A DNA stretch of 64,000 nucleotides from Bartonella sp. ML69XJBT (GTDB lineage: Bacteria; Pseudomonadota; Alphaproteobacteria; Rhizobiales; Rhizobiaceae), in contig NZ_JAQITB010000004.1 in the NCBI RefSeq assembly GCF_028618515.1, forward strand, positions 62,001 to 126,000, read 5' to 3'. Both the position numbers and the translations under genes were made by a program. The notes under the pieces were generated by a model, which ran no database searches, was not told where the DNA came from, and saw only the letters and a program-made list of their open reading frames with translations. Positions 1-64,000 of this stretch are shown in pieces. Within the stretch, counting starts at the first letter, position 1; each line of letters begins with the position of its first letter.

Positions 1-1
1 G

Positions 2-82
2 GATTCACCCTTTGCAAAATTAGCGGCACTTCGTGATCAACTTAAAAATAATAAAGACACAGTTTCCTCCAAAGATCACTAA
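2..82 (+). CDS. C-terminal end of an upstream gene (partial)
   Basis: The window opens inside a reading frame whose last 26 residues are visible (DSPFAKLAALRDQ and onward) before a TAA stop at 80-82. The stop lies 20 bp before the fdxA start, so the two genes are probably co-transcribed. In related rhizobia a helicase or S4-domain RNA-binding gene lies upstream of fdxA and carD, and the Ala/Leu-rich tail would fit such a protein. The fragment is too short to name. Confidence 0.55.
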   Translation, partial: DSPFAKLAALRDQLKNNKDTVSSKDH

Positions 83-102
83 AATAAAAATGGAGTTCGA
101 TC

Positions 103-444
103 TTGGCCCACGTAGTAACCGACAACTGCATTCACTGTAAATATACAGACTGTGTTGAAGTTTGCCCTGTTGATTGTTTTTATGAAGGTGAAAATATGCT
201 TGTTATTCACCCCGATGAATGCATCGACTGTGGTGTTTGTGTACCAGAATGCCCAGCAGAAGCTATTGTCCCTGATACAGAACCAGGATTAGAAAAGTGG
301 TTAGAACTTAATCTCCAGTATGCAAACAAATGGCCTAATTTAACCACACGCAAAGACCCTCTGCCCCAAGCAAAAGAAATGGATGGCGTTCCCAACAAAT
401 GTGAAAAATATTTTTCAGAAAATCCAGGAACTGGCGACGAATAA
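103..444 (+). CDS. fdxA: Ferredoxin FdxA, 7Fe type
   Basis: Small cytoplasmic electron carrier of 113 residues. The N-terminal half holds the cysteine pattern of seven-iron ferredoxins: C9, C12, C17 and C21 followed by proline, then C40-x2-C43-x2-C46-x3-C50-P. In the family these bind one [3Fe-4S] and one [4Fe-4S] cluster. The acidic tail of about 55 residues without cysteine is also typical of the FdxA group. Translation starts at TTG, with GGAG at 92-95 at proper spacing. The location just before carD matches the arrangement in other Rhizobiales. The redox partner cannot be read from the sequence. A decayed copy of the 3' half follows. Confidence 0.93.
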
Positions 445-466
445 CCCCACAACATACTTACAAAAT

Positions 467-664
467 AATGTCCAGAAGCCATAAACTCTGATACAGAAAC
501 CAAGGCTAGAAAAATGCTAAGAACTCAAATTTCGTTATGCGAATAAATGACCTCATTAAACCACCTGCAAAGCCCCTCTGCTTCAAACAAAAGAAATGGA
601 TAGCGTTCTCAACAAATAAGAAAAGTATTTTTCAAAAAAAACAAGAAGGGGCGATAAATAACAA
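467..664 (+). pseudogene. Decayed tandem copy of the 3' half of fdxA
   Basis: This stretch aligns base by base with fdxA from about 247 to its stop. Shared blocks include CTGATACAGAA, AAAGAAATGGAT and GTATTTTTCA, in the same order and strand, with several small indels and stop codons. It cannot encode a ferredoxin because the cysteine part is missing. It is best read as a remnant of a partial tandem duplication. Downstream, 665-930 is AT-rich and presumably holds the carD promoter. Confidence 0.85.
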
Positions 665-964
665 TACAACACACATCATGCGCCTTCAAAAATTGAGAGC
701 ATTTTCTTGTAAAAATAAAAATTCTTAAGCGAAATGATTGATTCTTTTGAATTTTGATGTTAGTGTTATTTTAACACGATCATCTTTCTAAGTATTGTTC
801 TTTGCTTTTTTTAATAAAGCAATGTATTTTTTGTTGGATTTAAAAGTACTCAACTTTTATGCTCATTCAATTAGTGTAATATACTTGGTTAAGAACACTC
901 AACCCTCAGGTTTATAGCCTGTTTTCCGATACATTTGTTGGTCATAAAGGGAGTAAACGAAAAT

Positions 965-1549
965 ATGGCATCCCAAAATGGAACATCTTCCAATTATAAA
1001 GAATTTACAACCTCTGAATATATCGTCTACCCTACCCACGGAGTGGGACAAATCATAGCCATTGAAGATCAAGAAGTTGCAGGACATAAATTAAAACTTT
1101 TTGTCATTCATTTTGCAAAAGATAAAATGGATGTTAAAGTGCCTATTGCTAAAGCCCTTTCCGTTGGAATGCGCAAATTATCTGCTGTTGATTCTGTTGA
1201 ACGCGCATTACAAACCCTCCACGGAAAAGCACGTGTTAAACGCACCATGTGGTCACGTCGTGCGCAAGAATATGATGCTAAAATCAACTCGGGAGATCTT
1301 ATTTGTATTGCTGAAGTCGTGCGAGATCTTTTTCGCTCAAATCTACAGCCCGAACAATCTTATTCTGAACGTCAACTTTATACCGCAGCACTTGAAAGAA
1401 TGGCGCGTGAAATCGCAGTGATTAATAGTCTTTCTGAAACAGAAGCTATCAATCTCATAGAGATGCATCTCTCAAACAAACCAAAGCGTGAATTTAAAGC
1501 GAAGAGAGATGAAGCAACCTCAAGCGATGAAGCTGTTTATGCTGCGTAA
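965..1549 (+). CDS. carD: CarD-family transcriptional regulator
   Basis: Protein of 194 residues. The N-terminal part (around residues 15-75, with YIVYPTHGVGQI) is the CarD/TRCF RNA polymerase-interaction domain. The rest is the helical DNA-binding domain, followed by a basic tail. Family members bind the RNA polymerase beta subunit and stabilise open promoter complexes, notably at rRNA promoters. ATG at 965 is preferred over an upstream in-frame start at 935 because AAAGGGAG at 947-954 precedes it and the family begins near this point. The gene is followed by a clear intrinsic terminator. Upstream lies the decayed fdxA copy, so carD is probably transcribed from its own promoter. Confidence 0.92.
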   Translation: MASQNGTSSNYKEFTTSEYIVYPTHGVGQIIAIEDQEVAGHKLKLFVIHFAKDKMDVKVPIAKALSVGMRKLSAVDSVERALQTLHGKARVKRTMWSRRAQEYDAKINSGDLICIAEVVRDLFRSNLQPEQSYSERQLYTAALERMAREIAVINSLSETEAINLIEMHLSNKPKREFKAKRDEATSSDEAVYAA

Positions 1550-1567
1550 TAAAAATCTACTCATAAA

Positions 1568-1597
1568 ATAAAACCAGCATCTTGCTGGTTTTATTTG
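1568..1597 (+). terminator. Intrinsic terminator of carD
   Basis: AAACCAGC (1571-1578) pairs with GCTGGTTT (1584-1591) across a 5-base loop and is followed by TTATTTG. It lies about 20 bp after the carD stop. Confidence 0.85.
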
Positions 1598-1982
1598 TGT
1601 TGTTATTAAGCTTTTAGTGATCAAAAGGCATTTAGCAGAAAATCTGCCAAGAGCTCTTGTCCAATTGCATCTTGCTAAAATGAACAAAGTATAAGTATTA
1701 TTATAAGCTCATATCTCAAAAAAAATCGAGATCTTACTCTTTTTTGAATCCTTTTTATCCCCACCTCACAGATCCCTTAAAGAAAATAATTCGCTAAAAA
1801 GCTTATCTCATCAAAAGCACCAGAGAGCTTTTGAGCGTTCCCTTTCAAGGGCATAGGTCACACAAAAATGCACATCAAAGCTTTTCCGTCATCTGTCGCG
1901 ATAACAAAGAAAGTCTCGATATCCCAGACAAGGAGGAAGCTTTGTGTCTTCACATTCTCCATAAAGAGAACAACCAAAAAAC
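1598..1982. other. Intergenic stretch, no gene recognised
   Basis: AT-rich DNA between the convergent carD and rpmF terminators. An open frame of 76 codons at 1831-2061 has no ribosome binding site and no recognisable protein, and it runs through the rpmF terminator. I do not call it a gene. Confidence 0.6.
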
Positions 1983-2028
1983 AAACACCACCTCCCAGCA
2001 CTCTTATCAGTGTAGAGAGTTGGTGTTT
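1983..2028 (-). terminator. Probable intrinsic terminator of rpmF
   Basis: AAACACCA (1983-1990) pairs with TGGTGTTT (2021-2028), with a smaller inner hairpin. Read on the minus strand it is followed by a T-rich run (1970-1982). It lies about 23 bp past the rpmF stop. Confidence 0.7.
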
Positions 2029-2050
2029 ATTTCAATAAAAATTAAAGTTC

Positions 2051-2230
2051 TCAATCTTTAGGAGGGAGAACAACACGTCCGCGATACATCCCTGTTTTCA
2101 AATCAATATGATGAGGGCGACGCAATTCACCAGAATTTTTATCCTCGATATAAGTTGGCACCTTTAAGGCATCAGCCGAACGGCGCATACCCCGCTTTGA
2201 TGGAGAGGTTTTTCGTTTAGGTACAGCCAT
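2051..2230 (-). CDS. rpmF: 50S ribosomal protein L32
   Basis: Protein of 59 residues starting [17 protein letters not shown], the hallmark N-terminus of L32, with a basic body and the conserved GMYRGR near the C-terminus. It is a structural protein of the large ribosomal subunit. The frame stays open upstream, but ATG at 2228-2230 is the family start and has GGAG at 2240-2243. As in alphaproteobacteria generally, the zinc-binding cysteines of some L32 forms are absent. It is transcribed divergently from ispA and ends at its own terminator. Confidence 0.95.
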
Positions 2231-2636
2231 AAAGAGACACTCCAAATCCACTAAAACAGAAAAAGCAATGCCAAAAATGACAATGCTTTTATCAAAAACA
2301 CTATAAAATTTGATTGCTTTATACACTGATTAAACAGAAGAGGCAATGTCAAAATAACAATACTCTTACCCCAATGGGCAAAATTGATGATAGAAACGAC
2401 AAGAGCATTACAAAGAGTTGAAAAATTTATATATGGATTAAAAGTCTTTTCATGAATCTTTCATTCAATTTTCGTTTGGCTTTCACAAAGACTCTCGCAT
2501 AGAGTGAGAGTAAGTACCAAAAGAGCAATGAATTTTTTAATAAACACTTAAAGCAAATTGACGAAAAGAAGAAAAACAACTGCTTTTCTGTTGTAAGTTC
2601 CAAGATTTCATTTTGCAAAAATAGAAGGAAACAAGA
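2231..2636. other. Divergent promoter region between rpmF and ispA
   Basis: AT-rich, without a supported gene. On the rpmF side, 2259-2291 holds an imperfect inverted repeat (AAAAGCAATG and CAATGCTTTT, one mismatch). It could be part of the rpmF leader. No clear promoter elements can be assigned by eye. Confidence 0.5.
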
Positions 2637-3539
2637 ATGCACGAATTTACCACCCTTCTTGCAAAACATGGCCAAAGCATTGAAAGCCGGCTGAGCACAC
2701 TGTTAAGTGACCACATCCAAAATGGTGAAATTTCACGCCCTGAAAACTTAATCAAAGCCATGCGCTATGGGGTGTTGAACGGTGGAAAACGCCTACGTCC
2801 TTTTCTTGTGATTCAAAGCGCTGCACTTTTTGATATCCCTGTAGAACATTCACTTGATGTTGCATGTGCCTTAGAATGTGTTCACTGTTATTCTCTCATT
2901 CATGATGATCTTCCAGCCATGGATAATGATACCCTCCGGCGCGGGAAACCCACCGTCCACATAAAATTTGATGAAGCAACAGCAATTCTAGCAGGCAATG
3001 CCCTTTTAACATTTGCCTTTGAAATCATTGCCCATAAAGCCAATGCACTGTCTACAGAGATGAGAATGCAATTGATCACAGCTCTTGCACAAGCATCAGG
3101 ATTTGGTGGTATGATAGGCGGTCAAATGCTTGACATTGAAGCGGAGAAAAAACCGCAAGAGAGCACCGATATTCTCACTTTACAACACATGAAAACAGCT
3201 GCCCTTATAAGCTTTGCTTGCCAAGCAGGGGGAATCATTTCCAACGCATCCAAAGAATTAACGGAAAAACTTGCTGCTTTTGGAACATATGTTGGTTTAG
3301 CTTTTCAATTAACAGATGATCTTCTTGACGTCACCGCCAACAGCGAAGTTCTAGGCAAAACCGCCGGTAAAGATGAAAATGCGCAAAAAGCCACCTTTGT
3401 TCGTCTTTATGGCATTAAAGAAGCACAAAAAAAGCGAGACGAACTCATTACCAAAGCAGAAAACCTCTTACACCCTTTTGGTATCAAAGCACTCCCTCTC
3501 CAACAAGCCGCTCGCTTTAGCGCAACACGCAAAAACTAA
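2637..3539 (+). CDS. ispA: Polyprenyl (farnesyl/geranyl) diphosphate synthase
   Basis: Cytoplasmic prenyltransferase of 300 residues that condenses isopentenyl diphosphate with allylic diphosphates. The first aspartate-rich motif, DDLPAMD, is at residues 90-96 and the second, DDLLD, at 227-231. GGKRLRP at 49-55 provides the substrate-binding basic residues. Length and the DDxxxxD spacing fit bacterial farnesyl diphosphate synthase. Product chain length cannot be decided from the sequence alone. AGAAGGAAA precedes the ATG. Another isoprenoid gene, ispG, lies 1.3 kb downstream on the other strand, and the DNA between them is filled with broken copies of ispA. Confidence 0.92.
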   Translation: MHEFTTLLAKHGQSIESRLSTLLSDHIQNGEISRPENLIKAMRYGVLNGGKRLRPFLVIQSAALFDIPVEHSLDVACALECVHCYSLIHDDLPAMDNDTLRRGKPTVHIKFDEATAILAGNALLTFAFEIIAHKANALSTEMRMQLITALAQASGFGGMIGGQMLDIEAEKKPQESTDILTLQHMKTAALISFACQAGGIISNASKELTEKLAAFGTYVGLAFQLTDDLLDVTANSEVLGKTAGKDENAQKATFVRLYGIKEAQKKRDELITKAENLLHPFGIKALPLQQAARFSATRKN

Positions 3540-3602
3540 CACCTTCACGCACCATCTCCCCACATAAAGAAGAATCAAAACAAAAAAACAAGCACAACTG
3601 TT

Positions 3603-4050
3603 TCTCTTTTGGTGCAAGAGAAAACATTTCAACAAGGCATCCACTTTAGTACAACAGCAACAATAAAAAAACGCACCACCACACAAAAAACAACACAAAA
3701 AAGGATACACAAAGCCTTTTTTAGTTTTCACCTTCGCAGACATAGAGAGCTAAAAAACAATAAGAAAATGCCAATATTTTCATTTTACAACGCATAAAAA
3801 CAGCCGTCCTTATCAATTTTGCCTGCCAAGCAAGAGCAATCATTGCCCATGCCTCCAAACAATGAGCGAAAAAAACTGCTGTTTTGGGAACATATTTAGT
3901 TGAGCTTTTCAATTGACAGACGATCTTCTTGATGTCACCGCCAACAGCAAAGTTCTAGGCAAAATCACCCGTAAGGGTGAAAACACACAAAAAGCCACTT
4001 TTGTCCGTCTTTATGGCATTCAAGAAACACTAAAACGAGACTAACACATC
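3603..4050 (+). pseudogene. Decayed partial copies of ispA
   Basis: Two pieces lie in direct orientation. At 3603-3730 the ispA tail is repeated (TTTTGGT, CAACAAGGCATCCACTTTAG against the parental CAACAAGCCGCTCGCTTTAG). At 3778-4050 an internal segment matching about 3178-3450 of ispA is repeated, including GATCTTCTTGATGTCACCGC, the coding sequence of the second aspartate-rich region. Stop codons and indels rule out function. Confidence 0.85.
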
Positions 4051-4553
4051 ATAAAAGACGCAATACATGGATATATAATGATAACGCATTCTATTATAAC
4101 TTAAATGAGAAACCTTAAGACTGTAGAGTTCTGTCTCTTTAAATCTCTCCCATGTTGAATCAAGCAAAATCACTTTCTTGCACATCACAAGCGTGATGAG
4201 CGTGTGAGTAAAAACATTTAAAAAGGTATCAAATGCCTCTTATGAACGCGTTCAAAGACCACGGACTGTCGTCATATTAGGAGCAAGAATAGATCTTCTT
4301 CCTAAGCATAAAGACAGTGATGCACAATGGATTTACCATTATGACATACAAAGGTATCATCGTGAGATGGACTTTCGAACGTCGAGAAAAGTCTCTTTAA
4401 AACAAGTTGGTGAATATACAACACAATAGCATTTTATTTTGCGTAATAAATGTGATTCTATTAAAGAACATAAGAAATAAAAGCATGAGGCAATGGGTAA
4501 GCTTCATTATTGAAAAATATTGCTTTAGATACTTTTGCAAATCGTAAAGGATA
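4051..4553 (+). pseudogene. Integrase 5'-end remnant (repeat family copy A)
   Basis: 4060-4227 matches the leader block found upstream of the other integrase fragments here (TTGAATCAAGCAAAATCA then CTTGCACATCA). From ATG at about 4233, the DNA is a degraded copy of the integrase N-terminal (DUF4102-like) coding region also seen at 35772 (CAATGGATTTACC, TCTCTTTAAAACAAG, ACTTTTGCAAATCGTAAAG). Frameshifts and stops interrupt it. It splits the series of ispA remnants into two. Confidence 0.8.
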
Positions 4554-4555
4554 AG

Positions 4556-4815
4556 CCCTTTTCGCCCTTTGTATGCCAAAGAAAGCATTCCAACAAGCCG
4601 TCTGTTTTGTCGCAACAGGCAAAAATGAATAGATTCGTGCACTATGCTACACATACAAAGAAGAAGAATCAAAGCAAACAAGCAAAACTTTTATTTTTTT
4701 ACCGCCAAAGCACTTGCCCCAACAAGACACCTGCTTTAGCGTAACAAGCAACAATAAAAAACGCACACCCCACAATAAACAGCACAACAAAAGATACAAA
4801 AAACTTTTCTTTATT
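4556..4815 (+). pseudogene. Two further decayed copies of the ispA tail
   Basis: 4556-4690 and 4691-4815 each repeat the last part of ispA and its flank. CATTCCAACAAGCCG and CAACAAGACACCTGCTTTAG match the parental C-terminal codons, followed by AACAGGCAAAAATGA or TAACAAGCAACAATAA in place of the original ending. Together with 3603-4050 this makes at least four separate pieces of ispA. Confidence 0.8.
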
Positions 4816-4831
4816 TTAGTTTATGGAACAA

Positions 4832-6073
4832 TTAAGCTTGCCCAAAACGGGTATGAATATAATCACTCAAAAGAACTTCAAATTCTTCAGCAATGTGGTT
4901 TCCGCGCAAAGTCTTTACCTTCTGTCCTTCAATAAAAACAGGGGCAGCTGGGCTTTCACCCACTCCAGGCAATGAAATACCAATATCGGCATGTTTTGAT
5001 TCTCCTGGTCCATTGACGATACAGCCCATTACAGCCACCTTTAAACTTTCAACACCAGGGTATTTTTCACGCCAGACCGGCATATTTTTGTGTAAATCTG
5101 CTTCAATTTTCTGTGCCAATTCCTGAAACACTGTCGAAGTTGTGCGACCGCATCCAGGACAAGCCGCAACCACGGGCAAAAATTGCCGAAATCCCATGAC
5201 TTGTAGAAGCTCTTGCCCCACCTTTACTTCTCGTGTCCGATCTCCTCCGGGTTCAGGAGTTAAAGAAATACGGATGGTATCGCCAATTCCTTGCTGTAAC
5301 AAAATTCCCATAGCCACAGAAGAAGCAACCACACCCTTTGTTCCCATTCCTGCTTCTGTCAAACCCAAATGAAGCGCATAGTCACACCGTTCTGCCAAAT
5401 TGCTGTAAACAGCAATAAGATCTTGGACATCACTCACTTTAGCAGAAAGAATAATTTTATCCCTTCCCAAGCCAAGTTCTTCAGCAAAAGCAGCCGAAAG
5501 CAGAGCTGACTGAACAATAGTCTCCCGCATAATCTCAGCAACAGATAAGGGATTTTCCTTCCTTGCATTTTCATCCATAAGCCGTGTCAACAACGCATTA
5601 TCAAGGGACCCCCAATTTACCCCAATGCGAATAGCCTTATCGTATCGACAAGCAATCTCAATAATTTCCGCAAACTGGCGATCTTTTTTTACACCGAACC
5701 CAACATTTCCAGGATTAATCCGATATTTTGCAAGAGCCTCTGCACAGGCAGGATGTTCTGATAAAAGTTTATGTCCAATATAATGAAAATCCCCAACCAA
5801 TGGCACAAAAAAGCCCAATTTTTCTAATCGATCGCGTATTTTTGGTACAGCAGCAGCAGCTTCATCACGATCAACGGTGATTCGCACCAATTCGGAACCA
5901 GCTTGCCAAAGAGCAGCAGTTTGTGCAACGGTCGCATCAACATCGGCAGTATCCGTATTGGTCATCGACTGAACAACAATGGGGTTATCACCACCAACCA
6001 TCACATCACCCACCGCAACACCAACAGATCGACGACGTTCAAGAGGTTTAGATAAAAAATATGCCGTGCTCAT
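4832..6073 (-). CDS. ispG: 4-hydroxy-3-methylbut-2-enyl diphosphate synthase IspG
   Basis: Protein of 413 residues for the penultimate step of the MEP isoprenoid pathway, reductive conversion of methylerythritol cyclodiphosphate to HMBPP. The TIM-barrel start is visible as [20 protein letters not shown] near residues 20-40. The [4Fe-4S] cluster ligands are visible in the C-terminal domain as CPGCGRT (about residue 306) and [10 protein letters not shown] (about 350). GDRTREVK belongs to the same domain. ATG at 6073 has GAGGA nearby. It is convergent with the ispA remnants and appears to be a single-gene transcription unit. Confidence 0.95.
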
Positions 6074-6683
6074 TAAGTCCTCAAATTTTCAAAAACTAGC
6101 GCTTATCAAGCATCTTTTATATTATTTTTCTCCACACTTTCAAAGGCTTCCTTCAAACCATCAATATGATCACAGATCAGCTTTTCCCAAACAGTTTCCA
6201 TTTTCTACCACTGACGCAACGCATTTCATAGCTGTCGTGCACTTTACAGAATTACTAGACAAGTCTTGTCCTCAATATCCCGTTTAATTTTACACTTGTA
6301 CACTTGGATCATTCAAAAAACCAACATCAGACAAAGATGACGCTGTCTTTATCTGTCTTATATGAACATCTTAAAGAATGATATTTTACAGCATCACAGA
6401 TAAATGTTTGCCACAATACAGTGTTAAAAAAAGGCACCCCTTCATCAACCAAAAAACTTAAACTTTGAGCTCCCTTTAAAAAAAGAATAGTCCCACACAA
6501 ATGGCACCTTGGAGGAAATCATCATCCGGTTAGGGTTCAGAAAATCAACGCAACAACAATCTCTTTTTCATACCACCAAGCAAGAGCACCAATGCAACCT
6601 TTCAATTTTCAAGCCGTTATAGCAAAGCCCCAAACACAATTCCAATTTTCGTAAAACAGTATAACACATGGAGGAGTCAACAA
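6074..6683. other. Intergenic stretch, no gene recognised
   Basis: About 600 bp between divergent ispG and the small DUF883-like gene. Short open frames lack ribosome binding sites. Nothing identifiable was seen apart from the AT-rich promoter-like DNA expected for two divergent genes. Confidence 0.5.
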
Positions 6684-6968
6684 ATGTGTCTATTTTCAAC
6701 CCACTCTAAAAATGCTAAAATTAAAAAGCGCATCGCACAATTAAAAAGTGAACTTGTCCCTGTAAGTCGTTGGAATTCGCAAAGTGACAGCCTTGAGAGC
6801 ATCTCTGACATGCTTGACACATGGAAACAAAAAAGCCGCCATGCACTATACCATCTCAACGAGCATGCTAGAGAATTTAAGAAAAAAGCCAAAGAACACC
6901 CTAAAACAACCCTCGCATTAGCGGCAGGACTAGTTTTAGCTGGCGTCTTGTTGATACGCAAAAACTAA
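6684..6968 (+). CDS. Small DUF883-like membrane-anchored protein
   Basis: Protein of 94 residues. Residues 1-70 are charged and helical (KIKKRIAQLKSELVPVSRW and on), followed by one membrane segment at about 75-91 (ALAAGLVLAGVLLIR) and a basic end. This architecture, a coiled helical domain with a C-terminal tail anchor after a KEHP-type linker, is that of the DUF883 (ElaB/YqjD) group. Its Escherichia coli members attach ribosomes to the inner membrane in stationary phase; whether that role holds here is unknown. GGAGGAG at 6670-6676 is a strong ribosome binding site. A good terminator follows, so it is a monocistronic unit. Confidence 0.75.
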   Translation: MCLFSTHSKNAKIKKRIAQLKSELVPVSRWNSQSDSLESISDMLDTWKQKSRHALYHLNEHAREFKKKAKEHPKTTLALAAGLVLAGVLLIRKN

Positions 6969-6999
6969 AACACCACCCCCCTTTAAGGCTATCTCTTTT

Positions 7000-7027
7000 A
7001 ATGCCCGCTTTAAATCGGGCATTTTTC
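7000..7027 (+). terminator. Intrinsic terminator after the DUF883-like gene
   Basis: AATGCCCG (7000-7007) pairs with CGGGCATT (7016-7023) across an 8-base loop, followed by TTTTCT. Confidence 0.9.
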
Positions 7028-7374
7028 TATAGCTTAAAAACGATAACTTTAAGAAATGGTAGAGATCACCATCATCATCTTCAGTCATCTGCTTACACTT
7101 CAAAAGATGAGAACGCCTCCAAGCTACCAATCTGATATTGATTTCCTCCTCATACCCCAAATGACGAAGATTCTTACCCATACTGATCCGTAAACAGTAG
7201 AGCTTCTTGTCTAGCAGATTTCATTTACTGACCATTTTCTCACTTAACAATAAAGTTCTACAGACAACCCCCACTCTGAATACATACAACACACTTTAGA
7301 AATACTGAATCTGTAAACTACCCTAAACGACGCTATTTTAAGGCATAACAGGATAAATTGCTTTGCTTAAAAAG
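7028..7374. other. Gene-poor stretch, unidentified remnant possible
   Basis: On the minus strand, about 50 codons from 7181 (MGKNLRHLGYEEE and on) look protein-like, but the frame then runs through the terminator of the neighbouring gene. It may be a scrap of a lost gene. I recognise no family. Confidence 0.3.
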
Positions 7375-7489
7375 AGCATATACTAAAATGATCATCATAA
7401 ATCATCCTTTTTCCATTTGAATCATAACTCCCAATGCAGTCAAATTTTCCCATTTTACATCCTCACAGATTGAATCAAAATCACTTGCT

Positions 7490-8609
7490 TGCACGGCAAT
7501 AGATACGCTCTACTTTACCCTCGACCTCATACCCTAGAATGGTTTCAGCGACCTCATAAGCAACATCGCTTGTTTCAGCAAGTCGATCACGTAAACTAGA
7601 GTAAAAACCGATGGGAACAGGCTTTAATTCTAGCGCGTTGCATATAAAGAGCCATACAATTCACATTAAATGGAGCACTACCGGAAAAAGAAAAAAGGAA
7701 ATTACTTTTAGAAAGACAACGAGATTGTTCAATCACTTTTAGTGCTTCTGATGATAAAGGCACGCGAAATTCTGTTGTAGTATCACGCCTTCCTTTCATA
7801 TTTTCAGCAGGAATTATCCATATGGTTCCATCAATTTGGTTGTCATATATATGACGTAAAGGATTTGTACGAACGCCTGTCAGAATAAGCAAACGTAAAG
7901 CCAGTTGTATTATGATTGTTGTTTGGCAAAGTATTTTATAAAAAGCCAGCACTCCTCTTCAATTCATTGCTGGTAAGTTTTAAACTTTATGACGTTGTTT
8001 GCCTCATAAAGCTTGTGCGTTTGTTGTTGCCTGTAAGCCAACATCCAAACCTAACACCGTAGCATGCTTAAGATAAAAATTGAGATGAATAAGAACTTTG
8101 TAAGCCGTGCCAGCTTTTGTATGCCATATAGGAGCGAGCGTATTGCATATATCTGTTAACGTAATCTCTGAAAGGAGCAGACAGCCTAGTTTAGGAAGAA
8201 TATAAAGGCATAATGTTAAAAACCAAAATATCCAGCCTTAATATCCAGACTTGTCATCTCCTTTTAATTCAGCCTTACGGCTTTCAAAAGCATCTAAAGC
8301 AATGCTTTTAAATAATGGAAATTGCACATTGCCTAACGCCTTTGTTTATTGCGTTCTTTAATGGGATCACGCCCCTCATGTAAAACATGAGCGCCATTGG
8401 GGTGCCAATTCACAGGCTTGTTTTAAAGAGACATCTCTCAAGGCAGCCAAGCCCATTTCACGGCGCCGCCCATGGATAATATAACTTAAAAAGCCACTGA
8501 GCATCACCATCTTTAAACTTATGAAGCAACAAGCTGGCACCATCATACTCTTTGCCAGCTCCCAATGTTGCTACAGCCCTTGGCACTTAAGACGATTCAT
8601 AAGAGGCAT
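7490..8609 (-). pseudogene. Degraded full-length tyrosine recombinase (integrase), copy B
   Basis: All three parts of a phage/island integrase can be read on the minus strand, in shifting frames. From ATG at 8609 comes the DUF4102-like N-terminal domain. At about 8200-8020 is the core-binding domain (LAPIWHTKAGTAYKVLIHLN). At 7952-7600 is the catalytic domain, with the first catalytic arginine in TGVRTNPLRH. At about 7590-7490 is the end (AETILGYEVEGKVERIYCR), with the probable nucleophile tyrosine. A stop (TAG) lies about 12 codons after the start and several frameshifts follow, so it is inactive. The DNA at 7375-7492 is a plus-strand copy of the leader block that precedes the other integrase fragments and joins this gene end at CTTGCAC. 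Confidence 0.85.
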
Positions 8610-8779
8610 TTTTAATCTTTCCTTATACAATTTTACCCACACACCGGTCTCGTTTGTGACATGCAAGCAAGAGATTTGAAATGAGAAAATCTGACAGGAC
8701 CCAATGTTCTAATTCAATATAAATAATGCTATATTATCATTATAAATCAATGCATTATACGTTATAAGCAGCATGAACC

Positions 8780-9440
8780 ATAGGGAAAAATCATCAAAAA
8801 AATACAAATACCGAAACACCCTCAAATGCAAAAGCTATGGCAATATTGGTAGCGGGTAGATAATACGATGGTGCCCATAAGCATAAAGACGGTGGCACGA
8901 CTTTAATACCCTTCACACACCTCGTCGTAAAATAGCTTTAGGTAGATTGAGAAATGTTTCTTTTAAAAAGGGCGTGAATTGACAACTCAAAAACGTACTC
9001 TTATGCAGGAAACGCGATCCCATTAAAAAACAAGAGCAACTAAAAGCGTGAAGCAATGCGTAACCTCCTCACTTAAAAAACATAGCTCTAAATCCTTTTG
9101 CAAGCCACAAAGTTTAAAAGGAAAAACGACAGTAAAGAGAGATTTGAGTTGACACCATCACCCTCTCACACAACGAGGCTATCTGCCCATTTCAGAGGTA
9201 ACAAAAACAGAGACATGCAATATACTCGCCCCAATTTGGCATACAAACACTGATACAGCTCGTAAAGCACTGAACCATCTCCATCTTAGCCTCAAATATG
9301 CCATTATACGAGATGTAGCTATCGCTTTACCAGTAAAAGCAAGCATTTCATAAGGCATAACAACACCATAAAATGAGAAACTTTCCAGCAAAGAATTGAG
9401 AGAGGTTGCAACTTTTTATAAAACACTGTGCGAAACAACA
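8780..9440 (+). pseudogene. Integrase remnant, copy C
   Basis: Head-to-head with copy B and sharing its upstream AT-rich block (8735-8780). 8825-9130 corresponds to the N-terminal domain (CATAAGCATAAAGACGG, AAACGCGATCCCATTAAAAA). 9140-9400 corresponds to the core-binding domain (LAPIWHTNTDTARKALNHL). No catalytic domain is visible. Stops and frameshifts are frequent. Confidence 0.75.
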
Positions 9441-9849
9441 AGCATAGAGGGTTTTTAGCTTTGCTTATTTTGATAAGAAGACACACCAATTCCTTGACTC
9501 ATATTCATAAAGATCCGATGGAAGAAAAATTTAACCTACCAAGACGAGATTTTTTACATTCATGCCTTATATAATCTCTTCAAAAAATCACCAAGCAAAT
9601 CTTACTTTTGAATTCAACATGACATTTTCACTTGGTTAATGCAAAAGAAAACTGAAATCAGCCAGAAACGACACTGTTATTTTTCATACGTATGAATGTA
9701 TCTCACTCTTTTGAAAAATATTCTCTTACAGCAGCATAGATAAAAGTTTAAAGAGATGCATGATGACAAACCAAACAAAATCCTCTAAAGTGAATGCCCA
9801 CTTGCTATAAGAAAAAGGTATAAAAAGTAAACTCAAAAAACCCAAAATT
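9441..9849. other. Intergenic stretch, nothing recognised
   Basis: AT-rich DNA between the integrase remnant and the end of the efflux operon. No supported gene, repeat or terminator was seen. Confidence 0.5.
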
Positions 9850-10866
9850 TTATCCTCCAGAAGCAGCACGTTGTGAAGTATCGACATACGTGACAACAGA
9901 CATACCAGGAATAAGCTTTTCAGCCCCTTCTTGTCCAGGATCTAAAGCGATACGCACTGAAATACGTTGGGCAATTTTAATGAAATTACCAATTGTCGTA
10001 TCCGTTTTTAACAGAGAAAACTCTGAACCTGTCGCGGGTGCAAAACGAACCACACGCCCTGTCAATTTCTTATTATCGAGTGCATCAACAGAAAAAATAA
10101 CCGGTTGTCCAACACGCATCTGAGAAAGTTGCGTCTCCTTATAATTAGCAATAATCCAAATATCATCCGAAATAACCGATACCAGTTGGGCACCAGGCAA
10201 AACATATTGCCCCACCCGCGCACCAACCAAACCAATATAGCCCGTTTTAGGAGATAGAATCTTGGTATGATTCAAATTGAGCTGAGCCAATTCAACACCA
10301 ACTTTTGCACTTGCAACTTCTGACTGCAAGCTTTGGCGTTCAAGATCCAATTGTTTTTGCAATTGCCGTTTTGTTCCAAGCGCTGCCAACAATTGTGAAA
10401 GAGGACGGGGACCATCACTCGTATTACCTCCAAAGCCTAGCTTTTTGTTTTCAGAGAGAACATTGGAAAATGCTTTTGAGCGCGCCAATTCTGCTTCTGC
10501 AGCATTAACTTCCCCCTGTAAAATCTGAGCCTGCAACATAACACTTGCAAGTTTTGCATTTTTTGAATCGAGAACAGCCTGTGCCCGTGCAAGTTGTTGG
10601 CGAAACAAGGCGTCATCAAGTTCAAAGAGCAGCATTCCCTTTTCAACACGTTGATAGTCTTGCACATAAATCCGTGCAATAGTCCCCGAGATTTGAGAAC
10701 TCACCAGAGTCACATCACCCTTAATAGAAGCATTATCGGTAATTTGAATAGTACTCACAAAAGGAGGAAGCTTCCAAGCCCATAGAATCAACAAAATACC
10801 CATAATTCCTGAGAGGAATGCAACAAGCGTTGCTCTTGAGCGTAATGCTTTTATCATTTTTTGCAT
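9850..10866 (-). CDS. HlyD/EmrA-family membrane fusion protein
   Basis: Periplasmic adaptor of 338 residues for an efflux pump. A single N-terminal membrane segment lies at about 17-32 (FLSGIMGILLILWAW). A biotinyl-lipoyl-like half follows (VSSQISGTIARIYVQDYQRVEKG), then a coiled-coil hairpin (about 90-190), the second lipoyl half (SPKTGYIGLVGARVGQYV) and a beta-barrel domain. The order is that of EmrA, which links an inner-membrane MFS pump to an outer-membrane channel. The start overlaps the end of the MFS gene by 13 bp, so the two are translationally coupled. Substrate unknown. The outer-membrane partner is not adjacent. Confidence 0.9.
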   Translation of the reverse strand: MQKMIKALRSRATLVAFLSGIMGILLILWAWKLPPFVSTIQITDNASIKGDVTLVSSQISGTIARIYVQDYQRVEKGMLLFELDDALFRQQLARAQAVLDSKNAKLASVMLQAQILQGEVNAAEAELARSKAFSNVLSENKKLGFGGNTSDGPRPLSQLLAALGTKRQLQKQLDLERQSLQSEVASAKVGVELAQLNLNHTKILSPKTGYIGLVGARVGQYVLPGAQLVSVISDDIWIIANYKETQLSQMRVGQPVIFSVDALDNKKLTGRVVRFAPATGSEFSLLKTDTTIGNFIKIAQRISVRIALDPGQEGAEKLIPGMSVVTYVDTSQRAASGG

Positions 10867-12530
10867 CCTTCTCTACTTGCTTGAGATTGCCTTTCGAATG
10901 CACGAACAGAACATAACTGTACAAATATTTTGACAAGAAAAATAGCAAATGCAACCATAGCAATATAAAAATAAAGCCTAAAAACATCATCATAAGCCAA
11001 AATATTTGCTGTTAACTTCAATTTTTCAATCACTCCAGATGTGCTTTGCTCATCACCCCAAATATGAGGAACAAAAGCACCATAAGAAGGAGAAAATAAG
11101 GTATTAGCCTCTCCTGAAATAACAGGATCTGTAACAACAATATTTTGTGTCAAAGACTCAAAGTTCTTATGGGCGAAAAAGAATTGCAAACTACCAAAAA
11201 AAGCCGATCCCATCAATCCACCGCTCACTTGTGTAAGCAGGAAAACAGCGATAAAACTCAAAACATAACGTGGTCCTCGCTCACCAGATATGACAAATCC
11301 CCTACAAAGCGCAGGAGGTAAAAAAAGCGCATAACTAAAACTGACCAACCCTTGACTAAACATCATATCTTGTGGACGCGTTAAGTGGTTCACATGACTA
11401 TCTAAATAAGTCCCAAGCGCCAAACAACCCAAAGAGACAAGATAAAAATAATCCTCACGCCCAACCCGTAAAAAACACACACAAACCGCTCCCCCTAGAA
11501 GAGCACCCAATATAATCGCAAGATACATGGGTGCCATCTCACGATTTAATAAACCAAACAGATTAAAAAAACCCACCGCTAAAGTTGATCGTTCTAAGAG
11601 GAAAACATGAAAAACCAATAAAATAAGAACGGATTGTATCATTTCTTTACTGAAAATCCAGCGCAAATCAATCAACGGTTTTTCTCTATTCAGTTCAATA
11701 ACAATTGCAATGACCAAAGAAAAAACAGCAAGCGCAAGGGCCCAACCAATCCATGGAGCTTCATACCACCAATACAATATGCCAACAGACATAATCACTG
11801 CATTGAGTCCAAGACCAAGAGCAATCAAACCATAACTGAGCCAATCTAATTTCTGAATAACCTTATTGCGTACCACAGGGGTTAGTGGCAGAGCATAAAT
11901 ACAACCCAAACTAATGAGAACAAGTCCCATTTCCATCGCTGAAAGGCTCGAAAAACCACCACTTTCCAGCAATCCAGGGGAAATCAAACGTGATAAGGGT
12001 GCAGCAAGAGCAGCATTCATATAATTCAAGCTAAGACCAATGGTAAATTTCTTTGCTGGTGCAAAAGCCTCCATCATATAAAGCAGCGCGAGTGAAGCCA
12101 AAGGCGCTGCAGCAATACCAGCGAAAAAGCGAATAATCAGTGCGGAGCGCAAATCCGTAACAAAGAGTTGCAAAACACAAACCAAAACGAAGCCAAGAAT
12201 TGATAATTCAGCAAAAGCACGCAGGCCAAACTGGTAGCGAATTTTGATCAACATGATGGCAACGCTTACATTTGGCGCCATATAGGCAGCAACCAACCAG
12301 GTTGTTTCGGTCAAAGTTGCGTGGAAATCACCGGTAAGATGGACAATATTAGACTGAACAACATTTGCTCCCAAACCATAAGCCCACTGCAAAATAAAAG
12401 AAGCAAAAATATAAACGAAACATTTTGGCAAAGGACCTGCAAAGACGCGACCTGGATGTGGAAAAGGTTTTCCTCCTCTTTTAGCAGACATAACCGTACT
12501 TTTTTTTCCGCCCATGTCGCTTTTTCCCAT
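10854..12530 (-). CDS. EmrB/QacA-like MFS drug efflux transporter (DHA2)
   Basis: Inner-membrane protein of 558 residues with many hydrophobic segments, consistent with the 14-helix DHA2 group. Residues 1-30 are a basic cytoplasmic lead. VNVVQSNIVHL-type and TETTWLVAAYMAPN segments (residues about 75-95) correspond to the conserved first-loop region of EmrB. A large extra-cytoplasmic loop sits near the C-terminus, as in EmrB. Family members export hydrophobic compounds by proton antiport. AAAGGA precedes the ATG. The gene begins only 8 bp after the atpC stop, so it is probably read from the ATP synthase transcript. Confidence 0.88.
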   Translation of the reverse strand: MGKSDMGGKKSTVMSAKRGGKPFPHPGRVFAGPLPKCFVYIFASFILQWAYGLGANVVQSNIVHLTGDFHATLTETTWLVAAYMAPNVSVAIMLIKIRYQFGLRAFAELSILGFVLVCVLQLFVTDLRSALIIRFFAGIAAAPLASLALLYMMEAFAPAKKFTIGLSLNYMNAALAAPLSRLISPGLLESGGFSSLSAMEMGLVLISLGCIYALPLTPVVRNKVIQKLDWLSYGLIALGLGLNAVIMSVGILYWWYEAPWIGWALALAVFSLVIAIVIELNREKPLIDLRWIFSKEMIQSVLILLVFHVFLLERSTLAVGFFNLFGLLNREMAPMYLAIILGALLGGAVCVCFLRVGREDYFYLVSLGCLALGTYLDSHVNHLTRPQDMMFSQGLVSFSYALFLPPALCRGFVISGERGPRYVLSFIAVFLLTQVSGGLMGSAFFGSLQFFFAHKNFESLTQNIVVTDPVISGEANTLFSPSYGAFVPHIWGDEQSTSGVIEKLKLTANILAYDDVFRLYFYIAMVAFAIFLVKIFVQLCSVRAFERQSQASREGCKK

Positions 12531-12538
12531 ATAATCCT

Positions 12539-12967
12539 TTACGCCTCGCTCACTCCAGCTCCAACAGCTGCCAGTTGATCAAAAAACTCTTCAAGCTTAT
12601 GATTTGTTTCACCATTTGTCCCCTCATTTAATGTTGCTCGAACTTGCAAAATCTGCTGTTCTAACGCCTCAAAAGAGAGATGCTCCACAGCAACAACATG
12701 CTCCACCAAAAGAGAACAACCTGAAAAGGTAATATTGGCAACACCTCCACAAACAGCAAACAGCTTCTCTCCTGAAGAGCTCAGGACACGAACACTTCCC
12801 AACACAATACTTGCCACCAGCGGTGCATGATGCGCCATCACTGTCAAAGCACCTGATGCTGAAGGAAGAACAACGGAGCTCACCTGCTCTGAAAAGACAA
12901 TCTTTTCAGGCGATACCAATTCAAACAAAAAATGCTCTTCTCTCTTGTGTTCCACAACAATCTCCAC
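12539..12967 (-). CDS. atpC: F1 ATP synthase epsilon subunit
   Basis: Protein of 142 residues. The conserved start of the beta-sandwich domain is visible (FELVSPEKIVFSEQV) and continues through GALTVMAHHAPLV, which is strongly characteristic. The C-terminal helical part is short. The subunit joins gamma at the base of F1, conveys rotation to the c-ring and can inhibit ATP hydrolysis. The annotated start is a GTG at 12967. Another GTG four codons later (12955) has GGAG just before it and may be the true start. It is the last gene of atpHAGDC. Confidence 0.93.
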   Translation of the reverse strand: MEIVVEHKREEHFLFELVSPEKIVFSEQVSSVVLPSASGALTVMAHHAPLVASIVLGSVRVLSSSGEKLFAVCGGVANITFSGCSLLVEHVVAVEHLSFEALEQQILQVRATLNEGTNGETNHKLEEFFDQLAAVGAGVSEA

Positions 12968-13027
12968 GAGGCTTGCTACAAGGACCCTTAGTCCTCTTTA
13001 CACCAAGCATTCACTACAGACTTCTTC

Positions 13028-14644
<1,617 letters not shown>

Positions 14645-14657
14645 TTACCTTTTCACC

Positions 14658-15569
14658 TTAAAGCGCCTCAGCGCCCGCAATAATTTCGATCAATTCCGTT
14701 GTAATCTGTGCCTGACGTTGACGATTATAAGCCACCGTCAATTTATTAATCATTTCACCCGCATTGCGCGATGCATTATCCATAGCAGTCATCTTCGCGC
14801 CCATTTCACCAGCGACATTTTCTAGCAACGCCCGAAAGATTTGCACGGACAAATTGCGTGGTACAAGCGCCTCCAAAAGAGAAGCAGCATCGGGCTCATA
14901 ATCATAAACAATCGACTGTAAATCTTTGCTTTTATCTGCCTTTTCAACCATCCCTTCCGCCTCAAAAGCTCCTTTTATAGAACCCATTGGGATTAAAGCG
15001 AAAGCTGTTGGACGCTGATTAATCACTGAAACAAATTCAGAATAAAACAGCGTACAGACATCGAAAGCGCCCTCATTAAATAACGCGACAATCCGTTGGC
15101 TAATCATTGCCGCTTCAGTAAAACCAATCCGCTTTACAGCATGCAAATCAATATGATCAATCATCAAAGCTTTATAATCACGCGATAAAATATCTGCGCC
15201 CTTTTTACCTACGGTCAAAATCTTAACAATTTTACCCGCAGCAAGCAGAGCTTTAATCTGTTCGCGTGCACGACGCACAATCTGCACATTAAAAGCCCCA
15301 CACAAGCCACGTTCAGCAGTACAAACCACCAAAAGATGCACATCATCCCGACCGGTTCCTCGCATAAGAGGCGGTGCATCAATGCCATCCACATCAGCAG
15401 CAACACTGGTTAAAATAGCAGCCATCCTCTGTGCATAAGGGCGTGCAGACCGTGCCACCTCTTGTGCACGGTGCAACCTTGCTGCCGCAACCATCTGCAT
15501 GGCTTTGGTAATCTTCTGTGTTGCCTTAACCGAGGCGATACGGTCTCTAAGATCCTTCAACGACGCCAT
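14658..15569 (-). CDS. atpG: F1 ATP synthase gamma subunit
   Basis: Central rotor shaft of 303 residues. The N-terminal helix ([20 protein letters not shown]) and C-terminal helix ([16 protein letters not shown], then [16 protein letters not shown]) form the conserved coiled coil inserted into the alpha-beta hexamer. A Rossmann-like middle domain carries LCGAFN. The gene lies 20 bp after atpA and 19 bp before atpD. Confidence 0.96.
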
Positions 15570-15589
15570 TTAAGCATTCCATCACTTCA

Positions 15590-17125
15590 TCACGAAAAAT
15601 TCTTCGCATAAGACTTAAGAACAGTAAGCAACTTATCCTTCAGTTCATCGGTGAGCTGTTTTTGCTCAGCAATTGCCTTTAAGAGATCTTGATGATCACT
15701 CCGCAAAAGTGTCAAAAGCCCTTGTTCAAATCGTGCAACATCAGACACAGCCAGCGGATCAAGATAACCATTGACTCCAGCAAAAATGACAGCGACTTGT
15801 TCTTCTGTTTTCAAAGGAGAAAATTGTGGTTGCTTCAAAAGCTCTGTCAAACGTGCACCACGATTTAAAAGACGCTGCGTTGAAGCATCCAAATCAGAAC
15901 CAAATTGCGCAAAAGCCGCCATTTCACGATATTGTGCCAATTCCCCTTTGATCGAACCAGCCACCTGCTTCATCGCCTTAATTTGCGCAGCAGAGCCAAC
16001 CCGCGACACAGAAAGCCCAACATTCACAGCAGGACGAATACCCTGATAAAACAAATTGGTTTCCAAGAAAATCTGCCCATCAGTAATGGAAATCACATTG
16101 GTAGGAATATAAGCAGAAACGTCATTTGCCTGTGTTTCAATGACTGGTAAAGCCGTCAAAGATCCCGAACCATTTTCCGCATTCAGCTTCGCCGCCCGCT
16201 CTAAGAGGCGCGAATGAAGATAGAAGACATCACCGGGATAAGCTTCACGACCTGGTGGGCGACGAAGCAAAAGAGACATTTGGCGATAAGCCACTGCTTG
16301 TTTGGAAAGATCATCATAACCAATCAAAGCATGTTGCCCATTATCGCGGAAATATTCGCCCATCGCACATCCGGCAAGAGGCGCAATAAATTGCAATGGA
16401 GCAGGATCAGAAGCGGTTGCCGCAACGATAATGGAATATTCAAGAGCACCACGCTCTTCTAAAATTTTCACGAACTGTGCTACCGTTGAGCGTTTTTGAC
16501 CAATAGCAACATAAATACAATAAACCTTATCCTGCTCGCGCCCAGAATCATTCTCGTGGAAAGGTTTCTGATTTAAAAATGTATCGAGCAAAATCGCTGT
16601 TTTCCCTGTCTGACGATCGCCAATCACCAACTCACGCTGTCCCCGTCCAATGGGAATGAGTGCATCAATAGCTTTCAATCCGGTCGACATAGGCTCATGC
16701 ACAGACTGACGCGGAATAATTCCCGGTGCTTTCACATCCACACGACGACGTTCTGTTGCTTTAATTGGTCCTTTACCATCGATAGGGTTCCCCAATGCAT
16801 CAACAACACGCCCCAACAGAGCTGGTCCTACAGGAACATCCACGATAGTGCCTAACCGCTTAACACTATCACCTTCACGAATATCGCGATCAGAACCAAA
16901 AATCACCACCCCGACATTATCGATTTCCAAATTCAACGCCATACCGCGTACGCCATTTGAAAAGGAAACCATCTCACCTGCTTGGACATTGTCCAAACCA
17001 TAGACACGGGCGATACCATCGCCCACAGAGAGAACCCAACCAATTTCTGAAACTTCAGCCTTTTGGTCAAAGTTTCTGATTTGCTCTTTTAGAATTTTTG
17101 AAATTTCAGATGGTCTAATATCCAT
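15590..17125 (-). CDS. atpA: F1 ATP synthase alpha subunit
   Basis: Non-catalytic nucleotide-binding subunit of 511 residues. The P-loop GDRQTGKT is at 169-176, and the alpha signature around residues 360-375 reads [17 protein letters not shown]. Residues 1-25 are the helical N-terminus contacting delta. The ATG overlaps the atpH stop by one base (TGATG), implying coupled translation. Length and motifs are normal. Confidence 0.97.
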
Positions 17126-17709
17126 CAGCTGACCTCTTTTTTCAATGCAAGCTTAAGCGAAGACAATTTTGTTACAAGAGACGTATCAATTTGAGACGAC
17201 CCGACACGAATGATTAATCCACCAAGAATTGTTGGATCAACACAGATGTTTAGCAAAACTTTTCCCCCCACAGTCCTTTCCAAAGCCTTGCGCAATTCTT
17301 GTTCTTGGCGAGAACTTATCGGGCGAGCAGAAATAATCTGTGCTAGAGTTTCTCTACGAGAGAGAGCGACACGACGCTGAAAAGCATGTAAAATACCAGA
17401 CAAGGCACCAAGCCGACGATTTATTGTGATCATATGCAAAAAATTCCCAATGATCTGACCTGTACTCTTATCAGCAAATTTGATGCTCTCACAAACAGAA
17501 CGTATCACCTTAACCTGCTCTTTTACAGAAAAGAATGGGCTTTGTACAAAGCGTTTTAAGTCTTCATTTTGATCTAAGACAAGCAAAAAAGACGCCACTG
17601 CCTTTTCGACCTTTTCCACGGCTTCTGCTTCTTGCACGAAATCAAAAAGCGCTTGCGCATAGCGTTGATCTACCAATGGCAGCGGTATAAGAGAAAATGA
17701 ATCCGACAC
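17125..17709 (-). CDS. atpH: F1 ATP synthase delta subunit
   Basis: Stator subunit of 194 residues that ties the alpha-beta hexamer to the b subunits. The helical N-terminal domain starts at [15 protein letters not shown]. The C-terminal part carries the family pattern ([20 protein letters not shown]). The reading frame is open a further 49 codons upstream, but the GTG at 17709 has GAGGCGG at correct spacing and gives the usual length. It is the first gene of the F1 operon. The F0 genes are not in this window, as is usual in Rhizobiales. Confidence 0.93.
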
Positions 17710-18037
17710 GAAATACCGCCTCTTTCCCTTGAGCGACTCTCTGATAATTATCAGATGAAATGAAACAGACACTCTAAATTCTAAGAATGCCCTTCTTAAA
17801 ACCCAGAATAAAAAAACTTTTTGGTTTCTAGCATAGACACAACCGACTCGCAACACTGCAAATTAATGCTTTCTGAAAATTTCAACGAAAATATTCAAAA
17901 TATTTTTAAAAAGGATTTTTTCAGAATAGGCAGGTTACACTAGAGCTTACCTGTATTTCTTTTTGACATTCTCTGATAAATTTTTCAAGTCTCTTTTTTG
18001 CATCATAAACGGTGTAAAGCAAAAGCAGTCCGATTTT
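17710..18037. other. Upstream region of the ATP synthase operon
   Basis: Presumed promoter region of atpHAGDC (minus strand). It has T-rich stretches at 17880-17930, but I cannot place -35 and -10 boxes with confidence. It is bounded upstream by the hexanucleotide satellite. Confidence 0.45.
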
Positions 18038-18174
18038 TACCGCTACCGCTACCGCTACCGCTACCGCTACCGCTACCGCTACCGCTACCGCTACCGCTAC
18101 CGCTACCGCTACCGCTACCGCTACCGCTACCGCTACCGCTACCGCTACCGCTACCGCTACCGCTACCGCTACCG
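18038..18174. repeat. Perfect hexanucleotide tandem repeat, TACCGC x 22.8
   Basis: 137 bp of an uninterrupted 6-bp unit (TACCGC on plus, GCGGTA on minus), 22 full units plus five bases. The lack of any sequence variation points to recent expansion and ongoing slippage. It lies about 330 bp upstream of atpH and about 155 bp from the end of the priA remnant. It opens artificial Arg-Tyr and Pro-Leu frames that I do not consider genes. Unit length is a multiple of three, so copy changes would not shift a frame. Confidence 0.97.
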
Positions 18175-18324
18175 AAAAAATGTGTTATTTCAATCTTATA
18201 GGCAAGTCATAATAATAGATAATCACCTTAAAATAAGGAAAAACCACATCTTTTTGTTAATCTCCCCCCTTCTTTTAAGAATATCCCACCAAATATTTTA
18301 TTTTAAAAGGCACTTTTAAAGCAA

Positions 18325-18645
18325 ATTCCTCCCGCTATGGCGCATTGTATTGAGAAAAATACCAGTTATACAGATCACAATCCGAATTGAAGAAGGCATT
18401 TTGGGCGCATTTGCAAGCATTACACCAATAAAGCCTTGTATATCAAAACAACGCTGTCCTCCTAGAAAAACAAAAAAGCAGTAAAAGTTGAAAACGATAA
18501 CGCCCTTAAATGGAGCCAGTGGAGCCTCTGCTGGTCCCATGACCGAGATATTTTTATCCCGTGGCACAACTTGGCGTGACGCCTGTGCATTATATTCTAC
18601 AGCTTGATACTTTTCTAGACAACACAATCAAAGAGACAACCCAAA
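18325..18645 (-). pseudogene. Decayed tandem copy of the priA 3' end
   Basis: On the minus strand this reads QVVPRDKNISVMGPAEAPLA and then QRCFDIQGFIGVMLANAPKM, nearly identical to the last 75 or so codons of priA. It then frameshifts and loses the ending. It lies directly downstream of priA in the same orientation, about 350 bp away from the parental segment. Confidence 0.88.
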
Positions 18646-18676
18646 TATCTTTACAGCCAATACCCTCTGTATTTTT

Positions 18677-20905
18677 CTAAAGAAAACTTTGTGGATCAAT
18701 ATCAATCTGAACCCGAACTGAAGAAGGCATTTTGGGCGCATTTGCAAGCATTACACGAATAAAACCTTGTACATCAAAACAACGCTGTCCTTGGAGCAAA
18801 AGTCGAAAACGATAACGCCCCCGAATGAGAGCCAATGGAGCCTCTGCTGGTCCCATGACCGAGATATTTTTATCCCGTGGTGCAACTTGGCGCAATGCCC
18901 GTGCATAATGTTCTGCAGTTTGACGTTTTTCTGAAGATATAATCAAAGAAGCCAACCGCCCATAAGGTGGAAGATGATAATGCTCACGCATAGCAATCTC
19001 ATGTGTATAAAAATCCTCACCCTTTTGCGAAAGCAACGCTTTTATCACCGGATGATCAGGCTGATAAGTTTGCAAAAGCCCTAAGCTTTCTAGCCCCATA
19101 CGCCCAGCCCTTCCAGTCACCTGAGACAAAAGTTGAAAAGTACGTTCTCCCGCACGTAAATCACCATTAGCAAGACCAAGATCGGCATCAATAACCCCCA
19201 CCAGCGATAATCCAGGAAAATGGTGCCCCTTGGCAACCAATTGTGTTCCAATAATAATGTCCACTTCACCATTAGCAATAGCCTGTAATTCGCGCCGTAA
19301 ATGACCAATCCCACCTTGAAGATCGGTTGAAAGAATCAACAACCGTGTTTGGGGGAAAAGCTCCCGTGTTTCCTCAGCAATTCTTTCCACACCAGGTCCA
19401 CAAGCCACGAGATGGTCTAGGGTCCCACATTCAGGACAAGCTTCTGGAAGTGGTTGATGAAACCCACAATGATGGCATTTAAGCTGTCCTTGGGCGCGGT
19501 GCTCAACCAGCCAACTTGAACAATCGCTACAATGAAACCGATGCCCACAAACACGACATAAGGTTAAAGGTGCATAACCGCGACGATTGAGAAAAAGCAG
19601 CGCCTGTTCACCTTTTTCAAGCGTTTGTTTTAAAGCCGTCTCAAGAGCAAAAGAAATAAAACGCCCCCTTTGCACACCTTCTTGACGCATATCAACCACC
19701 CGCAATTTTGGAAGAGCCGCCGCTTGAAAGCGCGATGGCAAATGCACCTTCTGATAACGTCCCCACAAAACATTGACCTGACTTTCAATCGACGGTGTTG
19801 CGGAGGATAAAATCACAGGAAAATGCTCGAAAGAGCCCCGCGCCACCGCCATATCACGCGCATGATAAAAAATGCGCTCTTCTTGTTTATAAGCACTATC
19901 ATGCTCTTCATCCACAATAATCAAGCCAAGCCCATGAAAGGGAAGAAAAAGTGCCGAGCGAGCTCCCGCCACAACCCTTATTCGCCCTTCTGCCACCTGT
20001 CGCCATACACGTTCACGACGGCGCGGTGCCAAATCGGAATGCCATTCGGCAGCTCCCGCACCAAAGCGGGCATGAAAGCGATCTAAGAATTGTTGTGTTA
20101 AAGCAATTTCCGGCAATAAAATGAGAACCTGCTTGCCCTGTGTGAGTGCTTGGGCAACCGCTTCAAAATAAACTTCTGTTTTTCCTGATCCGGTCACACC
20201 ATCAAGAAGAAAAACTTGAAATTGAGAAGACAAAACACCATCCCGCAAAAGACACGCAGCTTCACTTTGTGCTCCCTCTAACTGAGGGGGGCAAAAATCT
20301 GGATTAGGCGGCGCCATAAGATTCGGCGGTGGCACCATAACCTCTTCAAAAACCCCAAGCGATTTTAATCCTTCAACAACAGAAACAGAAGTTCCTGCCG
20401 CATGAGCAAGACCAGAACGCGTCCAAACCTCACCATCACGCGCCAACTCCAAAACCCGCAGGCGTGCTGGTGTTAAACGCTCCACATCTCCCCCACAATA
20501 CCGCAAACCGGGCTGTGGTGCTTCTGGTTCTAAAGCAGCCGGTATCCCCAAAACCAATCGTGCAACAAGTCCAAGAGGAGTCATCGTATACCGGCTCACA
20601 AAACGCAAGAATGCGATCATTTCCCCCCTCAACGGCGGACAATCAAAAACATGAAGCAGAGAGCGTAATTTTTTATCCGCCACAGATGGAGAACTTTGCC
20701 CATCTTTTGTCGTCTGTTTTCCGACATCCGCCACAATACCACAAACTTGGCGTCCCATCACCGGAACACGAACAAAAGAACCAACCTCACACGTCATAGA
20801 AGGCGGAACCTCATAACTATAAGCTTGCGTAACAGGAAGAGGCACCAAGACTGAAACAATCTTTCTCACATCCTCTGTTCCATTTGACTTTATCTCTTGT
20901 CTCAA
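18677..20905 (-). CDS. priA: Primosomal replication restart helicase PriA
   Basis: Superfamily 2 DNA helicase of 742 residues that reloads the replisome at collapsed forks. The 3'-DNA-binding domain occupies about 15-110. The P-loop (DGVTGSGKTEVY) lies near 240, with DEEH (VDEEHDSAYKQ) after it. A cysteine-rich zinc module inserted between the helicase lobes reads CRVCGHRFHCSDC, then CHHCGF and CPECG. The family motif VTGRAGRMGLES is present. Start is taken as TTG at 20905 with AAGG upstream. A shorter start near residue 14 is possible. Confidence 0.95.
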   Translation of the reverse strand: MRQEIKSNGTEDVRKIVSVLVPLPVTQAYSYEVPPSMTCEVGSFVRVPVMGRQVCGIVADVGKQTTKDGQSSPSVADKKLRSLLHVFDCPPLRGEMIAFLRFVSRYTMTPLGLVARLVLGIPAALEPEAPQPGLRYCGGDVERLTPARLRVLELARDGEVWTRSGLAHAAGTSVSVVEGLKSLGVFEEVMVPPPNLMAPPNPDFCPPQLEGAQSEAACLLRDGVLSSQFQVFLLDGVTGSGKTEVYFEAVAQALTQGKQVLILLPEIALTQQFLDRFHARFGAGAAEWHSDLAPRRRERVWRQVAEGRIRVVAGARSALFLPFHGLGLIIVDEEHDSAYKQEERIFYHARDMAVARGSFEHFPVILSSATPSIESQVNVLWGRYQKVHLPSRFQAAALPKLRVVDMRQEGVQRGRFISFALETALKQTLEKGEQALLFLNRRGYAPLTLCRVCGHRFHCSDCSSWLVEHRAQGQLKCHHCGFHQPLPEACPECGTLDHLVACGPGVERIAEETRELFPQTRLLILSTDLQGGIGHLRRELQAIANGEVDIIIGTQLVAKGHHFPGLSLVGVIDADLGLANGDLRAGERTFQLLSQVTGRAGRMGLESLGLLQTYQPDHPVIKALLSQKGEDFYTHEIAMREHYHLPPYGRLASLIISSEKRQTAEHYARALRQVAPRDKNISVMGPAEAPLALIRGRYRFRLLLQGQRCFDVQGFIRVMLANAPKMPSSVRVQIDIDPQSFL

Positions 20906-21606
20906 GATACAAACCTTTTATAAAAACAATGCCTCGCTGACCGCCTCACATCCATTAGCAAATAATCCTTTGCCTAACTTATCATGCGCCCCCTCAACAA
21001 ATCACCTAACCACTACAGCATCCATGACAAAACCATAAAAAGCACATCCTCTTAAAATGTCATATCTCTTCCCTAGAAAATACAATGCAATAACAATAAG
21101 CATGCAGAGTAAACACCAAAGAAAAACAATTTTCCTCTCTGCAACCTGTTTCGTTATTTTCTTATAGCAAGGTTATAAGAATTCTTTTACACAACCAGTA
21201 TGACCACCTTTCCTATTCTTGTTGTTTGTCTTTACAGTTTGGAAAATGATGTGCCTTTTGCCTGATTTGTTCTTCACTCTTATCAAAAACATCTGTTTCA
21301 TAAGCAACATTTCTAGGCATTCTCACCGCTGAAAAAACAAAACAACCAATCTCCTCCACAAAAAATGGCATTTTATCACTTAAACATTCAAGTTAAGGAT
21401 ACGCTGAGAGCTAACACCAATCGGCTCCCACATATCACCCTTTTTTTCAACAATCCATTTTTCACCCTTCCTCCTTTATGTCGTAGCTTATCCTATAAGA
21501 ATGCAATCCTCCCTCTTGCTTTTGTCATAAACAATAGCGCATAACAAAAACAGCACAAAATATCAGAAGCTTTGCGTACAAGAGTGAACAACCAAGGAGA
21601 TGGGAT
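20906..21606. other. Intergenic stretch between priA and the transaldolase gene
   Basis: About 700 bp between divergent genes. No protein, RNA gene or repeat was recognised. It presumably contains both promoters. Confidence 0.5.
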
Positions 21607-22260
21607 ATGAAATTTTTTGTGGATAGCGCCAATATTGAAGAAATCCGAGAATTACAAAACTTAAACCTTGTTGATGGTGTCACCACCAATCCCTCACTGA
21701 TCTTAAAATCAGGACGCAACATTTTTGACGTAACAAAAGAAATCTGTAGCCTCGTCAATGGACCTGTTTCTGCTGAAGTTGCAGCAACAGAATTTGAAGA
21801 CATCATGAAAGAAGCAGCTACTTTAGCAAAAATTGCTGACAATATTTGTATCAAGCTTCCCTTAACATTTGATGGATTAAAAGCCTGTAGCGCTCTAACA
21901 AAACAAGGATTAAAAACCAACCTCACCCTTTGCTTTTCTGCCAATCAAGCTTTACTTGCTGCCAAAGCAGGTGCAACATTCATTTCACCATTTATTGGCA
22001 GAATCGACGATTGCGGAAGTGATGGCAGTGAATTGCTTCATGAAATTCGCACAATTTATGACAATTACAACTTTGAAACACAAATTTTGGCTGCTTCAAT
22101 CCGTACCGTTAATCATGTTAAAGAAGCCGCATTAAGCGGTGCAGATGTTGCAACTGTCCCACCAGCCATTTTAAAAGCGCTTGTGAAACATCCCCTAACC
22201 GATAAAGGGTTACAAATCTTTCTTGAAGACTGGAAGAAAACTGGACAAAATATCGCTTAA
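21607..22260 (+). CDS. tal: Transaldolase / fructose-6-phosphate aldolase-type protein
   Basis: Compact TIM-barrel aldolase of 217 residues in the small transaldolase (TalC/FSA) subfamily. [23 protein letters not shown] and CIKLPLT are signatures, and K83 in CIKLP is the Schiff-base lysine by family knowledge. [14 protein letters not shown] and [12 protein letters not shown] complete the active-site strands. It probably works in the non-oxidative pentose phosphate pathway, moving dihydroxyacetone units. A pure fructose-6-phosphate aldolase activity cannot be excluded. AAGGAGA lies 8 bp upstream of the ATG. Two decayed copies of its 3' end lie downstream. Confidence 0.92.
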
Positions 22261-22324
22261 TCTTCTGCAAAATCTCAAACCAACACAAAATTTGTGCCAC
22301 GAGGTTCCACAACAACACCCTCCC

Positions 22325-22598
22325 ACACGTCTTTGTTTTTCACGTTCTTTAATGGGGGCACGCCCTTCACGAAGAACAGAACGCCATTGGTTTGCACATT
22401 CACAAGCTTGTTTTAAAGAGACATCTCGCAACGCTCCCAATCCCATTTCACGGCGGCGCCCGTGAATGGTATAGCGATAAAGCCATTGAGCACCGCCATC
22501 TTTACGCTTGTGAAGAAGCAAGCCAGCACCATCATTCACTTTGCCAGCTCCCAATGTTGCTACAGCCCTTGGCACTTAAGACGATTCATAAGAGCCAT
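22325..22598 (-). pseudogene. Integrase 5'-end remnant, copy D
   Basis: From ATG at 22598 on the minus strand this is the same DUF4102-like integrase N-terminus as at 35772. Peptides such as ATLGAGKVNDGAGLLLHKRK, WLYRYTIHGRRREMGLG and SLKQACECANQWRSVLREGR can be read, ending at KEREKQ. A frameshift near codon 8 separates the ATG from the rest. The leader block (22600-22790) is also present. The homology ends abruptly at about 22325, beside tal. Confidence 0.85.
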
Positions 22599-22779
22599 TT
22601 TTCTCCTTTCTTATACAGTTTTTACCCACACACCAGCCCCGCTTTTGACGTGCAAGCAAGTGATTTTAATTGATTCAAGATAAGCAGGTTTGAAATGAGA
22701 GAATCTTAGGTTATTCGAAGGTCTCATTCAATATGAATAACGCTAGATTATCATTACAAATCAATGCATTGCCCGTCTT

Positions 22780-23500
22780 TTGCATAATATATTCTTGGCG
22801 TTGACATTCTAAAGAAGCAAACAAAGTTCTCACGCTCTGAGAGCTTCGTTAAACCATCCTCCCAAATACCCCATCAATAATCTGAGAAGTGCTAGTAGAA
22901 TCCCCCCTTAACCGATAAAGAATGACCAATCTTCCCTAAAGACTGGAAAAAACGGGACAAAATATCGCTTAATCTTTTGCAAGATCTCAAACCCACACAA
23001 AAATCTCTTTCGCAAATTTCACACAACACATTGATTTATACATAATAATTATTTTTTTTCATGTTAAATGAAAGATCTGAATATCATAGGATTTTCCCAT
23101 TTCAAATCTATTTAGATGAAAACAATAAGATATTATTTGCCCGTTATAAGCCGAATTGGTGTGTAGAGAAAAACACTTCAAAAAAGGAGTAAAAACACCT
23201 CTTATGAACCGTCTCAAATGCCAAGGACTTTAGCAACATTGGACGCTGGCAAAGAGCAGGATGGTATCGACTTACTCCTCAACCACACGCCTCCCACGTA
23301 TTTTCTTCTGCTTGTAGTATTGCATATTCTTAGCATGGCTCCTCAAAAGATGCACAGAGTGTCCCCATGCACTTAGAACGCTGTTGTAATCATCAATATT
23401 CCAGCAGCCATTTTAAAGGCATTCGTAAAAAAATCCCCTACCGGTAAAGGATTACAGATCTTCCCTAAAAACTGGAAAAACGGATAAAATACCACTTAAT
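22780..23500. pseudogene. Mosaic of decayed tal and lptE 3' ends plus an integrase scrap
   Basis: Copies of the tal 3' end (plus strand) lie at about 22885-22995 (CTTAACCGATAAAG, GACTGGAAAAAACGGGACAA) and 23385-23500 (CAGCAGCCATTTTAAAGGC, AACTGGAAAAACGGATAAAA). Copies of the lptE 3' region (minus strand) lie at about 22786-22825 (ATATTCTTGGCGTTGACATT) and 23280-23360 (TTTTCTTCTGCTTGTA). Between them, 23100-23275 holds an integrase leader block and the first codons of an integrase (CTCTTATGAACCGTCTCAAA). None can be expressed. Confidence 0.75.
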
Positions 23501-24089
23501 GAATTGAAAGATCTTTTGAAAGCAGCAGCATAATCTCTTCAGCTAACTCTTCAGCCACACGCTTCCTTGCATTTTCTTCTGCTTGTATTGTTGCATATTC
23601 TTGGCGCAACCGTTCAAAAGAAGCATTCATGCTTACCGTACTTTCAGCAAGGAGAACATTTTTCATATCTTGCAAAACATAGGAAACTTTACCCGTCACA
23701 GTTCCAACGGAAGGTCGCCCCTCTCTTTTTCTATCGCGATCAACTTCTATCTGTACAGATTTTCTTGTAAACATCGATGTTTTCAAGACCAATTGATAAG
23801 CGGGAGTAGAAGGTTTGCGCCCATTTCCATAAAGAAGAAACAACAAATGATTGCGCACCATCTGTCCAAAGCGATCTGACGGTTCTGCAACAACAACAGA
23901 GGCGAGTTTTTCGGAAAGACTCAAAGATTTTTGTTTTGGAGATGAATCATCATCAAAAACAGAATCCACAGAACCTATTTTTGTTGAAATCTGCGCTACT
24001 TGGCGATAAAGCGGCTCAACTTTGCACCCATACAAAAGAGTTAACAAACCCGCTAAGCTTACAAAAATAAAACTTTTAGAGAACGACAT
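23496..24089 (-). CDS. lptE: LPS assembly lipoprotein LptE
   Basis: Lipoprotein of 197 residues. The signal peptide ends in a lipobox, LLYGC with C22, followed by KVEPLYRQ. The body matches the LptE/RlpB group of Rhizobiales, and position directly after leuS is conserved there. By family it is the outer-membrane plug of LptD that inserts lipopolysaccharide. ATG at 24089 with AAAGGA is favoured over a TTG further upstream. The gene overlaps the leuS end by 14 bp, so they are co-transcribed. Sequence conservation outside the N-terminus is weak, so identity rests partly on context. Confidence 0.82.
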
Positions 24090-26718
24090 TGACAATCCTT
24101 TGTGGAACAATAATCATTTTTTTCACTGACTTTTCACCCAAATGCACCTTTACAAAATCAAGAGCCAAAACAGCTTCTTCAATCATTTCTGACGTAGCGG
24201 TTGCTGCCACCCTCACCTCACCACGTTTTTTACCATTAATCTGTACTGGCAGACTATAGCAGTCCTCAATGATTAATGCGCGATCATAAGCCGGCCAAGC
24301 AAGCTCAGACATTAAAGTTTTCTCCCCTAAAGCAGCATGGCATTCTTCTGCTAAATGAGGCATGATAGGTGCAATCATGGCAAGGAAAAAATCCACCCCT
24401 TGGCGCAAAGCAGCCTTCATTTCATCCTCAACACTTTCCACTTTATTTAATAAAGGTGCCATAATATTCAAGAGTTCATAAAGACGCGCAATAGCTCGGT
24501 TAAAGGCAAATTTTTCCAAATCATCTTCCACAGCGTGGAGCGTTCGATGCGCAGCCTTTGAGAGTTGCAAAGCCGCCCCATGCTGCCCAGCACAGGGCGC
24601 TACATTCCTTAATACTGGAGCACTTAAAGCCACATGGCGCCAAACGCGCTGCACAAAACGATGCGCACCTTCAACACCCGATTCTGTCCAGATAACATCC
24701 CGCTCAGGAGGAGAATCGGACAACACAAACCAGCGCACGGTATCGGCTCCATAGGATGCGATAATATCATCAGGATCAACAACATTCTTTTTTGATTTAG
24801 ACATTTTTTCAATCAAACCAATCATCACTTCACTCTGATCGGTTAATTTATAAGCGTGCCGCTTTCCATCCTTTTCAACGATCGAAATCTCTTCTGGTGA
24901 AACCCAGCCCTTCTCATCCCGATAGGTTTCATGCACCACCATGCCTTGAGTAAAAAGCCCTTTAAAAGGCTCATCCACGCTCACATAACCCATTAATTTC
25001 ATGGCACGCATAAAAAAGCGTGCATAGAGAAGATGGAGAATCGCGTGTTCAATTCCACCGATATATTGTTGCACAGGCAACCATTCTCTTATCGCTTGGC
25101 TATCGATGGGCTCCTGTGCAAAAGGAGCAGTAAAACGTGCATAATACCAAGAAGAATCGACAAATGTGTCCATGGTATCGGTTTCGCGTTTGGCAGGTTG
25201 ACCGCAAACAGGACAAGCAACAGCTTGCCACCTTTCATGACGCACAAGAGGATTACCCGGCTGCTCAAACGTTACATCATCAGGCAACACAACGGGCAAA
25301 TCGGCACGCGGTACCGGAACCACCCCGCAAGATGTACAATGGATCATAGGAATCGGACATCCCCAATAGCGTTGACGTGAAATGCCCCAATCACGCAAAC
25401 GAAATTGCACTGTTTTTTCCCCCTGAGGCTTCCCATAAAGCATTTGCCCCTCAAGCCTTTTGGCCGCTTCTTCAAAAGCTTCTTGGGGTGTTAAACCATC
25501 TAAAAAGCTGGAATTGATCATCACCCCATCACCAATATAAGCCGTATCAGTAATGACAAAATCTTCTCTCTCAACCCCTGAAGGCAAAACCACAGGACGC
25601 ACAGGAAGCTCATATTTACGCGCAAAATCCAAATCTCTCTGATCATGGGCAGGACAACCAAAAACAGCTCCCGTTCCATAGTCCATAAGCACAAAATTGG
25701 CAATATAAACAGGAATATGCACCGTTTCATCAAAGGGATGAACAGCCAAGAGAGATGTGCGAAATCCTTGTTTTTCAGCAGTTTCAAGCGCCGCAGTTGT
25801 TGTTCCACCACTCCGACAATTTTCTATAAACCCTTCCAGCGCTTTATTCTTTTGCGCCAGAGCTTGGGCAATAGGATGATCGAAAGACAATGCCAAAAAA
25901 GAAGCCCCAAACAGCGTATCGGGTCGTGTTGAATAACAGACCACTTCATTAAAGGACAGACAACCCTCATTGACTTCCTCTGTTGGCTTCAAAGCCCAAC
26001 GAATCAACAAGCCTTGTGACTTACCAATCCAGTTTTTTTGCATAGTGCGAACTTTTTCGGGCCACTGTTCCAGCTCTTCAAGCCCTGCCAGTAACTCTTC
26101 ACTAAAATCACTAATTTTGAAAAACCACTGCGTTAACTCTCGCTGTTCAACTAATGCCCCCGAACGCCAGCCCCGTCCATCAACAACCTGTTCATTTGCC
26201 AAGACCGTCTGGTCAACGGGGTCCCAATTGACCTTAGCCACTTTGCGCGCCACCAATCCCTTTTGATAAAAATCAAGAAACAATATTTGTTGACGGTGGT
26301 AATAATCCACATCACAAGTCGCAAATTCGCGCGCCCAATCTAGTGAGAGCCCTAACTGCTTTAATTGCCCACGCATCACGGCAATATTCTGATAGGTCCA
26401 AGTTTTGGGATGCACTTTATTTTGCATGGCAGCATTTTCAGCCGGCATACCAAAAGCATCCCACCCCATAGGATGAAGCACATGAAATCCCTTTGCGCGT
26501 TTATAACGCGCCACAACATCTCCCATAGCATAATTGCGCACATGCCCCATGTGAATGCGCCCAGAAGGGTAAGGAAACATTTCTAAAACATAATATTTTT
26601 CACGTGGATCTTCCCCCGCGGTCTGAAAAATCTTCTTTTCATTCCAAATTTCTTGCCATTTTTGTTCGCAGGCACGTGGATTATAGCGTTCACCTAAATT
26701 ATAACGTTCAATCGTCAT
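24076..26718 (-). CDS. leuS: Leucyl-tRNA synthetase
   Basis: Class I aminoacyl-tRNA synthetase of 880 residues. The HIGH-type motif (HMGH) is at 56-59 within [15 protein letters not shown]. The large CP1 editing domain contains [11 protein letters not shown] and [20 protein letters not shown] is at 638-642. The anticodon-binding and C-terminal domains are complete. It charges tRNA-Leu and edits mischarged products. The gene is followed with overlap by lptE. Confidence 0.97.
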
Positions 26719-26880
26719 TTCTATGATACTCTTTATAAAATTGAACTAAAAAACTTGTTTTATGCTTGACCATGGATTAACCCCTTCGTCAACATTTTCA
26801 GTCAATATTTCACGAAGTATTTTTAAAAGCTCTTACAAATAATAAGGCAATCACTCAACAAAAATAGAAAGTATAAAAAG

Positions 26881-27570
26881 ATGAGCACACACATCACCCC
26901 TCCTGATCCTTCTCTTGAAGCATGGAAAAATTTACAAAAAGATATTACTGAAACATGTAAAGAATATCATCGCCCCACAGAAGAGGTTCAACTTCTTGCT
27001 GTTTCAAAAACTGTTCCTATAGAGAATATACGCCCTCTTTTACAAGCAGGTCAAACGCTCTTTGCAGAAAACCGTGTGCAAGAAGCTGCTGAAAAATGGT
27101 CCATCTTGCGTCAACAGTTTAGAAATATTGAACTTCACCTTATCGGTCCTTTACAATCGAACAAAACAGCACAAGCTGTCAAAATTTTTGATGTTATTCA
27201 AACCGTTGATCGCGAAAAAATAGCCAAAAGTTTAGCAGAAGAAATGCAAAAACAACAAAGACATCTCCCCTGCTATGTTCAAGTCAATATTGGCTTAGAG
27301 CCGCAAAAAAGTGGTATCGCTCCCCAAGAAGTAATCCCTTTTATTGCCCAGTGTAAAAATCACTATGGACTTGATATCATTGGTCTGATGACCATCCCCC
27401 CAGTAGAGGAGAATCCCGGTCCCTATTTCGCCCTCTTAGCAAAACTCGCAAAACAAGCAGGAATCCCAAAGCTTTCCATGGGCATGTCCAATGACTTTAA
27501 AACAGCCCTGCAATTTGGCTCAAATATTCTGCGCATTGGCTCTGCTTTATTTGGCAAACGCCCTGTATAA
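26881..27570 (+). CDS. YggS-family PLP homeostasis protein
   Basis: Alanine-racemase-like TIM barrel of 229 residues without a second domain. The PLP lysine is K43 in LLAVSKTVP. FAENRVQEA, LIGPLQSNK and GLMTIPP are conserved landmarks, and SMGMSNDFKTAL near the C-terminus binds the cofactor phosphate. The family (YggS/PLPBP) buffers pyridoxal phosphate and affects amino acid pools; no enzymatic activity is established. The ribosome binding site is weak. It diverges from leuS. Confidence 0.93.
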   Translation: MSTHITPPDPSLEAWKNLQKDITETCKEYHRPTEEVQLLAVSKTVPIENIRPLLQAGQTLFAENRVQEAAEKWSILRQQFRNIELHLIGPLQSNKTAQAVKIFDVIQTVDREKIAKSLAEEMQKQQRHLPCYVQVNIGLEPQKSGIAPQEVIPFIAQCKNHYGLDIIGLMTIPPVEENPGPYFALLAKLAKQAGIPKLSMGMSNDFKTALQFGSNILRIGSALFGKRPV

Positions 27571-27594
27571 AGCAATTTCCTCTCCATAAATTCA

Positions 27595-27935
27595 TTTCCA
27601 TTGAAAATCATATGCTCAAGCCAATATTGGCTTAGAGCCGCAAAAAATGGCATTACCCCGCAAAGAAGTAATCCCTTTTTTTGCCCAGTGTAAAAATCAC
27701 TATGAACTTGAGGTCATTGCTCTGATGTCCACCACTCCTGTCGAGAAAAAAACTAGTCCCTCTTTCTCTCTGTGAGCAAAATGAGCAAAAAAGCCGGTTC
27801 TCCAAAACTTCTCCCATGATCTGTTTTCCAACAGATCCGCAATACATAGAATGGCGTCACAAAAACTCTACAATTTGGCTCTGATATCCCGCATTGGCTC
27901 TATTTTGCCAAACGCCCTCTCTCATCACCACTCCA
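27595..27935 (+). pseudogene. Decayed tandem copy of the yggS-like 3' part
   Basis: Matches about 27265-27575 of the preceding gene in order and strand: CAATATTGGCTTAGAGCCGC, GAAGTAATCCCTTTTT, AATTTGGCTCTGATAT, CGCATTGGCTCTATTTTG. Frameshifts and stops throughout. It starts about 25 bp after the parental stop codon. Confidence 0.9.
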
Positions 27936-28252
27936 CCAAAACGACCACAACCCAACTAAGGCAAAATAAGAAAGGCGAAATGCACACGAAGAGAAAAGAG
28001 AGCTATAAGAGAAATAATGCGCAACGTTTCTAAGCACTTGTTTATATGAGTAATATTCATCAAACCTGTATGAAACAAAACATTCAGCACGGATATCACG
28101 GTAATTCTCGTTAAAACCACGAATTCTCTCAACTTCTCCAAGAGATGTGAACCATTGCCTCACGTACCAATGGCATAAAATACACGAAGAGAGGATTAAA
28201 ACATCAATCAGCGCCCATATTTCAATGCAAGCTGTTTGATTGAATAAATACC

Positions 28253-28366
28253 TCAAATACCCAAGAGAACACTAAGAGCCATGCTAGCCAGCATAGGAGC
28301 AATCATAAATACCATAGAAGCTTTTTGCGTACCAAAAAGGTGAGATGCATACAGCAATCGCCTAAA
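28253..28366 (-). pseudogene. C-terminal scrap of an unidentified membrane protein
   Basis: On the minus strand an open stretch of about 37 codons ends in TGA at 28253-28255 and reads FRRLLYASHLFGTQKAS then MVFMIAPMLASMALSVLLGI. It looks like the last transmembrane helix of a transporter. No start or upstream portion was found. The family is not recognised. The DNA at 27936-28252 shows further protein-like pieces but nothing nameable. Confidence 0.4.
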
Positions 28367-28470
28367 AACAAAAATTCACCAAGCAAACGCATACATAACA
28401 CTAACAACGCAACTGAGTTCAAAAACGATATAAATATATTTCCTTGTTATTCTCGTAAATCAAGAGAAAA

Positions 28471-28500
28471 ACACCAATTTTTCATATGAAAAATTGGTGT
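28471..28500. terminator. 30-bp perfect palindrome, possible terminator
   Basis: Arms ACACCAATTTTTCAT and ATGAAAAATTGGTGT are exact complements with no loop bases. On the minus strand the palindrome is followed by TTTTCTCTTG, compatible with a terminator for leftward transcription. It marks the left edge of an AT-rich island (28501-28720, nothing else recognised). A protein-binding site is an alternative. Confidence 0.6.
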
Positions 28501-28731
28501 AATTTAAAACTAAAATTAAGTAAAAAATAGGGTATTGTTTCTTATAAGTTAAATTATTATAAATAATATTCTTATCTTATTAAGAATAATAATTTCATTT
28601 ATAAATAATATAAAAAGTATTTTTATTGATAATGTTAAAAATTATGTTTGATACTTCTCTAAAACGCATGATAGCAATTTGAAATGTATCATTGTGATAT
28701 TATTTAATAGAGATAATTAAGGTGGAGTAAC

Positions 28732-29001
28732 ATAAGAAATTTTAGTTCAGTTTTAACTTATACTATAAATGATTTAACACCTGTTTATGGAAGTGCTTGT
28801 AGCTTTAATGATTTTATGTCTCATATGAATGCACAAGGCTTCAACGCAGGGGTGCAAGCAGGATTAGGCGGAGCAGTTCTGGGTGGTATAACTGGAGGAC
28901 CAGCAGGTGCATTTTCAGGTGGAATTGCAGGTTTTACAACGGGATTCATAGGAGGTGCTGTTTGGGGCTTTGGACAAAAAGCTTGGGAGTGTTGGTTCTA
29001 A
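28732..29001 (+). CDS. Glycine-rich microcin/class II bacteriocin-like peptide
   Basis: AAGGTGGAG at 28719-28727 precedes an open frame that begins IRNFSSVLTY, with ATA where ATG would be expected. The next residues, TINDLTPVYGS before ACSF, fit a double-glycine-type leader: G at -2, S at -1, V at -4, L at -7. The mature part would be about 66 residues with many GxxxG and small residues (AGLGGAVLGGITGGPAG and GGIAGFTTGFIGGAV) and two cysteines, like class II microcins and two-peptide bacteriocins that insert into membranes. If ATG at 28816 is used the leader is lost and the product is 61 residues. No dedicated exporter is adjacent. The damaged start suggests a silenced or very weakly translated gene. 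Function is inferred from composition only. Confidence 0.5.
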   Translation: MRNFSSVLTYTINDLTPVYGSACSFNDFMSHMNAQGFNAGVQAGLGGAVLGGITGGPAGAFSGGIAGFTTGFIGGAVWGFGQKAWECWF

Positions 29002-29156
29002 TTTATAGAGAATAGCACAAAGATATCTCTGAAATTTGTAATTTTGTAAATATATTGGAAAGAATATATCAAAGTTAAATATCTAATATCTATAGATAAA
29101 ATAATTTTCAGAGATATCTACTATGGGTCACATCTTATAATCAGGATTTTGTTATA

Positions 29157-29339
29157 ATGAATATTCATTATGAAATAATAAGAATGTTTTGCATGTTTGT
29201 TGTATTTGTCTCTCTCTATACTACTATTATCAAAGTATGCTGTGGTCAGAGTTGGAAGTTAGCTATCATAACATCATTATCGGGAGGAGTTGTGCTCCTT
29301 ATTTTGGATAGTTTGTGTAGGTACTTTGGTTTATACTAA
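29157..29339 (+). CDS. Small two-helix membrane protein, possible immunity protein (copy 1)
   Basis: Protein of 60 residues with two hydrophobic segments (about 8-26 and 33-52, WKLAIITSLSGGVVLLIL) and a conserved end, RYFGLY. AGGA lies about 10 bp before the ATG. It shares roughly half its residues with the next gene and lies just downstream of the bacteriocin-like peptide in the same direction. Small membrane proteins in this position are usually immunity proteins. That is inference from context; no family is recognised. Confidence 0.5.
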   Translation: MNIHYEIIRMFCMFVVFVSLYTTIIKVCCGQSWKLAIITSLSGGVVLLILDSLCRYFGLY

Positions 29340-29429
29340 TCTTTATTAGATGAGTTGCGATAACACTGAAAAAAATAATTTTTAGAGGTATCTACTAATC
29401 TCATATAGTATAACTAGGATTTTGTTATA

Positions 29430-29612
29430 ATGGATATTTATTCTGAAATTGTAAGACTATTTTTTATGCTCATTATAATGACTCCTATAATTGCCATTCC
29501 TTTTAAAGTACTCAGTGGTATGGGGTGGAAATTGTCTATTCTAATGGCATTAACGTCAGTTATCATGTTCTTTATCTCTGATTTTTTGCGTAGATACTTT
29601 GGTTTATATTAA
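29430..29612 (+). CDS. Small two-helix membrane protein, possible immunity protein (copy 2)
   Basis: Protein of 60 residues, paralogous to the previous gene: same length, EI-R-F start, GWKLSI centre, DFLRRYFGLY end. The intergenic DNA before each copy is also similar (AGAGATATCTACTA against AGAGGTATCTACTAAT, then AGGATTTTGTTATAATG), so a unit of about 273 bp was duplicated in tandem. The protein is shifted toward a more hydrophobic first half. Same tentative immunity role. Confidence 0.5.
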   Translation: MDIYSEIVRLFFMLIIMTPIIAIPFKVLSGMGWKLSILMALTSVIMFFISDFLRRYFGLY

Positions 29613-29946
29613 TATCGTAACAATATTTCTTTTCGAAACAAGAGAATACAAGACATAAAAACATTCAAAGCGATAAAGCGCCTTCATCTCTCTTTTTTAG
29701 ACTATTTTAAAAACTCTCATTTTTTATGCGCCTATAAAAAGTTCTATAATATAATACACTTTTCCACATTGAAGCACCCAAAAACAGCATAAAATATTCT
29801 CTGCAATATCATCATATCAGATTTTAAAAATTGACTATTCCAATTTTTGTCATTTAATCTACTCTCCAAATGAAAAGCTTACGGAGAAGTTTTGCCTAAA
29901 GGATACAGTGGCTGATTTTTCCCAACAATATGAAAAGAGGGAACTA

Positions 29947-31905
29947 ATGTCTGAAAAAATCTATCCAATACCAGAGGATATAAAAAAAACTGCTCTCATC
30001 AACGAGGAAACCTATCAACAGTGGTATCAAGAAAGCATCAATAATCCAGAAAGCTTCTGGGCAAAACATGGACAATGTATTGAATGGTTTAAACCTTTTA
30101 CAAAAGTAAAAAACACGTCTTTTAATGATGATGTATCGATTCAGTGGTACGAGGATGGAATAACAAATGTTGCCTATAATTGCATTGATCGCCACCTGAA
30201 AAACCATGGTGATAAAATTGCCCTCATTTGGGAAGGTGATAATCCTTATCATGATAAAAAAATAACCTATCATGAACTTCATCAACATGTCTGTCGTTTT
30301 GCCAATATCTTAAAGAACCACGGCGTTAAAAAAGGTGACAGAGTCACCATTTATTTAACCATGATTCCCGAAGCAGCCTATGCTATGCTCGCCTGTGCCC
30401 GCATTGGCGCTGTCCATTCAGTGATTTTCGCAGGCTTTTCTCCTGAAGCCATAGCAGGACGCATTGTTGACTGTAAGTCGACCTTCATCATCACCGCTGA
30501 TCACGGCTTGCGTGGTGGCAAACGAATTAACTTAAAAGACAATGTTGACCATGCCATTGAGATTGCAGCCCGCCAAAACGTGCATGTGGACCAAGTCATG
30601 GTCATACGACGTACCTGCGGACCAATTGATTGGGTAGAGGGACGGGATTTTTGGTATCATGAGGAAATACCCCATACAAAAACAGACTGCCCCGTAGAAC
30701 AAATGAATGCTGAAGATCCCCTTTTTATTCTTTACACCTCCGGCTCTACAGGCAAACCGAAAGGTGTTTTGCATACAACAGCGGGTTATCTTGTTTATGC
30801 CGCAATGACCCATAAATACGTTTTTGATTATCATGCTGGTGAAATTTACTGGTGCACTGCTGATATTGGTTGGATTACGGGGCATTCTTACTTAGTTTAT
30901 GGCCCCTTATGCAATGGCGCTACCACTTTAATGTTTGAAGGCACACCAACCTTTCCTGACAACGGTAGATTCTGGGAAATTGTTGATAAACACCAAGTCA
31001 ATACATTCTACACCGCACCAACGGCTATTCGCGCCTTAATGGGAACAGGAAATTCATTTGTTGAACGCTCAAAAAGAACATCCCTACGTCTGTTAGGTAC
31101 CGTGGGCGAACCAATTAATCCAGAGGCATGGGAATGGTTTTACCATACAGTTGGAAACAATCACTGTCCTATTCTTGATACATGGTGGCAAACAGAAACA
31201 GGAGGACATATGATCACCCCCCTTCCTGGCGCAACACCGCTTAAAGCAGGCTCCGCCACACGTCCTTTTTTTGGAGTACAACTCCAAATCATCGACGAAC
31301 AAGGAAATATTTTGGAAGGTGAAGCAGAAGGGTATCTTTGTATTATTGACTCATGGCCAGGACAAATGCGCACCCTCTATAGTGACCATAAACGTTTTAT
31401 TGAAACCTATTTTTCCACCTATAAAGGCAAATATTTTACAGGCGATGGTTGTAGGCGCGATAGCGATGGCTATTACTGGATTACAGGGCGGGTTGATGAC
31501 ATTCTCAATGTTTCTGGACACAGACTAGGAACAGCAGAAATTGAATCAGCGCTTGTTTCTCATCCTGCTGTTTCAGAAGCCGCTGTTGTTGGTTACCCTC
31601 ATGCCATTAAAGGACAAGGAATTTATAGTTTTGTCACCCTCATGGAAGGGACAACTCCAAGTGAAGCGTTGCACAACGAGCTTATTAAGCATGTGAGAAA
31701 AGAAATAGGCTCCATTGCCATATTGGATAAAGTACAATTTGCGCCCCAACTTCCCAAAACGCGATCAGGAAAAATTATGAGACGTATTTTGCGCAAAATT
31801 GCCGAAAATAATTTTGACAATCTAGGAGATACTTCAACCCTTGCCGAACCACAAGTTGTTGATGATCTTATTGCCAATCGCCAAAATAAAGAAACCACAG
31901 CTTAG
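29947..31905 (+). CDS. acsA: Acetyl-CoA synthetase
   Basis: AMP-forming ligase of 652 residues converting acetate, ATP and CoA to acetyl-CoA. The N-terminal landmark [16 protein letters not shown], the P-loop-like [11 protein letters not shown], the acetate-pocket segment [12 protein letters not shown] and the C-terminal lysine motif [11 protein letters not shown] are all present. In the family the lysine of SGK is acetylated to switch the enzyme off. A start at GTG 29908 with AAAGGA is possible, but ATG at 29947, preceded by AGAGGGA, gives exactly the usual length. A terminator follows. Confidence 0.95.
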
Positions 31906-31921
31906 CACAATACTACCCGTT

Positions 31922-31955
31922 GGGGCTTTAGCCTTTCTGCTAAAGCCCCCAATAA
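31922..31955 (+). terminator. Intrinsic terminator of acsA
   Basis: GGGGCTTTAGC (31922-31932) pairs perfectly with GCTAAAGCCCC (31939-31949) across a 6-base loop. The tail (CAATAAAT) is not a strong T-run. Confidence 0.8.
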
Positions 31956-32557
31956 ATACTCAACTTGTACAACTATTCTCTTTGCCAACGCAAAATATTA
32001 CGGATACCCTTTTTATTTAAGAGAATTCATAAAAAGTCTCTTATCCTTTTCTTAAACGTTCCCCACGTGCATTCTCCATGAAGCACAAATGGAAGAGTTT
32101 ATACTCATGATAAAAAAGCATACAATGAATATACTATCTGCAAAACTTTCCTTCAAATTTCAAAATAATAAATTATCCTTATAAATCAATGTTATTTTTG
32201 GTAAAAAAGAAAAACAAGCAAAGATAAAAAATGCCCATAGCGAGTTTTAACACAATCTAAAGCAAGCGATACAAAACATCTTACCAACCGCCAACCAAGC
32301 AAGATCAATTCTAAACCTCAAAAAAACAGAAATAGCGGTTGTTATGTTTCTGCTAGAAACACCTTGGAATTCTTGCTAAAATCATAAATAAAGATAAAAT
32401 TAAGGAGATATATAATGAATGATATTCAGCAATATTTCTCAAGAACAGAGGGATAATATTGCAAGGTGTGGAGTATAATCTTAAACCAACAGCCAAAAAC
32501 AATGGGAGTAAAAGTGCTGAGAGTGATACAATATAACAGCAGAAGTGGTAGCGAAAA
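31956..32557. other. Intergenic stretch upstream of ftsE
   Basis: No protein gene is supported. 32150-32210 weakly resembles the AT-rich part of the integrase leader block (TTATCCTTATAAATCAATG). A strong ribosome binding site (AAGGAGATATATA, from 32402) precedes an ATG at 32415, but that frame stops after 13 codons. It could be a leader peptide or a broken gene. Confidence 0.45.
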
Positions 32558-33217
32558 GTGATTCATTTTGAAAATGTTGGTCTACGCTATGGAATGGGCC
32601 CAGAGGTTCTTCGTGATATTAGTTTTCATATTCCTCCTGGCTCATTTCAATTTCTCACTGGTGCTTCTGGAGCAGGAAAAACATCGTTGATGCGTCTAAT
32701 GTTTTTGGCGCTTAAACCAACGCGTGGTCACATTGATTTATTTGGCAATGATACAGCATTACTCAACCGGCAAGAGCTTCCTGCATTACGCAGACGTATT
32801 GGTGTTGTCTTTCAAGATTTTCGTCTCCTTGATCACATGACCACTTATGAAAACGTGTCTTTACCCTTACGCATTAAAGGACAAGAAGAAGCAACTTATC
32901 GCAGTGAAGTAGAAGATCTTCTCTGTTGGGTAGGTCTTGGAGATCATATTCATGTTTTACCACCGGTTCTTTCTGGCGGAGAAAAACAAAGGGTAGCCAT
33001 TGCACGCGCACTCATTGATCAACCTGAAATTTTGCTTGCTGATGAACCGACAGGCAATGTTGATCCACCTTTAGCAAAACGTCTGCTACGCTTGTTTATT
33101 GAATTAAACCGTTTTGGCACAGCTGTCGTCATTGCCACCCATGATATTGCCCTGATGGAACAGGTTGCAGCACGGCGTATGCTTCTCCATAACGGACGGA
33201 TGACGATTCATGAATAA
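32558..33217 (+). CDS. ftsE: Cell division ABC transporter ATPase FtsE
   Basis: ATPase of 219 residues. Walker A GASGAGKT is at about 37-44, the signature LSGGEKQRVAIARAL at about 137-151 and Walker B ILLADEPTGN just after. With FtsX it forms a membrane complex at the division ring that controls periplasmic cell-wall hydrolases. Start is GTG at 32558. The stop overlaps the ftsX start by 8 bp. Confidence 0.94.
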   Translation: MIHFENVGLRYGMGPEVLRDISFHIPPGSFQFLTGASGAGKTSLMRLMFLALKPTRGHIDLFGNDTALLNRQELPALRRRIGVVFQDFRLLDHMTTYENVSLPLRIKGQEEATYRSEVEDLLCWVGLGDHIHVLPPVLSGGEKQRVAIARALIDQPEILLADEPTGNVDPPLAKRLLRLFIELNRFGTAVVIATHDIALMEQVAARRMLLHNGRMTIHE

Positions 33218-34163
33218 GTCTTTCCCTATTTTTACAAGCAATCAAAAAAACACCACGGCGATTATTCCCAATAGCAATATTTCTGGACAAGCATTGGTTG
33301 CAGTGATTGCGATTATGACATTTCTCTCAAGCCTCACCTTAATCGGCGTTGATTTAGTCCAGCGTGCTGCGAACAGTTGGAGTAATCAAATCAGTTATGA
33401 AGCAACCATTCAAATACGCCCCATTGAAAATATTGATATCGAAAAAAACCTGCAAAATGCGGTTAAATTAGCTAAAACATTTTCTGGTGTAGAAGATGCC
33501 AAAATTGTTGACCAAACAGCTACTGAAAAATTGCTTGAACCGTGGCTTGGAACGAATTTAAGCATAAATGAATTGCCCCTTCCCCGTCTTATCATTGTGA
33601 CCTTGAAAGAGAATGAAGAAATTGATTTTCGTGCTATCAGTCAGGCAATCAAAACACAAATTCCAGGAGGTCAGTTTGATGATCACCGTGTTTGGGTCAG
33701 TCGTTTTGCAACCATGGCACACACCACTATTTTTATTGGTTTTGCGATTTTAATATTGGTTCTAGGCTCACTGATACTCACGGTTATCTTTGCCACACGC
33801 AATGCATTGGCGGAGAATGCACATATTATCAATGTATTATATTTTCTTGGCACGGAAACACTTTTCATTGCACGACAATTTGATTGGCATTTTTTTAAAA
33901 CTGCACTGCGTGGAGCATTATATGGTGGTATCACAAGCGCATTGCTGTTTACTGTCTTTGCCTTTTGGACAAACTATAATCTAGGGAGAGTGGAAGCCAG
34001 CCAAATAACCGCCTTGTTTGGACACCTTGCCATAAGTTCTCTTCCTTATGGAAAAATCATTGGTCTTATTCTTTTTGTTTCTTTTCTTACCATGTTGACA
34101 AACCGCATGACTATTCTTGCACAACTTAAAAAAATTGATCAATGCGAAAACGGTCTCTTTTAA
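33210..34163 (+). CDS. ftsX: Cell division protein FtsX
   Basis: Inner-membrane protein of 317 residues with the FtsX layout. A cytoplasmic lead is followed by a first helix at about 27-48 and a periplasmic domain of about 120 residues (SWSNQISYEATIQIR and on). Three helices lie in the C-terminal half (around 172-196, 226-250 and 275-295). It partners FtsE, and the overlapping frames imply coupled synthesis. Sequence conservation is low, as usual for FtsX. Confidence 0.9.
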   Translation: MNKSFPIFTSNQKNTTAIIPNSNISGQALVAVIAIMTFLSSLTLIGVDLVQRAANSWSNQISYEATIQIRPIENIDIEKNLQNAVKLAKTFSGVEDAKIVDQTATEKLLEPWLGTNLSINELPLPRLIIVTLKENEEIDFRAISQAIKTQIPGGQFDDHRVWVSRFATMAHTTIFIGFAILILVLGSLILTVIFATRNALAENAHIINVLYFLGTETLFIARQFDWHFFKTALRGALYGGITSALLFTVFAFWTNYNLGRVEASQITALFGHLAISSLPYGKIIGLILFVSFLTMLTNRMTILAQLKKIDQCENGLF

Positions 34164-34167
34164 TATT

Positions 34168-34836
34168 ATGATTCACGATTCCTATAATCCGAACTCACTG
34201 ATGCAAGACACCCCAGAGCTTTCTGTGAAAAAGCGTAACATAGGTAATCCATGGCGCCGCTTATTTCGCTATTTTCCACCGACAGCACTTATTCTTTTAA
34301 TCATTGTTCTGTTTTTCTGTATTGGTTTTATTATTTTTTCCGAAAAAACCGAGCGCCTTCAACCACCCCATCCTTTGCTAAAAGCAGATGCTATCATTGT
34401 TCTTACAGGAGGAGAAAAGCGAATAGAGACAGGGCTTAATCTCTTGCAAAAGGGGCGAGGTTCGCGGCTTTTGATCAGTGGCGTAAATACAACCACCAAT
34501 CTAAAGAGTTTCATGCATAGCACACACATTACACCCCAACTCTTTACCTGTTGTGTTGATATTGGCCACAAAGCCACAAATACCAAAGGGAATGCGGAAG
34601 AAAGCGCAGCTTGGATCAAAAAACACCACTATAAAACCCTTTATATTGTCACCCATGATTACCACATGTGGCGTTCAATGCGTGAACTTAAATATCTCAT
34701 GCCTGAGGTTCATTTTATTGCCTACCCTGTTAAAAAGAGCGGTGATGAAAGCATCATACAACAGATCAATCAAATCCGTATTCTTGCCTTTCAATATATC
34801 AAAACAATTCAAGTCTATATAAGAACTGCATTCTAA
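34168..34836 (+). CDS. DUF218 (YdcF/SanA-like) membrane protein
   Basis: Protein of 222 residues with one membrane segment near residues 35-58 (TALILLIIVLFFCIGFII) and a DUF218 domain. Motifs are ADAIIVLTGGEKRIETGL, then GNAEESAAWI and LYIVTHDYHMWRSM. The family is linked to envelope biogenesis and vancomycin sensitivity (SanA, ElyC); its reaction is unknown. ATG at 34168 lies 4 bp after the ftsX stop, so it belongs to the ftsEX operon, as in other Rhizobiales. The plsC-like acyltransferase gene often found next in relatives is not seen here. Confidence 0.82.
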   Translation: MIHDSYNPNSLMQDTPELSVKKRNIGNPWRRLFRYFPPTALILLIIVLFFCIGFIIFSEKTERLQPPHPLLKADAIIVLTGGEKRIETGLNLLQKGRGSRLLISGVNTTTNLKSFMHSTHITPQLFTCCVDIGHKATNTKGNAEESAAWIKKHHYKTLYIVTHDYHMWRSMRELKYLMPEVHFIAYPVKKSGDESIIQQINQIRILAFQYIKTIQVYIRTAF

Positions 34837-35580
34837 GTTTTACGTACTGTTTTTCTGCAAATCTTGATAAGCAACACCCTCACTATTGACCAACCCATCT
34901 TTCCCAACCCAAATGTCACAACAAGCCCTAAAGAGCATCCATAACAAGCGTTTTGTTATCTTCAATATCCAGATACAATCCCGCTTCTTAATTATTAATA
35001 TACAGAGGAAGAATTTTGATTCATTCTAAGAGGGCTTAAATTGACGTCCTCCCTACCCTAAAAGACAAAGATTGCCCCCCACTGGTTTGCAAACAATCCG
35101 GTTTCTTATTTCATAGGCTCTATCTGCTGACCACGTACACAATCCCCTCCATAAAACTAGGCAAACACGCCCTGCCCTCATGCAAAGCAGAACGCTCCAT
35201 GCATGATATCCCTTGAGAATAATACTCCTCAGACTGCTATAAAACCCATTTTACATTTTCATAAAAGCGCAAACCGCACTCTCAAACGATACCGCCTGTA
35301 ATGTTGCAATAGCTTATATCTGTGAAGAACATAAAAAGCATTTTGCGTCTTTCCTAAACCATAACACGCCAACTTCACTTGTGACATGCGAGGAAAGGAG
35401 AAACTCCTACGCATTGACCTAAGGCATCACCCCACACTCTCCCCAAAATTCTCATAGTGAAAATAGCACCACACCTCAAAGAACAGCGTTTTATGATGCT
35501 AACAACAAGGCTAAAAAATACCTCATATAAAGTTTTAGCAGCCCTCTATAACCATCCTCAACAATGGTGTTTTATCACTG
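34837..35580. other. Gene-poor stretch after the ftsEX operon
   Basis: No supported gene. Scattered minus-strand scraps resemble the integrase coding region (around 35060-35180, CGCCCTGCCCTCATGCAAAG) and its leader (35360-35400), too degraded for firm calling. Confidence 0.4.
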
Positions 35581-35584
35581 CCTC

Positions 35585-36130
35585 GACACTGCTTGATAAG
35601 ATATTGATTTATAATGATAATATAGCATCATTCATATGGAATTAAAGACCCGAATAACGTAAGATTTTCTCATTTCAAACCTGCTTATCTTGAATCAATC
35701 AAAATCATTCGCTTGCACATCAAAAGTGGGAATGAATGTGTGGATCAAATTTGTATAAGAAAGGACTAAAAATGGCTCTTATGAACCGTCTTAATGCAAG
35801 ATCTATCGCAACATTGAGAGCTGGCAAATATAATGATGGTGCTGGCTTGCTTCTTCATAAGCGTAAAGATGGAGGTGCTCAATGGATTTACCGTTATATC
35901 ATTCACAAACGTCGTCGTGAAATGGGCTTGGGTGCCCCTTAAGAGATGTCTCTTTAAAACAAGCCCGTGAATTGGCAACTGGGTGGCAGACTGTTTTACG
36001 TGAGTGTCGTGACCCCATTAAAGAACGCAATAAACAAAAGCGTGAGGTAATAAGCAATCTTCATTATTTAAAAGATATTACTTTAGAGACTTTTGAAAGT
36101 CGTAAAGCTGAATTAAAAAGTGATAGCAAA
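35585..36130 (+). pseudogene. Integrase 5'-end remnant, copy F (best preserved)
   Basis: 35585-35770 is the leader block (ATTGATTTATAATGATAATA, TTGAATCAATCAAAATCA, GCTTGCACATCA), then AAGGACT and ATG at 35772. The first 56 codons are intact (ATLRAGKYNDGAGLLLHKRK, WIYRYIIHKRRREMGLG) and match the DUF4102-like N-terminal arm of tyrosine integrases. A frameshift stops the frame at 35940. The next frame continues the domain (VLRECRDPIKERNKQKR, DITLETFESRKAEL). Homology ends just before the restriction gene stop. Confidence 0.88.
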
Positions 36131-36152
36131 GACGGAATCTGGTTTTCACCTT

Positions 36153-39100
36153 TTACGGCACAATAGATAACTTAACATTTTCAGTTTCTCGCACTTCCAA
36201 TTTTGGCAGACTGCGTACAATTTTCATAGTTTCTAAGCTTACCGTAATAACCCGTTGAAACAATTCCAAAGGATAGGCTGGATTACCAACTGTCTCAACA
36301 GCATAGCGATTGGCATCATTAACAATACCGCTCGCTTTATCCGTTTTGACAACCTGCCGCTCCATCACCCATTCAAGAGCAGGCCTACCGTTAACGATAT
36401 AATCATAAGCTTCAAGAGGAATATTATGCATCGTGATATGTGCATTATAAATCACACTACTTTTATCAATAGCACCGCGCTTACCTGCAAATTTCATCGC
36501 TTCAACACGGTAAAAACTCTCCGCATCAGAAATCATCCAAGTACTTGGATCACCCTGCTTATAGGTTACAGAATAGGGCTCAACCTCTTCATAATTCATA
36601 TGCAAAGCACCAAGCTTTCGCCCCGCTGACACAAAAGCCCAAAAATCCTCTACCTTTTTAACCGTTGGAATCCGTGGTAATTCTTTAGACAAGTTGTGTG
36701 CATAACGCACACGATAATCCTCAGAATGCAAAATTCCATAAACATAATAAAACAAATCATCCTTTGTAATCACTTCACCAGGATAGGCTGCTTTAAAATA
36801 TGCCAACCCTTCATCCGTGAGTGCATCACGCCGCTCTAAACCAACCTTTTTGCTTTCCTCTGCAAAATTTGCAAACAAATGAACCTGATCCTCTTCTTTA
36901 TCTTCTAAGAATTCAGTATTTTCATAAACATACCGTGGAAAACATTGGCCTTTCTCCATTGCATCAAGATTAGGCAAACTCTTAGTCATAAGAACAGAAA
37001 AACCACTGCTTGCTCCAACTCCTGTAACTTGTATAACACTATTTCCAAAAGCTTTTTCTAGTGGAAAGATACGCGGCATTTGGTAAATCATTTCATTAAA
37101 AGCGCGATTATAATAGAGCCACTGTCGTGTAAAAGGACGGTATGAACTCTGAGTAAGGTATGTCTCTTTAAGTTCAAAAACCTTTCCTCTAACTAACTGT
37201 TGTTTGAGGCCACGACTCCAACTGATCTTTTTGGCATCCGTGTTAACAAAATCGTCTACAGCACCTATACGTGTTTTACGATCATAATGCAGATACGCAG
37301 CATCAAAACGCTCTACTTCACCGTTATAAAAAGTAATCATATTGCTCATATTATTGGCTAGAGCTTCACGACTTGAATTATGTGCCCAAGCATCACGATT
37401 GGTTTTTATACCACAAGAAAAAGTTTTAAAGAGCTTTTTATTACTGCTCTTCTTGTCACCTAAGGCTAGAAATTTTTCAAAATCACTGTTGCGTTGATCC
37501 AACCAATCTCCATGCTCATCTGGTGTAATCATCTGCCAACTACGTGCACGCTTTATACCACCAACACTGCCCAATCGCTTAAGTTCAGAGAGTTTCTCTT
37601 TTGTTGTGAGATTATCCCCAATATCATAATAATAAATTTTACAAGACTTAGAAACATTTGGATTTTTAACAAACAGTGTCACAGCAATTCCTGTCATGCT
37701 TCCACTTCCAAAAACATTTTGCCCTTCTTGCGCACGCCCTTTACTCATCATATTTTTACGAATATCACCTCGCAAATTGAGAACATAAATATTTGAAAAC
37801 TCTTTACTTAATTCTTTTCGTAAACTATCCGCAGAATATCCATTGATAAAACCTGAATTTGTCACAAAACCAATAACACCGTAGTCTTTTATGCGATCAC
37901 TTGCCCAGCGAATAGCACGAATATAACTGTCATAAAGTCCATTAACATTGCTCGCTTTGGATTGAGCAGCATAAGTTTCACGAATACGACAATCCAATTT
38001 TGGATAGCCAATATTTTGTGCATTGTCATTTGCGCTTTTTTGTCCAGAAGAATAAGGGGGATTGCCAACAATAACACGAATATCTAGTTCTTTCTGGCGC
38101 GACCTGCGGGTGCTATTATCCACCAGCAAATCACTTATCAGATCTTTATCTTGCTCATAAAGCTGAAATGTATCGGTGAGACAAATTCCCTCAAACGGGA
38201 CATAATCGCCCCCCATCAGACCATGATAAGTCGTCTCAATATTAATAGCTGCAATATAATAGGCTAAAAGCACAATTTCATTGGCATGAATTTCATGACA
38301 AAATTTGTGTTTCATCTCCTCTGCTGTGATCAAACCCGATTGTAAAAGCCGCGTGATAAAAGTCCCTGTTCCTGTAAAGGGATCCATGATGTGAATACCA
38401 GGTGAGCCAAGTGTTTGGCCAAATTCAGCCTGTAAAACATCATTAACAGAGTGAAGAATAAAATCCACAATCTCAACGGGAGTATAAACAATGCCCAATT
38501 TTTCTACTGTGCGTGGAAAAGCATAACGGAAAAATTTATCGTAAAGCTCTATAATCAACCTCTGCTTTGCTGCTGGATCGGTAATGCCACTTGCTCGTAA
38601 TTTTACACTTGCGTAAAATTTCTCAAGATCTTTGGATTCCTTATCAAGATTTGCTTCATCAAGCACATCAAGCATACACTGCATAGCACGCGAGACAGGG
38701 TTCTCATGCGTAAATTGATAACCTTCAAACAACACCTGAAAAACAGGACGGGTGATGATATGCTGTGCCAGCATCTCAACCGCATCAGCCTCTGTGATGT
38801 TATCGTTTAAGTCATCACGCAATTCTGCTAAAAATCTGTTAAAGGCTTGACGCGCCTTAGTATCTGGTGCAGCGAGAATAGCTGTTAAGCGCGTGATATG
38901 ATTCTTAGCAATTTCCGCAATATTGCTCGCCCAATCTTCCCAATAATCACGCGTACCACATTTTTTGACGATCTTTGCCATGATGGCACGCGAAAGCTCA
39001 TCCACAGGAAAAGAAAGTTCCCCTTGACCTTGATCTGTAATAACACGATCACGCTCCGATGTTCCAATGCTCGAGTGTGCAGGTTGTGAGCGAACAGGAA

Positions 39101-41114
39101 GGTTGTCTACAACAGCCGTAACAGCCTTTAACTCAGTACTCTGAGTGACACCAATAATCTCAATCACATTGCTGATATCTTGCCCTAGAGATGCCTTATT
39201 AATTGTCGCATCAAAACGATCATCATGCGCACGCAAAGCATTTAAAATTTGCCAAACAACCCGATATTTTTCATTGTTATTCAAAGCTTGTTCCACTGGA
39301 ATCCCAGAGGGAATGCCTATTGGCAGAATAACATACCCCATCTTTTTACCCTCAGAGCGACGCATCACCCGTCCAACCGATTGGACAACATCAATCTGAC
39401 TCTTGCGTGGATTTAAAAACATGATAGCATCAAGAGCTGGAACATCGACCCCTTCAGACAAACAACGAGCATTGGTCAAAATACGACAAACATCATCCCC
39501 GCTCTCAGCTTTTAACCAATCAAGAAGAGCACCACGATCTTTGGCATTGAAAGTGCCATCAACATGTTCCACTTCACATTTCAAAAATGGCTCTTTTTCG
39601 ATGTTCTCTTTCGTATACTCAAGATACTCTTTAACAACCGCAGAAAATTCATCGCGAACTACTTTAGAACTTTGAATAGTTTTACAAAACGCCAAAGCAC
39701 GATGCATGGGATAGAGATCCGTGCCAATATCAGGCTTGATATCTTGTTTTGTCAGCGCCTTATAACAGCCGATAATTTTCGTGGCATCATCCAAAACAAG
39801 CTCAGACTTGTCATCACTAAGACGCTTTTGAACAGCGGAACTTACTAGTTTTTCATCCATTGCTAAAACAATAACCTTATAGTCCGTTAAAAGATTATTT
39901 TGTACAGCCCAAGAAAAACCCCGATAAAAAAGTGTTTTGCCAAACAGCTTTTCATCATCCATCGAAGCAAGAACGGCATTCACTTCATGTGCACGACTTT
40001 TTACATTATCACCAAAAATGCGTGGTGTCGCTGTCATATAAAGACGTTTCTTGGCACGAATAATATCGTTGGAATGCACCTTAACAAAATTGGATTCATC
40101 CTCTCCCACCAGCGTTGCACCTGTTGTACGGTGCGCCTCATCACAAATGATAAGATCAAATGTTGGGAAACCATAATTTTTCTGCGCATCAGAAACCACC
40201 TGAAGAGATTGATAGGTTGCAAACACCACGCTCATCTTATCTGCAACACTATTCTTTGCCTGTTCTGCAAGTTTTGCCGCATCGGTTGTCGCCGGAAAAG
40301 CAAGATCAAACACATCAATTTCAGCAACATCATGCGTATTTTTACGACGCTTTCCCACTTGTGTATCGGAACATACAGCAAAAGAACGTAAATCAATTTC
40401 AGCATCCGTTGTCCACTCACGCACCGTTTGTGACATCAGTGCCAAGGAAGGTACAAGAAACAAGACAAACTTGCCTTGACCGGCTAAATCCTCAGCAATC
40501 TTAAGACTGGTAAATGTCTTACCGGTACCACAAGCCATAATGAGCTTACCCCGATCTGCCTCAGCAAGCCCAGCACGCACAAAACGTAATGCTTCCAGCT
40601 GATGTGGACGGAGTTTCTTTTTATCTTCCAGGACAATTTTGCCTTTGGCTGCAAAAGTCTCCCAACGAATCGGACTTTGTTGCATATCGGAAAGACCAAT
40701 TCGTGTAACAGGAATATCCTGCCCCCGTATCATAGTTTCCGCATTTTCACTCCAAGCAGTTATTGTACTATCTATAACTACGCGCCGCTTAAATGGTTTT
40801 TTCCCTGATGCTGAAATAAAACTATCAATATCTGCTTTTTTAATCCGATAGGCTGCATCATAAAATTTACATTGGATTGCTGCAAAACCATCTTCATGAC
40901 GAAGCTTTGCCACAAGATCAATACCGGTATCACCACCATCCCAGCCATTTTCATGAGCCCAATCTTTAAAGGTCTGAACTTTTTCATACTGAACAGATTG
41001 GAGAGGATCATGTGTCAGATAAGCAAGAGCAAAACGCTCAAAATACGTCCCCTTATCTCGTTCGCTACGCGCTTCATCATGATATGTCTGTAAAAGCGAC
41101 TGTAGCGTTGTCAT
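36153..41114 (-). CDS. Single-chain (Type ISP-like) restriction-modification enzyme
   Basis: One polypeptide of 1653 residues combining all restriction and modification functions. Residues about 20-120 form an Mrr/PD-(D/E)xK-like nuclease (E26, D66, Q81-C-K83). Residues 165-600 are a superfamily 2 helicase/translocase: ACGTGKT at 194-200, DEAH at 325-328, TATPR at 361-365 and QSVGRVMR at 578-585. Residues about 860-1130 are a gamma-type N6-adenine methyltransferase with DPFTGTGTF at 911-919 and NPPY at 1018-1021. The remaining 500 residues are the likely target-recognition region. Size and order match the LlaGI type, which methylates one strand and cuts after translocation. No frameshift is seen and all catalytic motifs are present, so it looks active. 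Target sequence unknown. It abuts an integrase scar, suggesting gain by transfer. Confidence 0.9.
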   Translation of the reverse strand: MTTLQSLLQTYHDEARSERDKGTYFERFALAYLTHDPLQSVQYEKVQTFKDWAHENGWDGGDTGIDLVAKLRHEDGFAAIQCKFYDAAYRIKKADIDSFISASGKKPFKRRVVIDSTITAWSENAETMIRGQDIPVTRIGLSDMQQSPIRWETFAAKGKIVLEDKKKLRPHQLEALRFVRAGLAEADRGKLIMACGTGKTFTSLKIAEDLAGQGKFVLFLVPSLALMSQTVREWTTDAEIDLRSFAVCSDTQVGKRRKNTHDVAEIDVFDLAFPATTDAAKLAEQAKNSVADKMSVVFATYQSLQVVSDAQKNYGFPTFDLIICDEAHRTTGATLVGEDESNFVKVHSNDIIRAKKRLYMTATPRIFGDNVKSRAHEVNAVLASMDDEKLFGKTLFYRGFSWAVQNNLLTDYKVIVLAMDEKLVSSAVQKRLSDDKSELVLDDATKIIGCYKALTKQDIKPDIGTDLYPMHRALAFCKTIQSSKVVRDEFSAVVKEYLEYTKENIEKEPFLKCEVEHVDGTFNAKDRGALLDWLKAESGDDVCRILTNARCLSEGVDVPALDAIMFLNPRKSQIDVVQSVGRVMRRSEGKKMGYVILPIGIPSGIPVEQALNNNEKYRVVWQILNALRAHDDRFDATINKASLGQDISNVIEIIGVTQSTELKAVTAVVDNLPVRSQPAHSSIGTSERDRVITDQGQGELSFPVDELSRAIMAKIVKKCGTRDYWEDWASNIAEIAKNHITRLTAILAAPDTKARQAFNRFLAELRDDLNDNITEADAVEMLAQHIITRPVFQVLFEGYQFTHENPVSRAMQCMLDVLDEANLDKESKDLEKFYASVKLRASGITDPAAKQRLIIELYDKFFRYAFPRTVEKLGIVYTPVEIVDFILHSVNDVLQAEFGQTLGSPGIHIMDPFTGTGTFITRLLQSGLITAEEMKHKFCHEIHANEIVLLAYYIAAINIETTYHGLMGGDYVPFEGICLTDTFQLYEQDKDLISDLLVDNSTRRSRQKELDIRVIVGNPPYSSGQKSANDNAQNIGYPKLDCRIRETYAAQSKASNVNGLYDSYIRAIRWASDRIKDYGVIGFVTNSGFINGYSADSLRKELSKEFSNIYVLNLRGDIRKNMMSKGRAQEGQNVFGSGSMTGIAVTLFVKNPNVSKSCKIYYYDIGDNLTTKEKLSELKRLGSVGGIKRARSWQMITPDEHGDWLDQRNSDFEKFLALGDKKSSNKKLFKTFSCGIKTNRDAWAHNSSREALANNMSNMITFYNGEVERFDAAYLHYDRKTRIGAVDDFVNTDAKKISWSRGLKQQLVRGKVFELKETYLTQSSYRPFTRQWLYYNRAFNEMIYQMPRIFPLEKAFGNSVIQVTGVGASSGFSVLMTKSLPNLDAMEKGQCFPRYVYENTEFLEDKEEDQVHLFANFAEESKKVGLERRDALTDEGLAYFKAAYPGEVITKDDLFYYVYGILHSEDYRVRYAHNLSKELPRIPTVKKVEDFWAFVSAGRKLGALHMNYEEVEPYSVTYKQGDPSTWMISDAESFYRVEAMKFAGKRGAIDKSSVIYNAHITMHNIPLEAYDYIVNGRPALEWVMERQVVKTDKASGIVNDANRYAVETVGNPAYPLELFQRVITVSLETMKIVRSLPKLEVRETENVKLSIVP

Positions 41115-41809
41115 ATTTCACCCCGTTAAAAAATCTTCAATTATCGAGTCTAAATAGTTCCGTCAATGCCTATTGTTCTATCCAAAAGACTTTAGACTGT
41201 ATACACTCAATTATTTACAATGGAATAGTTTCTCAGCAAAATAAATCGAGAAAACTTTACTTATCAGCAAAAGAGTGGAATCTCCTCTTCAAGCTCAAAA
41301 TCTCATAGATTTTACACACTAATGTGTCAAATCTGTATGGCTATAGGTTATATCTTTTTAACAAAATGGTTTACAGTATAAACTTAGTGCCTTACCTGAA
41401 TAACTTCACGCTTTTTTTAGTGCACTCAACCACACTGATAAATATTGCGCAAAGTAAAAACAGAAAACTAATCTGCACATCATTCTACAAGCCATTTTTT
41501 GCTCTTTTCTAGCAGTATATCATGCACCACAGAAAACCTCTTGAGAAGAACTTAACAAATATTTTGCCCATTCACGTTCTTTTTACTCAAATGCTTCTCC
41601 CATGAGTACTTCATCCAAGCAAAAAGCATAACAACAAATACACCTCAATTAACGACCGTTTAATCAGAGGCAAAATCAAGACATCTCCCTCATGCTCATT
41701 ATTTTATTAAAGTGGAATACTCCATATAGCCTCACACCCCTCATTCATAGCCTTGAATGACTTTCCCATACGAACGCGCCACAATCATATTCGTAATAAT
41801 TGCTAAAAC
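41115..41809. other. Intergenic stretch, nothing recognised
   Basis: About 700 bp of AT-rich DNA between the restriction gene promoter side and the macB end. No gene, repeat or terminator could be supported. Confidence 0.5.
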
Positions 41810-43795
41810 TTAATCACGTGAAAGAGCAACAACAGGATCAAGCCGTGAAGCTTGTCGTGCGGGCGAAAAGCCAAAACATATCCCAATGAGAGTTGAAAAA
41901 GTAAGAGATATGATAATTGAATCCATTGTATAAACCAAGTGGATAGGCGCCTTAAAGAGCAAAAACAAACCACCGATAGAAAGCCCAAAGAGGATTCCCA
42001 AACCACCGCCAATAACACAAACCAAAACTGCTTCAATGAGAAATTGCTGCAAAATATCACTTTGGCGCGCGCCCACTGCCATACGCACCCCAATTTCATT
42101 AATTCGCTCAGAAACAGTGACGAGCATAATATTCATCACTCCAATACCACCCACAATCAATGAGATAGCAGCAATAGAAGAGACTAAAAGCGTTAAGATA
42201 TGCGTACTTTCCATGATACGCTCACGAAAGAACTCTGAATTTCGAATGAAGAAATCTTCTCCACCATGGCGCATAGTAAGAAAGCGTTTTACCATCTTTT
42301 CTGCTAAATGTGAATCGACATTATCAGCAATTTTAATCGTAATTGCCCGAACTTGTGTCGTTCCAAGTAAACGCGTTTGCACGGTTGTATAAGGCAAATA
42401 CATCTGCAACGTACTTGAAATGCCTCCTCCCATATGTTGCGGATCGACCACCCCAACAATACGTACAGGAACACTTCCCACATGAACGACTTTTCCAATG
42501 GGACTCTCACGACTATGAGGAAAAAGTACAGCAACTGCTTCTTTTTCGATCACCAGATCCACAGCTCTCTCACGCACACTATTCCGATCAAACAATCTCC
42601 CTTGAACAGCTTTAAGTCCTTGTGTCTGAAAATATTGTTCTCCCACCCCAGCAATAACAGCATTGGCTTTAACGGCACCAGAACGTACAATAGAGCTTGT
42701 TGAAAGTTGAGGTGTTACACCAGCAACATAGGGTAATCCCGAAAAAGCTTCTGCATCTGCTTCCACCAAACTTGTTATTTTGTCTGCTTGTGGATCAGAG
42801 AGGCTTTTCCCCGGCAAAATAGTTAATGTACTGGAACCCAGACTTTTAAAATTGTCCATAATTTTTTCCCGCGTACCATTACCCAAAGCCACCATAGCAA
42901 TAATCGCGCCAATACCGATAATCACCCCGAGCATTGTCAAAAAAGTTCGCATTCGGTGGGCGTTCATTGCCAACAAGGCCATCACAAATGCCTCACGAAA
43001 CCGTTCAGCAAAAGAACGAAAAACCCCCATTGTTTTTTGCTCTTTTAGATTTTGTTTTTCCTGAAGAGATTGGGTATTTCTTTTTGTTTTCGCACCCTTT
43101 GACACATTGTCCGCAATAATTTCACCATCACTGAGTTCGATAATACGCTCTGCTCTTTCAGCTATCTGCATATCATGCGTTACGATGATAATGGTGCGTC
43201 CTTCTTGATGAAGCTCATCTAAAATACGCAACACTTCTTGACCACTCTGTTTATCTAATGCACCGGTTGGTTCATCAGCAAGAATGACCTCTGCATTATT
43301 CATCAGGGCACGAGCAATAGAGACACGTTGTTGTTGACCACCTGAGAGTTGATTGGGACGATGATTTATCCGATCTCCCATGCCTAAGCGTTTTAAAAGC
43401 TCCCCTGCACGTTTTTTTCTTAAACTTGGTGCACATCCTGCATAAATAGCTGGAATTTCAACATTGCCAAGCGCCGTTAATTCATTAAGCAGATGATAGC
43501 GCTGGAAAATAAATCCAAAATGATTGCGCCGCAAAGCGGACAATTCATCAGCAGAAAGGATAGCTGTTTCTTTTCCTGAAATCCAATAACGGCCAGAACT
43601 TGGTCGATCAAGACAACCCAAAATATTCATCAAGGTGGATTTTCCTGAACCCGAAGCGCCCACAATCGCCACCATTTCACCACGCTTAATGGTAAGATTG
43701 ATATCTTTCAAAATAGTAACAAATGTCTCACCGGTGGGAAACTCGCGCACAACATTTTCTAAAACGAGGACAGCTTCTGCTTGCTCTGCTTTCAT
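41810..43795 (-). CDS. macB: MacB-type ABC efflux transporter
   Basis: Fused ATPase-permease of 661 residues. Walker A GASGSGKST is at about 45-53, the signature LSGGQQQRVSIARAL at about 148-162 and Walker B ILADEPTGA after it. The MacB permease has one helix near 285, a large periplasmic domain (about 310-530) and three C-terminal helices, ending in the family segment FGFSPARQASRLDPV. MacB is a mechanotransmitting pump for macrolides, toxins or lipid-like substrates, working with MacA and an outer-membrane channel. Both partners are encoded just upstream. The actual substrate is unknown. Confidence 0.93.
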   Translation of the reverse strand: MKAEQAEAVLVLENVVREFPTGETFVTILKDINLTIKRGEMVAIVGASGSGKSTLMNILGCLDRPSSGRYWISGKETAILSADELSALRRNHFGFIFQRYHLLNELTALGNVEIPAIYAGCAPSLRKKRAGELLKRLGMGDRINHRPNQLSGGQQQRVSIARALMNNAEVILADEPTGALDKQSGQEVLRILDELHQEGRTIIIVTHDMQIAERAERIIELSDGEIIADNVSKGAKTKRNTQSLQEKQNLKEQKTMGVFRSFAERFREAFVMALLAMNAHRMRTFLTMLGVIIGIGAIIAMVALGNGTREKIMDNFKSLGSSTLTILPGKSLSDPQADKITSLVEADAEAFSGLPYVAGVTPQLSTSSIVRSGAVKANAVIAGVGEQYFQTQGLKAVQGRLFDRNSVRERAVDLVIEKEAVAVLFPHSRESPIGKVVHVGSVPVRIVGVVDPQHMGGGISSTLQMYLPYTTVQTRLLGTTQVRAITIKIADNVDSHLAEKMVKRFLTMRHGGEDFFIRNSEFFRERIMESTHILTLLVSSIAAISLIVGGIGVMNIMLVTVSERINEIGVRMAVGARQSDILQQFLIEAVLVCVIGGGLGILFGLSIGGLFLLFKAPIHLVYTMDSIIISLTFSTLIGICFGFSPARQASRLDPVVALSRD

Positions 43796-43798
43796 GCT

Positions 43799-45022
43799 TT
43801 AGCTCTCATCTTCATTATGTTCACCAGGAATATTTGGCATCACTCCATCACTCGAACCTGTGATAACCACATCCCCCTCCTTAAGCCCTGAAACAATCTC
43901 TGCCATCACTTTATTATTAAGCCCCACGGTCACTTGTTTTGCCACCACTTTATCTTTCTCTTCCAAGACAGAGACCCATGCTGTACGTTCTTTTGTCTCA
44001 TCCCGCAAAGCATCACTTGGAGCCAACAAAACGTTCTGAGCTCGCCCTAAGATAATATGAACTTGTGCCGTCATATAGGTCCGCAAAAAATTATCGGCAT
44101 TATCCACATGCACCACCCCATTATAATAGATAGCCGATGATATCAGAGCGCTCGACCCTCCCACCATACCAGGATTAATACTCACATCAGCGCGAATTTC
44201 CTCAGGAGCCGGATCTACCCTTTCTAACACCCCCTCATAACGACGTTGTGAATTGCCCAAAACCGTAAAATACAAAGGTTGTCCTGCATGAACTTTCAAA
44301 ATATCAGCTTCTGAAATTTGTGCTTTTATTGTCATTTTTGACAAATCACCCAAAATAACAATCGTTGGTGCTGACTGAACCGCATTAACATTTTGCCCTT
44401 CCTCCACAACGGTTGCTAACACTGTTCCCGCTGAAGGAGCCGTCACTCTGGTATATCCTAAATTGACCTCTGCACTATCTACATCAATTTGTGCTTGTAC
44501 AATTTGCTGGCGGAGCTGAGCAATTTGCGCCTCGCGTATTTTTACTTGTGTTGTAGCATCATCGAGATTTGCCCGTGAAGTCGCATGTGACTTGATCATT
44601 TCTTTCTGACGCTCTAAATTTTTCTGTGCAAGGGAAAGGTAAGCTTCTTGTTCCACTAAATTCGCATAATAATGCGATAATGCTGCCTTTTTTCTTTTCA
44701 GATCATTTTCCTGGTCTGTAGGATCAATTTCCGCTAAAAGATCACCTTCTTTGACAACACTACCAGGAACAACACGCATAGATACCACACGCCCCGTTGC
44801 ACGTGCACCAACAGCCACCAACCGATAAGGGCGCACAAGACCAGAAGCCAAAACACTTTCCTCGATATCACCACGCTTCACCACTGCTGTCATATAAACT
44901 GGTGTTGATGTTCCAAAAAAAACAGAACGCAACCATAATAAGATGATAAGGAATATAACAGTTAAAAAGAAAGACAGTTTTTTACGTTTTATAATGAAAT
45001 TTTTGATGAAACCTTTTTTCAT
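43799..45022 (-). CDS. macA: MacA-type periplasmic adaptor
   Basis: Membrane fusion protein of 407 residues. An N-terminal membrane anchor (FFLTVIFLIILLWL, about 18-31) precedes the lipoyl, coiled-coil hairpin (about 105-190) and beta-barrel domains. GYTRVTAPSAGTVLATVVEEG is the second lipoyl half (broken here only by listing). The ATG overlaps the stop of the outer-membrane gene by 4 bp, and macB starts 3 bp after its stop. It connects MacB to the outer-membrane channel and stimulates its ATPase in studied systems. Confidence 0.92.
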   Translation of the reverse strand: MKKGFIKNFIIKRKKLSFFLTVIFLIILLWLRSVFFGTSTPVYMTAVVKRGDIEESVLASGLVRPYRLVAVGARATGRVVSMRVVPGSVVKEGDLLAEIDPTDQENDLKRKKAALSHYYANLVEQEAYLSLAQKNLERQKEMIKSHATSRANLDDATTQVKIREAQIAQLRQQIVQAQIDVDSAEVNLGYTRVTAPSAGTVLATVVEEGQNVNAVQSAPTIVILGDLSKMTIKAQISEADILKVHAGQPLYFTVLGNSQRRYEGVLERVDPAPEEIRADVSINPGMVGGSSALISSAIYYNGVVHVDNADNFLRTYMTAQVHIILGRAQNVLLAPSDALRDETKERTAWVSVLEEKDKVVAKQVTVGLNNKVMAEIVSGLKEGDVVITGSSDGVMPNIPGEHNEDES

Positions 45023-46512
45023 TTCCCTACCTTTGTACGCGTACGTGGTACACCATCAACAACTTCTGGACGTGACACATCAACAACACCATCCCATCCA
45101 CCACCCAACGCCTTCATCAGCGCGATATATTGAGTAACCAAAGTAATACGACTATCGTTAAGCGCTATTTGCGCAGAATAATAAGAGCGATTAGCATTTA
45201 ACAATTCAAGAAAACTGGTATTTCCATTTTCAAACAGGCTGCGTGAAAGTTGTAAAGAACGCCAAGAAGCCTTATTTGCAACGATCAACTTTTCTAAACG
45301 CTGATGTTCTTTGGTCAATCTTACCAACGCATTTTCCACATCTTCTAACGCTGTCAACACAGCAGCCCGATACGCAACGAAAGCCTGATCACGCTGTGCA
45401 CGTGCAACCGCCACAGAAGCCATAATCTGCCCCCCATTAAACAAAGGCAAACGAAGACCTGGTCCAAAAGACCAGCCAATCGTTGAAGCCTTCCATAATT
45501 GATTAATTGTCTCTGCTGCTGTCGAAATACTACCGGTTAAAGTAAGTGATGGATAGAGATCTGCTTCACGTTGACCAATACGTGCTGTTGCTTGTGCATA
45601 TTGGCGCTCAACCCGTCGCAAATCCGGACGGGTTAACAAAATATCCGCTGGAATTCCTGCTGGTATTGGCCATTTTGGTTGCGGAATTTTGGCATGTTTG
45701 GCATTTTTCTGTAAAAGATCCTGCAAAGCTGTAGGCACACGCCCAATTAAAACAGAAAGGCGATGAATGCTCATAGACAAATTCGCTTCCATCTGTGATA
45801 TATCTGCTTCTGTATTGGCCACTTGTGCCTCTGCATTTGAAACATCAAGCTCTGAAGCATCACCAGCCGTTAATTTGCTCCGTATTAATTCGTATGTTTT
45901 ACGCTGTGATGCAGCAATTTCCCGTACAATCAACAACTTTTGTTGCCACCCACGGACTTGAACATAATTTGTTGCCACATCTCCCAAAAGCACTACCATG
46001 GTATCACGCATATCTTCCACAGTTGCTTCAAAGCTATAACGTGCAGCTTCAACTGCTCGCTTGTGTCCACCAAAAAAATCAAGCTCCCAGCTCGCATCAA
46101 AACCATTATGATATTGGTTGAAATTTTTGTTTAAAACCGTAACAGATCCGCCACTATTACGCGTTCCTGAAAATGAATTTGTCATACTTGGCAAAAGAGA
46201 TCCAACCGTTTGCTCTAAACTAGCACGCGCCTCACGAATTCGTGCCTTGGCAACAGCAATACTATTATTTCCAGAAATTGCCTCATTAATTAATGCATTC
46301 AAAACAGGATCATTTAAACGCCGCCACCATCCAGCAAGAGTAACCGTACGCCCTGAAATCTGCCCAGACTGTTGTCCCCAATTTTCTGGAACACGAAAAG
46401 ATGTTTTACGGTAATTAGGACCAACCATACATCCTGATAATATAAAAAAACACAATAAAACACTATAGAGTAATCTGTTAGAAATAACCCCTTTGAGATT
46501 TCTGATATACAT
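45019..46512 (-). CDS. Outer-membrane efflux lipoprotein (NodT/OprM family)
   Basis: TolC-like channel of 497 residues with a lipoprotein signal. The lipobox LSGC has its cysteine at C28, followed by MVGPNYRK, the usual start of the NodT subgroup. Two repeats of the OEP domain follow, with RPDLRRVERQYAQA and LPLFNGGQ as landmarks. GGGAGAC lies upstream of the ATG. It is the first gene of the three-gene operon with macA and macB, giving a complete tripartite pump. Confidence 0.92.
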   Translation of the reverse strand: MYIRNLKGVISNRLLYSVLLCFFILSGCMVGPNYRKTSFRVPENWGQQSGQISGRTVTLAGWWRRLNDPVLNALINEAISGNNSIAVAKARIREARASLEQTVGSLLPSMTNSFSGTRNSGGSVTVLNKNFNQYHNGFDASWELDFFGGHKRAVEAARYSFEATVEDMRDTMVVLLGDVATNYVQVRGWQQKLLIVREIAASQRKTYELIRSKLTAGDASELDVSNAEAQVANTEADISQMEANLSMSIHRLSVLIGRVPTALQDLLQKNAKHAKIPQPKWPIPAGIPADILLTRPDLRRVERQYAQATARIGQREADLYPSLTLTGSISTAAETINQLWKASTIGWSFGPGLRLPLFNGGQIMASVAVARAQRDQAFVAYRAAVLTALEDVENALVRLTKEHQRLEKLIVANKASWRSLQLSRSLFENGNTSFLELLNANRSYYSAQIALNDSRITLVTQYIALMKALGGGWDGVVDVSRPEVVDGVPRTRTKVGK

Positions 46513-46572
46513 CTAGTCTCCCATATTTCTTCAGAATCAATAATAATATTAATATTTTATTTACTTGTTATT

Positions 46573-47388
46573 TCAAAATTGGCGTGAAAAATCAAATACA
46601 GTTTGTACTGGAACATGATCTGAAGGTTGTTTCCAGCCCCGTGCATCACGAAAAATGGAAAGATCCGCAACAAACGGAGCTAAATCTGGAGAAGACCAGA
46701 TATGGTCAAGCCGCCGTCCCCGATCAGCAAGTGCCCAATCGCGTGCACGATAACTCCACCATGTGTAAAGCTTAGCAGGAACAGGAATATGCATACGCAT
46801 AAGATCCACCCACCCACCTTGATGGCATAAGGCTTGTAACCGTTCCGTTTCAATGGGGGTATGACTTACGACCTTCAACAACTGTTGATGAGACCACACA
46901 TCCTCTGCCAAAGGAGCAATATTCAAATCACCCAGCAAAAGAGAAGAAAGACCATCTCCTTGATCAGCGCGAATAGCAGACATTTCTTCTAAAAAGTCAA
47001 GTTTATGACGGAATTTTTCATTCACCTTAGCGTCAGGCACATCTCCCCCTGCAGGAACATAAAAATTATGAATCCGCATGCTTTTGCCATAAGCTTCAAC
47101 AATGACCGAAAGATAACGACAATCTTGTTTTTGACAAAAGGAACGCTTTTCCACCTTTTTAAAAGGCAAACGCGAAACAATTGCCACGCCGTTGTAAGAT
47201 TTTTGTCCACTCAATAGGATATACTTATATCCGGCTGCTTTAAAAGCCTCCACTGGAAATAAAGCATCCGGGCATTTTGTTTCCTGTAAACATAAAATAT
47301 CAATAGAAAAGAGTTGCAAATACTGCAAAACCTGTGCAAGACGCAAACGGATAGAATTAATATTCCAAGTTGCAATACGAAAGACCAT
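46573..47388 (-). CDS. xthA: Exodeoxyribonuclease III (XthA-type AP endonuclease)
   Basis: Endonuclease/exonuclease/phosphatase fold, 271 residues. RIATWNINSIR, DILCLQETKCPD, LLLGDLNIAP and the end segment QPSDHVPV are the metal and catalytic motifs. It cuts abasic sites and trims 3' ends in base excision repair. ATG at 47388 gives the usual length. The frame is open to a GTG at 47418 that overlaps the lolA stop, which may be used for coupling. The neighbour order ftsK-lolA-xthA is conserved in Rhizobiales. Confidence 0.93.
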   Translation of the reverse strand: MVFRIATWNINSIRLRLAQVLQYLQLFSIDILCLQETKCPDALFPVEAFKAAGYKYILLSGQKSYNGVAIVSRLPFKKVEKRSFCQKQDCRYLSVIVEAYGKSMRIHNFYVPAGGDVPDAKVNEKFRHKLDFLEEMSAIRADQGDGLSSLLLGDLNIAPLAEDVWSHQQLLKVVSHTPIETERLQALCHQGGWVDLMRMHIPVPAKLYTWWSYRARDWALADRGRRLDHIWSSPDLAPFVADLSIFRDARGWKQPSDHVPVQTVFDFSRQF

Positions 47389-47417
47389 CTGTTTCAATTC
47401 CAATGAGGTACAACGCA

Positions 47418-48041
47418 CTATTTATTCGAGGGAAGTGTAAACATCCCATCAGCGAATCTAACGCCGGTGCGTACATTCATGACTTGAACAGTGGTCTCCA
47501 AATTTTGCTGATCAACAATTGTCCATTGCCGTAAAGCCGCGTTTTTAGAATCAAAAACCATTCTTATTTGCCCTGCTCCCATGCTTTTATCCCGCAGAAC
47601 AATTGTCACTGCGCCTGGATCTTCACGAAATGCCAACAAACGCCCTGATGATATATTAATTTTATCGTCTAACAGAAACTTCATTGGCGTTTGAGAAAGT
47701 TGTGAAAAGTTCCAAGTATTCAGTGCACGATTATTAATTCCTATGAATTGTCCATCTACAATGATCTGTAAAGGTATTTTTTTATAAATAAAACGAATTT
47801 TTCCTGGACGCTCTAAATAAAACGTTCCCTGAGACATTTTTCCTTTCGGACTAAACTGAATAAAATCCCCTGTCATTGTTTTAATTGCTGCAAAATAATT
47901 CACAACATTCTGCGCCCTTGCTACCTTATTGGAAGCCACTTTATTGTATGATTGCGAAAAAGCAGGAAAAGTTAAGCACAAAAAGACAATAATTCCAACA
48001 AACCTAAAGCTTCCTCTTTGTTGCAAAAAAGACGTTTTCAT
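47418..48041 (-). CDS. lolA: LolA-like outer-membrane lipoprotein carrier protein
   Basis: Periplasmic protein of 207 residues with a Sec signal peptide (GIIVFLCLTFPAFS before QSYNK). The body has the LolA pattern MTGDFIQFSPKGKMSQGTFY, LERPGKIRF, then repeated beta strands. It should ferry lipoproteins from the LolCDE complex to the outer membrane. ATG at 48041 with GGGAG is chosen over a start eight codons upstream. It is followed immediately by xthA. Confidence 0.87.
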   Translation of the reverse strand: MKTSFLQQRGSFRFVGIIVFLCLTFPAFSQSYNKVASNKVARAQNVVNYFAAIKTMTGDFIQFSPKGKMSQGTFYLERPGKIRFIYKKIPLQIIVDGQFIGINNRALNTWNFSQLSQTPMKFLLDDKINISSGRLLAFREDPGAVTIVLRDKSMGAGQIRMVFDSKNAALRQWTIVDQQNLETTVQVMNVRTGVRFADGMFTLPSNK

Positions 48042-48094
48042 AAACAATGCTCCCAAGCAATACACATTCGTTTTATCATGAAGGTGTCAATAAA

Positions 48095-48560
48095 TACCCT
48101 TCTCTAAAAGAAAAAGATATTGTTTTAAAAGACTATCAAAAGATTTATTTCAAAAGCGTTCTTTTGGGGCAGTCACCAAAACTTCCCGTTTTCCCATATG
48201 ATTTGCAGCACTAATAATACCTTCTTCTTCCATCCGCTCAATCCATGAAGCAGCACGGTTATAGTCAATTCCTAAACGGCCTTGAAGATAAGAAGTTGAA
48301 GCTTTACGATCACGAAGAACAATGGCAACCGCTTGACTATAAGGATCATCTGCACAAGAAGAACTCACCGATGCATCCGCACTCTTCTTGCCAATCTTCT
48401 CTGTACATTCCCCAAACAATCCAACGTCCCTTGAGTTTCTGAATCCATTAAAACTTCCCCCTCCCCATATAATGTGCCGCCCCAATAATATCCTCTACTT
48501 CCATACATCCAATGAATAATGTAGCATGGATTATAACCAATGCTCAACGGAAAATGAAAG
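48095..48560 (-). pseudogene. Two decayed copies of the ftsK 3' end
   Basis: Copy 1 (48095-48420) reads SSCADDPYSQAVAIVLRDRK, then RLGIDYNRAASWIERMEEEG and GKREVLV, close to the ftsK gamma domain, with only a few changes. It still forms an open frame (48150-48485) but with no credible start. Copy 2 (48450-48560) is more worn (CCCCAATAATATCCTCTACT, GGATTATAACCAATGC). DNA around 48590-48665 also resembles the lolA start region, so the duplicated unit spanned the ftsK-lolA junction. Confidence 0.85.
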
Positions 48561-48719
48561 AGCAAAAAACATGATTATTACGAACATAAATGCTTTTTTC
48601 AGTCATAAAAAACGTTTTTATAAATTCTCATAAGCAACAGCTATTTCCTTTATGTGATTATAAATCCCCTCTCTAAAAGAAAAAGGTATTATTTTAAAAG
48701 ACTATCACAAGATTTTATC

Positions 48720-51155
48720 TCAAAAGCGTTCTTCTTCAGCAGGTACCAAAATTTCCCGTTTCCCCGCATGATTTGCAGCACTAATAATACCTTCTTCTTC
48801 CATCCGTTCAATCAATGAAGCCGCACGGTTATAACCAATTCCTAGACGGCGTTGAATATAAGAAGTTGAAGCTTTACGATCACGTAGAACAACTGCAACA
48901 GCTTGGCTATAAGGATCATCTGCACAAGAAGAAGTCAACGATGCATCCGCCTCATTTTCTGCGGTCTCTTGAGTAATGGTCTCTAAATAATCAGGAAGGG
49001 CTTGTGCTTTGAGATGCATGACAACCTGCTCCACTTCATCATCAGCCACAAAAGGTCCATGAACACGCTGGACACGTCCTCCGCCCATCATGAACAGCAT
49101 ATCGCCTTGTCCTAACAACTGCTCAGCACCCTGTTCGCCAAGAATTGTTCGACTGTCGATTTTTGAACTGACAGAAAAAGAAATGCGTGTTGGAAAATTA
49201 GCTTTAATAGTCCCCGTAATCACATCCACCGAAGGACGCTGTGTTGCCATAATGACATGGATACCAGCAGCACGTGCCATTTGTGCCAAACGTTGAACTG
49301 CTCCTTCAATATCTTTGCCGGCAACCATCATTAAATCAGCCATTTCATCAATAATAACAACAATATAGGGCATAGGACTAAAATCAAGTGTTTCCGTTTC
49401 ATAAAGGGGCTCACCAGTCTCATGATCAAATCCCACTTGAACTGTACGCGTCATTGTTTCCCCTTGATTTTTTGCCTCCTTAAGACGTGCATTAAATCCA
49501 TCAATATTACGAACGCTCAGTTTAGACATTTTGCTGTAACGTTCTTCCATTTCACGAACAGCCCATTTCAGCGCAATCACTGCTTTTTTCGGATCTGTCA
49601 CCACAGGTGTTAACAAATGAGGAATGCCATCATAAACCGAAAGTTCAAGCATTTTCGGATCCACCATGATGAGGCGGCATTGTTCAGGTGTCATACGGTA
49701 AAGAAGTGATAAAATCATGGTATTAATGGCAACAGACTTTCCTGATCCCGTTGTACCTGCCACCAAAAGATGTGGCATTTTTGCTAAATCTGCGATAACC
49801 GTCTCACCCCCGATTGTCTTACCCAAAGCAAGTCCCAGTTTTGCTTTGCTCTCAACAAATTCTTGCGCTTGTAACATTTCTCGTAAATAAACCATCTCAC
49901 GCTTCGCATTGGGCAATTCTATGCCAATGACATTACGTCCTGGTACCACAGCAACACGCGCTGAAATGGCACGCATTGAACGTGCAATATCATCTGCCAA
50001 ACCAATAATACGGGAAGACTTAATACCGGCTGCTGGTTCAAATTCATACAAAGTGACCACAGGACCAGGGCGCGCATCAATAATTCTTCCCTTAACACCA
50101 AAATCTAACAAGACCCTCTCAAGTTCCTGAGAATTGACTTTTAAGACAGCAGGAGAAAGTTTTGCATCTCGAACAGACGGTGGTGGAACCGAAAGATAAT
50201 CTAAATGTGGAAGAAGAAAACCACCATTTGAAGAAGCCGTTAAAGGTTTCACAACACGGCTTTTAACAGGAGAAATAGACGCCTTCTTCTGATTTTCTTG
50301 ATATTTTGTTTTTTCATCGCCAAAAATTGGTTCAATGCGATCCAAAGACTTTTCTTGTCTCTTAGAGCGACTTTTTCGAGAAAAAAGGCGAAAAAAACGC
50401 GCTTGTAAAAAATAAAAAAGATGGAAAACAGCACCCAAAGTTGTCACAAAAAAACCATGGTGCACCCTCTCTGCTCCCTGTTCTGTATCTTCTAATACAT
50501 CGAAGAGAGGATCAACAGTTTCGTTTTTGTGGATATTTTTTACTTTTCTTTTCTTTCTCTGGCGCCGCCATACTACATTACCCGCAAAAGCAGCCATGAA
50601 AAAACCCAAAACAAGCACAACAAACCCCAACAGTACATTCTGAACAGGAGAAAGAAAAACAGGAAAAATAGAATAAACAACACTTAAAACTTTATCGCCC
50701 AAAACCCCACCCAAGCCCATAGGCAATGGCCAATATGTAAAAGAAGCAACAGGGGTCATAAGGGCAAAAGAAATTAAAAAACAAATTGTTGATAACACCC
50801 ACAAAAAAAGGCGAAAAATCAAATTATAAATATTCTTTTGCGCCAACAAAAGAAACGACCAAAATAACAGTGGCAACAACACACCAAGACCCGCCAAACC
50901 AAAAAACTGCATGACAAAATCTGAAAAAATTGCCCCTGGCCATCCCATAAAATTTGTAATTTTATTTGTACTTGCATGCGTTAACGAAGGATCTGCAGCA
51001 TTCCACGTTGCCAAAGCCAAAACACAAAAAAGAATGAAGCCCAAAAGTCCAAGCCCAATGAAAACACCAATTTGGCGCAAAAACATTTCAATGAGCCGTG
51101 AACTGTAAGATTTTTGCGCTTCTAATGAATCATAGGGAGAAGAACTTTGATGCAT
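48720..51155 (-). CDS. ftsK: DNA translocase FtsK
   Basis: Chromosome segregation motor of 811 residues. Four or five membrane helices lie in the first 200 residues and a charged linker at about 200-300. The RecA-like motor domain carries AGTTGSGKS (about 473-481) and IVVIIDEMADLMM. The C-terminal winged-helix gamma domain (QAVAVVLRDRKAST to the end) reads KOPS sites and activates XerD. All parts are present. The gene is oriented with lolA and xthA. Confidence 0.96.
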   Translation of the reverse strand: MHQSSSPYDSLEAQKSYSSRLIEMFLRQIGVFIGLGLLGFILFCVLALATWNAADPSLTHASTNKITNFMGWPGAIFSDFVMQFFGLAGLGVLLPLLFWSFLLLAQKNIYNLIFRLFLWVLSTICFLISFALMTPVASFTYWPLPMGLGGVLGDKVLSVVYSIFPVFLSPVQNVLLGFVVLVLGFFMAAFAGNVVWRRQRKKRKVKNIHKNETVDPLFDVLEDTEQGAERVHHGFFVTTLGAVFHLFYFLQARFFRLFSRKSRSKRQEKSLDRIEPIFGDEKTKYQENQKKASISPVKSRVVKPLTASSNGGFLLPHLDYLSVPPPSVRDAKLSPAVLKVNSQELERVLLDFGVKGRIIDARPGPVVTLYEFEPAAGIKSSRIIGLADDIARSMRAISARVAVVPGRNVIGIELPNAKREMVYLREMLQAQEFVESKAKLGLALGKTIGGETVIADLAKMPHLLVAGTTGSGKSVAINTMILSLLYRMTPEQCRLIMVDPKMLELSVYDGIPHLLTPVVTDPKKAVIALKWAVREMEERYSKMSKLSVRNIDGFNARLKEAKNQGETMTRTVQVGFDHETGEPLYETETLDFSPMPYIVVIIDEMADLMMVAGKDIEGAVQRLAQMARAAGIHVIMATQRPSVDVITGTIKANFPTRISFSVSSKIDSRTILGEQGAEQLLGQGDMLFMMGGGRVQRVHGPFVADDEVEQVVMHLKAQALPDYLETITQETAENEADASLTSSCADDPYSQAVAVVLRDRKASTSYIQRRLGIGYNRAASLIERMEEEGIISAANHAGKREILVPAEEERF

Positions 51156-51613
51156 CTCTCAATTCCAAATACAAAACCTTCACATTAAAGAGTTGTAAAA
51201 TTATGACCGCAAAATACTAATACAGTTTTAACCATCATAATCATAACAATTTCCTACTTTGTAGGACCATCAGACCTTCTCCTTTAAAGGGTGATACTAA
51301 AACACATCATGCCCATTAAAAAGAGAGTGCTATCGCTGTTTGATTTCAGTTTTCTTTTGCATCAACTAAGTATACAAATAGAGAAGTATAAAATTAACCA
51401 GAATATTCAGGGTACGATTTGCTCAATGAAACTATGAAGTAAATTACACGGATGATTATCAAAAGGTATACACCTAAGAATATCCTACCTATTTCACAGA
51501 TCGGTGCACGTCAAAGATCCTAGTTCTTTAAAGTAAAGAGGACGTTAAAATATTGTAGAAAAAAGAATGTTAAAAAAAGATATCCTTATTTAAAAACAAA
51601 TAAACTGCCAACA
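51156..51613. other. Divergent promoter region between ftsK and the hydroxylase gene
   Basis: About 460 bp, AT-rich, no gene or repeat recognised. Confidence 0.5.
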
Positions 51614-52909
51614 ATGGAACGAAGTGTTGTGTATTCTGATCCTAATAAAAATGTAAAACCCGATAAAAAGACAAAATCTAACCAAACGATAAAGCAATGC
51701 GATCTTCTCATTGCGGGGGGAGCGGCTGTTGGTTTAACGCTGGCAATAGCACTCAAGCAAACAGCCCCTACACTGAAAATAACGATCGTTGATGCAGCTT
51801 CCCCACAAGACATACCCGCTTCCAATATACGAACCATTGCCCTCGCAGCTGCTTCTATTCGTATGTTAAAACAATTGCAATGTTGGAAACCTATAGAACC
51901 CTATGCCCAACCCATTCATTCCATGATCATCACCGATGCATACGCAAATGATCCTGTTAAACCAACTCTTTTAACTTTTGAAGGAGATATTGCTCCCGAT
52001 GAACCCTTTGCAGCTATGGTGGAACATAGCGAACTCATCAATGCTTTAAAAAAACGTGTAAAAGATCTGGATATCCCCGTTATTACAAACACGTGTGTTG
52101 TTGATTTTCACCAACAAGAGCAGCATACAACTGTCACCTTAAACAATAAAGAAATCTGGCAAACGAAATTGCTTATTGCAGCTGATGGAGCACATTCACA
52201 ATTACGCGCAAAAGCAGGACTTAAAAACTTTTCTCATCCCTATAAACAAACAGCAATCATCTGCACCATTGAACATGAAAAACCCCATCACGGACAAGCA
52301 ATTCAACATTTCTTACCTGCTGGACCTTTCGCGCTTCTCCCGCTCAAAGGCAACAGATCAGCCATTGTATGGAATGAAGATCATAAAACCGCGCAATATT
52401 ACCTCAAAGCTGATGCTCTTATTTTTGAAACAGAACTTGAAAAACGCATTGGTCATCGATTTGGAAAGCTCTCTTGGAATGGTGAACGTCAAGCTTTTCC
52501 TCTAAACCTTTCCCTAACACGTCAATGCATTAAAGCTCGATTTGCTCTAGTTGGCGATGCTGCCCACACAATTCATCCCCTAGCAGGACAAGGACTCAAT
52601 TTAGGATTACGTGATAGCGCTGCACTTGCTGAAGTTCTTATTGAAACAGCACGATTGGGGCTGGATATTGGCTCCCTCACTGCTTTAGAACGCTATCAAC
52701 GCTGGAGACGTTTTGAAACCACACGTATGGCTTTAAGCAATGACTGGCTTAATAAACTTTTTTCTAATGATAATCTCTTTTTGCGAATACTACGCGATAC
52801 CGGTCTTGGAATTGTCAATCAAACGCCAAAGATAAAACAATATCTTATTCAAGAAGCTGCCGGACTTTCCCCTCATGCTCCACGTTTGCTACACGGACTC
52901 CCACTTTAA
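51614..52909 (+). CDS. UbiH/UbiF/Coq6-family FAD monooxygenase
   Basis: Flavoprotein hydroxylase of 431 residues. The N-terminal FAD-binding fold is visible (LLIAGGAAVGLTLAIAL, residues about 34-50), with the first glycine pattern slightly changed. The middle DGAHS motif (ADGAHSQLR) and the second FAD motif (ALVGDAAHTIHPLAGQGLN) are typical. The family adds hydroxyl groups to the ubiquinone ring. Rhizobiales may use one enzyme for several positions, so UbiH, UbiF or UbiL cannot be separated here. It is divergent from ftsK and stands alone. Confidence 0.88.
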   Translation: MERSVVYSDPNKNVKPDKKTKSNQTIKQCDLLIAGGAAVGLTLAIALKQTAPTLKITIVDAASPQDIPASNIRTIALAAASIRMLKQLQCWKPIEPYAQPIHSMIITDAYANDPVKPTLLTFEGDIAPDEPFAAMVEHSELINALKKRVKDLDIPVITNTCVVDFHQQEQHTTVTLNNKEIWQTKLLIAADGAHSQLRAKAGLKNFSHPYKQTAIICTIEHEKPHHGQAIQHFLPAGPFALLPLKGNRSAIVWNEDHKTAQYYLKADALIFETELEKRIGHRFGKLSWNGERQAFPLNLSLTRQCIKARFALVGDAAHTIHPLAGQGLNLGLRDSAALAEVLIETARLGLDIGSLTALERYQRWRRFETTRMALSNDWLNKLFSNDNLFLRILRDTGLGIVNQTPKIKQYLIQEAAGLSPHAPRLLHGLPL

Positions 52910-53490
52910 AAAATAAGTAAAAGCCATATCATTTCACTGTTTGCAAGTTATGAACAAAACTTCTCCTGATCGTTAAAAAAAGCTCTTCGCTTATTTCTCT
53001 ATACCAAGCTTTTAAAAGAATCGATATACAGTGGAATCACCTGGTATTTTCTCACAAAAATCTTCGAGGAATCATGTATGCAATCTTTCCCTTTCCGTAC
53101 CGTTCAAGCAAACAAAAAAGCGAGAAAATGATTCTCTCTTATATTTTCAATACACCCTCTATTCAGTGATCGACATAATGAATTTTGATAATAAACGCAT
53201 TTAAAATGCATCGCAGAATTCTATCAAAACACTAAAACCAACACTAATTATAAAAAAATATCTTCTAAAACACTTTCTTATCTTAACTACACAAATGATA
53301 AAAAGATCAAACCAAGAGCTTCTCTCTACAACCACATCATAAAAAACAAATAAATCCATAACAGCATCACGCTATTGTGCTACATATCAATATTTAAAAA
53401 TATAAAGATAGACATTAACATATTGACTTAAAAGCAGAATTTATAATTTTGCATATTGAATAAGAATCTTGAAAACAGTAATCTTTTTAT
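52910..53490. other. Gene-poor AT-rich stretch
   Basis: No supported genes. It precedes the integrase scars that border the trw locus. Confidence 0.5.
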
Positions 53491-53494
53491 CCTA

Positions 53495-53670
53495 ACCCTA
53501 TTTATGATGAAACAATAAAAGCCATTCGTTTACACATCACACAAGAAATCAATATATAGATAAAACCATTTAAGAAAAAGATGAAAATGTCTCTCATAAA
53601 TTATCTCACTGCAAAAATAAGCATAATTTGAGCTGACAAAGAGAATGGCAATACCGGGATTATTACGGTA
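53495..53670 (+). pseudogene. Integrase 5'-end remnant, copy G
   Basis: Leader block scraps (AAAGCCATTCGTTTACACATC) followed by ATGTCTCTCATAAATTATCT, equivalent to the integrase start ATGGCTCTTATGAACCGTCT. Homology fades by 53670 (GCTGACAAAGAGAATGGCAA). Confidence 0.6.
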
Positions 53671-53674
53671 ATAT

Positions 53675-53698
53675 AATGATTTATCATGATAAATCATT
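53675..53698. repeat. 24-bp perfect palindrome
   Basis: Arms AATGATTTATCA and TGATAAATCATT are exact complements, followed on the plus strand by ATTTTTTC. It may be an AT-rich terminator or a protein-binding site next to integrase scars. Confidence 0.55.
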
Positions 53699-53739
53699 AT
53701 TTTTTCAACTTTAACCATAAGCAGAATACTGTAAAATTT

Positions 53740-53930
53740 TTATCGCAATAGCTCTCATATTGAATCAATAAAAATCATTTTCTTGCACAACACAAGAAGA
53801 GTTGGCGTATAGATAAAAATGAGTAAAAAAGAAAAAACGCCTCTCATAAACACTCTCGCATCCAAGATGCTCTAACAACATTGAGAGCTTCTCAACAGTA
53901 TGGATAGTGCCAACATGTTAGCAACATAGC
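53740..53930 (+). pseudogene. Integrase 5'-end remnant, copy H
   Basis: Leader block (TTGAATCAATAAAAATCA, CTTGCACAACACAAG) and start codons (CGCCTCTCATAAACACTCT, AACATTGAGAGCTTCTCAAC) of the same integrase family, a second copy within 250 bp of copy G. Confidence 0.6.
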
Positions 53931-54092
53931 TTTCCCACTTGAAGGAACGCCTACGTGCTTTTTATAGTCTTACTTTACCGCTCAGCAGTTTAAAACATTA
54001 ACTCAGCATTTTATATATCGAATCACCAAAAAGAACACACTGCTTGAATTCCCATCTCTTGCTTCTCATATCTTTTGTATATTGCTTGAGTA

Positions 54093-54380
54093 TTATGTCA
54101 CTTCTAACTCTTCAAGCGTACAACCACTCTCCAACCATTCCTTAATCCACTTAGGTCTACGCCCACGTCCATTCCATAACTCCCATTGATTATTGGGATT
54201 TCTATAATGGCGTTCTTTACTCACAAGATCAGCAATATCAATTCCATGCGCACTGGCAATTTCAAGAATTTTGCGCCGTGCATTTTGTTTTTCTTTTGCT
54301 TGCCGCCTTTTCAATTCCACATCGATTTGAGCACGCATTTCTTGTAGTTCATCAAAATTCATCTTTTTGAGATCATCCAC
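54093..54380 (-). CDS. H-NS-family DNA-binding regulator
   Basis: Protein of 95 residues. Residues 1-45 form a coiled-coil oligomerisation helix (DELQEMRAQIDVELKRRQAK). Residues about 65-90 hold the H-NS-type minor-groove binding domain, with the key loop WNGRGRRPKW. Such proteins silence AT-rich transferred DNA. It is divergent from the first gene of the trw-side cluster, and conjugative relatives of Trw have H-NS-like KorB regulators, so a role in trw control is plausible. The symbol is left open. Confidence 0.82.
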   Translation of the reverse strand: MDDLKKMNFDELQEMRAQIDVELKRRQAKEKQNARRKILEIASAHGIDIADLVSKERHYRNPNNQWELWNGRGRRPKWIKEWLESGCTLEELEVT

Positions 54381-54439
54381 CTTAATTACTCCCCTTGCAA
54401 AAAAGAATTATGCTTTGCCATATTTTAAACACAATTATA

Positions 54440-54452
54440 GACAATTTTTGTC
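54440..54452. promoter_or_regulatory. Short inverted repeat in the divergent promoter region
   Basis: GACAA and TTGTC arms around a TTT centre lie midway between the H-NS-like gene and the gene starting at 54509. It could be an operator for either direction. There is no direct evidence of binding. Confidence 0.3.
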
Positions 54453-54508
54453 CATTTATTATCGAAATTAAAATTACGATAAATATATCACCTTGACGGA
54501 GATGTGCT

Positions 54509-55090
54509 TTGAACCACGAAGAGCTGTTTAATTGTGTCGCAATTGTCACGACTGTATCCTTTTTCGGTTTGATCGCTGAAATGGATAATCGAGGTGTAAA
54601 AAACCTATTACCTCTCCCTGACTCTCACGAACCAGCGGTCAAAAGTGAATATAAATCGCCATTTTATAAACTATGGCAATATGTAAAAAAGAACAACCCC
54701 TCTACGCATAATGATCATACAGTTCATTCTTATAATGAGAAATATTCTCATACTCAGCGGCTTTTTAGTTTAGATCAATATCCTCTAGAAAAAATTGAAA
54801 AGTCAGAAAATGATATAAAACAATCAGCCCTAACAACCCTACAAAAATGGTTATCCTTTAAGAGTAATTTCTCTTTTTGCAAACATAATAACTATCACAT
54901 TGATTGGATATTAGCATATGTGAAAACCTTTCTTAAAAGGAAGCAAATTTACATTCATACAGGATATTCTAAGCTCAAGAATCTTACTTCGTATATCCAT
55001 CAAAACACAGTGTGGCAACAATCAGAAAAACTACGCAAACTTCACGTTTGTATCAAGAGATCTTTTCATCATTGGGTGTGTGAATTATGA
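54509..55090 (+). CDS. Unrecognised gene upstream of the trw locus
   Basis: Protein of 193 residues, start TTG with CGGAG 8 bp before it. It has a short hydrophobic N-terminus (CVAIVTTVSFFGLIA, residues 9-23), which may be a signal anchor, then a polar, basic, tyrosine- and histidine-rich body and no known motif. Its last bases overlap the next gene by 4 bp (ATGA), so the two form an operon. Oriented toward trwL. I do not recognise the family. Confidence 0.65.
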   Translation: MNHEELFNCVAIVTTVSFFGLIAEMDNRGVKNLLPLPDSHEPAVKSEYKSPFYKLWQYVKKNNPSTHNDHTVHSYNEKYSHTQRLFSLDQYPLEKIEKSENDIKQSALTTLQKWLSFKSNFSFCKHNNYHIDWILAYVKTFLKRKQIYIHTGYSKLKNLTSYIHQNTVWQQSEKLRKLHVCIKRSFHHWVCEL

Positions 55091-55713
55091 CTATTTCAAA
55101 TTTCATAATGTTTGCCGCTGCATACGCATCAACTCTACACGCGACAGTACCTTCAACTGTCGTTATGCAAGAGTCATGGAATGATATTTGTGCAGTAAAC
55201 ATGAGTGATAAATTACCACACTATCCATTCGCACCTAAAAAAACAATAGTAACAATTAAGCAGAGTGAACACAATTTTGACGTAAATTTAGGGCAAATGA
55301 GTGTTGAAAATCAGAAATGGTTGCCCCTCTCTCTCTGTGAAATTTTTGATCGTTGCAAGAATCTTAACGTTATACGGACTGCTTTAAAACATTGCTGTGA
55401 AAAAGAGCAAAAATTACCGCAATACAGTGCTGAGCGAACCGTTCTTAGTTTTTACAATGCAGAAAATTTCACAAATAGTTTTTCTGACCTTCATTTGCAA
55501 AAAAATGCTTCATATGTCGAGGTGAAAACTTCTGCGCCTGTAAGCGAAGAATTAGAAGAAACTTTACAGTTTCATACAAGAAAGACAGAACAAACAATTA
55601 AGATAGAGTCTCTTCCTGCGTCTTTAGAAGAAGATGCTTTTACACATAAAGAAAGTAGTGTTCATGACGCCTTTACAGTAGAAGACACTTCATTGGAAAG
55701 ACCGCAGGACTAA
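55087..55713 (+). CDS. Unrecognised, possibly secreted protein near the trw locus
   Basis: Protein of 208 residues. It begins MTISNFIMFAAAYASTLHA, which resembles a short signal peptide. A cysteine-containing domain follows (CEIFDRCKNLN, LKHCCEKEQ), then an acidic, Glu/Ser/Thr-rich tail of about 60 residues. It is translationally coupled to the preceding gene. A surface or effector-like role would be speculation; nothing familiar is seen. Confidence 0.6.
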   Translation: MTISNFIMFAAAYASTLHATVPSTVVMQESWNDICAVNMSDKLPHYPFAPKKTIVTIKQSEHNFDVNLGQMSVENQKWLPLSLCEIFDRCKNLNVIRTALKHCCEKEQKLPQYSAERTVLSFYNAENFTNSFSDLHLQKNASYVEVKTSAPVSEELEETLQFHTRKTEQTIKIESLPASLEEDAFTHKESSVHDAFTVEDTSLERPQD

Positions 55714-55840
55714 TGATGACTACATTTATCGATTAGACTTACAATTTTGATAGAATAGCATGATGAAAGGTAGATAAGAAAATATTAATGCTCTAATTAG
55801 TAAGATTGCATAAAATCTCTTCTAATTGAGGGCAGAAATA

Positions 55841-56140
55841 ATGAAAATGATAGAACAAAACAGTGTGGATATAGCATTTAATCAGAAAGCGGCACGTGAG
55901 ATTACAATCGTGATGCGTTCAGAAAGGGAGTGGTACTTTACATTTGTTGCAGATGATCCAGTAACCGGAACAGCAAATGAGTATACACTTCTTACACAAA
56001 GAGGAAAACTAAGAACTTGGGCTGATCCAAAATATCTTTTTAAATTTCTTCATGAAAGAGGGGTTGTCTATGGCAGTTTTAAACTTAATCAGGATGAAAA
56101 ACATGAAACAAACAAATATTTTCCAAACAACAGTTCGTAA
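55841..56140 (+). CDS. Small putative regulator upstream of trwL (KorA/KorB-like?)
   Basis: Protein of 99 residues. ATG at 55841 with GAGGG at 55828-55832 is preferred over a TTG at 55826. It contains EWYFTFVADDPVTGTANEYT and LLTQRGKLRTWADPKYLF, reminiscent of small plasmid-type regulatory proteins. In studied Bartonella trw loci, korA and korB precede trwL and repress it, so it may be one of them. The assignment rests on position. The end overlaps the start of the first trwL by 38 bp. An imperfect inverted repeat upstream (55790-55830, CTCTAATTAG and CTAATTGAGG) may be its operator. Confidence 0.6.
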   Translation: MKMIEQNSVDIAFNQKAAREITIVMRSEREWYFTFVADDPVTGTANEYTLLTQRGKLRTWADPKYLFKFLHERGVVYGSFKLNQDEKHETNKYFPNNSS

Positions 56141-56420
56141 TAAAATTATTACAACTGTTGCAGCTATAACTGTGTTTTTTATGGTGCATCCTATATGCGT
56201 TCAAGCAAAAACTTTGGACAAAGCCAAAACAGCTTTAGAAACACTCCAAAATCAATTGAAGATAATTGTTCCTCTTGCCGCTACCGTAATACTTTTGTGT
56301 TTAGCAATTGGTTATGCAGGACGTTATATAGAAAAAGATACTTTTGTACGGTGGGCGGTTGGTGTTGTCATTGCTGGTTCAGCAGCTGAACTTGTCGCAA
56401 TGTTATTTCAAAACCCATAG
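56103..56420 (+). CDS. trwL1: TrwL (VirB2-like pilin), copy 1
   Basis: Pilin precursor of 105 residues, first of eight in tandem. Signal sequence ends near VQA-K (about residue 35). A variable stretch (KTLDKAKTALETLQNQLK) follows, then the conserved hydrophobic core shared by copies 1-7: VILLCLAIGYAGRYIEKDTF and GVVIAGSAAELV. VirB2-type proteins form the surface pilus of type IV secretion systems. ATG at 56103 with AGGA is chosen. Upstream in-frame ATGs lie inside the previous gene. Confidence 0.88.
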   Translation: MKQTNIFQTTVRNKIITTVAAITVFFMVHPICVQAKTLDKAKTALETLQNQLKIIVPLAATVILLCLAIGYAGRYIEKDTFVRWAVGVVIAGSAAELVAMLFQNP

Positions 56421-56541
56421 TGAAGAAAATTATGATGCAAAGTAAATTTTATTCTTCAGTTGTGAATAAAGCGCTAATAGTATCATTTTGTATTAAAAAG
56501 TAAATATAGTACTCATGAGAAAGCCTTAATAAGAGTAGAAG

Positions 56542-56853
56542 ATGAAACAATTAAATAATTTCCAATTAAAAAATGATAGTAAAATATTTGCAATTTCTGT
56601 TGCTATAACAGCATTTTTTATGACTTATCCTGCGTATGCTAAATTAGAGAAGGCTGCAAAAGCATTAGGTGATCTGAAAACAGATCTTACTGGTAATATT
56701 ATCCCTCTTGCTGCTGCAGTTATACTTCTGTGTTTAGCAATTGGTTATGCTGGCCGTTACATCGGAAAAGATACTTTTGTGCGCTGGGCAGTTGGCGTTG
56801 TCATCGCTGGTTCAGCGACTGAACTTGCCACTTTATTGTTTACCGGTAAATAA
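56542..56853 (+). CDS. trwL2: TrwL (VirB2-like pilin), copy 2
   Basis: 103 residues. Start MKQLNNFQLKNDSK, signal ending at AYA, variable part KLEKAAKALGDLKTDLTG, conserved core with YIGKDTF in place of YIEKDTF. The end is ATLLFTGK. Preceded by a spacer of about 120 bp similar to those before other copies. Confidence 0.88.
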   Translation: MKQLNNFQLKNDSKIFAISVAITAFFMTYPAYAKLEKAAKALGDLKTDLTGNIIPLAAAVILLCLAIGYAGRYIGKDTFVRWAVGVVIAGSATELATLLFTGK

Positions 56854-57028
56854 TAAATCCATTGAAATATAACGTTAGACATAAGTTTAATTCGTATTAG
56901 AGCCAAGTGTAAAAAAATATAATAAACAAAATAGATTTTAATTATCAAGTATAGATAAATTAGCAATAATATCACTTAAATTAAAGGGTACAAAATGAGC
57001 CTCACATAAACCTTAATGAGAAAAGAAA

Positions 57029-57337
57029 ATGAAACAATTAAATAATCTCCAATCAAAAAACAATAGCCAGATCATTGTAATTTTTGCAACTGTAACCGCA
57101 TTACTCATAGCTCATCCTGCATATGCAGCATTAAATAATGCTAAAACTGCTTTAGAAGCACTTCGAGACGATCTGAGTGTCAAGATTATTCCTATAGCAG
57201 CTGCTGTTATATTGTTGTGTTTAGCAATTGGTTATGCAGGGCGTTATATAGAAAAGGATACCTTTGTACGTTGGGCAATCGGTGTTGTCATTGCTGGTTC
57301 AGCAGCTGAACTTGTTACAATGTTGTTCGGTAAATAA
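57029..57337 (+). CDS. trwL3: TrwL (VirB2-like pilin), copy 3
   Basis: 102 residues. The signal ends at AYA, the variable part is ALNNAKTALEALRDDLSVK and the core is standard. It ends in TMLFGK. Spacer of 175 bp before it contains the shared ATAGATAAATTAGCAATAAT segment. Confidence 0.88.
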   Translation: MKQLNNLQSKNNSQIIVIFATVTALLIAHPAYAALNNAKTALEALRDDLSVKIIPIAAAVILLCLAIGYAGRYIEKDTFVRWAIGVVIAGSAAELVTMLFGK

Positions 57338-57443
57338 TAAAGCTTCTAACACGAAATGCTTTTCTTCAAGAAGAATCCATCCAGAGTAATAATTTATATT
57401 GCAAAGTTGTAGATATTATAAAAGTTTTGATTAAGAGAAGAAA

Positions 57444-57758
57444 ATGAAACAATTAAATAATTTTAAATTAAAAAATAACAATCGAGTCATTGTAATTTCT
57501 GCAGCTGTGAATGCATTTTTTGTATCTCATACTGCATATGCTCAGAAAACTTTGAAAAATGCTGAAACAGCTTTAAAAAATCTGCAGAACGATCTTACTG
57601 GCAAGATTATTCCTGTTGCTGCTGCTATTATACTTTTATGTTTAGCAATTGGCTATGCAGGACGTTATATCGAAAAGGATACCTTTATACGCTGGGCAAT
57701 CGGTGTTGTCATTGCTGGTTCAGCAGCTGAACTTGTTGCGATGCTATTTAAACCATAA
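57444..57758 (+). CDS. trwL4: TrwL (VirB2-like pilin), copy 4
   Basis: 104 residues. The signal ends at AYAQ, the variable part is KTLKNAETALKNLQNDLTGK and the core has IILLCLAIGYAGR and FIRWAIG. Ends AMLFKP. Confidence 0.88.
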   Translation: MKQLNNFKLKNNNRVIVISAAVNAFFVSHTAYAQKTLKNAETALKNLQNDLTGKIIPVAAAIILLCLAIGYAGRYIEKDTFIRWAIGVVIAGSAAELVAMLFKP

Positions 57759-57879
57759 CGAAGTTAAGTATTTTAAAAAAAACAGATTTTACTTATGGGC
57801 TACAGATAAATTTGTAATGATATAACTCAATATTAAAAAGTAGAAACAGCATTCATAAGAACTTTAATAAGAGCAAAAG

Positions 57880-58185
57880 ATGACAAAAATCAATTATTTC
57901 CAACTTGAAAATGGTAATCGAATCATTGCAATTTCCGAAGTTGTAATCGCGTTACTTATAGTTCATCCTGCATATGCACAATTGGGTAAAGCAAAAGATG
58001 CTTTAACCGCTCTGCAAACAGATCTTACTACTAATATTATTCCTATTGCCGCTGCAGTTATACTTTTATGCTTAGCAATTGGTTATGCAGGACGTTACAT
58101 TGAAAAAGATACCTTTGTACGCTGGGCAATCGGTGTTGTCATTGCCGGTTCAGCAACTGAACTTGTTAAAATGTTGTTTGGCTAA
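57880..58185 (+). CDS. trwL5: TrwL (VirB2-like pilin), copy 5
   Basis: 101 residues. It starts MTKINYFQLENGN, differing from the MKQLN or MKRLS start of other copies. Variable part QLGKAKDALTALQTDLTT. The core is standard. Ends KMLFG. Confidence 0.88.
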   Translation: MTKINYFQLENGNRIIAISEVVIALLIVHPAYAQLGKAKDALTALQTDLTTNIIPIAAAVILLCLAIGYAGRYIEKDTFVRWAIGVVIAGSATELVKMLFG

Positions 58186-58298
58186 TCATGAAGCCTTTAG
58201 CACAAAATGCTTTTCTTCAAGAAAGTCTGTGTCCAGTAGTAGTCTTTACTTATGCTGCTAAGAGATAAACATTGTTAAAATTTGAATGAGAATAGAAT

Positions 58299-58607
58299 AT
58301 GAAACGATTAAGTAATTTCCAATCAAAATGTAATAATTGGATTATTGCAAGTCCTGTAGCTATAACGGCATTTTTTATGGCTTATCCTGCGTATGCAGAA
58401 TTAAAACATGCAAAAGGTGCTTTAGAAAAATTACAGGACGATCTTATTAAAAACATTATTCCTGTTGCTGCTGCTGTCATACTTTTGTGTTTAGCAATTG
58501 GTTATGCAGGTCGTTATATCGAAAAGGATACATTTATACGCTGGGCAGTTGGTGTTGTCATTGCTGGTTCAGCAGCTGAACTTGTCACAATGTTATTTAA
58601 ACCATAA
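58299..58607 (+). CDS. trwL6: TrwL (VirB2-like pilin), copy 6
   Basis: 102 residues. The N-terminus MKRLSNFQSKCNNW is almost identical to copy 7, marking these as the most recent duplicate pair. Variable part ELKHAKGALEKLQDDLIK. Ends TMLFKP like copy 4. Confidence 0.88.
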   Translation: MKRLSNFQSKCNNWIIASPVAITAFFMAYPAYAELKHAKGALEKLQDDLIKNIIPVAAAVILLCLAIGYAGRYIEKDTFIRWAVGVVIAGSAAELVTMLFKP

Positions 58608-58694
58608 TGAGGTTAATTATAGTTCAATTTAAACGAAATGGCTTTTATTTATCCGTTATAGGTAAACTAAAAATGGTACTTACGAGAAAAGAAG

Positions 58695-59006
58695 ATGAAA
58701 CGATTAAGTAATTTCCAATCAAAATGTAATAATCGAATTATTGCAATTTCTGCAACTGTAATTGCATTTTTTATGGCTCATCCCGCATATGCAGAACTAA
58801 AGCATGCTAAAGATGCTTTAGACGCTCTAAAGAAAGATCTTATTGATCATATTATCCCTATTGCTGCTGCTGTCATACTTTTGTGTTTAGCAATTGGTTA
58901 TGCAGGTCGTTATATCGAAAAAGATACCTTTGTACGATGGGCAATTGGTGTTGTTATAGCTGGTTCAGCAACTCAACTTGTTGCAATGTTATTTAAAGCT
59001 AATTGA
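58695..59006 (+). CDS. trwL7: TrwL (VirB2-like pilin), copy 7
   Basis: 103 residues. It shares MKRLSNFQSKCNN and ELKHAKDAL with copy 6 but differs in the rest of the variable part (DALKKDLIDH). Spacer before it is the shortest in the array (87 bp). Confidence 0.88.
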   Translation: MKRLSNFQSKCNNRIIAISATVIAFFMAHPAYAELKHAKDALDALKKDLIDHIIPIAAAVILLCLAIGYAGRYIEKDTFVRWAIGVVIAGSATQLVAMLFKAN

Positions 59007-59147
59007 AATCAAGCATGAAACAAATAAAATACAAAATGTTTTAAAAAATCTATTTATGAGTTGTGGATATATCTGTAATGATATCATTTATGCTGCAAAC
59101 AAGAGAACATTCTCAAGAGTAGGTTCAGTCATATGGGGATAAAAGAT

Positions 59148-59459
59148 ATGAAACAATTAAATATTCTTCAAGCAAAAACCGGCAATAAGATCAGTGCTAT
59201 TGTGATAGCTTCGACGATGTCCTTAATGCTCCAACCAGTATGTGCTCAAACAAAAACTAAGAGCTTAGATATTCTCATGGGTATGCAATACGGACTTAGT
59301 ATGGTCATACCCATTGTTTGTGCTGTTATTCTTTTATTTCTATTACTTATTTATATATTTCGCATCATAGCAAGAGCCACATTTATACGATGGGCATTCA
59401 GTGTCATTATCGCTGGAGCAGCATTCTATATTAGCCATATATTATTTCACATCCAATAG
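59148..59459 (+). CDS. trwL8: Divergent TrwL-like (VirB2-like) protein, copy 8
   Basis: 103 residues. MKQLNILQAKTGNK and a signal ending at VCAQ show the relationship, and IVCAVILLFLLLIYIF with TFIRWAFSVIIAGAA parallels the core. It lacks GYAGRYIEKD and is much more hydrophobic. GGGGAT precedes ATG 59148; an ATG at 59133 is less likely. It may be the ancestral copy or have a distinct role such as a minor pilin. Confidence 0.78.
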   Translation: MKQLNILQAKTGNKISAIVIASTMSLMLQPVCAQTKTKSLDILMGMQYGLSMVIPIVCAVILLFLLLIYIFRIIARATFIRWAFSVIIAGAAFYISHILFHIQ

Positions 59460-59471
59460 CTAGAGTAGCAC

Positions 59472-59780
59472 ATGAAACCACAACAAAATGAAGCATTTCC
59501 CTTATTTAAAGGAGCAACACGTGTTCCAACTCTTTGGGGTGTACCCATGATGCCACTTATCGTTATGGCCATCAGTGTAGCTATTTTTGCTATGACAATA
59601 AATATCTTTTTGTGGATAATTGCTCCGCCCCTATGGTTCGTTATGGTACAAATTACCAAAAATGATGATAAGGCGTTTCGTATCTGGTGGTTGTGGATTG
59701 ATACCAAACTTCGTAACCGCAACAAAAGTTTCTGGGGAGCTTCAAGTTATAGTCCCTCTGATTACCGCAAAAGGAGATAA
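59472..59780 (+). CDS. trwM: TrwM (VirB3-like) inner-membrane protein
   Basis: 102 residues with two adjacent membrane segments (about 24-56, MPLIVMAISVAIFAMTINIF then LWIIAPPLWFVM). The N-terminal LFKGATRVPTLWGVP is the VirB3 signature. It is a small component of the secretion channel, tied to the VirB4 ATPase. It lies 12 bp after copy 8 of trwL and 2 bp before trwK. Confidence 0.92.
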   Translation: MKPQQNEAFPLFKGATRVPTLWGVPMMPLIVMAISVAIFAMTINIFLWIIAPPLWFVMVQITKNDDKAFRIWWLWIDTKLRNRNKSFWGASSYSPSDYRKRR

Positions 59781-59782
59781 AT

Positions 59783-62254
59783 ATGATAGCTGTTGAAAGC
59801 GGCAAACGCCTTGCATCAGAAACGCCAGTAAGCCTGTTTATACCCTATTCACATCATATTACAGATACAATTATCTCTACTAAAAATGCAGAATATTTAT
59901 CGGTCTGGAAGATTGATGGGCGTTCGCATCAAAGTGCTTCACAAGAAGATATCTTTCAGTGGACTAAAGAGCTAAACAATACCCTACGTGGTATTGCATC
60001 GGCCAATTTGGCATTTTGGACACATATCGTACGCCGACGTGTTTATGAATATCCTGATTCAACATTTGATCAAGCTTTTTGCTGTCAGCTTGATGAAAAA
60101 TATCGGCAAAGCTTTACTGGTTATAATCTGATGGTCAATGACCTATATCTGACTATCGTTTTCCAACCGATTGCTGATAAAATCATGTCATTCTTTTCTC
60201 AACATGAGCGTGAAACACTCGATCAAAAAAAGATGCGGCAGGAATCATGTATCAAGGCTCTCAATGATATCAACAACACTCTAGGCCAATCGTTAAAGCG
60301 TTATGGTGCAGAAATTCTTGGCGTTTATGAAAAAAACGGACATGTTTATTCTTCTGCGCTTGAATTTCTTGGAATGCTCGTCAATGGCGAATACAGATCT
60401 ATGCCGATCTGTTTTGATCGTTTTGCTGACTATATGTCTATTAACAGACCTTTTTTCTCGAAATGGGGTGCTCTTGGCGAATTGCGGACAAGCAGTGGAA
60501 TGCGTCGATTTGGAATGCTAGAAATTAAAGAATACGACACGACAACAAAACCAGGACAATTAAATGTTTTGCTGGAAAGTGACTTTGAATTCATCTTGAC
60601 GCAAAGTTTTTCCGTGCTCTCACGGCATGCTGCTAAGGATTATTTACAGCGTCATCAGCGTAACCTTATTGATGCTCGCGATGTAGCAACAAGTCAAATT
60701 GAACAAATTGACGAAGCGTTAAACCAACTTGTTAGCGGGCATTTTGTCATGGGTGAACATCATTGTACGTTGACCATCTATGGTGATACAGCTCAACAAG
60801 TTCGTGACTATATGGCAAAAGCAAGTGCCGCATTGCTAGATGCAGCAGTATTACCAAAACCGGTAGATTTGGCCATAGAGGCTGGTTATTGGGCGCAACT
60901 GCCTGCAAATTGGAAATGGCGACCACGTCCAGCACCAATTACATCGCTGAACTTTTTGTCATTTTCATCCTTTCACAATTTTATGTCAGGCAAACCAACA
61001 GGAAATCCATGGGGGCCAGCAGTTACAATTCTTAAAACAATCAGTAAAACGCCACTTTATTTTAATTTTCATGCCTCTAAACTTGAAGAGGATTCGACAA
61101 ATAAACGTTTGCTTGGTAATACCGCACTTATAGGACAATCTGGTTCTGGTAAAACTGTGCTTCTTGGTTTTTTATTAGCACAAGCGCAGAAATTTAAACC
61201 AACAACTGTTGTCTTTGACAAAGATCGTGGTATGGAAATTGTTATTCGGGCTATGGGTGGTCGATATCTCACATTCAAGCCTGGTAGGCGAAGTGGTTTC
61301 AATCCCTTTCAACTTCCTCCCACACAAGATAATCTGATTTTTCTAAAACAGTTTGTTAAAAAATTAGCAGAAGCTGGCGGTGAAGTTACACATCACGACG
61401 AAGAAGAAATTAACCAAGCTGTCATGTCTGTCATGAGCAGCAATATTGATAGATCTCTGCGTCGTTTGTCTTTTTTAGTGCAGTTCTTACCCAATCCACA
61501 TTTAAACGATTATAATGCACATCCATCTGTTCATGCTCGCTTAATAAAATGGTGTGAAGGTGGTGATTATGGATGGTTATTTGATAACCCCAATGATGCC
61601 CTGGATCTCTCAACCCACCAAATTTACGGTTTTGATATTACCGAATTCTTAGATAACCCAGAAACTCGGACTCCAGTCATGATGTATTTGCTTTACCGCA
61701 CAGAAGGAATGATTAGCGGTCAGCGGTTTATGTATATCTTTGATGAATTTTGGAAGCCTTTGCAAGATCCATATTTTGAAGATTTGGCAAAGAACAAACA
61801 AAAGACCATCCGTAAACAAAATGGTATTTTTGTTTACGCCACACAAGAACCTAGCGATGCCTTAGAAAGTAATATCGCCAAGACTCTTATTCAACAGTGT
61901 GCAACTTACATTTTTCTAGCCAATCCTAAGGCAAGTTATGAGGATTATACACAAGGTTTTAAACTCACTGATGCTGAATTTGAACTAATCAAAGGACTCG
62001 GTGAATTTAGTCGCCAATTTCTTATCAAGCAAGGCGACCAATCTGCACTTGCAGAGTTAAATCTCGGTAAATTCCATGTGAAAATCGATGGAAAAACCAT
62101 TGATAGAGACTTTAGTGAGGAGCTCTTGGTATTATCAGGCACGCCTGATAATGCAGAATTGGTCGAAAACATTATCGCTGAAGTAGGCGATGATCCAGCA
62201 GTATGGTTACCAATTTTTTTACAACATGTCAAAAATGACAGGAGGGAAACATGA
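59783..62254 (+). CDS. trwK: TrwK (VirB4-like) secretion ATPase
   Basis: ATPase of 823 residues energising pilus assembly and secretion. The N-terminal CagE/TrbE/VirB region occupies about 1-400. The P-loop GQSGSGKT is at 451-458 and the Walker B region (YIFDEFWKPL) near 653. KTIRKQNGIFVYATQEP is conserved after it. Length and order are complete. Its end overlaps trwJ by 4 bp (ATGA), so translation is coupled. Confidence 0.95.
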   Translation: MIAVESGKRLASETPVSLFIPYSHHITDTIISTKNAEYLSVWKIDGRSHQSASQEDIFQWTKELNNTLRGIASANLAFWTHIVRRRVYEYPDSTFDQAFCCQLDEKYRQSFTGYNLMVNDLYLTIVFQPIADKIMSFFSQHERETLDQKKMRQESCIKALNDINNTLGQSLKRYGAEILGVYEKNGHVYSSALEFLGMLVNGEYRSMPICFDRFADYMSINRPFFSKWGALGELRTSSGMRRFGMLEIKEYDTTTKPGQLNVLLESDFEFILTQSFSVLSRHAAKDYLQRHQRNLIDARDVATSQIEQIDEALNQLVSGHFVMGEHHCTLTIYGDTAQQVRDYMAKASAALLDAAVLPKPVDLAIEAGYWAQLPANWKWRPRPAPITSLNFLSFSSFHNFMSGKPTGNPWGPAVTILKTISKTPLYFNFHASKLEEDSTNKRLLGNTALIGQSGSGKTVLLGFLLAQAQKFKPTTVVFDKDRGMEIVIRAMGGRYLTFKPGRRSGFNPFQLPPTQDNLIFLKQFVKKLAEAGGEVTHHDEEEINQAVMSVMSSNIDRSLRRLSFLVQFLPNPHLNDYNAHPSVHARLIKWCEGGDYGWLFDNPNDALDLSTHQIYGFDITEFLDNPETRTPVMMYLLYRTEGMISGQRFMYIFDEFWKPLQDPYFEDLAKNKQKTIRKQNGIFVYATQEPSDALESNIAKTLIQQCATYIFLANPKASYEDYTQGFKLTDAEFELIKGLGEFSRQFLIKQGDQSALAELNLGKFHVKIDGKTIDRDFSEELLVLSGTPDNAELVENIIAEVGDDPAVWLPIFLQHVKNDRRET

Positions 62255-62958
62255 AAAAGGTAATTATAACAATAGCCATAACAGCAATTTTAGGAACGCC
62301 AAGCTCATCAATGGCTTGGAGTTGGGGATGGGCTCCAGCAAAAAACCTATTCTCCTCAACTCCTACCCAGAAGGAAAATAAACCTACTACACCGCAACAT
62401 TATCTAGAAATTATTGAATTATTAAAACAGCAACTCAAACAAACACAAGAAACGCATCAATCTATAACAAAAAATCGAGAACTTGGAGTAAAACAAGCAG
62501 ACCACACTAGTTTTTTTCTCAAAAAACCAGAGTTAATTTACGATGAAGATAAGGTTTCAGATATATCCGCATCAATCAAAGATATTTTTCTGAAAGAAAA
62601 TGCTCCCACTTCTGTTCGAGAATCCCGCGATACCATCACTAAACGTATTCAATATGCAACAAGTGCTGATAAAGCCGTAAGTTTAAAGACTTTTCAAGAC
62701 GCAGAAGATCGTTTTAAGCAACTCTTAGAACTCCTAGAAAAAATTAATAAAACAACAGATCTAAAAAGTATTGCCGATCTGCAAGCACATATAACTGGAA
62801 TGGTCGCCCTGATACAGAATGAAACAGCAAAATTACAAATGGTTAACTATTCGCATAATGCAGAACGAGCATTTATCAGCCAACAAAAGAAAACACATAG
62901 TATGAAAATTCTTAGCAGCGAAAATAAAGAAATGCCCATCATACGTTCTATACGATAA
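62251..62958 (+). CDS. trwJ1: TrwJ (VirB5-like) minor pilus protein, copy 1
   Basis: Secreted protein of 235 residues. Signal peptide MKKVIITIAITAILG to about SSMA. A mostly helical body follows (LEIIELLKQQLKQTQETHQS), then KPELIYDEDKVSDI and IQYATSADKAVSLKTFQDAE as in VirB5 proteins. VirB5 caps the pilus and can bind host receptors. In Bartonella, trwJ is amplified and is thought to mediate erythrocyte specificity. Confidence 0.88.
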   Translation: MKKVIITIAITAILGTPSSSMAWSWGWAPAKNLFSSTPTQKENKPTTPQHYLEIIELLKQQLKQTQETHQSITKNRELGVKQADHTSFFLKKPELIYDEDKVSDISASIKDIFLKENAPTSVRESRDTITKRIQYATSADKAVSLKTFQDAEDRFKQLLELLEKINKTTDLKSIADLQAHITGMVALIQNETAKLQMVNYSHNAERAFISQQKKTHSMKILSSENKEMPIIRSIR

Positions 62959-63426
62959 AATCTTTCGATAACTTGATTGTAATAATAGCTTGCTTTATTT
63001 GCATGGGATTGTATTTCTTTTAGTGAATACATTCAAACGTATCACACTTACTCTTGTAGATTAGCCATGTAATCTACAAATGATCAATAGAAATATTGCA
63101 CTCTATGAAAAATGTCAATTATGTATTCAGAGAAGGGACCATACTCTTTTCAGTATTCTCATCATCCTATTGCTAACGCCCATTACAAACACGTTTATTA
63201 GCAATAAGATATGACCTTTAAACACTTTAAAATTAGATATAGTAGGAAACATTCTTTCCCCTAATAGCCAGATAACTAAAATTCAATAGTGTATAAAGAT
63301 AATAGCAAGACTAGAAATGAATATGCCAATGAACAAAATAATTAAATAAAAATAATTTATCCATCAAAATTAAAATTACAATTAAAAATATAATAAGATA
63401 TATGAAACGATTAAGAAGAAAATAAC
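62959..63426. other. Spacer between two trwJ copies, no gene seen
   Basis: About 470 bp of AT-rich DNA. In the amplified trwJ-trwI-trwH units known from the genus, small trwI and trwH genes separate trwJ copies, but none can be read here. No clear remnant was identified. Confidence 0.5.
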
Positions 63427-64000
63427 ATGAAAAAAACTGTTATTTCAATAGTAATAGCGACAATTTTGGGAATGCAGAACACAATTCTAAAGGCTAGCGG
63501 TTTATTTTCTCTTAGAGAAGGACCTGAACGTCCACTAAGCACCGTAGAACAGATATACAGAAATGATGCGATCTTGCAGGCATTTGCAGAGTTTGAAGAA
63601 CGGGAACGACAAAGAAAGTTACGAGAAGAGGCTAAAAAAAAGCTTGAAGCACAGAAGAAAGCACAAGAGAATGAGAAAATGCTTTTAGATTTAATAAAGA
63701 ACCATCTCGAAAAAACAAACGAAATATATAGCTCTATAAGTGGCACACGGACAAAAAGCAAACAGATACGAGAAGATGATGGTGAATTATTTTTTCTAAA
63801 CCCACAGCTTATTTATGATAATAACAAACAAACAGAGCTCGGTACGAAAATCCCCCAACTCGTCAAAAAAATGATAAAGGACGAAAATTATCTTCGCGAT
63901 TCTACTGTCCAAGATGCGCGTGAAGAGATTGATGAGCGCAGTCAATATGCAGCAATTATCAGTAAAGCTATATCTCTACATATTTTTCAGGAAATAGAAA
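63427..64000 (+). CDS. trwJ2: TrwJ (VirB5-like) protein, copy 2, cut by the window end
   Basis: The first 191 residues are present. Signal peptide MKKTVISIVIATILG resembles copy 1. A coiled, Glu/Lys-rich insertion (ERQRKLREEAKKKLEAQKK) follows that copy 1 lacks. Then come NPQLIYDNNKQTELG and EIDERSQYAAIISKAISL, aligned with copy 1. AAGAAGAAAATAAC precedes the ATG. The gene continues beyond the window. Confidence 0.82.
   Translation, partial: MKKTVISIVIATILGMQNTILKASGLFSLREGPERPLSTVEQIYRNDAILQAFAEFEERERQRKLREEAKKKLEAQKKAQENEKMLLDLIKNHLEKTNEIYSSISGTRTKSKQIREDDGELFFLNPQLIYDNNKQTELGTKIPQLVKKMIKDENYLRDSTVQDAREEIDERSQYAAIISKAISLHIFQEIE

What the first reader, a model, noticed from the sequence alone, without database searches (positions are those of the whole stretch)
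36153..41114. Intact Type ISP restriction-modification enzyme beside an integrase scar
Nuclease, helicase, methyltransferase and target-recognition domains are in one 1653-residue chain with all catalytic motifs visible. It abuts an integrase remnant. Single-chain systems of this size are uncommon in streamlined host-restricted bacteria, and this one could shape phage and gene-transfer-agent DNA uptake.
Basis: partly seen in the sequence, partly recalled or inferred. Interest (0 to 1): 0.6.

Follow-up and report, generated by a model that had tools for sequence, protein, structure and literature searches.

The report
Bartonella DNA-cutting enzyme, reshuffled target reader
The gene encodes a known kind of all-in-one DNA-marking and DNA-cutting defence enzyme, but in Bartonella it belongs to an unusually large family whose target-reading parts appear to be swapped between copies, so almost every copy is predicted to recognise a different DNA word.

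Summary
In detail: 36153-41114 (-) is an intact 1653-residue Type ISP restriction-modification enzyme with every domain in order, aligning to LlaBIII over residues 17-1643. The 'integrase scar' is background: the same 56-residue piece has 50 matches in this genome and here is a separate insertion. And such enzymes are not rare here: 55 of 71 genus genomes carry the C-terminal domain, up to 21 matches each; of 30 matching genomes elsewhere in the family none has more than 2.

The gene sits at a fixed site (ydcF-macB) in 22 of 42 related genomes, 19 intact; most other copies read ride integrase-helicase islands. The target-reading residues differ in 19 of 19 orthologues, and the recognition domain is closer to island copies at fourfold-degenerate sites than the backbone is. 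Two copies in one closed genome are nearly identical except, sharply, for 30-40 codons holding one DNA-reading loop; no such clean swap was found at the fixed site. Best reading: a working restriction enzyme whose specificity is reassorted by recombination. Methylation and cutting are untested.

The parts
36153..41114 (-). Type ISP restriction-modification gene, 1653 aa
40647..41012 (-). Mrr-family nuclease domain (residues 35-156), PD-QXK type: D66, Q81, K83
39357..40619 (-). SF2 translocase/ATPase (residues 166-586): GTGKT, DEAH, TATP, motif VI GRVMR
38574..38945 (-). ISP coupler domain (residues 724-847)
37794..38549 (-). N6-adenine methyltransferase (residues 856-1107): DPFTGTG, NPPY
36264..37436 (-). 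Type_ISP_C target-recognition / C-terminal region (residues 1227-1617)
36795..37874 (-). Diversified target-reading stretch (residues 1081-1440), loops III, IV, H, V and VI
35595..36152 (+). Inserted repeat with the N-terminal remnant of a tyrosine integrase (Arm-DNA-bind_3, split over two frames); not part of the enzyme system
34898..35594 (.). Older intergenic DNA between ydcF and the ISP gene, alignable to other Bartonella species
34117..34836 (+). ydcF-like gene, conserved neighbour on one side of the locus (name recalled, not searched)
41810..43795 (-). MacB-like ABC exporter gene, conserved neighbour on the other side (name recalled, not searched)

Best explanation
The gene encodes a working single-chain Type ISP restriction-modification enzyme. 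By analogy with LlaGI and LlaBIII it methylates one adenine of a short asymmetric site; on unmethylated DNA it translocates with ATP and cuts when two head-to-head enzymes collide. It lives at a fixed chromosomal site (ydcF-macB) that one Bartonella lineage has kept in some species and broken or lost in others. Its scaffold (nuclease, motor, coupler, methylase core) is conserved, while its DNA-reading region has been diversified, partly by recombination with a pool of related recognition domains found across the genus, mostly in mobile-island copies. Each species, and nearly each copy in a genome, is therefore predicted to mark and police a different DNA word. Shown: identity, intactness, purifying selection, locus, amplification, mosaic signal in the recognition region, and two clean block replacements between island paralogues. 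Inferred: activity; the donor and direction of exchange for the fixed-site gene; that replaced loops change the recognised base; and that the result is a barrier to phage or gene-transfer-agent DNA.
For: Domains and templates. dN/dS 0.06-0.24 in seven stretches of 19 orthologues; catalytic residues kept in 19 of 19. Locus occupied in 22 of 71 genomes, all among the 42 with macB at 85% identity or more: 21 by coordinates plus G028 on a contig end. At 16 mapped target-reading columns mean pairwise identity among orthologues is 0.514, against 0.775 in residues 1011-1470 and 0.859 overall; 0 of 10,000 random column sets as low. Profiles: 19 distinct of 19 orthologues, 50 of 52 island copies; 21 of 21 in closed genome G027, 10 of 11 read in G066, 6 of 7 read in G055. 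Orthologue-to-island identity at fourfold-degenerate sites: 0.54 in the TRD against 0.33-0.43 in nuclease, ATPase, coupler and methylase core, 0.40-0.48 in 1011-1225 and 0.40 at the C-terminus. PHI p=0.001 for residues 1011-1470 of the orthologues. L184 and L190 (same genome, G027): 97-100% in every window sampled up to codon 1110, 58-73% at 1111-1140, 90% at 1141-1150, 100% again to about 1480, then 87-98%; the L184 segment is 93% identical to L183 of that genome, whose first 1000 codons are only 71.5% alike. L133 and L135 (both G055): 100% to codon 1280, then helix H and loops V and VI differ, then 97-100% from about 1521.
Against: No methylation or cleavage data. For the fixed-site gene no clean swap was found: in every 40-codon window the best DNA match of at least 16 of 19 orthologues is another orthologue, not an island copy, and no pair of orthologues met the looser swap scan. 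Orthologue-to-orthologue fourfold identity shows no special dip in the TRD (0.686; range 0.64-0.73), and orthologue-to-island protein identity is as high in the methylase (64.5%) and C-terminus (68.1%) as in the TRD (63.8%). On the TRD tree the orthologues are not one clade, but the AU test does not reject holding them together (p=0.075); the split 'islands apart' is rejected only weakly (p=0.026); the backbone rejects neither alternative. PHI is also significant in residues 1-640 of the orthologues and in all four stretches of 60 island copies, so recombination is not confined to the TRD. Clean swaps are few: 3 cases in all pairs of 72 island copies, one of them a chimera over residues 321-1520, plus one in a looser scan (L155/L156, different genomes). 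In 13 of 21 loop pairs the loop types are associated at p<0.05, so assortment is only partly free. The mapping of specificity residues rests on distant homologues.
Confidence: 0.75

Rival explanations
1. Ordinary Type ISP enzyme whose target-recognition domain simply evolves fast by point mutation under diversifying or relaxed selection, without exchange between loci.
For: TRD has the highest dN/dS (0.237) among orthologues; the AU test does not reject a single orthologue clade in the TRD (p=0.075); best DNA matches of orthologues are mostly other orthologues even in the TRD; no clean swap among orthologues.
Against: Point mutation would not make orthologue-to-island identity at fourfold sites highest in the TRD (0.54 against 0.33-0.48 elsewhere), give a PHI signal in 1011-1470, or put a block of 30-40 codons at 58-73% identity inside otherwise near-identical island copies with a 93% match to a third copy.
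Confidence: 0.17
2. Selfish or addictive mobile cargo: the copies persist because islands carrying them spread and losing the enzyme's methylation is harmful, not because they defend the host.
For: 48 of 59 island loci of 17 kb or more have integrase and DUF3987 helicase upstream on the same strand; one copy is on B. tribocorum plasmid NC_010160.1; a relative with a backbone near the fixed-site genes (L119, G048, about 74% in nuclease and ATPase) still lies in such an island.
Against: The fixed-site gene has only an integrase remnant beside it and is intact in 19 species, while 3 further genomes carry it interrupted and 3 of 14 vacant sites read hold decayed remnants, so loss is survivable.
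Confidence: 0.35
3. The enzyme is now mainly a methyltransferase used for gene regulation, with restriction decaying.
For: 3 of 72 island copies have lost the nuclease Q and K.
Against: Nuclease residues intact in 19 of 19 orthologues and nuclease dN/dS 0.21.
Confidence: 0.08
4. The gene was brought to this spot recently by the neighbouring integrase.
For: Integrase remnant lies directly beside the gene and its first residues match the start of the island integrases.
Against: Opposite orientation to the island arrangement; the remnant is an insertion between the gene and older intergenic DNA; 50 such matches in the genome; orthologues at the same site across the lineage.
Confidence: 0.03

Closest known systems
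LlaBIII (PDB 4xqk) and LlaGI (PDB 5ffj), Type ISP prototypes
   Same: Same single-chain order of nuclease, SF2 motor, coupler, N6-adenine methyltransferase and TRD; LlaBIII alignable over residues 17-1643
   Different: Distant (identity not computed); several target-reading residues differ
Type ISP enzymes of Mesorhizobium sp. Z1-4, Nitratireductor sp. B36 and plasmids of Sulfitobacter and Phaeobacter
   Same: 67-71% identical full length, among the closest found outside the genus
   Different: In a mean over 8 enzymes of other genera the coupler is 82% but the TRD only 40% alike
Island- and plasmid-borne Type ISP enzymes of Bartonella, e.g. B. tribocorum plasmid NC_010160.1
   Same: Related TRDs (mean 64%, against 40% for other genera)
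   Different: More distant nuclease and coupler (53%); most lie in integrase-helicase islands
TRD exchange (domain movement) in Helicobacter pylori Type I and III systems (PMC3983042, passages seen)
   Same: Specificity changed by moving recognition sequence between genes
   Different: There whole TRDs move; here the unit can be one loop of 30-40 codons inside a single-chain enzyme
Type IIG enzyme 7lo5 (that this entry is DrdV is recalled; DrdV recognises CATGNAC, passage of PMC10201449)
   Same: Methyltransferase-TRD part aligns, including the NEM-YQMP and LD--EK-QC loops
   Different: 1029 residues; best stretch covers only residues 754-1398, with no match to the motor domain

Membership tests
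Type ISP restriction-modification | Single chain: Mrr nuclease, SF2 helicase-like ATPase, coupler, methyltransferase, TRD in that order | tested here: met
   definition in abstract of PMC4666363 (listing) and passage of PMC3874165
Type ISP restriction-modification | PD-QXK-type nuclease motif | tested here: met
   D66, Q81, K83 in 19 of 19 orthologues
Type ISP restriction-modification | SF2 motifs and adenine methylase motifs (DPFTGTG, NPPY) | tested here: met
Type ISP restriction-modification | Full-length similarity to LlaGI/LlaBIII | tested here: met
Type ISP restriction-modification | Adenine methylation of an asymmetric site | not testable with these tools
   no methylation data
Type ISP restriction-modification | ATP-driven translocation and cutting between head-to-head sites | not testable with these tools
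   needs protein
Integrase-borne ISP island | Integrase and helicase genes upstream and in line with the ISP gene | tested here: not met
   window gene has only a convergent integrase remnant downstream; 48 of 59 island loci have integrase and helicase in line

The most novel reading that the evidence does not exclude
Bartonella runs a genus-wide combinatorial specificity system: a mobile, amplified Type ISP family (21 full-length copies with 21 different target-reader profiles in one closed genome) plus fixed-site copies, which trade single DNA-reading loops as cassettes so that separate base positions of the target are reassorted semi-independently, giving each species its own set of methylation words and a shifting barrier to phage and gene-transfer-agent DNA.
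Probability: 0.4. Interest if true: 0.8.

Novelty: new member of a known kind. Interest (0 to 1): 0.55.

Why it matters
If the loop cassettes behave as the sequences suggest, nature has done what the authors of PMC4872093 call an unaccomplished challenge (abstract): giving a restriction enzyme a new target, here by swapping one loop while methylation and cutting change together. Pairs such as L184/L190 would be near-isogenic test cases for the partial recognition code of that paper. It would also supply a mechanism for species-level barriers to gene-transfer-agent DNA in Bartonella, which a 2019 review names as still to be clarified (PMC6899734, passage seen). My searches of the held open-access library found 0 papers with both 'Bartonella' and 'Type ISP'; in a search for methylome terms none of the 20 papers listed, of 524 found, mentions Bartonella. 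Subscription papers are mostly not held.

Tried and rejected
Recent capture by the neighbouring integrase: rejected. Rarity in the genus: rejected. Distinct residue profiles alone as proof of diversification: dropped, because 14 of 14 out-of-genus enzymes are distinct too; replaced by comparing identity at the reading columns with random column sets, for which I used 16 of the 19 columns (left out: LlaGI 1024, 1119 and the column after 1373). Raised dS in the TRD as a sign of import: dropped, since dS is 0.63 there but also 0.53-0.57 in coupler, methylase and C-terminus. Tree incongruence gave only weak support. Promoter scan upstream of the gene: no more sites than shuffles (3 against mean 2.5, sd 1.8), uninformative. 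The LlaGI nuclease-motif paper is not held; the terms sought for LlaBIII mutants were not found in PMC7049714. Predicted target by the code in PMC4872093 section 18: position -1 not read (I1118, N1133), +1 T:A, +2 any, +4 G:C favoured by K1237 but N1239 is the A:T signal, +5 unclear, +6 G:C by R1301; +3 perhaps C by likeness to the loop of 7lo5; so roughly 5'-TN(C)GNG-3', low confidence, untested. No structure prediction was run, since solved templates exist.

Full report
What is there. The minus-strand frame 36153-41114 is intact from ATG to TAA, 1653 residues. Pfam finds the complete Type ISP series above its cut-offs: Mrr_cat_2, ResIII with Helicase_C, ISP_coupler, N6_Mtase/Eco57I, Type_ISP_C. 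PADLOC's best model matches 1-1645 at 2217 bits under the label Type IIG, its second, labelled Type I restriction enzyme-methyltransferase, at 1397 bits. The solved Type ISP structures LlaBIII and LlaGI match at 1213 and 1179 bits. The B. tribocorum plasmid relative is annotated 'type ISP restriction/modification enzyme' in the PLSDB gene table. The identity is therefore established and not new.

Is it maintained? Among 19 intact orthologues at the same site, dN/dS is 0.21 for the nuclease, 0.13 ATPase, 0.08 coupler, 0.06 methylase core, 0.215 methylase C-part, 0.237 TRD and 0.11 C-terminus; residues 641-723 were not tested. Twelve catalytic residues of nuclease, motor and methylase are invariant in 19 of 19. 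Both restriction and modification parts are under purifying selection.

The locus. In the genus search 58 of 71 genomes have a relative. Measuring the ftsX-macB gap in all 71 genomes puts an ISP gene there in 21; G028 is added because its gene lies next to ydcF and ftsX (L038) while macB is on another contig. All 22 are among the 42 genomes with macB at 85% identity or more. 19 are full length; G020, G026 and G068 are interrupted, and since G020 and G068 are drafts, sequencing error is possible there. Of the 20 vacant genomes in that lineage I read 14, and 3 (G022, G024, G035) hold decayed ISP pieces while 11 gave no match at E 1e-3; 6 were not read. The nearest relative by flanking genes, G052 (97% in macB and ftsX), is vacant. 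Three further genomes (G012, G029, G041) carry a 76-79% relative at another place, with the same neighbouring gene families in all three.

The integrase scar. Two open pieces cover the two halves of Arm-DNA-bind_3 in different frames, each below Pfam's cut-off. Intergenic DNA 34898-35594 aligns to the ydcF-ISP gap of other species, and in L083 and in L096 (same species as L028) that homology ends against the ISP gene, so 35595-36152 is an insert; shorter remains of the same repeat sit at this spot in several other species. The 56-residue first piece has 50 matches in the draft genome, four of them in this window; 5 of the 50 lie in open frames of 380 residues or more. The scar says nothing special about the gene.

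Amplification. With the Pfam model Type_ISP_C, 55 of 71 genus genomes have 241 matches; 31 genomes have 3 or more, 14 have 7 or more, and the most is 21 (tallied). The model also hits shorter proteins and fragments. In 247 genomes drawn from the family, 33 match, 3 of them this genus; none of the other 30 has more than 2. In nine genomes searched in full, G027 (one contig, 2.7 Mb) has 22 matches, 21 of them full length, and all 21 keep the catalytic residues. Of 59 island loci of at least 17 kb, 49 have the integrase, 52 the DUF3987 helicase and 37 the Toprim primase upstream on the same strand, 48 both integrase and helicase; 43 have beta-solenoid genes downstream. The island copies studied (72, of which 70 have distinct methylase-TRD sequences) were chosen by me from full-length matches, not at random; the label 'island' covers all copies outside the two fixed sites, and 11 of the 59 lack integrase, helicase or both.

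Mosaic signal in the specificity region. Mean identity among orthologues: nuclease 85.8, ATPase 89.6, linker 79.8, coupler 92.1, methylase 86.4, TRD 74.6, C-terminus 88.6. Orthologues against 52 island copies: 52.8, 61.1, 31.1, 52.7, 64.5, 63.8, 68.1. Orthologues against 8 enzymes of other genera: 71.5, 78.5, 62.9, 82.4, 64.2, 39.9, 69.1. So towards other genera the TRD falls far below the backbone, but towards island copies it does not. Identity at fourfold-degenerate sites between orthologues and island copies is 0.33, 0.37, 0.37, 0.43 in nuclease, ATPase, coupler and methylase core, 0.48 in 1011-1100, 0.40 in 1101-1225, 0.54 in the TRD and 0.40 at the C-terminus; among orthologues it is 0.64-0.73 with no special dip in the TRD (0.69). 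PHI is significant for 1011-1470 and 1-640 of the orthologues and not for 641-1010 or 1471-1640; in 60 island copies (12 of 72 left out as distant) it is significant in all four stretches. Against a recent island origin of the fixed-site TRDs: in no 40-codon window do more than 3 of 19 orthologues have an island copy as best DNA match. Trees on 59-61 rows (every third island copy) make the orthologues one clade in the backbone and not in the TRD, but the AU test does not reject the clade there (p=0.075). Exchange with the fixed-site gene is thus supported but old or from unsampled donors.

Target-reading residues. I placed the six loops and helix H of LlaGI/LlaBIII (PMC4872093, sections 16 and 18 read, other passages seen) on the sequence through the PDB alignments. 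All 19 orthologues differ at 19 such columns, 3 of 3 at the second site differ, and 52 island copies give 50 profiles. Loop types recur across lineages: for loop III, 19 of 19 orthologues have a type also seen in island copies, for loop VI 15 of 19, for loop IV 10 of 19. In 70 island copies loop III is not associated with loops II, IV, H, V or VI (p 0.11-0.47), nor V with VI (p=0.18), while H and V are tightly linked (0 of 500 shuffles); in all, 13 of 21 loop pairs are associated at p<0.05. Assortment is partial, freest for loop III.

Direct swaps. A strict scan of all pairs of 72 island copies gave three cases. L184 and L190, both in G027, are 97-100% in the windows sampled to codon 1110, 58-73% at 1111-1140, 90% at 1141-1150, 100% to about 1480, then 87-98%. 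The block is loop III, which reads position -1 in LlaGI; one copy has the Q/K type (K tied to C:G at -1 in PMC4872093), the other A/G. The L184 segment is 93% identical to L183 of the same genome, whose first 1000 codons are only 71.5% alike; L190 shares its loop type with L191, which is 99.2% identical to it over the first 1000 codons, so L184 looks like the changed copy. L133 and L135, both in G055, are 100% identical to codon 1280, differ across helix H, V and VI, then converge; no close donor was found for either (best 80-82%). The third case is a chimera over 321-1520 and is not counted as a loop swap. A looser scan that included the orthologues reported only one pair, of island copies from two genomes (L155/L156), and no orthologue pair. 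I cannot exclude assembly error in these repeats.

Mechanism and novelty. Action by methylation, translocation and collision is inferred from the prototypes. That loop swaps change the recognised base is inferred from the LlaGI code. The gene itself is a new member of a known kind. Genus-wide amplification with loop-sized exchange did not appear for Type ISP enzymes in the listings of my ten paper searches, which cover open-access papers only; exchange of whole TRDs in other restriction types is known (PMC3983042, passages seen).

Noticed in passing
L105-L113, L115, L180-L199 and other island loci: Many Type ISP genes ride a recurrent island: tyrosine integrase, Toprim primase, DUF3987 helicase, ISP, then an array of beta-solenoid (YdcK/hexapeptide-like) proteins with the motif KKYELTNETR. 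It resembles a phage satellite; capsid genes were not searched for.
   Followed up: partly
G000, 50 places (window 4295, 8476, 22432, 35772 among them): N-terminal integrase fragments are a dispersed repeat in this draft genome; 5 of 50 matches lie in open frames of 380 residues or more.
   Followed up: partly
L116, L117, L118: A second chromosomal site holds an ISP gene (76-79% to the window gene) in three genomes, with the same neighbours and no integrase or helicase family member among the ORFs called: perhaps an independent settling of the same enzyme family.
   Followed up: partly
L161, L162 (G026:C1:1846818-1864968): In G026 the orthologue is split near residue 500 and its two parts lie about 13 kb apart in opposite orientation, with macB turned round too: it looks like an inversion through the gene.
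   Followed up: no
L114 (G066:C1), length and ISP position as in NC_010160.1: The 23 kb B. tribocorum plasmid carries an ISP gene with primase, helicase and beta-solenoid genes but no integrase in the 17 kb read.
   Followed up: no
L104:3776-6403: 875-residue protein with four DUF6990 matches between an array of short repeated proteins and an ISP gene cut by the contig end; unknown function.
   Followed up: no
L073 and L081, residues 161-640: The window gene and its nearest relative are 99% identical in the ATPase but 85% in the nuclease: recent exchange outside the TRD as well.
   Followed up: no
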